Part shown: piece after piece, positions 1 to 37,152 of the stretch | How the letters are laid out: each line of letters opens with the position of its first letter | Position numbering within the stretch: position 1 is the first letter of the stretch | Notes under the pieces: model-generated | What the model was told of the DNA's origin: nothing | The model's input: the letters and a program-made list of their open reading frames with translations, nothing else | The model's database searches: none | Position numbers and translations under genes: made by a program | From: an uncultured Caryophanales bacterium | GTDB lineage: Bacteria > Bacillota_I > Bacilli_A > RFN20 > CAG-826 | NCBI GenBank assembly: GCA_946625055.1 | Contig: CAMOSS010000003.1 | Span: 1-37,152 of the forward strand | Direction of reading: 5' to 3' | Length of the DNA stretch: 37,152 nt

Positions 1-14
1 ATGTGCACTAACTA

Positions 15-437
15 TTATAAGTTACGTGCGATTTGACTGACAAGAGACATATTAACTTTTCCTGCAAAATTAGTTTTGAAGTGTTTCATGATGTTAGGCA
101 TGGACTTATCATCTAATTTTGAGATTTCATCTCTAATCTCTTGTTCACTGAGCTGGGCTGGAAGATAACCTTTAATCACACTTTCTTGTTTTGTGATGGA
201 ATCAACCTTTTCAAGATTGTTAACTTTGAGATAGCCTTCTTTTTCATCACCAAGTTCTTTAAGAACTTTTTGAATGATTTCTAAGAGTTCAGAATCACCA
301 ATTTCTTTTCCTTGGGATTTCATTTCAACACCTTTAAGTTGATAACGAGTTAAAACTACGGAAATCACTGCTCTCGCATTTGAGTCCTTAGCTTTCATCG
401 CTTCAATATTGGCTTTTTTAAGGGTATCAACTAACAT
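15..437 (-). CDS. yqeY: YqeY / GatB-YqeY-domain protein
   Basis: Translation MLVDTLKKANIEAMKAKDSNARAVISVVLTRYQ...GYLPAQLSEQEI matches the YqeY family. The ORF track starts at 488, but an internal ATG at 437 has an upstream GCGAGG Shine-Dalgarno (SD). Confidence 0.85.
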   Translation of the reverse strand: MLVDTLKKANIEAMKAKDSNARAVISVVLTRYQLKGVEMKSQGKEIGDSELLEIIQKVLKELGDEKEGYLKVNNLEKVDSITKQESVIKGYLPAQLSEQEIRDEISKLDDKSMPNIMKHFKTNFAGKVNMSLVSQIARNL

Positions 438-471
438 TTCTTTTGCCTCGCGCTTTGATAGGATAACACTT

Positions 472-1563
472 TTAATATATGTTTGCAATTTTAATTAAAA
501 TCTTTTTTAAAGATTCATCGCTTAATAATTGCTCGATTTCATCATAGGAATGGTAGACATCATCTTTTGTTATGTGTCTCGTATATAAGTACTCTGTTCT
601 ATATGTTTGATAATCTGTGACTTCACCCATATAAGCGTCCTTCAACAAAGAGATAACCATCTTTCTAAATAGAAGGATGATGGAATCTTCGATCCAATAC
701 ATCGCATTTACATTTTGTAAATATTTTAACGATTGAAGGTAGAGTTCTAATCCATCAGAGGCATCGTGCCAGATATCAACAAAGATAGAGTCATATTCAC
801 TCATGTCATTTTCTCTCATATATTTAAATGCATCATCTTTGATGATATGTATTTTTTCTTTATGTTCAAATTGAGGAAGGATTTCTTTTTCAAATAGCGA
901 AATGACTTTGTCATCCTTTTCAACAATATAGACATCACTAACATCATCTTTTAAGGAGACCATGTATGTAAAATAGCCAAGTCCAAGACCAAAGGTGATG
1001 ACCTTTCCATGTGAGAGGTCCACCGCTTCTTTCATCGTGTTTATTTCGTTTGGAGTGACTGACATCCACATATTGTCGTTTTCATAAACTGCTGGAAATG
1101 AAAAGTCTTTTAAGAAGAAACCAATAGATGGAATTTCTTTATAGTAATCTTCCTTCACTATTTCATGGGATTTATAAACAAATCCTTCAAAGGCTTTATA
1201 TTGATCTTGTTTTAGTTCCCAGTTTCCTTCTTTTTTATTTTTGATTTTGATGTTTTTATAATATGGATTATTCTCATAATCTTTCGCACTTAAATGGTGA
1301 ATACCTTTTAAGAGATAATCCCTAGTAATCTTTTTAATCAAAGGATGTTCATAATCAAGATTAAAAGAAGAGATAAGAGTATAGACAAATGCGTTATCAA
1401 TTCCAAGTGAAGCAAGATTATTCATAACTTCATCTCTTTCGATAATCGTAGGATAGTTCTCTAAATATCCTCTAAGGAATTCTAAAACATCGATATTATT
1501 CTCACTTACGGAAAATAACATCAGTAGTTTGGATAAATTCTTTTCGTCTAATTCAAATCTCAT
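472..1563 (-). CDS. Spermidine-synthase-like / SAM-dependent methyltransferase fold protein
   Basis: Rossmann-like GKVITFGLGLGYFTYMVSL...VYIVEKD...IHIIKDDAFKYM...YDSIFVDIWHD. Confidence 0.6.
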   Translation of the reverse strand: MRFELDEKNLSKLLMLFSVSENNIDVLEFLRGYLENYPTIIERDEVMNNLASLGIDNAFVYTLISSFNLDYEHPLIKKITRDYLLKGIHHLSAKDYENNPYYKNIKIKNKKEGNWELKQDQYKAFEGFVYKSHEIVKEDYYKEIPSIGFFLKDFSFPAVYENDNMWMSVTPNEINTMKEAVDLSHGKVITFGLGLGYFTYMVSLKDDVSDVYIVEKDDKVISLFEKEILPQFEHKEKIHIIKDDAFKYMRENDMSEYDSIFVDIWHDASDGLELYLQSLKYLQNVNAMYWIEDSIILLFRKMVISLLKDAYMGEVTDYQTYRTEYLYTRHITKDDVYHSYDEIEQLLSDESLKKILIKIANIY

Positions 1564-1565
1564 AA

Positions 1566-2018
1566 TTATTTAATTCTTCTATAATGGATAAGCTTATCTT
1601 TTGAATAGAATAACTCAATTTCAAAATCTGAAACATCTTCTTTAATAAGGTTTAGAAAGTATTTATCTCCTTCCCACATATTAAGAGAAAGAATATTATC
1701 TTTTGGAATAAATTCCAATGTTCCTTCATCACATTCAATTAATTCACCTTTAAATGAATCAACTGTGTATAGATACATTACTTCTTGATAATCATCAGAA
1801 GCAAAATGAACTAATCCGCGATATTTATAAGAAATAACATCGAGGCCAGTCTCTTCTTTGACTTCTCTTATCATTGCCATATCAGGAGTTTCACCTTTTT
1901 CAATGTGACCTCCAATACCGATCCATTTCCCTTCGTTTAAGTCATTTTCTTTCTTATTGCGATAGAGCATCAAGTATTTATTATCTTTTTCTATATAGGT
2001 TAATACAGTTTTATCCAT
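1566..2018 (-). CDS. NUDIX hydrolase (MutT / 8-oxo-dGTPase-like)
   Basis: Nudix box GGHIEKGETPDMAMIREVKEETGL. Confidence 0.85.
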   Translation of the reverse strand: MDKTVLTYIEKDNKYLMLYRNKKENDLNEGKWIGIGGHIEKGETPDMAMIREVKEETGLDVISYKYRGLVHFASDDYQEVMYLYTVDSFKGELIECDEGTLEFIPKDNILSLNMWEGDKYFLNLIKEDVSDFEIELFYSKDKLIHYRRIK

Positions 2019-2033
2019 TTCTTTTATCCTATG

Positions 2034-2051
2034 AATTATTATATAATAATT
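2034..2051. promoter_or_regulatory. 18-bp perfect palindrome AATTATTATATAATAATT in the divergent NUDIX/fRMsr intergenic region; contains TATAAT on both strands
   Basis: Direct reading of 2034-2051; it sits in the 37-bp gap between divergent starts. Confidence 0.5.
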
Positions 2052-2055
2052 TCAT

Positions 2056-2496
2056 ATGAACTATAAGACTATTATTAGCCAAGTTAATTCTATTATTGAT
2101 CCAAGCCTTCCCCTTGTTTCAAATCTTTCTAATGTCTCCGCTATTTTGAATCAATTAGAAAATTTAAACTGGGTTGGTTTTTATCTCGTTAAAAATAACA
2201 CCTTATATTTAGGTCCTTTCCAAGGTGAAGTTGCATGCACAGTTATCGAATATGGAAAAGGTGTCTGTGGCACTTCTTTAAAAGAAAAGAAAACTATTAT
2301 CGTGGATGATGTTAATAAGTTTAAAGGTCACATCGCTTGCTCTTCTTTATCAAAAAGCGAGATTGTTGTCCCAATTATGAAAGACAATGAAGTTAAAGCT
2401 CTTATCGATATCGATTCGCCGATATATAATCGCTTTAATGAAGATGATAAAAACAACCTTGAACAGGTTGCCTTAATCTTAGAAAAAATATTTTAA
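2056..2496 (+). CDS. msrC: GAF-domain free methionine-(R)-sulfoxide reductase (fRMsr-like)
   Basis: NWVGFYLVKNNTLYLGPFQGEVACTVIEYGKGVCGTSLKEKKTIIVDDVNKFKGHIACSSLSKSEIVVPI: characteristic conserved Cys positions of the fRMsr GAF family. Confidence 0.85.
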   Translation: MNYKTIISQVNSIIDPSLPLVSNLSNVSAILNQLENLNWVGFYLVKNNTLYLGPFQGEVACTVIEYGKGVCGTSLKEKKTIIVDDVNKFKGHIACSSLSKSEIVVPIMKDNEVKALIDIDSPIYNRFNEDDKNNLEQVALILEKIF

Positions 2497-2515
2497 TAAG
2501 TCCTAGACTTCTTTT

Positions 2516-5071
2516 TTAATCTAACACTATTGGGAGACAGACATAAATAATGTTATTAGTCTCATCCCTAACATAATCAAATCTAATTGATAATAAACGT
2601 TTCTTATTGTTGTTATCAACTGCATGAATTTTGATCTGCATGTTTTTGTCTTTTTTTAGCGAGTTAATAACGCTCGCAAATAATTCTTTTTCTTTCTTAG
2701 ATTTTATTCTATCTCTAAACGCGCCTTCGTTTAGTTCTTTTTCAAATTCTTCAATAGTTAAACCAAAGCCTTCAAGCTTTCTCACCATCGCTACTTCATA
2801 AACCCATTGGTTTTCAATGTTTTTAATAAAGATAACACTGGTATTTGAATACTTCTTTAATAAAGAAATCTTTTGTTCTAAGTCCACTAGTTTTGTGATG
2901 TTATGGGCCGATCCATAGAATCTATCTTTGCCTTCTTTAACGCCAAGGTAATAGAAATGCATATCATAAGCAGTTAAGATGCCACTTACCTTATAGAATC
3001 TCACCATTCCCGAAGAACCGGAGAGACGATGCTCTTTAGCTTCTTTAAACAAAGAATGCAAAACGGGGACATCTTCAGGAGGCATAACACGCTCAATATT
3101 CGCGAGTTTTTCCATGAAGTCAGGGACATCGACACTTTCATAGAATTGTTGATTGAATCTCACAATATCTGTATTTTCACCATCCCATGAATATAAGGCT
3201 ACTGCCCCAATAATGTTATTTAACATTGAGTCAGAATAAACGTTCTTATCAAGGAATTCTCTAATTCTAAATTGTTCATTAAGTTTGACAACAAAACCAC
3301 GACCATCAATCTTTTCTTCATCTTTGATGAGGTTTTCAAAATCTTGAACTGGCATTGGTCGATAGAAATGATAACCTTGAACATAACGACAACCTAATTC
3401 TTCTAAGAAGTCGCTTTGCTTTTGATTTTCAACACCTTCAACGATGATTGGAACAGCAATCATCTTCGCCATATTAACAACAGATTCAAGGATATGAATG
3501 CCTTTATCTTTATCAGCGTTTTCAATATGGAGGAATTTTGCATCTAACTTAATGGCATCAACTTCAAAATTAGAAAGCATGTTAAGTGAAGAATAACCAC
3601 TACCAAAATCATCCATTAAAACAAGGAATCCGAGTTCACGTAATTTTTTTACTAATTCTTCGATGAGAAGAGTGGTTTCAGCATATGCTGATTCAGTGAT
3701 TTCTAATTTAATTAAATTATGAGGGATATTATATTTTTCTGTTAGTTCAACAAAGTGTTTAGCAATATCCACTGTAAAGATATCCGCTCTTGAGACATTT
3801 AAGGAAATAGGGACAGCTTTATGTCCATCATCAAGCCATTTCCTTAGCCATATACAAACCTTTTCCCAAAGGTATTTATCAAGGTCGATAATAAAGCCAT
3901 ATTTTTCTAAGATTGGAATAAAGGTATCTGGAGGATTAATCTTTCCATCTTTTCTTATCCATCTCGCTAAAGATTCAGCTCCGACAACCTTACCTGTAGA
4001 AATACGACATTGAGGTTGGAGATAGAATACTATCTCATCATTTTTTAAGGCTTGCATGAAATCGTTTAAAACTCTAATCTCATTTTCAGCGACTAAACGC
4101 ATGTCTTGAGTGTAATAACAAATCCTATTTTTGATATCAGATTTTGCTTTACTAGAAGCAATAGAAGCTTTATCAAAGACATCCACTACTGGAATGTTAT
4201 TGTCAACAGGTGCCACACCAAAGGCCGGCATAAAACCAATTGATAAGCCAAAGGAAACAATGACGGATCGGATCTCTTCAAACAGTTCTTCAATATACTC
4301 TTTATTAAATTCCATCAAGATGCCAAAGTCATCTTGACCAAAGTATCCACCTAAAGCTACATGCTTATTTTCACCCTCTAAGAGAACTGCCCCGATTTGA
4401 GTTAATAAATAGTCACCAGTTTCTCTTCCATACCAATCATCAAACAATTTGAAATGCTCGATATCAAGAGCGATTAAACACCATTTTTTGTCTTTATTTT
4501 TATCGACTATCTTTTGAGCAGCATGGAAAAATTCTTTTTCTCTATATAATCCATGTGGATTATCTTTGCCTTCTTGCATGTCGATTTCTTTATAGATTTC
4601 ACCAATTTCTCTACTCTTTAAGTTTTGAATATCAAAAATATAGATTTTGAATGTTCCTTCTTCAAAACCATATTCTTTACCCGTGATACAGCATTGTTCA
4701 ACCCAACGGTAACTACCGTCTTGGAGTTTATAACGGAATTGTGCAAATATGAAATTTGGAATTTCAGAATTCTTAAGCCTCTCCATGATTGTTGAAGGGT
4801 CCATTAATTCTTTAAAGATGTCTCTATCCTCAAAATAAACAATGTGTTCATAACAATACTTAAAGAGACCCTTAAAACTAAATCCATCAATCATTGGAAT
4901 AAAATATTTTCCATCAACGTGATAGATTTGATTGAAGGTGTCGTTATTAAGGTCGACAAAAACAACTTCATCACAAGAAGATCCATCAAGCAAGTTGATT
5001 AAAGAAAGATCATTCTTGTCATTATTGATGAACATAGAATAAAACTTGTCTCTTTTTTTATAGATTGACAT
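2516..5071 (-). CDS. PAS-like / degenerate GGDEF / EAL protein, predicted c-di-GMP phosphodiesterase or sensor with a long C-terminal extension
   Basis: EAL signatures ESLARW, LNVSRADI, LEITESA, LMDDFGSGYSSL, IKLDAKFL, IVEGVE, VQGYHFYRP. The GGDEF position reads FGQDDF. Confidence 0.88.
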   Translation of the reverse strand: MSIYKKRDKFYSMFINNDKNDLSLINLLDGSSCDEVVFVDLNNDTFNQIYHVDGKYFIPMIDGFSFKGLFKYCYEHIVYFEDRDIFKELMDPSTIMERLKNSEIPNFIFAQFRYKLQDGSYRWVEQCCITGKEYGFEEGTFKIYIFDIQNLKSREIGEIYKEIDMQEGKDNPHGLYREKEFFHAAQKIVDKNKDKKWCLIALDIEHFKLFDDWYGRETGDYLLTQIGAVLLEGENKHVALGGYFGQDDFGILMEFNKEYIEELFEEIRSVIVSFGLSIGFMPAFGVAPVDNNIPVVDVFDKASIASSKAKSDIKNRICYYTQDMRLVAENEIRVLNDFMQALKNDEIVFYLQPQCRISTGKVVGAESLARWIRKDGKINPPDTFIPILEKYGFIIDLDKYLWEKVCIWLRKWLDDGHKAVPISLNVSRADIFTVDIAKHFVELTEKYNIPHNLIKLEITESAYAETTLLIEELVKKLRELGFLVLMDDFGSGYSSLNMLSNFEVDAIKLDAKFLHIENADKDKGIHILESVVNMAKMIAVPIIVEGVENQKQSDFLEELGCRYVQGYHFYRPMPVQDFENLIKDEEKIDGRGFVVKLNEQFRIREFLDKNVYSDSMLNNIIGAVALYSWDGENTDIVRFNQQFYESVDVPDFMEKLANIERVMPPEDVPVLHSLFKEAKEHRLSGSSGMVRFYKVSGILTAYDMHFYYLGVKEGKDRFYGSAHNITKLVDLEQKISLLKKYSNTSVIFIKNIENQWVYEVAMVRKLEGFGLTIEEFEKELNEGAFRDRIKSKKEKELFASVINSLKKDKNMQIKIHAVDNNNKKRLLSIRFDYVRDETNNIIYVCLPIVLD

Positions 5072-5091
5072 GTGTTTGTATCTCTCTTTTA

Positions 5092-5120
5092 ACTATATAA
5101 GATATATCATCTTATTGCAA
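5092..5120 (-). promoter_or_regulatory. Promoter for the GGDEF/EAL gene (-35 TTGCAA, 17 bp, -10 TATAGT) with inverted repeat ATAAGAT-N5-ATCTTAT (5097-5115) filling the spacer
   Basis: Minus strand TTGCAA-TAAGATGATATATCTTA-TATAGT; perfect 7-bp arms. Confidence 0.55.
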
Positions 5121-5130
5121 TCTTATTAGG

Positions 5131-5520
5131 TTATGCATCCTTGTTATTAAGTTTTATTTCGATCTCGTTTAAAGTTTTAAAAAATCCCCAAGTCGCTAAT
5201 GCGGGTCCAACAAGAACAAATATTCCAAGAACGTTCCACCAGAACATATGTTTCCACGAAGTATGAGGCTTAATATTCATTTCAATCGCTTTATTTTTAA
5301 TATCTTCACAGACATTTGCCATCCACACTAAAGTGTAGATAAATAGAGTTGGAATCCCGATTAAATAGGCGATGTAATAAGGTTGTGTTTTCTTTTTTAA
5401 AATGTAATCTACTTCTGGCGAAACAGATAAAGGCATGTATAAAAGAAAGAATAATCCTGCTGTACAAAAATCAACTGCTCCTAAAAGAAATCCTAATCTA
5501 TGTGTGTGTTTGAATTGCAT
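5131..5520 (-). CDS. DUF4234-like small integral membrane protein
   Basis: Several hydrophobic segments (LGFLLGAVDFCTAGLFFLLYM, YYIAYLIGIPTLFIYTLVWMANV, NVLGIFVLVGPALATWGFFKTLNEIE). Confidence 0.5.
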   Translation of the reverse strand: MQFKHTHRLGFLLGAVDFCTAGLFFLLYMPLSVSPEVDYILKKKTQPYYIAYLIGIPTLFIYTLVWMANVCEDIKNKAIEMNIKPHTSWKHMFWWNVLGIFVLVGPALATWGFFKTLNEIEIKLNNKDA

Positions 5521-5588
5521 TATTGTTACCTGTATTTATTTTATATAAATATTTTACCATGGGATTATATACATATGTATGAGATGTT

Positions 5589-5620
5589 AAAAAAACATCG
5601 GATTTTACCGATGATTTTTT
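5589..5620 (-). terminator. Rho-independent terminator after tRNA-His
   Basis: Stem CATCGG/CCGATG (5596-5613) flanked by A/T runs. Confidence 0.75.
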
Positions 5621-5626
5621 CTAGAA

Positions 5627-5703
5627 TGGGGCGGCTGACCAGAATTGAACTGGCGAATGCCTGGTTCACAGCCAGGTGTGTTAACCCCTTCACCACAGCC
5701 GCC
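5627..5703 (-). tRNA. tRNA-His (GTG anticodon), with genome-encoded G-1 and 3' CCA
   Basis: Minus strand GGCGGCTGTGGTGAAGGGGTTAACACACCTGGCTGTGAACCAGGCATTCGCCAGTTCAATTCTGGTCAGCCGCCCCA. Anticodon stem CCTGG/CCAGG with loop CTGTGAA; T-arm TTCAATT. Confidence 0.95.
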
Positions 5704-5719
5704 ATAAGGTTGCTTTAAT

Positions 5720-5748
5720 AATATAGATAATATTTAATATTTTGTCAA
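5720..5748 (-). promoter_or_regulatory. Promoter of tRNA-His: TTGACA-17-TATATT
   Basis: Minus strand TTGACA AAATATTAAATATTATC TATATT about 17 bp upstream of the tRNA 5' end. Confidence 0.75.
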
Positions 5749-5756
5749 AGTAAATA

Positions 5757-6278
5757 TCACAACTCTTTTAGGTCTAACATTTCTTTTGCAATCTTTAAGA
5801 TTGGAAGTTCTCTATTTATCACTAATGTGGCAATTTTTGTTCTTTTAGTTTCTTCTACCATTTTGATAGCAGTGTCTATTGGAATCCACTTAACTTCAAA
5901 GAGCAATTTCTTTTCGTAATTAGTGATGTGCCTCTCATGAAGTTTTTCTAGTTTACACAAGAAATAGAACTGGTCATTTTTTCTATTCAATAAATTATAG
6001 AAGTCTATAACTTCTCCAATTTCTACAATGTCGGTAATTTCAGCTCCGACTTCTTCTCTTAATTCTCTCTTGAGTGCAGTGATTAAATCTTCATTATTTT
6101 CTACTCCACCACCTGGAGTTTCTAAATAATCACGATGTCCAAAAATGTCGTCACATAAAATGTGAATCAAAGCTATTTCTCTTTGACTATTATAAATAAT
6201 AGCCCTGACAATGGGCCTTGTGTGGTTATAACCATTGTCAGGGTATTGATCATCAATTAACGAATATAATAACTCCAT
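5757..6278 (-). CDS. NUDIX hydrolase
   Basis: Nudix box GGGVENNEDLITALKRELREEVGAEI. Stop is TGA; start overlaps the M18 stop as TAATG. Confidence 0.8.
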   Translation of the reverse strand: MELLYSLIDDQYPDNGYNHTRPIVRAIIYNSQREIALIHILCDDIFGHRDYLETPGGGVENNEDLITALKRELREEVGAEITDIVEIGEVIDFYNLLNRKNDQFYFLCKLEKLHERHITNYEKKLLFEVKWIPIDTAIKMVEETKRTKIATLVINRELPILKIAKEMLDLKEL

Positions 6279-7639
6279 TATTTTGTTAAGAAAGCAATAT
6301 ATCCACGATATGCTTCATAGACGTCGACTTTGGAAACAATTTCCATAGGGGCATGCATATTATGAACAGCGATACCAGCATCGATAACATTCATATTGTA
6401 GTTACCTAAAATGTATGCGATTGTGCCACCGCCACCTTGGTCAACTTTACCAAGTTCAGCGTTTTGCCAGTTGATATCGTTTTCATCCATAATTCTTCTA
6501 ATCCAAGCATAATATTCTGGGTTGGAATCGTTAGAACCACTCTTACCACGGCTTCCGGTATATTTATTAAAGACTAAACCTTCACCGAAATAGGCAGCGT
6601 TCTTTGGATCATTGACATAAGCATATAATGGGTCGTAACCAGCAGAGACATCGCTGGATAACATCTTTGAATTTTCAAAGATTGTTCTGGTTGCGAGCAT
6701 TGGGCGATCTTCACCAGCTAATGCTGCTAATCTGAGAATGGTGTTTTCAAAGAATAATGATTGAGCACCGGTTGCACCGACAGAACCAATTTCTTCTTTA
6801 TCCACTAAGATACAGCAAGATGTGTATTCAACTTTATCAACACTTAAGATGGCTTGAAGTGAGGTATAAGCACACACTCTATCATCGTGTCCATAACCAG
6901 CGATCATACTTCTATCTAAACCATAATCACGGGCTGGTCCAGCTGGAACCACTTCAATTTCAGAAGAGATTAAATCTTCTTCTTCAACATCATATTTGTC
7001 TTTTAAGATCTTTAAGACGTTAGCCTTCACAGCGTCTTTTTCTTCGCCTTCAAGTGGCATATTTCCTAAGGAAATATCTAAGTTCTCACCTTCGATCGCG
7101 TGGGCTAATGTTTTAGACATTTGATCTTGTGAGAGGTGAATTAATAAATCAGTAATACCAACAACTGGATCTTTTGGATCTTCACCAATGTTCACTTCAA
7201 CAGATGTTCCATCTTTCTTAATGATGACACCATGTAAAGCAAGAGGAATGGTTGTCCATTGATATTTTTTCACACCACCATAGTAGTGAGTGTCACCTAA
7301 AGCGAAACCAGTGTTTTCATAAACTGGGTGTTCCTTTAAGTCTAATCTTGGGGAGTCGATATGAGCTCCTAAGATTCTAAGTCCTTCCACTAATGGTTTT
7401 TTACCAATAACGAAGGCACAGACGTTTTTGTTTCTGTTAACAAAATATAATTTGTCACCGGCTTTAATGGATTTAACATTTTGACCATTAACAAAGCCTT
7501 TTTCTTCGAGTTGTCTTACGGCTTCTCTAGTTGCAAGTCTTTCAGTCTTACATAATGAGATAAAATTCTTATATCCTTCTGCAAAATCCATAATGACTTG
7601 TTTATCTTGATATTTTTTCCAAGCATTTTTACGATACAT
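6278..7639 (-). CDS. M18 family aminopeptidase
   Basis: LRILGAHIDSPRLDLKEHPVYENTGFALGDTHYYGGVKKYQW, YGHDDRVCAYTSL, VDKEEIGSVGATGAQS; SD AGGAG upstream. Confidence 0.93.
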   Translation of the reverse strand: MYRKNAWKKYQDKQVIMDFAEGYKNFISLCKTERLATREAVRQLEEKGFVNGQNVKSIKAGDKLYFVNRNKNVCAFVIGKKPLVEGLRILGAHIDSPRLDLKEHPVYENTGFALGDTHYYGGVKKYQWTTIPLALHGVIIKKDGTSVEVNIGEDPKDPVVGITDLLIHLSQDQMSKTLAHAIEGENLDISLGNMPLEGEEKDAVKANVLKILKDKYDVEEEDLISSEIEVVPAGPARDYGLDRSMIAGYGHDDRVCAYTSLQAILSVDKVEYTSCCILVDKEEIGSVGATGAQSLFFENTILRLAALAGEDRPMLATRTIFENSKMLSSDVSAGYDPLYAYVNDPKNAAYFGEGLVFNKYTGSRGKSGSNDSNPEYYAWIRRIMDENDINWQNAELGKVDQGGGGTIAYILGNYNMNVIDAGIAVHNMHAPMEIVSKVDVYEAYRGYIAFLTK

Positions 7640-7682
7640 AAAGAATTCTCCTTTCTTCTTACTTTCGTAACGAGAATATAAT

Positions 7683-7714
7683 AAAACATTTCACCATATT
7701 AAGATAGTGAAATG
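7683..7714 (-). terminator. Putative terminator of the downstream-ending esterase gene / inverted repeat
   Basis: Arms CATTTCAC (7687-7694) and GTGAAATG (7707-7714), then TTTT on the minus strand. Confidence 0.55.
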
Positions 7715-7726
7715 CTTAACAAATAT

Positions 7727-8578
7727 TTATTTAAGCCAAAGTTTTAAGGCTTCTGGAAGATATTTTGCCCAGGCTTTTTCATGATGTGGTTCCCTTGAAT
7801 CGAAGATAAGGCCGAGGTTTTCTTGATCAAAGCCTCTATCCTCTAAATAATGGAAGGTTTCAAGCGTTCTTTTGACAAAAACTTTTTCAAAATCCTTACC
7901 GCCAACATAGAGGAATAGCTTTCCATTTTTCTCTGGATTGATATCGTATTTATCTAAAATCTTAAACCAGTTTCTCTTATGGTAGAAGAAGAACGCTGGA
8001 GAGAAAGATAGTGAATATCCAAAAACATCTGGACGGTAGATATAAGCATAAAACGCCATAATCCCACCCATTGAAGAACCGCCGATGCCGGTTGCTTCTT
8101 TCTCTTTCATTGTAAAGAATAATTTATCGATAAGAGGCTTTAATGTTCCGACAATATAGTCGATATATTTATCAGCGTGAGGATGATTAATTCTTCTTCT
8201 TGCTGATGGAATATTTGGAGGATATGGAGGATTGAGTTCATTCGAACGATCATCAGGAATTATTGGACAATCAATACCAACAGCGATGAAGCTTGAATAT
8301 CCTTCTCTTTTTAATTTATGAGCGGTTCTATCAAGTTCCCATTCACCATAGGCAGCAAGGTATCTATCAACCAAATTTTGACCATCACTAAAATAGATAA
8401 CAGGGAATCTTTTTGAAGGGTCATCAAAGTCATAATCTTCTGGTAACCACACTCGAATATGCCTTTTATCTTTATGGAAAGGTAGGTCAAAAAGACCATC
8501 GAAGTAATAGCCATACTTCATTGTGGTCTTTTCGCTTAAAAATCTCTTAAATACACCTATTTTGTGAGGTATTTTCAT
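7727..8578 (-). CDS. Alpha/beta hydrolase, putative esterase (esterase D/Fes-like)
   Basis: VWLPEDYDFDDPSKRFPVIYFSDGQNL and nucleophile elbow GIGGSSMGGIMAFY. Confidence 0.8.
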   Translation of the reverse strand: MKIPHKIGVFKRFLSEKTTMKYGYYFDGLFDLPFHKDKRHIRVWLPEDYDFDDPSKRFPVIYFSDGQNLVDRYLAAYGEWELDRTAHKLKREGYSSFIAVGIDCPIIPDDRSNELNPPYPPNIPSARRRINHPHADKYIDYIVGTLKPLIDKLFFTMKEKEATGIGGSSMGGIMAFYAYIYRPDVFGYSLSFSPAFFFYHKRNWFKILDKYDINPEKNGKLFLYVGGKDFEKVFVKRTLETFHYLEDRGFDQENLGLIFDSREPHHEKAWAKYLPEALKLWLK

Positions 8579-8580
8579 AA

Positions 8581-9450
8581 TTATCTTTGTTTTGCGTGGA
8601 AGGCAACACCAACGTTACCAGGGCCGCAGTGTGAACCTGCTGTAGGGTTAACATTGACAATCTTGATATCGAGGTTATCGCCATATTCTTTTTTGATGTA
8701 GCCAATCAATTCATTAACTTCATCCATGGCGTCTGAATGACCAATAACGATTCTATGACCTTGGACATCATCACCAAGTTTTTTCATATAATCAACGATC
8801 TTTAAGAGGGTTCCTTTTCTACCTCTAGCTTTATCAACAGAACCCATCATTCCAGTAGCGGCCATATTAAGAATTGGGTGCAAACCAATGATGGTGCCCA
8901 TGATGGCTTTGAAGTTAGAGACTCTTCCACTTCTAGCGAAGAATCTTAAATCTGAAGCATAGAAATATGTCGCCCAGTGATCGACTTCAGCCTCTAAGGC
9001 TTCAACCATTTCTGGGCCACTCTTACCGGCTTTATATAAATCAATAGCTTCAAGGACCTGGATATAAGCGTTGATGGTAATACCTTTAAGGTCAACTTCC
9101 CAGAATTTTCTTTCTGGGTATTTTTCTTTGAGCTCTTGAAGAGCGATATTCATCGCATTAAATGTTCCAGTCATCGCGGTTGAAAAGTGAACATAAATAA
9201 TGTCATCTCCATTTTTAAAGACTGGTTCAAAGTAGTTGATGTAGTCGAGTGGACTTAATGCACATGTTGATGGCATGACGCCTTTTCTTAATGAATTATA
9301 GAAAGCTTTGTAATCAAATTCATCGCTATCTTTGAATGGGAAATATGTCACTCCATCAATGATGTAAGGCATAGAAATCATTTTGATATCTAATTCTTTT
9401 AGTTCGCTTGGGACGACATCGGAATCGCTATCGACAAATAGTTTTAACAT
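8581..9450 (-). CDS. DegV family (fatty-acid-binding) protein
   Basis: LFVDSDSDVVPSELKELDIKMISMPYIIDG...MPSTCALSPLDY...VHFSTAMTGTFNAM...RFFARSGRVSNFKAIMGTIIGLHPIL. Confidence 0.9.
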   Translation of the reverse strand: MLKLFVDSDSDVVPSELKELDIKMISMPYIIDGVTYFPFKDSDEFDYKAFYNSLRKGVMPSTCALSPLDYINYFEPVFKNGDDIIYVHFSTAMTGTFNAMNIALQELKEKYPERKFWEVDLKGITINAYIQVLEAIDLYKAGKSGPEMVEALEAEVDHWATYFYASDLRFFARSGRVSNFKAIMGTIIGLHPILNMAATGMMGSVDKARGRKGTLLKIVDYMKKLGDDVQGHRIVIGHSDAMDEVNELIGYIKKEYGDNLDIKIVNVNPTAGSHCGPGNVGVAFHAKQR

Positions 9451-9470
9451 AATTATCTCCTTAGGAATAA

Positions 9471-9491
9471 AAAGAGGTCAAAGACCTCTTT
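9471..9491 (-). terminator. Terminator of the EF-G-like gene
   Basis: Perfect hairpin AAAGAGGTC-AAA-GACCTCTTT just downstream of the gene, upstream of the DegV SD. Confidence 0.75.
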
Positions 9492-9501
9492 ATTTTATTG
9501 A

Positions 9502-11559
9502 TTAGTTGTTGTTAATCTTGTTTTCTTTAACAACTTTATCCACGAGGTATTGTGGGACTTCTTCGTAACTATAGAATTCTCTATTAAAGTAACCAGAAGC
9601 TTGTGTAATGGATTTAAGTTGTGTGGCGTAATCAATGATTTCGGCTTCAGGAATTAAAGCTTCAATTTCTTGAGTTCCGTGTTCGCCTTCAACCATGTTT
9701 TGAATTCTTGCTCTTCTTGTGTTGAGGTCAGACATGACATCACCGGTATATTTGGATTCAACATTAACGGTAATCTTCATGATTGGTTCAAGAATAATTG
9801 GTTTACATTTTGGATATGCTTCTTTGAAGGCTAAGATGGCAGCCATCTTGAAGGCGGCTTCGTTGGAATCAACTGGGTGATATTTACCATCGACTAAGAC
9901 GGCTTTAACACCTATGACTGGGAAACCAGCAAGTGGTCCAGTTTTAACAGCTTCAAAGAAACCTTTTTCAACTGCTGGGAAGTAGTTTTTAGGAACAGCA
10001 CCACCGAAGACTTCTTCTGCAAAGCAGTTTTCTTCAGCTGGTTCAAATCTCATATCGACAACACCATAGAATCCACTACCACCGGATTGTTTGACATAAC
10101 GACCAATGGCTTGACCTGTGGCTTTGATTGATTCACGATAGACGATTTTCATTTCTTCTGTAGCGACATCAATCTTGTATAAGTTTTTAAGTTTTTCTAA
10201 GACGTAATCTAATTGTGAATTAGAAACACCACCGAGTAATAATTGCTTTGTTTCATTATTTCTCTTCACTTCGATGGTTGGGTCTTCGAGTTGAATTTTT
10301 GCTAAAGCTGGTCCAATCTTTGCTTCATCGTTTTTGTTCTTTAAGACGATAGCTCTGAATAAGACAGCGGTTGGATATTTAACAGGCTTATATGTAATGA
10401 CTGATTTTGGTGAGCATAATGTCATTGTGGAAGCAACACCTTCCATACGGGTAACTGCGCCGATATCACCAGCAAAGATTTCTGGGATAGCATTTAAGTT
10501 CTTACCGCACATAGAATAGAGTGCGCCAACACGTTGTGTTGAACCATTGACATAAACTTCTTCACCGACTTTTAAGGAACCAGAATTAACTTTAATTAAG
10601 TTAATAACACCAGCGTATGGATCGCACACTGTTTTGAAGACATAAGCTGAGAATGGTTCATCAACGGATGATTTTCTTTCAACGATATTACCAGATTCAT
10701 CTGTGGCTTCTAATGGTTTTAAGTCAGCTGGGTTTGGTAAATAATCGATAAACATATCGAGCATTGTGCGTAAGCCAACGTTCTTTAATGCAGAACCGAC
10801 TAAGACAGGAACTAATTCGCCAGAAAGAACACCAGTTCTTAATCCACCATGGATTTCTTCTATGGAAAGTTCTTCTCCACCAAAGTATTTTTCGAGTAAT
10901 TCATCAGATGTACCAGCAACTGCTTCAAGAATTGCATCGTGTAAACTATCAACTTTAGCTTTCTTATCACCGAATAATTCTTCGGAAACAAGGTTCTTTC
11001 CATCATCTTTGACAGCGTTCATGTCAACAACGTTGACATAACCATCAAATGAATTGCCATGGCCTAATGGATAGCAGAATGGAATAGCTTCTTTACCAAG
11101 TTTTGTTCTAATTTCTTCTAAAACTTCATCGAAGTTAGCACCATCTTTTTCAAGTTTGTTAACAAAGATGAAAGCTGGGATTCCTCTTCTTCTAATTGTA
11201 TTCCAGTGTTTGATTGTGGTCATTTGAACACCGACAGAACCATCGATGACAAGAACTGCACCTTTGACAACACGGGTGACACCAATGGCTTCACCAACGA
11301 AATCATCGTTACCAGGAATATCAATTAAGTTGATCTTGTGGTCTTTATAAACGATTGGGACAACAGCGGTTTGAATGGACATTTGTCTTCTTTGTTCATC
11401 AGCTGTGTAATCGCTTAATGTGTTTTTCTTTTCAACTTCACCTTTTTGGGTGGTTAAGCCACTAACAAAAGCAAGGGCTTCAACTAATGAAGTCTTACCG
11501 GAACCTTGGTGGCCTAAAAAAGCAACGTTCCTAATGTTTGACGAGTCAAAACGAGCCAT
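9502..11559 (-). CDS. Elongation-factor-G-like GTPase (EF-G paralogue type)
   Basis: GHQGSGKTSLVEAL, DIPGNDDFVGE, FVNKLEKDGANF, domain IV/V-like C-terminus. The first GTPase loop and NTLSDYTADEQRRQMSI differ from canonical FusA. SD TTAGGAGA. Confidence 0.85.
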   Translation of the reverse strand: MARFDSSNIRNVAFLGHQGSGKTSLVEALAFVSGLTTQKGEVEKKNTLSDYTADEQRRQMSIQTAVVPIVYKDHKINLIDIPGNDDFVGEAIGVTRVVKGAVLVIDGSVGVQMTTIKHWNTIRRRGIPAFIFVNKLEKDGANFDEVLEEIRTKLGKEAIPFCYPLGHGNSFDGYVNVVDMNAVKDDGKNLVSEELFGDKKAKVDSLHDAILEAVAGTSDELLEKYFGGEELSIEEIHGGLRTGVLSGELVPVLVGSALKNVGLRTMLDMFIDYLPNPADLKPLEATDESGNIVERKSSVDEPFSAYVFKTVCDPYAGVINLIKVNSGSLKVGEEVYVNGSTQRVGALYSMCGKNLNAIPEIFAGDIGAVTRMEGVASTMTLCSPKSVITYKPVKYPTAVLFRAIVLKNKNDEAKIGPALAKIQLEDPTIEVKRNNETKQLLLGGVSNSQLDYVLEKLKNLYKIDVATEEMKIVYRESIKATGQAIGRYVKQSGGSGFYGVVDMRFEPAEENCFAEEVFGGAVPKNYFPAVEKGFFEAVKTGPLAGFPVIGVKAVLVDGKYHPVDSNEAAFKMAAILAFKEAYPKCKPIILEPIMKITVNVESKYTGDVMSDLNTRRARIQNMVEGEHGTQEIEALIPEAEIIDYATQLKSITQASGYFNREFYSYEEVPQYLVDKVVKENKINNN

Positions 11560-11646
11560 AATATTATCTCCTAAGTAGTTAAAGTAACCTTTAATATTTT
11601 ACACATAAAATAAAACGTGTGCATTATTTTATTTAGATTAAATAAT

Positions 11647-11671
11647 AAAAAGAGCCCGATGAACGGACTCT
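11647..11671 (-). terminator. Terminator after the Big_2 lipoprotein gene
   Basis: GAGCCCG (11652-11658) and CGGACTC (11664-11670) pair with one G-U; T-rich tail on the minus strand. Confidence 0.7.
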
Positions 11672-11690
11672 ATAGCATTTTTTAGGCTAA

Positions 11691-14162
11691 TTATTCAATG
11701 TCTTTAGCCATATCAATTAAGGCATTGATTTTGTTTTGAATAGAAGCATCGCTAACGCGATATCCATACATTGCGGTTTCACATGCATTCACTTCTAATA
11801 GTTTTGCTTGAACCACTAATGCTTGAGCGTTAAATGCTGCTTTCTTAGCAGTAATTTCTTCACTTCCTTCGGCCTTAACAAGTTCTTTAAATAAATTCAT
11901 TAACTCATCATACATGTTGTTTTGATAAGTGTTAGAAGCGTTAACTATCTTTTCTCTAGTTTCCGTATTGAGATTAAGTTTTGTTCTTAATTCAAGAGAA
12001 CCTGCTTCTTGAGAACGTCTAATTCCAAGAATTGAATTTGAATATCCATCGATACATTTGTTGAGAAGTGAGAGATTAAGGAGTTGTTCAAATAAATCTG
12101 TATCATCTTGAATTAGTTCAACATATCTCACAAAACAATCTGTGGATAATCTTGTTAATTCATTTAATTCAGTTCCCTTTGAAACAAGCATTTCTTCAAA
12201 GCTATCAAAGTAATCTGAGAGTTCACCAACGAAGTTTCTCTTTGAGTATTTTGCTGGGATAACAAGTGTTCCAACAAAGTCTTGATAGAAGGTTATAATT
12301 GATGAATATTCATCGATGAGATTAACAACCGCAGTTTTGTCATTATTCTCTTTCACACTTTCAGCGTTTAATTTGAAGGCATCAAGTCTATTTGAGAAAG
12401 CTTCTAAGAAACTATTTTGAATGTTCTTTACTGAATTATAATGGTTTTCATTTTCTTCTTTTAAACGAAGATCCCAATCTTTATATTCAATGATATCTTC
12501 TAAAGCTTCAATAACCTTATCCACTGTATCAATCGTGGAGAAATCTAAAGAATTGACTATGTCATTGACTGAATTTTTAATTTTCAATAACTCGTTTTGA
12601 ATCTTGAGTTCATCATAGCCACCTTCAAGCATTCCTTTAACAGAATCAGGTAATGATTGATATTGACTTAAGGCTTCTTCATATAAAGCAATAGAGTCTT
12701 TTGCAATTGAGATTTCATTTCTTCTAAAGCCTAAATTTGAATAGTCAATTAAGTAGTTCAATTTCGCATAGAACTTATCAAAAATTGAAGCATCATTTCT
12801 TAATCTATAGTTTCTAGCATCCACTGTCTTAAATAGGTTATTATCTTCCCTAGCATTTTCGTCGATATTAATTTGAGCATGGACACCGATTTCTTTAGCG
12901 TCTTCAGAGGCTTGACCTTTACCATAGAATTCAAAGCCGGCGATATGTGTATGTCCATCATCGCCACGGTACAAAGTAACTTTTGAACCAACATTTCCGA
13001 TGTTCACCATATCAAATAAATTAGACATAATTGTTGGAAGGCCCAACATCCCAAGAACCACTCTCATCGCTGCTTTCTTTGCGGTGTCATTAAAGGTGAA
13101 ATCAAGATTGACATAATCTTTTGAATTCTTAACATAAGATTCTTTCTTCACATCAACTCCGCCAAGAATGACGGCTAAAGTATTTCCAATCGCGGACAAA
13201 GTGGCATTAGTTTCTTCAGAAATAAGATCACCATCAGACATTTGAGAAAGTAGTCCAATGTAGTCAATCTTTTCTAATTCATTATTTTCAAAGTCTATTC
13301 TTTGAATAAGTGAGATGATAGCCTTGATTAAATCAAGAGTATTGACACTTTCTTCTTTATCTTCTAATTCTTCTTCATAGAATGTTAATGTGTCTTTAGA
13401 CACATATCCACCAGTCGAACGAATGTCTTCCCCATAATATGAGAAGAAGTTTTCATTATGTTCTTCTGAATATGTGAGAAGTTCATCATCACTCATTTCA
13501 GAAATCTTTTTCTCCAAAGCTTGGAAGTGAGCAGCAAAGGCTCTTTCTTCTCCGCTTCTATCATCATCGAGCAAAACTCCATATTCAGAATCTCTAAAGT
13601 TAGTGACAAAACTCATATAGCTAACATTGTTTCTAATCTGCTGAGCCTTATTTTCAGTTACAGTTGTTTTTAAAACATCTGTGTTAGCAATGAATTCATT
13701 ATTCTCTCTATAAACAAGAAGACCATCTCTAGCGGTATAAGCGAGTTCAAGAGGAGAGTTAAAGGTTCTACTTTCTATATAGTCTCCACCATCAAAGGAC
13801 AAAATGACGGAACCATTTCTAACTAAAACATTATCAACGACAGGAGTTGAAACTCTAACATGGCAAACTTGTTCAATATCATTAGCGTGAACAAGGATAT
13901 TTGTTTCACCCTTAGCCACCGCTGTGATATAACCTTGAGAGTTAATAGCAGCAATCTTAGGATTCATTGAATAGTAATAAATTTTACTATTCTCGTCACC
14001 ACCAGTAAGCGTGACATTAAGTTTGTAGCGATCCCCAACATTTAAAGTAACGTTGTTACTTTGTAGAATAACTGCTGTAATAGGTTCAACTTTTTTAGAT
14101 GACTTATTACATCCAGTCAACACTAGTAATGAGGAACATAGAATCAATAATGTTTTTTTCAT
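11691..14162 (-). CDS. Lipoprotein with bacterial Ig-like (Big_2) domain and long helical C-terminal region, function unknown
   Basis: MKKTLLILCSSLLVLTGCNKS lipobox; Big_2-like VTLNVGDRYKLNVTLTGG...MNPKIAAINSQGYITAVAKGETNILVHAND. SD AGAGGAC before ATG 14162 (ORF track starts 27 nt further upstream). Confidence 0.8.
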   Translation of the reverse strand: MKKTLLILCSSLLVLTGCNKSSKKVEPITAVILQSNNVTLNVGDRYKLNVTLTGGDENSKIYYYSMNPKIAAINSQGYITAVAKGETNILVHANDIEQVCHVRVSTPVVDNVLVRNGSVILSFDGGDYIESRTFNSPLELAYTARDGLLVYRENNEFIANTDVLKTTVTENKAQQIRNNVSYMSFVTNFRDSEYGVLLDDDRSGEERAFAAHFQALEKKISEMSDDELLTYSEEHNENFFSYYGEDIRSTGGYVSKDTLTFYEEELEDKEESVNTLDLIKAIISLIQRIDFENNELEKIDYIGLLSQMSDGDLISEETNATLSAIGNTLAVILGGVDVKKESYVKNSKDYVNLDFTFNDTAKKAAMRVVLGMLGLPTIMSNLFDMVNIGNVGSKVTLYRGDDGHTHIAGFEFYGKGQASEDAKEIGVHAQINIDENAREDNNLFKTVDARNYRLRNDASIFDKFYAKLNYLIDYSNLGFRRNEISIAKDSIALYEEALSQYQSLPDSVKGMLEGGYDELKIQNELLKIKNSVNDIVNSLDFSTIDTVDKVIEALEDIIEYKDWDLRLKEENENHYNSVKNIQNSFLEAFSNRLDAFKLNAESVKENNDKTAVVNLIDEYSSIITFYQDFVGTLVIPAKYSKRNFVGELSDYFDSFEEMLVSKGTELNELTRLSTDCFVRYVELIQDDTDLFEQLLNLSLLNKCIDGYSNSILGIRRSQEAGSLELRTKLNLNTETREKIVNASNTYQNNMYDELMNLFKELVKAEGSEEITAKKAAFNAQALVVQAKLLEVNACETAMYGYRVSDASIQNKINALIDMAKDIE

Positions 14163-14169
14163 AGAAAAA

Positions 14170-14187
14170 GTCCTCTTTAACAAGGAC
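14170..14187 (-). promoter_or_regulatory. Small hairpin pairing the SD of the lipoprotein gene (GTCCT...AGGAC)
   Basis: Minus strand GTCCTTGTTAAAGAGGAC: 5-bp stem (6 with a G-U) containing the AGAGGAC SD. Confidence 0.4.
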
Positions 14188-14230
14188 ATATTAGCACATC
14201 TTTATAAAAATAATTACTGCTTTTTAATTA

Positions 14231-15133
14231 TTAAAACCCGACAATTAAGCAAGTTAAATAGCCAAATAATAAGGAGACAAAGAAACAAATGCCTAAAATC
14301 ACAAAGGCGGACTTAATTGTTTTCTTGTTCTTTAGTAATACCATCAAACCAAGACCAGCATTCATTAAAAGTCCAGATAGAAGCGCACCAAATGAAAGAT
14401 GCCCGTTAATGAACAATTCAGAAATAACCACTGATGAAGCACAGTTAGGAATCACACCAATAATGGTTGAGAACAATGGAGCAAGATATCTGTTTGAACT
14501 AATAAAACTAGAGAATGTTTCTTCTCCAATAAATCCAATTAAAAAACCAAAGAATAAGTTGACTGCTAAAACATAAGCAAATAGTTCAAGGGAGTGAAGC
14601 AATGGATGAATAAAGTGTTCATGGAAAGCGCTTTCTTTATGATGTTCTTCTTCCTCATTTTCTTCATGATGATGAGCATGAATATGAGCGTGATGGCATT
14701 CATCAACATTCACTTCTTCTTCAAGATGTAATTCTTGTTTTGCATAGATTAAATCAATAAGGAAACCAATGACAAAACCTATGACAAATTTTAAACCTAC
14801 AAGTGGTAATATTGCTAATGCCACTTTTGACCCTGAAGATAACAATAAAGGAATAGCCTCATCAGAACATGATAAGAATATAGCAACAATCGTTCCAATT
14901 GTGATGTGCCTACCAATATAGAGATCCGCTCCTAATACTGAGGTTCCGCATTGAGGAATCAATCCAAATAAAGCACCAAAAAGAGGTGCAATTCTTCTAT
15001 TTTTCTCTAAAATTTCCTTCATTTTGATTTTTATAAAGGAAAAGATAAATTCAAAGATAAAGACAAAAAGAAGGACAAGCGCACTGTCTTTTAATGCATC
15101 TAAAAATATGTCTAAGGCTAGCTCCAAAGTCAT
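14231..15133 (-). CDS. Putative 10TM heavy-metal exporter, ArsP_2 / putative manganese transporter family
   Basis: Two related membrane halves, GALFGLIPQCGTSVLGADLYIGRHITIGTIVAIFLSCSDEAIP and TIIGVIPNCASSVVISELFINGHLSFGALLSGLLMNAGLG; His-rich loop CHHAHIHAHHHEENEEEEHH. Confidence 0.82.
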   Translation of the reverse strand: MTLELALDIFLDALKDSALVLLFVFIFEFIFSFIKIKMKEILEKNRRIAPLFGALFGLIPQCGTSVLGADLYIGRHITIGTIVAIFLSCSDEAIPLLLSSGSKVALAILPLVGLKFVIGFVIGFLIDLIYAKQELHLEEEVNVDECHHAHIHAHHHEENEEEEHHKESAFHEHFIHPLLHSLELFAYVLAVNLFFGFLIGFIGEETFSSFISSNRYLAPLFSTIIGVIPNCASSVVISELFINGHLSFGALLSGLLMNAGLGLMVLLKNKKTIKSAFVILGICFFVSLLFGYLTCLIVGF

Positions 15134-15534
15134 TATTTATTTCCTCTACAATCTTCACAAATACCGTAGAAACTAACCCTTGATTTGTTAACCTTAAAAT
15201 TGTGATCTTTTGATATGTGATTAACGATGTGTTCGACCTCATCACAATCCATGTGAATTAACTTCCCACATTTCTCACAAATGAGGTGGAAATGATTCAT
15301 GCAATCATCGTGTGATTTAATTTGATAACAGGCCTTTGAAGTATTGTCGAAAACTATCTTTTGAATCAAACCTTCTTGAGCGAGTTCATCAACTCTACGA
15401 TAAATTGTGGCAATAGAAACATTCTCGCCTTTTTCATCCAAAAGCGTTTTTATTTCTTCAACAGTGAGATGTCTATCTTCATTGTCTTTAAAGAGATCTA
15501 ATATTGTTTGTTTTTGTTTCGTTTTGTATTTCAT
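15133..15534 (-). CDS. Fur-family transcriptional regulator
   Basis: MKYKTKQKQTILDLFKDNEDRHLTVEEIKTLLDEKGENVSIATIYRRVDELAQEGLI...CEKCG...CEDC. Start moved to ATG 15534 because the ORF-track start (15600) overlaps the promoter. Confidence 0.9.
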   Translation of the reverse strand: MKYKTKQKQTILDLFKDNEDRHLTVEEIKTLLDEKGENVSIATIYRRVDELAQEGLIQKIVFDNTSKACYQIKSHDDCMNHFHLICEKCGKLIHMDCDEVEHIVNHISKDHNFKVNKSRVSFYGICEDCRGNK

Positions 15535-15537
15535 AAT

Positions 15538-15554
15538 TTGAGAACGATTATCAA
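15538..15554 (-). promoter_or_regulatory. Putative Fur-family operator TTGATAATCGTTCTCAA
   Basis: 7-3-7 inverted repeat with 6/7 complementary positions, between the predicted transcription start (TSS) and the Fur start codon. Confidence 0.6.
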
Positions 15555-15565
15555 TTTGTAAAACT

Positions 15566-15594
15566 ATTATATTTTTATTAAATATACTTGTCAA
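15566..15594 (-). promoter_or_regulatory. Consensus sigma-A promoter TTGACA-17-TATAAT of the Fur/exporter operon
   Basis: Minus strand TTGACA AGTATATTTAATAAAAA TATAAT: 12/12 consensus with a 17-bp spacer. Confidence 0.85.
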
Positions 15595-15604
15595 AGGCAA
15601 AATA

Positions 15605-15627
15605 AAAGAGCTTATTAACTAAGCCCT
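15605..15627 (-). terminator. Terminator of the carboxylesterase gene
   Basis: Minus strand GGGCTTA-GTTAA-TAAGCTC-TTTTATTTT. Confidence 0.65.
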
Positions 15628-15628
15628 A

Positions 15629-17473
15629 TTATTCGTTTGGATGTTCTACTTTATATTGTTCAAATTCTTCAAAGAATGAATACAATCTTGCGAACGGATC
15701 ATCGATTTGAGAAACATTCTTTCCAAGCTCTTGAACTTTATTTTGACTTGAATGCCACTCTGGCCAACTTGGAACTGAATCGCCAATACTTGGATCATCA
15801 TTCTTAACAAAGTTAACCCAGTAAGAGGCCATCGTATCAGATAAGTCATAATCTGATTGATTATAACGATATTGATATTTCGAGTTCTTAATATTGTTAT
15901 AAGCATAGATCATTTCTCCACTATGCCATGTTGACATATAGCCATTAGTCTTTGTAAAGACATAACGATAAACTGGTTCTCCGTTTTCTTCAGCGAGTTT
16001 ACTCCAGGCTTGATGTGGATAAACAAACCAATAGGTTGAGATAATTTCATTAAAGGCTCTATAAGCATCACCATCAGTCTTAACATCTGGATATAACGCT
16101 AATAACTTATCAGTGAGATTGCCAAACACTGCTTTCAATCTTGATTTCCAGTTGCTCTTGTTTGGTTGTCCACTGACTAAGAACATTGGAATGGTAAAGG
16201 CTTCAGCCTCATTCGCATTCGCACCATTTAATAAGATTTCTTCATTATTTTCATGTGCCTTATAAATTTCATAAGGCGATTTTGGTAAGGCATAACCATC
16301 AACACATAATGAATTGTTTTCATATTTTGTATTTACTAACTTAGTGGCAGGAATCTTTCTTAATTCTTCTACAGAAGAACACTTGAACTCTTCTTGAATA
16401 TCTTTGCCCATTTTAAGAGCTTTATCCAATGTTCTATAAGTATGTGGAGGGGTAAGAGTTGCTACACTTGAAGATTCACCAATGGCTTTTCTAAATAAGC
16501 CTTTGGCTAACGGTGAAGCACAAATCGCACTAACAGATGATGATCCTGCGGATTCACCAGCGATTGTGATGTTATCTTTATTGCCATTAAACTTACCAAT
16601 GTTATCATTGACCCATTTTAGTCCTTTAATTTGGTCTAAAAGACCATAAACACCAGTCGTGTGGTTTGGTGATTCCGCTTTTAATTCTTCGTGAGCAAAG
16701 TATCCAAAGACACCAACACGGTAAGCAACAGAAACAAAGATAATTCCTCTTTTCGCGAGTTCAGTGCCGTTATAATCCATAGATGATGTTGATCCACGCA
16801 TCAATGAACCACCATGATAAAACACTAACACCGGGGTGTTTGGCAAGGCATTCTTTGGTTTAAAGACGTTTAAATATAAACAGTCTTCACTTCTTGCTTC
16901 TATATCATGTGATCGATAATCGATGTTCCAGCCTTTTTCTAAAACTAACTGCGTTCCTGAATCAAAGAATTGATTTGATAAAGGTTGCATTGCTTTTGGG
17001 GCAAAATAAGAACAATCTTTTACTCCATCCCAAGGAACAACATCTTGAGGTTCTTTCCATCTTAATTCACCCACTGGGGCTTTCGCATATGGAATACCTG
17101 TATATATTTCAACGTTTTGTTCTTTATTTAAAACACCTTGAATTTTGCCACCTTCAACTTCGACAATGTCTGATTTGGTCGGATTTTTATAATCAACCGC
17201 TCTCACTCTTGAACTAGTAGGACCAGAGATGTTAAACAATAAGACAAGCAATAATAATCCGGCGAGGCCGTTAGCAAGTTTAAAGAACCATCTCTTTTTT
17301 AGTAAGAGTACAAATCCCGCAATCATCAGTGCGTAGATAACAAATCCGAGCACGATGCCCCACACTTTTAAATTGAACATGTCTAAAAGGAACATCAAGA
17401 TCACAAGATTTAAAGCTCCTAAAACTGAAAGGATGATTAAGTAAACAATATTGCCCTTTGTAAGTTTTTTCAT
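15629..17473 (-). CDS. Type-B carboxylesterase with N-terminal transmembrane anchor (about 3 TM)
   Basis: SEDCLYLNVFKPKNALPNTPVLVFYHGGS, GESAGSSSVSAI nucleophile elbow, N-terminal hydrophobic segments. Start chosen at MKKLTKGN (17473) with upstream GGTGAT. Confidence 0.85.
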   Translation of the reverse strand: MKKLTKGNIVYLIILSVLGALNLVILMFLLDMFNLKVWGIVLGFVIYALMIAGFVLLLKKRWFFKLANGLAGLLLLVLLFNISGPTSSRVRAVDYKNPTKSDIVEVEGGKIQGVLNKEQNVEIYTGIPYAKAPVGELRWKEPQDVVPWDGVKDCSYFAPKAMQPLSNQFFDSGTQLVLEKGWNIDYRSHDIEARSEDCLYLNVFKPKNALPNTPVLVFYHGGSLMRGSTSSMDYNGTELAKRGIIFVSVAYRVGVFGYFAHEELKAESPNHTTGVYGLLDQIKGLKWVNDNIGKFNGNKDNITIAGESAGSSSVSAICASPLAKGLFRKAIGESSSVATLTPPHTYRTLDKALKMGKDIQEEFKCSSVEELRKIPATKLVNTKYENNSLCVDGYALPKSPYEIYKAHENNEEILLNGANANEAEAFTIPMFLVSGQPNKSNWKSRLKAVFGNLTDKLLALYPDVKTDGDAYRAFNEIISTYWFVYPHQAWSKLAEENGEPVYRYVFTKTNGYMSTWHSGEMIYAYNNIKNSKYQYRYNQSDYDLSDTMASYWVNFVKNDDPSIGDSVPSWPEWHSSQNKVQELGKNVSQIDDPFARLYSFFEEFEQYKVEHPNE

Positions 17474-17535
17474 AAATTGCATCACCAACTATTATATCTT
17501 TACGATATATATGATAAGATATTTTTGGTTTTAAT

Positions 17536-18543
17536 ATGAACGAAAAATATAGAAAATATGCTCTAGTCGAACTCCATCTCCATCTTGATGGTGCTTTATC
17601 AAGCAAGGCAATTATTGAAGTTGCAAAAAAAGAAGGTTTTGATCTTCCAACTTTTGATGAGGAGGAACTAAATAAGTATTTAGTTGTTCCAAAGAATTGC
17701 CAATCGCTAAATGAATATTTAGAAAAATTTGATATTCCTAATCTTGCTCTTCAAACAGAATTTGGTTTAAGAACATGCACATTAGATCTTCTAAAAAGAT
17801 TAAGTGAAGATGGCATCAAATATGTTGAAATTAGAATGGCTCCTCAACTATCCACTCAAGGAAAATTAACTCAAGAAGAAGTCGTTATTATTCTTATCAA
17901 TGTCCTAAGAATGGGTGAAGAATTATATGGCATCAAATCGAATCTTATCCTTTGTTTAATGAGAGGTGCTTCAAAAGAAAAGAATCTTGAAACTATTGAA
18001 GTAGCCAGAAGATATTTAAATCACGGGGTAGTCTTATTAGACTTTGCTGGAGCAGAAGCCTTATGGCCAAATGATATTTATCTTGATGAATTTAAAATCA
18101 TTAATGGTTATAATATTCCCTTCACTAATCACGCTGGAGAAGCCTTAGGTGCTGGCTCAGTTAAAATAGCTCTTGATAATGGAGCGGTGAGAATTGGCCA
18201 TGGAACCCATTCTTATCAAGATGAAGAAGTGATGAAATATTTAATCGAACACAAGATTCCTTTAGAGATGTGTCCAACTTCAAATATTGATACAAAGGCT
18301 ATCAAGAATTATCAAGAAATGCCAATAAAGCAATACCTTGATAGGGGTATAATCGTGACCTTATCAACAGATGATCCAACTGTTTCAAATGTCACTTTAA
18401 AAGATGAATATGCACATCTTCAAAATGATATGGGTTTATCAGATGATGACCTACATACAATCGCATTAAATACCATTAACGCCGCAAGATTAAGCGAAGA
18501 AGAAAAAGAACAATTAAGACAAATATTGGAGAAAAACCTATGA
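17536..18543 (+). CDS. add: Adenosine deaminase
   Basis: ELHLHLDGALSSKAIIEVAKKEG, FTNHAGEALG, RIGHGTHSYQDEEVM, PLEMCPTSNIDTKAI, VTLSTDDPTVS. Confidence 0.93.
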   Translation: MNEKYRKYALVELHLHLDGALSSKAIIEVAKKEGFDLPTFDEEELNKYLVVPKNCQSLNEYLEKFDIPNLALQTEFGLRTCTLDLLKRLSEDGIKYVEIRMAPQLSTQGKLTQEEVVIILINVLRMGEELYGIKSNLILCLMRGASKEKNLETIEVARRYLNHGVVLLDFAGAEALWPNDIYLDEFKIINGYNIPFTNHAGEALGAGSVKIALDNGAVRIGHGTHSYQDEEVMKYLIEHKIPLEMCPTSNIDTKAIKNYQEMPIKQYLDRGIIVTLSTDDPTVSNVTLKDEYAHLQNDMGLSDDDLHTIALNTINAARLSEEEKEQLRQILEKNL

Positions 18544-20027
18544 ATTTCTTGGATAAATTTTTCCATTATAAAGAAAAAGGCAGTTCACTTAAAACTGAAA
18601 TAATAGGTGGTTTAGTCACATTTATCGCAATGTGTTATATCCTACCACTTAATGCCTCAATCCTCAGCTCTATGGGCATGTCAAGAGTTGGTGTTTTCAC
18701 CATGACCGCTCTTGTTTCGTTCCTTGTAACAATGATTATGGCCCTCGATGCCAAGTACCCAATTGTCCTTTCCACAGGTATGGGTCTTAATGCTTTTGTT
18801 GCCTACACTTTATCAAATGCTTTATTTACTAGTTGGCAACAAAAATTAATTCTCTTAACAATCTCTGGTCTCATATTCTTTGTCTTCTCATTAACTCCAG
18901 TGAGAAAACTTATTATCGAATCTATTCCTAAAGATCTGAAATGTGTAATTTCTGCTGCTTTAGGATCATTCATCTTATTTGTTGGTTTAAAGAACTCAGG
19001 CATTGTTGCCCCTCATCCATCCACACTTGTATCCATGGGTAACTTGCTTAACCCTGCTGTTCTTGTGGGTTTACTCGCCATATGTTTAGGAGTTGGTCTC
19101 ACCTTCTCAAAACGTAAAATGATATCCACTCTTGCTATCCCAATTTCAGTTTTGTTTGCCGCAGTCGTTGGTTTAGTGGTTTCTATTATTCTCAAAGAGA
19201 ATGGTTTATTAATTTCTACCGAGGCTGGTTGGGTTTATAACTTTGGTGAGAATAATCCTATTACCGGTGCACAAGCATTCTTACCTATTCCACCATGGTA
19301 TGATTCATCATTAAAATTTGGACTTGAAGTTGGTGAGATGAAGAAAGTCTTTATGTTTGGTTTATTAACTGAAGATTATACAGGGGCTAACTTTAGAGAT
19401 GATATTTTACATGTCGTCACTACACCTGCCTCATATGTAGCTATATTCTCACTTATCTTTGTTGGTTTATTTGATACCACTGCAACATTAATTTCTATCG
19501 GTGATAAAACTGGTTTAATCGATGAAAATGGTGAGATGAAGAATTATAGAAAAGCTGTTCTTGCAGACGCTACAGGCGCACTTATCTGTGCTCCACTTGG
19601 CACCTCCACTGTTACATCATTTGCTGAAAGCAATGTCGGTGTTTCTTTAGGTGCTAGAACCGGTTTAGCCGCCGCTGTCAGTGCTATCTTATTCTTCTTA
19701 AGTGTCTTTATTTATCCAATCTTCTCCATCTTTACTGCCGGAAGTGTTACTGTCTCAGCCCTCGTACTTGTTGGTATAACAATTGTTATTGGAGCCTTTA
19801 AAGGTATTAACTATAAAGATCCAGTCAATATCTTCACTGCAATATTTGGCGTCGCCTTCGCAGTTCTAACATATTCCATTTCTAACGGTATCGGTGTGGC
19901 TTTAATAATATATTGTCTCATTCTTATATTCTCAAGAAGAGCAAAAGAAATCCCACCAGTAATCGGAGTTATTGCTAGCCTCTTCCTGGTGAGTTTCGCA
20001 TTGAATGCAGTAATGCAGTTACTATAA
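18540..20027 (+). CDS. NCS2 (AzgA-type) purine permease, PbuG-like
   Basis: LKTEIIGGLVTFIAMCYILPLNASILSSMGM, GMGLNAFVAY, GLFDTTATLISIGDKTGLID, GTSTVTSFAESNVGVSLGARTGLAA. ATGA overlap with add. Confidence 0.92.
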   Translation: MNFLDKFFHYKEKGSSLKTEIIGGLVTFIAMCYILPLNASILSSMGMSRVGVFTMTALVSFLVTMIMALDAKYPIVLSTGMGLNAFVAYTLSNALFTSWQQKLILLTISGLIFFVFSLTPVRKLIIESIPKDLKCVISAALGSFILFVGLKNSGIVAPHPSTLVSMGNLLNPAVLVGLLAICLGVGLTFSKRKMISTLAIPISVLFAAVVGLVVSIILKENGLLISTEAGWVYNFGENNPITGAQAFLPIPPWYDSSLKFGLEVGEMKKVFMFGLLTEDYTGANFRDDILHVVTTPASYVAIFSLIFVGLFDTTATLISIGDKTGLIDENGEMKNYRKAVLADATGALICAPLGTSTVTSFAESNVGVSLGARTGLAAAVSAILFFLSVFIYPIFSIFTAGSVTVSALVLVGITIVIGAFKGINYKDPVNIFTAIFGVAFAVLTYSISNGIGVALIIYCLILIFSRRAKEIPPVIGVIASLFLVSFALNAVMQLL

Positions 20028-20029
20028 AA

Positions 20030-20060
20030 AATAACACCACTCATTTGAGTGGTGTTTTGA
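20030..20060. terminator. Bidirectional terminator between convergent purine permease and clpB
   Basis: AACACCACTCATTTGAGTGGTGTT hairpin flanked by A and T runs. Confidence 0.8.
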
Positions 20061-22172
20061 TTATAATTCTTTGATAAAGACTTTGTCTTTGTAATCAACA
20101 AGGTATTTATGTTTTGTATCGATATTGCCTTGAACAATTTCGTTTGCGAGCAAGGTCTCAACATTGTTTTGAATAAATCTCTTAATTGGTCTTGCCCCAT
20201 ATGTCATAGAGAATGACCTATCAAGGATATAATCTTTCAAAGCATCAGAGAATTCGAATGAATAATAAGATTCTTGAAGTCTCTTATTAAGATCGTTAAG
20301 CATCTTATCAACAATCTTTCTTTGTGTCTCTTTACCTAAAGGTAAGAAGTAGACAATTTCATCGATACGGTTTAAGAACTCTGGCTTGAATGTTTGATGT
20401 AATAAAGCATCAACTTTTTCTCTTTCATTATTTAAAAGATATTCACTACCAAGGTTTGAAGTCATGATGATAATTGTATTTCTAAAGTCCACAACTCTTC
20501 CTTGTGAATCTGTTAATCTTCCATCATCAAGAACTTGAAGCAAAAGGTTAAAGACTTCTGGGTGAGCTTTTTCAATTTCATCGAATAAGACGATTGAATA
20601 TGGATTTCTTCTTACGGCTTCAGTAAGTTGGCCACCTTCTTCATATCCGACATATCCTGGAGGGGCACCAATAAGTCTTGATGTCGAGTATTTCTCCATA
20701 TATTCAGACATATCAATTCTAATGATATGACTTTCTGAATCGAACAAGGATTCTGCCAGTGCTTTAGCGACTTCGGTTTTACCAACACCAGTAGGACCTA
20801 AGAACATAAATGATCCAATTGGTCTTCTGGCATCTTTAATTCCGGCTCTTTGACGGAGAATCGCGTTGCTCACTAATGAAAGAGCTTCATCTTGTCCAAT
20901 GACTCTCTTAGAAAGGGTTTTCTTTAAATCCAAAACCTTTTCTCTATCACCTTTCTCTATCTTTGATAGAGGAATGTTTGTCATCTTTGAAATAATCTTG
21001 GCGATTTCTTCTTCGTCAACAACTTCAGAAATAAGTCTTTCACTATTCTCATTTACATCGAGGTTCTTAAGTTTATTCTCGAGTTCAGGAATAATCTTAT
21101 ATTGAAGTTCACCAGCTTTTTGATATTCAGAACGAGATAAGGCAATATCAAGATCAAACTTTGCTTGTTGAAGTTTTTCTTTGATACCTTTGGCGTTAGA
21201 GATTTGTTCTTTCTCTTGTTTCCATTTCTTTGTTAACTCTTCATCTTGTTTTTTAAGACCGCTGAGTTCTTCATTAACGTCATTCAAACGTTTTTTAGAA
21301 GCGTCATCAGATTCTTTTGAAAGAGCAGCTTTTTCAATTTCAAGTTGTCTAATACGTCTTTCAAGATTATCGAGTTCACTTGGCATAGATGAAATCTCCA
21401 CTTTAATAGAAGCACAGGCTTCATCCACCAAGTCGATAGCCTTATCAGGAAGGAATCTAGATGTTAAATATCTATTTGATAATGTCGCCGCAGCGATCAA
21501 AGCGTTATCAGTGATTTTAACACCATGATATGTCTCAAATCTGTTCTTTAGACCTCTTAAAATTGTAATTGTATCTTCCACGCTTGGTTCGTTAATCAAA
21601 ACAGGTTGGAATCTTCTTTCAAGGGCTCTATCCTTTTCAATATATTGTCTATATTCATTTAAAGTAGTTGCACCGATACAATCGATTTCACCTCTAGCAA
21701 GCATTGGTTTAAGCATATTAGAAGCATCAAGTGCGCCATCAGTTCTACCAGCACCCACAATTAAATGAATTTCATCGATGAAAAGAATGATCTTTCCTTC
21801 TGATTCCTTAATCTTATTAAGGACAGCTTTGAGTCTTTCCTCAAACTCACCACGATATTTTGCACCTGCAACAAGTGCACCCATATCGAGTTCATAGATG
21901 GTTTTATCCTTTAAGATATCAGGAACATCATCTTTAACAATACGTTCCGCAAGACCTTCAAGAATAGCGGTTTTACCAACACCAGGTTCACCTAGTAAGA
22001 TAACGTTATTCTTTGTTTTACGTGCGAGTATTTCGATGATTTTTCTAATTTCTTCATCTCTCCCTATAACAGGGTCAATTTTGCCCTTCTTAACTTCTTC
22101 ATTGATATTTCTTCCGAATTTCTGAAGGACGTCTTTATCATTTTCATAATCAGGCATTTGATTCATTTGCAT
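20061..22172 (-). CDS. clpB: ClpB-type AAA+ disaggregase lacking the N-terminal domain
   Basis: Two AAA+ modules ([30 protein letters not shown]), M-domain coiled coil, [13 protein letters not shown]. Starts directly with the linker and NBD1. GGAGG SD before ATG 22172. Confidence 0.93.
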
Positions 22173-22196
22173 AGTTTTTGTCCTCCTTACAATTCC

Positions 22197-22224
22197 ATTA
22201 TAATCCAATTTTAGCACTCTGCAA
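22197..22224 (-). promoter_or_regulatory. Predicted clpB promoter: TTGCAG-16-TATAAT, -35 overlapping CIRCE
   Basis: Minus strand TTGCAG AGTGCTAAAATTGGAT TATAAT upstream of the SD. Confidence 0.6.
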
Positions 22225-22237
22225 GTGTGAGTGCTAA
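22211..22237. promoter_or_regulatory. CIRCE element (HrcA operator)
   Basis: TTAGCACTC-N9-GAGTGCTAA, exact consensus match. Confidence 0.97.
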
Positions 22238-22269
22238 TTTTTTTATATTAATCTTTGATTAAAATTATT

Positions 22270-22310
22270 AAAAAAGACCTCTTCTTCACTAAAAGAGGCC
22301 ATTTTTTATT
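22270..22310 (-). terminator. Terminator of the upp-prs-hpt operon
   Basis: Minus strand AAAAAATGGCCTCTTTTAGTGAAGAAGAGGTCTTTTTT. Confidence 0.75.
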
Positions 22311-22321
22311 GCTATATACGA

Positions 22322-22885
22322 TTATTTTTCGTCGTTTTTAATTATGCTATCGAGCTTTTCAACATCTTCTTTACTAGCCCCATAGACATAAGGGATATTT
22401 CTTTCGAGTTCGTTGTAATCAAGACCATAACCGATTAAGAAATCATTTCCTTCTAATTCTTTACCAACAAAATCGACTTGGACATCCACCACTCTAGCTG
22501 GTTTTTTATCAAAGAGAGAACAGACGTAGACTCTTTTTGGAGAGTGTGTCTTTACGTGTTGAATGAGATAATGCATCGAACGACCAGTATCTACAACATC
22601 TTCGATAATGACAACAGAACGACCAGTGCATTCAAACGATAAATCTTTTAATAATTGAATACGACCAGTAGATCTTGTTCCGGCATAGGATGAGATTTGA
22701 ATATAATCAGTAAAAATAGGGATATCAATATATTTAATTAAATCCATCATGAAATTCACTGATCCTTTAAGGACACCGACAAGAACAGGAACTTTTTCTT
22801 CTTCTCTTAATAAGTCGGAGATTTCTTTTCCTAGTCTTTTACAAATTTCTTGGATTTGTTCTTGGCTTAAAATTATTTTTCCCAT
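22322..22885 (-). CDS. hpt: Hypoxanthine phosphoribosyltransferase
   Basis: PVLVGVLKGSVNFMMDLI and VVIIEDVVDTGRSMHYL PRPP motif; VDFVGKELEGNDFLIGYGLDYNELERNIPYVYG. Confidence 0.93.
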   Translation of the reverse strand: MGKIILSQEQIQEICKRLGKEISDLLREEEKVPVLVGVLKGSVNFMMDLIKYIDIPIFTDYIQISSYAGTRSTGRIQLLKDLSFECTGRSVVIIEDVVDTGRSMHYLIQHVKTHSPKRVYVCSLFDKKPARVVDVQVDFVGKELEGNDFLIGYGLDYNELERNIPYVYGASKEDVEKLDSIIKNDEK

Positions 22886-22887
22886 AA

Positions 22888-23847
22888 CTAGTTATTTTCC
22901 TTAATGAATCTTTGGTGAACATCAAATAATGATGTGCCTTCTTCTAAGGCGACAATGATGTTTCCAATAAGTGGAGCAAGTGAGACAACATCAATCTTAT
23001 CTGATTTCTTTTCTTCTGTAAGAGGAATGGAATCAGTGATTACAAGTTTTTCAAGTTTAGAATTGTTAATCTTTTGAACTGCGTCATGTGAAAGAACTCC
23101 ATGAGAAATAGCAGCATAAACTTTCTTTGCTCCTAATTCATATAATTTTTCAATGGCGACACAAAGTGTTCCAGCAGTATCAACGATATCATCAACAATG
23201 ATACAAGTTTTATCTTTAACATCACCAACGATAGACATAATTTCAGCCTTATTTGGTTCTGGTCTTCTCTTATCAATAACCGCGATAGGAGCGTTAAATT
23301 TCTCGGCTAATTTGGAAGTTCTTACTAACCCACCATGGTCAGGAGAAACACAGACGATATCTTCTAAATTAAGTTTTGAGAAGTACTTATAGAAGAGTGG
23401 AATTGGGTTAGCGTCATCGACAGGAACATTGAAGAATCCAGCGATTTGAGAAGTATGTAAATCTGTACAAACAAGACGATTCATACCGGCAGTTTCCAGT
23501 AAATCCGCCACTAATTTAGCAGAAATTGGTTGTCTTGGTTTAGCTTTTCTATCTTGTCTTGCATATCCATAATATGGAATGATACAAGTGATTGATTTAG
23601 CGCTTGCTCTCTTGCATGCATCGATACAAAGAAGTAATTCCATTAACCTCTCTGTAACTGGAGGACATGTTGATTGAATGATGTAGACATTGTCTCCTCT
23701 AAATGACTTTGAGGCTTCAAAAAGCATCTCTCCATCAGCGAAGTGCATAATCTTGGTTGGAAGAAGTTCAGCCTTAATTCTATTAGCCACAGATTGGGCC
23801 ATTTCTTGGTTTGCGTTTAAGGCAATGATTTTAATTCTGTCTGCCAT
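22888..23847 (-). CDS. prs: Ribose-phosphate pyrophosphokinase
   Basis: FADGEMLFEASKSFRGDNVYIIQSTCPP, IIPYYGYARQDRKAKPRQPISAKLVADLLE, CIIVDDIVDTAGTL. Confidence 0.95.
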   Translation of the reverse strand: MADRIKIIALNANQEMAQSVANRIKAELLPTKIMHFADGEMLFEASKSFRGDNVYIIQSTCPPVTERLMELLLCIDACKRASAKSITCIIPYYGYARQDRKAKPRQPISAKLVADLLETAGMNRLVCTDLHTSQIAGFFNVPVDDANPIPLFYKYFSKLNLEDIVCVSPDHGGLVRTSKLAEKFNAPIAVIDKRRPEPNKAEIMSIVGDVKDKTCIIVDDIVDTAGTLCVAIEKLYELGAKKVYAAISHGVLSHDAVQKINNSKLEKLVITDSIPLTEEKKSDKIDVVSLAPLIGNIIVALEEGTSLFDVHQRFIKENN

Positions 23848-24509
23848 TATTCGTTTCCTCCTCTGACCACTGTGCCAAATGTTCTATCACCACAATCGCC
23901 TAAGCCTGGGCAGATGTATGCATTTTCGTTTAAGCATCTATCAAGGGCGCCGATATAAAGTGGAATTTCTGGATATGTTTTATTAAATGCTTCAACACCT
24001 TCTGGAGCAGCAATAATACAAATGAATGTAATGTTTTTTGCCCCATGCTTTTTAAGCATCTTCACTGCATCGATAGCAGATCCACCGGTCGCAAGCATTG
24101 GGTCGATAACAAAGACTTCTTTTTCTTCGATATCATCAGGAAGTTTACAGTAATATTCGACAGGTTGATGTGTAACTTCATCTCTATATAAACCGATGTG
24201 ACCGAATGTGGAGCCTGGGACCAAATCTCCCATACCATCCGCCATGCCTAAGCCCGCTCTTAAGATTGGGACGAAGCATAATCTCTTACGGTCAACAACT
24301 GGTTGAATTGTTTTTTCAATTGGGGTTTCAATTTCCACCATTCTCACTGGGAGATGGCGAAGTGCTTCATAGCCTTCCAATATGGCTATTTCTTTGACCA
24401 TCAAACGAAATTGATTGGTCTTTGTGTTTTTGTCTCTTAATTGAGTAATTTTGTGTTTAAGTAATGGATGATCGAGAAGAATGACATTCTTTTCATTTAC
24501 TAATTCCAT
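23847..24509 (-). CDS. upp: Uracil phosphoribosyltransferase
   Basis: LDHPLLKHKITQLRDKNTKTNQFRLMVKEIAILEGYEA, PILRAGLGMADGM, IDPMLATGGSAIDAV, CPGLGDCGDRTFGT. SD GGAGG; TAATG overlap with prs. Confidence 0.96.
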   Translation of the reverse strand: MELVNEKNVILLDHPLLKHKITQLRDKNTKTNQFRLMVKEIAILEGYEALRHLPVRMVEIETPIEKTIQPVVDRKRLCFVPILRAGLGMADGMGDLVPGSTFGHIGLYRDEVTHQPVEYYCKLPDDIEEKEVFVIDPMLATGGSAIDAVKMLKKHGAKNITFICIIAAPEGVEAFNKTYPEIPLYIGALDRCLNENAYICPGLGDCGDRTFGTVVRGGNE

Positions 24510-24565
24510 ACTTTTTTCCTCCTTCTAAAAGTTCGATTAACTTTATAGTTTTTATATTATAAACT

Positions 24566-25255
24566 TTAGTAACCTCTTAATGAGACATCATCAATTGAGC
24601 CTTTAAAGACTTCCAAGAATTCTTTGGCAACTTTTTCTTCGACTTCATGTAAACCATCTTCAATACAGGTTCCATGATCGACGAATTTTTGAAGACGATA
24701 CTTCTTTGCCCCTTTGATGAGTTTAAGAATTCCTTTCATGTCATTCAAATCATGATGTTCTTTGATTAATGTGGTTCTAAATTCATAATCAAGTTTGCTG
24801 TTCATAATTATTGATATAGTTTCTTTGATCTTTTCCATATCTATAACTCTTCCAGCGGTTAATGAGTATTTTTCTTCACTGTTTTTGATATCCATTGCAA
24901 TATAATCTAAAAGATTATTATCGAGCAAATCCTTAACCACTTCTGGGTGTGTTCCATTCGTGTCTAGTTTTACTAGATATCCAAGTTCTTTAATTTCAGT
25001 GATGAATTCTTTAAGGTTTTTAACAAGAGTTGGTTCTCCACCACTAATAGTGACAGCGTCGACAACATTTCTTCTTTTTCTTAAATAGTCCATGACATCC
25101 TCATAAGGAATATCTTCTGCTTCATCTTTTCCTAAAACCAAAGATGAGTTATGACAGAAAGGACATCTCATATTGCAGTTTGAAAAGAATAAAGTCGCGG
25201 ATACTTTATCGTCATAATCTAAAAGTGAGAATTTTTCAAAACCTTTAATACCCAT
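24566..25255 (-). CDS. Anaerobic ribonucleoside-triphosphate reductase activating protein-like radical SAM enzyme (NrdG-type)
   Basis: FFSNCNMRCPFCHNSSLVLG (CX3CX2C) and TISGGEPTLVKNLKEFITEIKELGYLVKLDTNGTHPEVV. Confidence 0.85.
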   Translation of the reverse strand: MGIKGFEKFSLLDYDDKVSATLFFSNCNMRCPFCHNSSLVLGKDEAEDIPYEDVMDYLRKRRNVVDAVTISGGEPTLVKNLKEFITEIKELGYLVKLDTNGTHPEVVKDLLDNNLLDYIAMDIKNSEEKYSLTAGRVIDMEKIKETISIIMNSKLDYEFRTTLIKEHHDLNDMKGILKLIKGAKKYRLQKFVDHGTCIEDGLHEVEEKVAKEFLEVFKGSIDDVSLRGY

Positions 25256-25292
25256 ACTTCATAAATATTAACTTTAATTTTATTAAAAATAA

Positions 25293-25310
25293 AGAGCCCG
25301 AGCGGACTCT
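25293..25310 (-). terminator. Terminator after the zinc-ribbon membrane protein gene
   Basis: AGAGCCCG-AG-CGGACTCT; arm sequence matches the terminator at 11652-11670. Confidence 0.7.
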
Positions 25311-25326
25311 TATTATTTTTTAAAGA

Positions 25327-25902
25327 CTATTCCTCTGCAAAGTGGATACGAGCGGTGATCCATCTCTTCCACTTCATTGGGACCCATAAACCGAAGATAC
25401 CAGCGGTAATAATAGTTAATAACATCCAAAGAATGTTCTTACCAATGATTTGCCCAGGTTTACCGGTGAATCTAAGTCTTCTACCATTGATGATTGTGTG
25501 TTTACAATCCCATGCTACCAATTTACAAATGGCCCATGGATACATGATACCGAGGGTAATAATTGTGAGAAGTCCACCTAAAAGTGACCATCCAATAACT
25601 TGGATTAATTTACCATCGTGTTTGGAAACGGAATTAAGTGCTAAGACTTTTTCACCTTCTTGTGGTTGTTCCTCAACAGGAGCTGGCACCACAGCTTGTT
25701 CTTCTTGAACTGGTGCTAATTCTTGTTTTGGGGCTACCTCTGGAGCTGGTTGTTGTTGGGCTGGTTCAGCTTGTTGAACAGGAGCTGGTTTTTTCTCTTC
25801 TTCTTTAGCTGGTTGTCCGTATTGCATATGTCTTCCGCATTTTGGACACTTTTCTAGTTGGCCTTCATAAACTTGGCCACAATTTGAACATTTGTATTTC
25901 AT
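25327..25902 (-). CDS. Zinc-ribbon plus Pro/Glu/Gln-rich linker plus DUF898-like membrane protein
   Basis: CSNCG...CPKCG ribbon, PAPVQQAEPAQQQPAPE linker, two TM segments with repeated LLTIITLGI/LLTIITAGI. Confidence 0.6.
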   Translation of the reverse strand: MKYKCSNCGQVYEGQLEKCPKCGRHMQYGQPAKEEEKKPAPVQQAEPAQQQPAPEVAPKQELAPVQEEQAVVPAPVEEQPQEGEKVLALNSVSKHDGKLIQVIGWSLLGGLLTIITLGIMYPWAICKLVAWDCKHTIINGRRLRFTGKPGQIIGKNILWMLLTIITAGIFGLWVPMKWKRWITARIHFAEE

Positions 25903-25930
25903 AAATGTTTCCCCCTATGATTATAAAAAA

Positions 25931-25950
25931 ACAAACTCAAAAGAGTTTGT
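25931..25950 (-). terminator. Terminator of fba
   Basis: ACAAACTC-AAAA-GAGTTTGT hairpin directly downstream of fba. Confidence 0.7.
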
Positions 25951-25963
25951 TTAATTAACGAAT

Positions 25964-26944
25964 TTAGATTTTATCGTTGGAGCCTAAGACTTCTGTGATC
26001 TTGTGTTTAACAAGTTGTTTAACATAGGCTCTTCCATCACCAATATATTGACGTGGGTCAAAGTGTTCTGGATGTTGATTGAAGTGTTCACGAATACCGG
26101 CTGTCATGGCTAAACGTAAGTCACTATCAATATTAATCTTACAGACTGCTAATCTTGCAGCTTGTCTTAATTGAGCTTCTGGGACACCAACTGCATCAAC
26201 AAGTTTGCCACCATTATCATTGATAATCTTGACATATTCTTGGTTAACAGAGGATGAACCGTGTAAGACGATTGGGAATCCTGGGAGTCTCTTACTGACT
26301 TCTTCTAAGATGTCGAATCTTAATGGAGGAGGTAAAAGAATTCCTGTTTTTGGATCACGTGTGCATTGTTCTGGTCTGAACTTATAAGCACCATGGCTTG
26401 TTCCGATAGCGATTGCTAAGCTATCACAACCTGTTCTACGAACAAATTCTTCAACGTCTTCTGGTCTTGTATATGATTCAGCACCATGTTCAACTTTAAC
26501 ATCATCTTCAATACCAGCTAATGTACCGAGTTCAGCTTCAACGGTAACATATGGGTGTTTAGATGTGTCGTGAGCGTATTCGACGACTTTTCTTGTGATT
26601 TCGATGTTTTCTTCAAATGGTTTTGAAGACATATCGATCATGACACTTGTGAAACCATCATCGATACATTCTTTACACATTTCAAAGGATGAACCGTGGT
26701 CTAAGTGAAGAACGATTGGTAATCCTGTATCTTCTGCAGCAGCTTCAACCATTTTCCTTAAATAAACTGGTTTAGCATATTTTCTTGCTCCAGATGAAAC
26801 TTGGAGAATAACTGGTGAGTTGCATTCTTTTGCAGCTTCAGTAATAGCTTGAACGATTTCCATGTTATTGCAGTTAAAAGCACCGATAGCATATCCACCT
26901 TCATAAGCTTTTTTAAACATTTCAATTGTGTTTACTAATGGCAT
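25964..26944 (-). CDS. fba: Class II fructose-bisphosphate aldolase
   Basis: YAIGAFNCNNMEIVQAI, PIVLHLDHGSSFEMCKECIDDGFTSVMIDMSSKPFEENI, VEAELGTLAGIEDD, FPIVLHGSSSV. Start at MPLVNT with upstream AAGGA. Confidence 0.94.
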   Translation of the reverse strand: MPLVNTIEMFKKAYEGGYAIGAFNCNNMEIVQAITEAAKECNSPVILQVSSGARKYAKPVYLRKMVEAAAEDTGLPIVLHLDHGSSFEMCKECIDDGFTSVMIDMSSKPFEENIEITRKVVEYAHDTSKHPYVTVEAELGTLAGIEDDVKVEHGAESYTRPEDVEEFVRRTGCDSLAIAIGTSHGAYKFRPEQCTRDPKTGILLPPPLRFDILEEVSKRLPGFPIVLHGSSSVNQEYVKIINDNGGKLVDAVGVPEAQLRQAARLAVCKINIDSDLRLAMTAGIREHFNQHPEHFDPRQYIGDGRAYVKQLVKHKITEVLGSNDKI

Positions 26945-27034
26945 ATTATTTGTAACCTGTCCTTTTTTCACAAATCATTATAGATGATTATTTATTAATA
27001 GTCATGCAAAATACTATTTTGAAATGACTGTTAT

Positions 27035-29452
27035 TTAAAACTTTTTGCTCGCATTAAACTTCTTTAAGCCTTTGATAGGATGCCCATTTGCGATATCAAG
27101 CATACCTTCCCCACCTAATGGAGGCATCGCTCCAGCTGAAGAGTTAACAATACTTCTAACACAGTTAGATGAAACTGATTTTTCAACCATGTTTCCTGTC
27201 ACTAAATATCTTTGACGTTTTCTTCCCTCTGGAAGATTAAATCCTTTATTTAACATCTTATAACCTGCTGCTCTGGCTTGGTTCTTTAAGATGCTTGAAA
27301 AGAATCCCTTCATCATGCACATAGGAACTTCTCTATCATAAGGTTTCTTATATCCTTTAAAGACTGGGATTTCTCTTCCTAGTAAAGCCGCAAAGTTTTC
27401 ATTTTTAATTTGATCTAATTTATCATGTTGATAATAGACGTCTAATAATGGATTAACTTCCTTTGGAAGTTTTTCACCTTTAATGTCAATCTTCGTCGAC
27501 TCCACTACCTCATTGACGTTCTTAGCAAGATAGATGATATATTCACCATCTTCTAAAACAAATCTATCAAGGTTGATATCAAAGATTTCTAATTGTTTTA
27601 ATGGAATCTCAATCGAAACTTCTTTTTCTTCATGAGCTTTGACTAAAACTTTTTCAAAGCCTTTTAATTCTTTCTTTGCTCTAAAGGTTGATGAAGCAGT
27701 CTTTCCAATATAAATTTGAGGAACATCTTTTGCATCCATATCTCCATCATTCTTAATTATGAAAGAAACAAGAAGACTATCTTTCTTCACTTCGACTTTT
27801 AGATTTTTGTAAATGAAGTTTGTATATGAAAGTCCATATCCAAATGGATATCTCACTCTCTTATCCATCGCATCGAAGTAGCGATAGCCAACATAGATCG
27901 ATTCTTTATAGACTTCGATTGGAGTTTTAATAAATTCTTTTGATGTTGGATGGTCTTCATAGTGATATGCCCATGTCTCCATCATTCTTCCAGAAGGAGC
28001 GACTTCACCAAAGAGAACCTTATATAAAGCTCTTCCACCTTCTTGGCCTGGAAGTCCAACATAAACAAGTCCAGAAACTTCATCGATATTTTCAAGTTCA
28101 ACTTGTGAACCACCAAAGAGGATTAAGACGACTGGCTTTCCAGTTTTCATTATTTTCTTCAATAGATGGAGTTGATTATCTGGAAGCCTCATATGAGGTC
28201 TATCAAAACCTTCAGATTCAAAGAAATCACTTTGCCCGAGGAAATATAAAATCGCATCATAATCTTGGGCATCCTCTAAAGCATAATATTCTAATTCTTC
28301 TTTAATAATCTCATCGTAATCATCGTATCCAAGTTCAGATCTATAATTCACTCCATATTCTTCAAAAGCCTCTTTTGGAGTAGTGAAATAATATGGGTTT
28401 AATAAAGATGATCCACCGCCTTGATAACGTGGTTCTTTAAAGTATTTACCAATGCATAAATACTTCTTTTCTTTAGATAAAGGTAGGATATTATCATTCT
28501 TTAAAAGAACGATTGATTCTAATGAGGCAACTTCAGCAAGTTGATCATGTTCTTCAAATATTTCTTCACCAGGTTTTTTGTTTTTATGGGTTTGCTCAAT
28601 GGCCTCTAAAATTCTTTTTACTGAGGCATCAATCATTTCAAGAGATATTCTACCTGCATTATAAGCTTCCACAATTTGGTCGATATTTTCTTGAATACAG
28701 CCAGGCATTTCTAAATCTGTTCCTGCAACTAAAGCGCGTTCTCTATCTAATAAACCGCCCCAATCTGTGACAGAAATGCCCTCAAATCCCCAATCTTTTC
28801 TTAAAATATCGAGTTGAAGATGGCTATTTTCAGAAGCAAATTGTCCGTTTATAGAATTGTAAGCAGTCATAATCATTCCTGGTTTTGCTTCCTTAACAAC
28901 ATCCATGAATGCACGAGTATAGATTTCTCTTAAGGCTCTTTCATCAACAATTGAGTCACCAACATATCTCCACTTTTCATTGTTGTTACAAGCAAAGTGT
29001 TTTGGAGTGGCAATAACGTTTTCACTTCTCACGCCTAAAACATAATTAACCGCTAAACGAGAGGTTAAAAATGGATCTTCAGAATAATATTCAAAATTTC
29101 TCCCGCATAACGGGTTCTTTTTAATGTTCATTGATGGGCCTAAAATTGCATCAACATCAAAGAATTTACATTCTCTTGCAATGGCTTTTCCAACTTGATT
29201 TAAGAGTTCTTTATTCCAAGACATCGCAAGGGTTGAACCAGTAGGAAAGGCAGTCGCAGGTAATGGATCGGAGACACCAAAATCCCCATTATCATTTGGG
29301 TCTAATCTTCTGACACCATTTGGGCCATCAGACATTCTAAATGCTTCGATTCCTAGTTCAGGAATTTCTTTTGTCTTCATCATTGAAGCACCAGAAAGCA
29401 AAGAAGCTTTTTGCTCAATGGTTAAAGTTTCTAATAGTTTCTTAATATCCAT
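27035..29452 (-). CDS. Glycoside hydrolase family 3 (beta-glucosidase-like), no obvious signal peptide
   Basis: RMSDGPNGVRR, PKHFACNNNEKWRY, GISVTDWGGLLDRERALVAGTDLEMPG, C-terminal fibronectin-III-like region. Confidence 0.93.
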   Translation of the reverse strand: MDIKKLLETLTIEQKASLLSGASMMKTKEIPELGIEAFRMSDGPNGVRRLDPNDNGDFGVSDPLPATAFPTGSTLAMSWNKELLNQVGKAIARECKFFDVDAILGPSMNIKKNPLCGRNFEYYSEDPFLTSRLAVNYVLGVRSENVIATPKHFACNNNEKWRYVGDSIVDERALREIYTRAFMDVVKEAKPGMIMTAYNSINGQFASENSHLQLDILRKDWGFEGISVTDWGGLLDRERALVAGTDLEMPGCIQENIDQIVEAYNAGRISLEMIDASVKRILEAIEQTHKNKKPGEEIFEEHDQLAEVASLESIVLLKNDNILPLSKEKKYLCIGKYFKEPRYQGGGSSLLNPYYFTTPKEAFEEYGVNYRSELGYDDYDEIIKEELEYYALEDAQDYDAILYFLGQSDFFESEGFDRPHMRLPDNQLHLLKKIMKTGKPVVLILFGGSQVELENIDEVSGLVYVGLPGQEGGRALYKVLFGEVAPSGRMMETWAYHYEDHPTSKEFIKTPIEVYKESIYVGYRYFDAMDKRVRYPFGYGLSYTNFIYKNLKVEVKKDSLLVSFIIKNDGDMDAKDVPQIYIGKTASSTFRAKKELKGFEKVLVKAHEEKEVSIEIPLKQLEIFDINLDRFVLEDGEYIIYLAKNVNEVVESTKIDIKGEKLPKEVNPLLDVYYQHDKLDQIKNENFAALLGREIPVFKGYKKPYDREVPMCMMKGFFSSILKNQARAAGYKMLNKGFNLPEGRKRQRYLVTGNMVEKSVSSNCVRSIVNSSAGAMPPLGGEGMLDIANGHPIKGLKKFNASKKF

Positions 29453-29455
29453 AAA

Positions 29456-30409
29456 TTATTCAATTATTTCATCAATGATAAAGAATGGTCTATGTTGTAC
29501 TTCTTTCATCATCTTAGATTGATATTCCGCCATTAAGGATAATGAGCCCATAATAATCGTGGTCATAAGCACCAAAACAAAGATGATTAACCACATCCAA
29601 AGTCCAAATTCACCAATACCTCTAAAAGCGTTAGTCCAATGGAGAATCGCAAATGTTAATAAACTAACACCATTTAAGGCATTCAAACAAACCAATGCCA
29701 CTGTTAATTTAAGGATGAATCTTAATAAGTTTGGTGATGTTGAAGTGATAGAATCACTTGCGAGATCTAACATTGATTTATAGTTATAATGTGTTTCGCC
29801 AAATTCCCTTTCTGGTCTAGCATAATCCACAAAGGTGGTTTTAAAACCAACAAAAGGAACTTCAACGCGGAACACTCTTGTGATTTCACCAAGTTTTAAT
29901 ACTTCATCTAGCACTCTTCTTGAAACAAGTCTATAGTGTCCAACATCTTGTGGGACTTTAACTTTCCCAGAGTGTTTATGAATGAACTTATAAAATAATT
30001 GAGCAGTAGTCTTCTTCATGAAGGAATCTTTCTTTCTTTGTTTCCTTCTAGCGTTCACTACGTCATAGCCTTCTTCCCACTTTTCTAATAAAAGAGGAAT
30101 AACTTCTGGTGGATCTTGGAGATCTGCATCCATAGGAATAATTGCATCACCTTTTGCAACACTAAGTCCAGCAGCGACTGCTGGTTCATGTCCAAAGTTA
30201 CGTGATAAGTTAACAATTCTAATTTCTTTATGTTCTTTTTGAATGCCTTTTAAGATATCCAAAGTTTTATCTTTTGAACCATCATTGACCGCAACAATCT
30301 CAAATTGATATTGTTTTAAAGGTTCCAACACTTCATACAACTTTGAAAAGAAATGAGGAGCCATTGGTTCTTCATTATAAAAAGGAACAACGATTGATAC
30401 TAATTTCAT
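29456..30409 (-). CDS. GT2 polyprenyl-phosphate glycosyltransferase (GtrB/DPM1-like), two C-terminal TM segments
   Basis: MKLVSIVVPFYNEE, VAVNDGSKDKT, NLSRNFGHEPAVAAGL, IPMDADLQDPPEVIP. Start moved to 30409 because the ORF-track extension overlaps a terminator. Confidence 0.9.
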   Translation of the reverse strand: MKLVSIVVPFYNEEPMAPHFFSKLYEVLEPLKQYQFEIVAVNDGSKDKTLDILKGIQKEHKEIRIVNLSRNFGHEPAVAAGLSVAKGDAIIPMDADLQDPPEVIPLLLEKWEEGYDVVNARRKQRKKDSFMKKTTAQLFYKFIHKHSGKVKVPQDVGHYRLVSRRVLDEVLKLGEITRVFRVEVPFVGFKTTFVDYARPEREFGETHYNYKSMLDLASDSITSTSPNLLRFILKLTVALVCLNALNGVSLLTFAILHWTNAFRGIGEFGLWMWLIIFVLVLMTTIIMGSLSLMAEYQSKMMKEVQHRPFFIIDEIIE

Positions 30410-30430
30410 ATAAGTCTCCATTGTAGCAAT

Positions 30431-30455
30431 ATAAAAGAGCCACTTTGTATGGCTC
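30431..30455 (-). terminator. Terminator of the exported two-gene operon
   Basis: Minus strand GAGCCA-TACAAAG-TGGCTC-TTTTAT. Confidence 0.75.
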
Positions 30456-30497
30456 AATTATAAGTCAATTAATCAAATAATTAAATTATTTTGATAA

Positions 30498-33425
30498 TTA
30501 GCTAAGCTTTTCGCTCTTTGTGTTCATCGCTAATGAAGCGGTGTCATTAATAAGCGTATCGACAATTGCGATCTTATTATCTTCGGTCGCTTCTTTTTGA
30601 TGATCAGCAAGTGTTAAGTCTAAAGCAATCTTGATTGTAATACCAACTTTGATATCTAAGTTAGCCTTAAGACCTGTTAATTCATTTGTGGATAAATCAT
30701 CGTAAATCCATAAATCAACATCTTTAAGTTCTTTGGAATTTGCAAGAGCACCAACATCAGCAGAGATGAAGAAGAATTGATTATCCTTATCATATTTAAA
30801 ATTCTTCAAAATCTTTTCATAAGGAATTTGGTAATTTTCATCTTTGTTGTTTTCGCTCTTTTCCACACTGCCGGTGATTAAGTCACCTAAGGATAAGACA
30901 TCTTCAAGTAAGATGGTGAGGATGTTATCCATGAAGTAACCGGTGTCACATTTTTCAAGTAATGTGTAATTTCTACGGGTACCAAAGATCAATTTATCTT
31001 TAACTGATTCAGTACGTTTGATATAGAAGTTTCCATCAGAGTATACAAAGTATACACTTCTATTTTCTGCTGAATAGTAATTCTTATTTGGGTTAATTGC
31101 AATGCCTAATACCTTAACGATTGGGAAGTCATCAAATGAGACACCAACATCAACTTTGCCGTGATCATTTCTAATCTCAACAGTGAATGGAACTTCTTTG
31201 ATGTTATAAACTTTACCAGTGATTAAGGTAAATCCTAAGTCAACTTTAGAAGCAAACTTCCAATAGTTATATTTAGAAGAATTAAGTCCGAGTTGCAATA
31301 AGACTTTGATATCAGAGAAGTCTAAGAATTCATCATTGTTTGGATTTAATCTTTCTGATTCTTTTGAAGGATCAAATTCTTTGAGTTCAACTTTAAGGTT
31401 GACGTTTAAATCATCGAAGTTAAGATTTGAAATTTCTAATGAATGAATCGTGTGTTCATCATAAGTTAATTTGATATCAAGAGATGTTTCTTCTAATCCA
31501 ACGAGGGCCAAAGAGACTGTGAAACTGATTTCACCATCTTTAACTTGTAAGTTAGAGATAATGTGTAAGTTTGCAATCTTTTGATAATCACCATTAATGA
31601 TTTCCATGATAGGCATAACACTAGCTTGATCCATTAAAGAACCAAACAATTCATTAAAGTGTTCAGATGGTTCATCCATCACTTCTTTCACAACATCAAA
31701 GATGTCGATGAATGTTTGTGATTTGACTTTACCTTTCATTTGTTCGTTGTATGTGAATAAGATTTCATTCTTATCTTTCATATCAGCGACTAATCTATGA
31801 GAATAATTCTTTCTATCAACAATTTCAGCTTTACCATATCCGAATCCATCTTCGATATCGAATTGGAGACCACCACCAAGAGTGATATCGTTAACACCTT
31901 CTTTGGTGGAAGAAATTGTGCCATCGAATTCCACTCTGAATTGAGTGTCATCAACAAGTTCAGAAATCGCTAGGGCTAATGGGATCGCGTGCTCTAAAGC
32001 CACATATTGTTCTTTTTCAACGTTATATCTCACATAGTCTTTGAATGTGACAGTAGCAGAACCTTCATAATCATTAATACGAATGTTATTAAGTTCTAAA
32101 GATTCTAAACTTTCATTATTAAACTTAAGGGTAATGGTGAATGGAGAAACGGAATCAATACCAGCTTCACTTGGTTTAATATCCACTCCTAATTCTTCAC
32201 TTGTTAAGGTGATTTCTTGAATGGTGTTTGGTAATTTACCAAGGATTTCTAATAACTTAGCGGTATCCATGGTGCCCATTAATTTATCTAGGAGTTCTTT
32301 AATCTTTTCATTACCAATCTTATTCATTGTGAATTGAACAAGGTTAGAAACTGATTCAGTATCAATGGAGACTTTTAAGTCATGATAATGAGCATATAAA
32401 GTTTCTTCTAATAGATGAGCGTCAAAGCTATTCACTTGTTCGTCAACGGTGACATCACCAAAGATGGAGTAGGCTTTTTCATCAATGTCATAGGAGAGAT
32501 TGATAGATGTTGCGAGTAAGTTGCTCTTACTTTCAACTTCATTTTCATCTTTTGTGAATTTACTCAATTCAAGATCTAAACCAATAGTGTTTTGTCTCTT
32601 GCTTGTTAAGTTCAAGATATTGTTCACAATGTTTAATGCAGGAGCGAAGTCTTGATATTTATGAGCAATCTCAATATTTTCCATTGGAGAGACAAGATTA
32701 ATGTCTTGGACTCTATCAAGATTGACATCTAGTTTAAATAACATATCACCGTAACTAATCGTATCGGTTCTTAAACCTGTGAAGTTATATTCACTATCAG
32801 TCTTGATATAAAGTAATAAATCGTTATCTAATCCTAAAGGTTCAGATGCATTGAAGGTGAAGTAATATCCTTCTCCTTCTCTATCAGGTTCTTTCAAAGA
32901 AAGAATATAATCTTGTAAGGCATAGATATCTAAGTTTGTTAATTCCACTGGCATTTCAAAGTTCAAACCATGACTTGGAAGCATTTCGATAAAATCGAAG
33001 ACATTGTCAGTTTTTAATTTGAAATAGTTATTATTGAAATCAAAGAACACTGTGGAATCAAAATATCCAATTGAAGCATTGATATCGTTGCCGGATAAGT
33101 TCACATCGATATCACCTTCAAGTTTGATATCAGAAACGTCACTGGCGTCACCTTTTCCATCAAAGTCTAAAGCGATGTATTCACCAGATTGAAGTTTTGC
33201 TGAAACACTCGCATCGACATTAAATGTTTGAATGGATCCAAGAGAATCGAGTAATTTTTGTTGTGGGGTGTCAATATAAGGCGTTACTGTTGTTCCACCA
33301 TTATTTGATGTTGCTCCTTTATTTACGGTTTTCTTTTGGGCTTTATATTGAGAACCAAAAGCAATACCGAAGCTGGTTGAAAACATGAGTGTACAAACTA
33401 TTGCGCCTTTAAATATGTTTTTCAT
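30498..33425 (-). CDS. Large secreted protein of unknown function with about four degenerate tandem beta-rich modules
   Basis: Sec-type N-terminus MKNIFKGAIVCTLMFSTSFGIAFGS without lipobox. Repeated block order (see finding). Strong SD TAGGAGGA. Confidence 0.85.
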   Translation of the reverse strand: MKNIFKGAIVCTLMFSTSFGIAFGSQYKAQKKTVNKGATSNNGGTTVTPYIDTPQQKLLDSLGSIQTFNVDASVSAKLQSGEYIALDFDGKGDASDVSDIKLEGDIDVNLSGNDINASIGYFDSTVFFDFNNNYFKLKTDNVFDFIEMLPSHGLNFEMPVELTNLDIYALQDYILSLKEPDREGEGYYFTFNASEPLGLDNDLLLYIKTDSEYNFTGLRTDTISYGDMLFKLDVNLDRVQDINLVSPMENIEIAHKYQDFAPALNIVNNILNLTSKRQNTIGLDLELSKFTKDENEVESKSNLLATSINLSYDIDEKAYSIFGDVTVDEQVNSFDAHLLEETLYAHYHDLKVSIDTESVSNLVQFTMNKIGNEKIKELLDKLMGTMDTAKLLEILGKLPNTIQEITLTSEELGVDIKPSEAGIDSVSPFTITLKFNNESLESLELNNIRINDYEGSATVTFKDYVRYNVEKEQYVALEHAIPLALAISELVDDTQFRVEFDGTISSTKEGVNDITLGGGLQFDIEDGFGYGKAEIVDRKNYSHRLVADMKDKNEILFTYNEQMKGKVKSQTFIDIFDVVKEVMDEPSEHFNELFGSLMDQASVMPIMEIINGDYQKIANLHIISNLQVKDGEISFTVSLALVGLEETSLDIKLTYDEHTIHSLEISNLNFDDLNVNLKVELKEFDPSKESERLNPNNDEFLDFSDIKVLLQLGLNSSKYNYWKFASKVDLGFTLITGKVYNIKEVPFTVEIRNDHGKVDVGVSFDDFPIVKVLGIAINPNKNYYSAENRSVYFVYSDGNFYIKRTESVKDKLIFGTRRNYTLLEKCDTGYFMDNILTILLEDVLSLGDLITGSVEKSENNKDENYQIPYEKILKNFKYDKDNQFFFISADVGALANSKELKDVDLWIYDDLSTNELTGLKANLDIKVGITIKIALDLTLADHQKEATEDNKIAIVDTLINDTASLAMNTKSEKLS

Positions 33426-33437
33426 AAATATTTCCTC

Positions 33438-34331
33438 CTATTTTTCGTAGACAGCGTCCTCAGTTAATTCTGGGATTTTCATATCTGTCTCATAAGTGTA
33501 AGTATCAACAAGATGTCCATTTGAATTATGTTTTCCAAACATGTAGACATCATAAGACTCATCGGCAGTTGAAGTTTTAATGTTTAATTCTTTATCCAAG
33601 ACATAAGTTAATTGGATGTGATGGAATATTGGTGGCTTTGGTAGATTTGATGTCATAGTCATTTGTTTTACATATCTCACCACTGAGGTTGTAACATCAA
33701 GTTCCACGCTGACTTCATAATCACCATTCACTTCTTTAGCTGTGCCATCGGTCACTGTCTTAGAAGAGATGATATAGATTGAACCTCTGTCGAGTGTTTT
33801 ACCCCATGTGTTTTCATAATCTTCTAAGCCATAATCCTTTTTGGAATCCTCTTTCCATTTCGCACTTTCGACTCCACTTAATGAACCGGAATATGTATTC
33901 ACCGTGTCATCATTTTGATAGAATCGCCAGGCGACTTTCACAAGTGAGGATTGAGATAAACTTTCTGAGAAATAATTATTTCCATCCTTAACAAAATTCG
34001 CTCTGATATCTTGCTTAATACCAGCCGCAAGAACTTCCCCTACTGTCACTTTGTGAATATTTTGATGTTCACCAAGTTTGTTAAGTGAGATGTTGATGAG
34101 TTCATGTGGTTGGAACGTTTTGAGATAGGAAGATGGAGAGGCTTTTTGATATCTTTTCATCAAAGCCTTTTGATCATCTTCAATCCCGTCTTGGTCCACT
34201 GCTGCGTAATCAACCTTTGGAACAAAGACCTCTTGTCCAAGGATGATGCCTCCAGCGATTCCAATTCCGACGAGCAGAACTCCGAAGATGGAAGTTAAAA
34301 TGTAAAATTTCTTAGTTAGCTTTTCTTTCAT
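33438..34331 (-). CDS. Single-TM-anchored extracytoplasmic protein of unknown function
   Basis: MKEKLTKKFYILTSIFGVLLVGIGIAGGIILGQ TM, then a beta-rich domain. 12 bp upstream of the 975-aa gene. Confidence 0.8.
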   Translation of the reverse strand: MKEKLTKKFYILTSIFGVLLVGIGIAGGIILGQEVFVPKVDYAAVDQDGIEDDQKALMKRYQKASPSSYLKTFQPHELINISLNKLGEHQNIHKVTVGEVLAAGIKQDIRANFVKDGNNYFSESLSQSSLVKVAWRFYQNDDTVNTYSGSLSGVESAKWKEDSKKDYGLEDYENTWGKTLDRGSIYIISSKTVTDGTAKEVNGDYEVSVELDVTTSVVRYVKQMTMTSNLPKPPIFHHIQLTYVLDKELNIKTSTADESYDVYMFGKHNSNGHLVDTYTYETDMKIPELTEDAVYEK

Positions 34332-34423
34332 AACCGCTGACTATTTTAATTAAAATAAAGAAAAATCAACCCTATTTTTGAGTTTTTTCAAAATAGAGAA
34401 AGCGGTAAAACTCTCTTTAAAAT

Positions 34424-34442
34424 AGAATAACTATGTTATTCT
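34424..34442. promoter_or_regulatory. Inverted repeat AGAATAAC-TAT-GTTATTCT in the divergent intergenic region
   Basis: Perfect 8-bp arms, read directly. Confidence 0.5.
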
Positions 34443-34533
34443 CTTATAAAATGACAAAAAATCTAAATAAAAATGTATTCTAAAAAATTTTAAAAAATCT
34501 CAAAATTCAGGTCTAAAAAACATAAAAAAATCA

Positions 34534-34568
34534 ATGATACACCACTGAGTTAGGTATATAATATACCT
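34534..34568 (+). promoter_or_regulatory. Promoter of the FAD/CofE-like operon with 17-bp palindrome AGGTATAT-A-ATATACCT over the -10 TATAAT
   Basis: -10 TATAAT 34557-34562 inside palindrome 34552-34568; -35-like ATGATA at 17-bp spacing; SD TAGGGG before ATG 34590. Confidence 0.6.
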
Positions 34569-34589
34569 CGTTGTTAGGGGAATATTAAT

Positions 34590-36011
34590 ATGAAATATGA
34601 TGTCATTATCGTGGGAGCCGGCCCAAGTGGTTATATGTGTGCCTACGAACTTTCTAATTTGAGAAAAGACCTCAAAATTCTCCTCTTAGATAGAGGCAGA
34701 AACATCTATGAAAGAAGATGCCCAGTCCTTGAACATAAACTCGATAAATGTCCAGTTAATCAAAAAGGATTTAGAGAATGTTATCCAGCTTGCTCCATCA
34801 CTTCTGGTTTTGGAGGTGCAGGTGCATACTCTGATGGTAAATTTAATATCACCACTGAATTCGGCGGATGGTTAACAGATTACATGTCTCCAGAAGAATT
34901 AATGGGGTTAATTAATTATGTTGATGATATTAATCTTTCCTTTGGAGCGACTAAAGTTTTAACAAACCCAGATACTCCAAAAGTTAAAGAGATTGAAAAA
35001 CGCGCGATGTCTGTCGGTGTCAAACTTTTAAGAAGTAAAGTGAGACATCTAGGAACAGAAGAAAACTTAAAAATCTTAACAAAGATTTATGAACATATCA
35101 AAGCCCAAAACGTCGAGATGAGATTCTCCACAAAAGTCACTGATCTCGTCATTAAAGATAATGAAATTAAAGGTGTTATCGTTGATGGAAAAGAAACCAT
35201 CGAAGCCGACTATGTCGTTTTAGGCGTTGGTAGAGAAGGTTCTAAATGGTTATCCGAATTATTTGATAAATACGGTGTTGCCATGTCGCAAACACAAGTT
35301 GACATAGGTGTCCGTGTCGAATGTCCAAATATGGTCATGGAAGAAATCAACGAAAGCCTTTACGAAGGTAAGTTCTTATATAAGACATCTGTTGGTTCCA
35401 CAGTCAGAACTTTCTGTTCAAATCCAGGTGGACATGTCGTAGTCGAAAACTATGAAGGAGTTATGAATGTTAATGGTCACTCCTATAACGATTCAAAACT
35501 TTCTTCTCCAAATACAAACTTTGCTTTGCTCGTCTCCCACCACTTCGATGAACCATTCAAGAAACCAAATGAATACGCGATTAAAGTTTCTTCTTTAGCC
35601 AACCAGCTTTCATGTGGTTCGGTCATCGTTCAAAGATATGGCGATATCAAACTTGGAAGAAGATCCACAGTAAAGAGAATCAAAGAAGGTTTCGTTGTTC
35701 CAACACTTAAAGAAGCTGTCCCTGGTGATTTAGCTCTTGCCCTTCCATATAAAACAATGAGATCCATCATTGAAATGATTGAAGTCTTAGATAAAATCAC
35801 TCCAGGTATCGCGACAGAACACACACTTCTTTACGGTATTGAAGCCAAATATTATAGCGCTCATCCAATCATGTCTAATGAATTAGAAGTTGAAGGCATT
35901 AATCATTTATATGTCGCTGGTGATGGCGCTGGTTTAACAAGAGGTTTAGCCCAAGCTGGTGCTTGTGGTGTCTATATTGCAAGAAATATTTTGAAGAAAA
36001 GAGGTAATTAA
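34590..36011 (+). CDS. FAD-dependent dehydrogenase/oxidoreductase (COG2509-like)
   Basis: YDVIIVGAGPSGYMCAYEL dinucleotide-binding motif; CPVLEHKLDKCPVNQKGFRECYPACSITSGFGGAGAYSDGKFN; C-terminal LYVAGDGAGLTRGLAQAGACGVYIA. Confidence 0.88.
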   Translation: MKYDVIIVGAGPSGYMCAYELSNLRKDLKILLLDRGRNIYERRCPVLEHKLDKCPVNQKGFRECYPACSITSGFGGAGAYSDGKFNITTEFGGWLTDYMSPEELMGLINYVDDINLSFGATKVLTNPDTPKVKEIEKRAMSVGVKLLRSKVRHLGTEENLKILTKIYEHIKAQNVEMRFSTKVTDLVIKDNEIKGVIVDGKETIEADYVVLGVGREGSKWLSELFDKYGVAMSQTQVDIGVRVECPNMVMEEINESLYEGKFLYKTSVGSTVRTFCSNPGGHVVVENYEGVMNVNGHSYNDSKLSSPNTNFALLVSHHFDEPFKKPNEYAIKVSSLANQLSCGSVIVQRYGDIKLGRRSTVKRIKEGFVVPTLKEAVPGDLALALPYKTMRSIIEMIEVLDKITPGIATEHTLLYGIEAKYYSAHPIMSNELEVEGINHLYVAGDGAGLTRGLAQAGACGVYIARNILKKRGN

Positions 36012-36014
36012 ACT

Positions 36015-37152
36015 ATGTCAAAATATGTCGGTACAATCTCAAGAGGAATTAAACTCCCTATCTTAAAAGAAGGCGATGATTTAAAACAAATCGTTGTCGA
36101 CAGTGTCCTTGCTGCTAGCAAGGGTGATGGATTCGAACTCCATGATAGAGATGTCGTTGCTATCACTGAATCAGTGGTCGCAAGAAGCCAAGGCAACTAT
36201 GCTTCAATCGATGCCATTGCTAAAGATGTTAGAGCAAAATTTAATGGAGGCACCATCGGTGTTATCTTCCCAATCCTTTCAAGAAATAGATTCGCTATCC
36301 TCTTAAAAGGTATTGCTAGAGGTGCAGATAAAATCGTCTTAATGCTCTCCTATCCATCAGACGAAGTTGGTAACGCTTTATTAACATATGATGAATTAGA
36401 TGCCAAAGGTGTCAACCCATATAGTGATGTTCTTTCTTTAGAAAAATATAGAGAATTATTCGGACATCATCTACATGAATTCACCGGTGTTGACTACATT
36501 GATTACTACCGTGACTTAATTAAGGGTGAAGGTAGTGAAGTTGAAATCATCTTTGCTAACCAAGCCAAAACAATTCTTAACTATACAGACAAAGTCTTAA
36601 CATGTGATATTCACACAAGAGCAAGATCAAAACGCATCTTAAAAGAAAATGGTGCCAAGATTGTTCTCGGTCTTGATGAAATCCTCACTTCTTCTGTTGA
36701 TGGAAGTGGTTACAATGAAAAATATGGTTTATTAGGCTCTAATAAATCCACAGAAGATAAAGTTAAGCTCTTCCCAAGAGACGCTCAAGGATTAGTAGAA
36801 GGGGTCCAAGACGAACTCTTAAAGAGAACCGGCAAACATATCGAAGTTATGGTTTACGGTGATGGGGCCTTTAAAGACCCACAAGGAAAGATTTGGGAAC
36901 TCGCCGATCCAGTCGTCAGCCCATTCTTTACCGAAGGTTTAAGAGGCACTCCAAACGAATTAAAGCTCAAATTCCTCGCTGATAACGACTTCAAAGATCT
37001 TAAAGGTGAAGAATTAAGAAACGCTATCAAAGAAAAAATCAAAGCCAAACAAGGTAGTTTAGTCGGTAATATGGCCTCCCAAGGCACAACCCCAAGACAA
37101 TTAACAGATTTAATCGGTTCACTTTGTGATTTAACAAGTGGCTCAGGAGATA
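36015..37152 (+). CDS. Coenzyme F420-0:L-glutamate ligase-like (CofE/COG1478-type) protein, 3' end outside window
   Basis: Manual translation MSKYVGTISRGIKLPILKEGDDLKQIVVDSVLAASKGDGFELHDRDVVAITESVVARSQGNYASIDA... stays open to the window edge. SD AGAGG. Absent from the supplied ORF track. Confidence 0.75.
   Translation, partial: MSKYVGTISRGIKLPILKEGDDLKQIVVDSVLAASKGDGFELHDRDVVAITESVVARSQGNYASIDAIAKDVRAKFNGGTIGVIFPILSRNRFAILLKGIARGADKIVLMLSYPSDEVGNALLTYDELDAKGVNPYSDVLSLEKYRELFGHHLHEFTGVDYIDYYRDLIKGEGSEVEIIFANQAKTILNYTDKVLTCDIHTRARSKRILKENGAKIVLGLDEILTSSVDGSGYNEKYGLLGSNKSTEDKVKLFPRDAQGLVEGVQDELLKRTGKHIEVMVYGDGAFKDPQGKIWELADPVVSPFFTEGLRGTPNELKLKFLADNDFKDLKGEELRNAIKEKIKAKQGSLVGNMASQGTTPRQLTDLIGSLCDLTSGSGD

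Follow-up and report, generated by a model that had tools for sequence, protein, structure and literature searches.

Four tandem modules of predicted LolA/LprG-type fold in a 975-aa protein of an uncultured Caryophanales bacterium

The window, a 37,152-nucleotide stretch of DNA from an uncultured Caryophanales bacterium, encodes a 975-aa protein, P0001, with an internal repeat. Judged by its sequence profiles, this repeat is real and comprises a single domain present in four copies of ancient origin. We lean towards explaining P0001 as a membrane-anchored string of four LolA/LprG-type modules that would be made with its upstream partner, P0002, under an XRE regulator and would bind, and perhaps relay, amphiphiles. 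Of what enters into this explanation, the repeats and how their number varies, the homologues, the order of the genes, the fusions and the operator-like site were read from sequence, and the fold was predicted; from these we infer everything said here of function, including ligand binding, relay and regulation in trans.

Gene structure and membrane attachment of P0001

P0001 is encoded by an intact open reading frame with an ATG start on the minus strand (30498-33425), and an AGGAGG ribosome-binding site (33434-33439, minus strand) lies 8 nt upstream of the start. The N-terminal segment, aa 1-24 (33354-33425, minus strand), is a candidate signal anchor or signal peptide; it contains a helix at residues 2-24 in the AlphaFold2 model and falls below the simple hydropathy threshold used for membrane segments. 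In the homologues L071, L114, L115 and L075 this segment is replaced by a lipobox, as read from their sequences. Since homologues carry an N-terminal signal anchor, in the majority, or a lipobox, in some, the chain probably stays membrane-bound, and an ordinary signal peptide may be the alternative for P0001 itself. Neither P0001 nor P0002 matched any Pfam or NCBIfam model, and genes of this type will therefore generally be annotated as hypothetical proteins. A sequence search of the PDB with both proteins returned nothing usable.

Internal repeats of P0001

The original prediction described four degenerate tandem modules over positions 30546-33233, which correspond to aa 65-960 of P0001, and staked this on an internal repeat signal in profile-profile self-comparison. 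The four segments were compared as profiles, with up to 28 homologues aligned, and such a signal was found. Module 2 (aa 250-468; 32022-32678, minus strand) matches module 3 (aa 470-690; 31356-32018, minus strand) at 99.5% with an E-value of 2e-22 and a score of 147, and module 1 (aa 50-246; 32688-33278, minus strand) matches module 2 at 97.5% (E 5e-12, score 80) and module 3 at 61% (E 8e-5, score 36). Control scores for the profiles of modules 1-3 were at most 19.5 with shuffled columns and at most 24.2 with reversed profiles. Module 4 (aa 700-950; 30576-31328, minus strand) is divergent with insertions and gave no match to the other modules in profiles built from the up to 28 homologues alone. 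When distant relatives were added, the match between a repeat profile without recognised module-4 slots and the module-4 family reached 95.6% (E 1.2e-8) and ran collinearly through 176 columns, and the reversed control gave 0.3%. An HMM of the module, derived from modules 1-3, also matched the module-4 slot of L103 (2.5e-6), L109 (2.7e-6), L112 (5.8e-6), L115 (3.4e-9), L120 (5e-6) and L121 (6.6e-7). These HMM E-values are somewhat optimistic, because borderline segments may have entered in an early round of its iterative construction; the direct profile test of modules 1-3 is free of this weakness. The four-module description is thus borne out by a profile-profile signal that links modules 1 and 2, modules 2 and 3, and the module family and module 4. 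A reading of P0001 as one continuous beta-rich fold misread as modules, which would draw on module 4 going unmatched from close homologues alone, is given practically no weight, since the controls were negative where the modules gave E-values of 2e-22, 5e-12 and 1.2e-8, and since module number varies among relatives; for modules 1-3 the profile comparisons rule out such a non-repetitive fold.

The same prediction listed ordered sequence blocks recurring four times, and all 16 of the 16 quoted blocks are present and in order: block (a) at aa 68-79, 281-291, 496-506 and 722-732; block (b) at aa 126-149, 343-367, 555-579 and 791-814; block (c) at aa 205-236, 431-464, 651-684 and 905-937; and block (d) at aa 259-270, 478-491, 702-714 and 953-965. 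Two corrections concern the structural labels attached to these blocks. Most of block (d), described as a closing segment, instead forms the helix with which the following module begins (helices 261-275, 477-491 and 706-716). Block (b), described as an aromatic strand plus helix, is placed by the model of module 4 on strands 4-5, not on strands 5-6 plus helix, but in a region of low confidence.

Predicted fold

An AlphaFold2 model of P0001 was built from 14 sequences with a mean pLDDT of 75.6 and a pTM of 0.48; it leaves the geometry between modules undefined. The model contains four units, each composed of an N-terminal helix, six strands, a helical lid and five strands. The 6+5 strand order is seen in modules 2, 3 and 4, with 11 strands in modules 2 and 3, and the weakly modelled module 1 has a helix at residues 54-64 followed by ten clear strands. 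Lid helices lie within aa 142-175, 356-401, 569-619 and 828-858. The LolA-type fold comprises 11 antiparallel strands in two sets, 1-6 and 7-11; the lid that separates the sets includes three short helices in LprG and LolB (PMC6363788). By prediction, P0001 therefore displays the 6+5 strands and the lid between strands 6 and 7 that characterise the LolA/LprG superfamily (CATH 2.50.20).

A Foldseek search of the PDB with the P0001 model matched Mycobacterium tuberculosis LprG (3mh8, 3mha and 3mh9) with a probability of 1.00 and a best TMt of 0.55-0.57, as well as LprF (4qa8) and Bacteroides LolA (4mxt), both also with a probability of 1.00. TM values to LprG are moderate, reaching 0.57 for P0001 and 0.48 for P0002, with an rmsd of 6-8 Å in the better matches. 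The three lowest Foldseek E-values belonged to TbpB, but their rmsd near 39 Å makes them meaningless, and porin and usher matches that spanned most of the chain were likewise rejected, with an rmsd above 30 Å. The earlier guess of a LolA/LppX/LprG half-barrel hence gains support by prediction, from the order of six strands, lid and five strands and from the matches to LprG, LprF and LolA. Placement of P0001 and P0002 in the LolA/LprG superfamily is a fold-level prediction rather than proven homology. The strands of P0001 are strongly amphipathic, with a mean face difference of 2.9-3.7 compared with 1.1 in non-strand segments, which is only consistent with an apolar cavity for hydrophobic ligands.

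The Pfam family LppX_LprAFG (PF07161) had no match over the gathering score in P0001 or P0002, and none in the window's genome, although the control genomes gave none either. The sole sequence hint to LppX is a PF07161 match within one module of the giant homologue L110, at 16.2 bits against a cut-off of 24 (E 0.0097). DUF6612 (PF20316), considered as a bridge family, was set aside, with just two sequences in the sample and no match in P0001, P0002 or anywhere in the window's genome.

The upstream partner P0002

P0002 (33438-34331, minus strand) is a 297-aa protein with a membrane anchor at aa 14-32 and one module of predicted LprG fold. Its AlphaFold2 model is better than that of P0001 (pLDDT 84.9, pTM 0.81) and shows six or seven strands, a lid (helix 169-176) and five strands. 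The six best Foldseek matches in the PDB were all LprG, followed by Staphylococcus aureus SAOUHSC_02783, RseB and others. P0002 is thus predicted to be a single module of the same fold as the modules of P0001. Descent of P0002 from P0001 modules was rejected, as there is no detectable sequence similarity between them, and for this reason only a similarity of fold is claimed. In 13 of 13 loci from named genomes, the gene immediately upstream of the P0001 homologue encodes a P0002 homologue. P0002 homologues also occur without a neighbouring P0001 homologue, in L069, L070, L067, L068, L077 and L078.

XRE regulator and operator-like site

A divergent XRE gene adjoins the P0002 homologue in all 12 of the 12 loci with upstream sequence; the remaining one of the 13 loci, L022, ends at a contig end. 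The XRE products possess three to five hydrophobic segments, mostly four, and an HTH_3 domain, which in the protein of L024 scores 67 bits against a cut-off of 23. The palindrome TCTC-N7-GAGA is present in 10 of 18 intergenic promoter regions, whereas the best four-base palindrome in shuffled sequences reached at most 6. A weight matrix was derived from those ten sites, all from other genomes and none from the window. The best site in the window is the palindromic operator-like sequence AACTCTCTTTAAAATAGAATA (34409-34429), which lies 78 bases before the P0002 start and scores 16.3 bits, compared with 12.8 bits for the next; no other site reaches 14 bits in the 142 kb of mixed sequence scanned. 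The loci L073, L118, L119 and L113 had no part in building the matrix, and three of the four share one genus and so are not mutually independent; in each of them the matrix gave a single hit, just upstream of the P0002 homologue. TCTC-N7-GAGA is thus the probable site of action of the XRE regulator.

In the window, the interval 34332-34589 retains the operator-like site, but the conserved divergent XRE gene is absent and a gene for an FAD-dependent oxidoreductase (34590-36011) is in its place. A regulator gene was likewise not seen in the flanking stretch of L073, L118 and L119 that was searched, and the giant homologues described below have neither an XRE gene nor an operator beside them. Another contig of the window's genome (85% complete) carries an XRE gene, L089, whose product is 37% identical with about four helices; it could be the regulator of the window, but has no operator near its gene. 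Regulation in the window would act in trans.

Relatives, module number and fusions

Besides P0001 itself, 20 homologues were found in 94 relatives at the phmmer level. The genomes of the 13 loci are named as uncultured Bacilli, Erysipelotrichales or Erysipelotrichaceae, with one Eubacteriales and one uncultured bacterium, and some of the names refer to rumen or reindeer samples. Homologues of 584 aa have two detected modules, and homologues of about 950-1,240 aa have four, the longer proteins having longer modules; those of 1,208-1,241 aa, considered as five-module proteins, are of this four-module kind. Giants of 1,700-2,800 aa begin with one P0002-type module followed by six to ten repeat modules, with the module-4 type last in most, although these counts are approximate, as single modules fall under the threshold. 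P0002 and P0001 are fused in one chain in L086, L087, L103-L105 and L107-L112, and these natural fusions are the best evidence that the two work as one chain. Two genomes, G018 and G338, have two P0001-type genes plus a regulator in a row (L076/L088 and L113). In L113:2944-11312, L076 and L088, the P0002 homologue, the two P0001 homologues and the XRE gene all point in the same direction.

Distribution and cell envelope

The P0001 profile matched 33 of 296 genomes of the class and the P0002 profile 51 of 296; the wider 'phylum' sample, among the members listed, belongs to the same class throughout. The penicillin-binding transpeptidase PF00905 was not found in the window's genome (85% complete). 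It is present in 22 of 95 genomes, the window's own included, but in only 1 of 21 phmmer-level P0001 carriers (Fisher p 0.037), and in 2 of 28 when HMM-level carriers are counted too (p 0.017). Because shared ancestry inflates the test and one giant occurs in a PF00905-bearing genome (G081), this association is read only as indicating that the four-module form lives mostly in lineages without PF00905. Most relatives of the same family also lack PF00905. Peptidoglycan deficiency has been predicted for families of the related uncultured order RFN20 (PMC10868615), in which we would place the window, and the P0001 hosts are taken to be mostly wall-deficient and monoderm. Elsewhere in the window, positions 2516-5071 encode a protein of 851 aa whose EAL and GGDEF domains point to cyclic-di-GMP turnover, although the genome sequence amounts to only about 0.93 Mb, and positions 11691-14189 encode an 832-aa lipoprotein-like protein in which Big_2, over aa 37-104, is the sole recognised domain.

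Possible functions

In the explanation that we favour, P0001 and P0002 would be produced together under a membrane-embedded XRE regulator at TCTC-N7-GAGA. Each module would hold one amphiphile, such as a lipid, a bile acid or an acyl chain, in the curved sheet beneath its helical lid, and the module chain of a mostly wall-deficient cell would bind amphiphiles and perhaps relay them between the cell's environment and its cytoplasmic membrane. A unifying feature of the superfamily is the binding of hydrophobic ligands in the curved sheet, and many characterised members bind lipids or lipoproteins, although VioE uses the same fold without lipid binding (PMC6363788). An amphiphile-binding chain is favoured because the strands are two-faced, members of the fold bind lipids, LprG moves triacylglyceride between vesicles (PMC4709180) and the MucB cavity senses lipid (PMC7400510); the scaffold and sensor roles considered below are nonetheless real rivals. 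Relay would need a partner transporter or partner membrane, and no such transporter is encoded beside the P0002-P0001 pair. A fuller version, in which tandem half-barrels on the surface of wall-deficient Bacilli pass amphiphiles along a single polypeptide or store them there, are switched on by the membrane XRE protein and have grown through fusion and duplication to about ten modules, is put forward only tentatively.

It is rather unlikely that the half-barrel instead serves as a structural repeat, in a scaffold or adhesin that spaces a tip from the membrane and has no role in ligand binding. Such a role would suit the freely varying module number and the giants L110:2-8392 and L109:3721-11001 (2,427-2,797 aa), which run past the last, module-4-type module into LRR_5 regions, with an additional Flg_new match in L109; these repeats are typical of surface proteins, and of these matches only that of LRR_5 in L110 exceeds the cut-off. 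However, the standard P0001 stops just past module 4 without a tip domain, and every module keeps its amphipathic strands and its helical lid segment.

We consider unlikely a sensor in which P0002 and P0001 would inform the four-helix XRE regulator of amphiphiles or of stress on the membrane, by analogy with RseB/MucB, which have the same fold and whose lipid binding gates a signalling protein in the membrane. The presence of RseB among the structural matches of P0002, the lipid sensing reported for MucB (PMC7400510), the divergent XRE gene with its roughly four membrane helices and the occurrence of an XRE gene with a P0002 homologue but no adjoining P0001 homologue in L069 and L070 are all in keeping with this role, yet a chain of 4-10 modules exceeds the needs of a sensor, the giants have no neighbouring XRE gene or operator, and in the window no regulator gene adjoins the pair. 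A bridge across two membranes, comparable to LetB/PqiB or TamB, resembles P0001 in repeat architecture and length by general analogy only, and is highly improbable in these Bacilli, where an outer membrane is not expected.

Comparison with known systems

The mycobacterial proteins LprG, LppX and LprF (PF07161) share the predicted strand and lid layout, give the best specific Foldseek match of both P0001 and P0002, and are likewise exported and membrane-anchored. They are single domains, however, whereas P0001 has four in tandem, no MFS partner gene is adjacent to P0001, and its hosts are presumed to be monoderm and mostly wall-deficient. LolA and LolB belong to the fold superfamily predicted for P0001 but are single-domain periplasmic carriers of diderms without a sequence match to P0001. 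RseB/MucB link a LolA-type domain to the control, at the membrane, of gene expression, but act on an anti-sigma factor, whereas the putative partner encoded next to the P0001/P0002 homologues is an XRE protein with membrane helices. SAOUHSC_02783 of S. aureus (4egd) is also a Bacilli protein and matched with a Foldseek probability of 1.00, but at a TMt of just about 0.4; we take it to be a Csa1A-type tandem lipoprotein. Proteins of the Csa1A type occur as arrays of single-domain genes, not as one chain. LetB and PqiB are tandem MCE proteins that form a chain of lipid-handling modules spanning two membranes; they share with P0001 the idea of a chain of modules and differ in their unrelated fold and in the two membranes spanned.

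In the known carriers with the LolA/LprG fold, a single domain shuttles one ligand. A search of the openly accessible literature yielded no account of LolA-type domains in tandem, and strings of lipid-carrier-like domains appear to be undescribed. If the favoured explanation is true, four to ten carriers in one polypeptide with their own regulator would represent an unrecognised form of amphiphile handling, by a chain found mainly in gut bacteria that apparently lack the usual cell wall.
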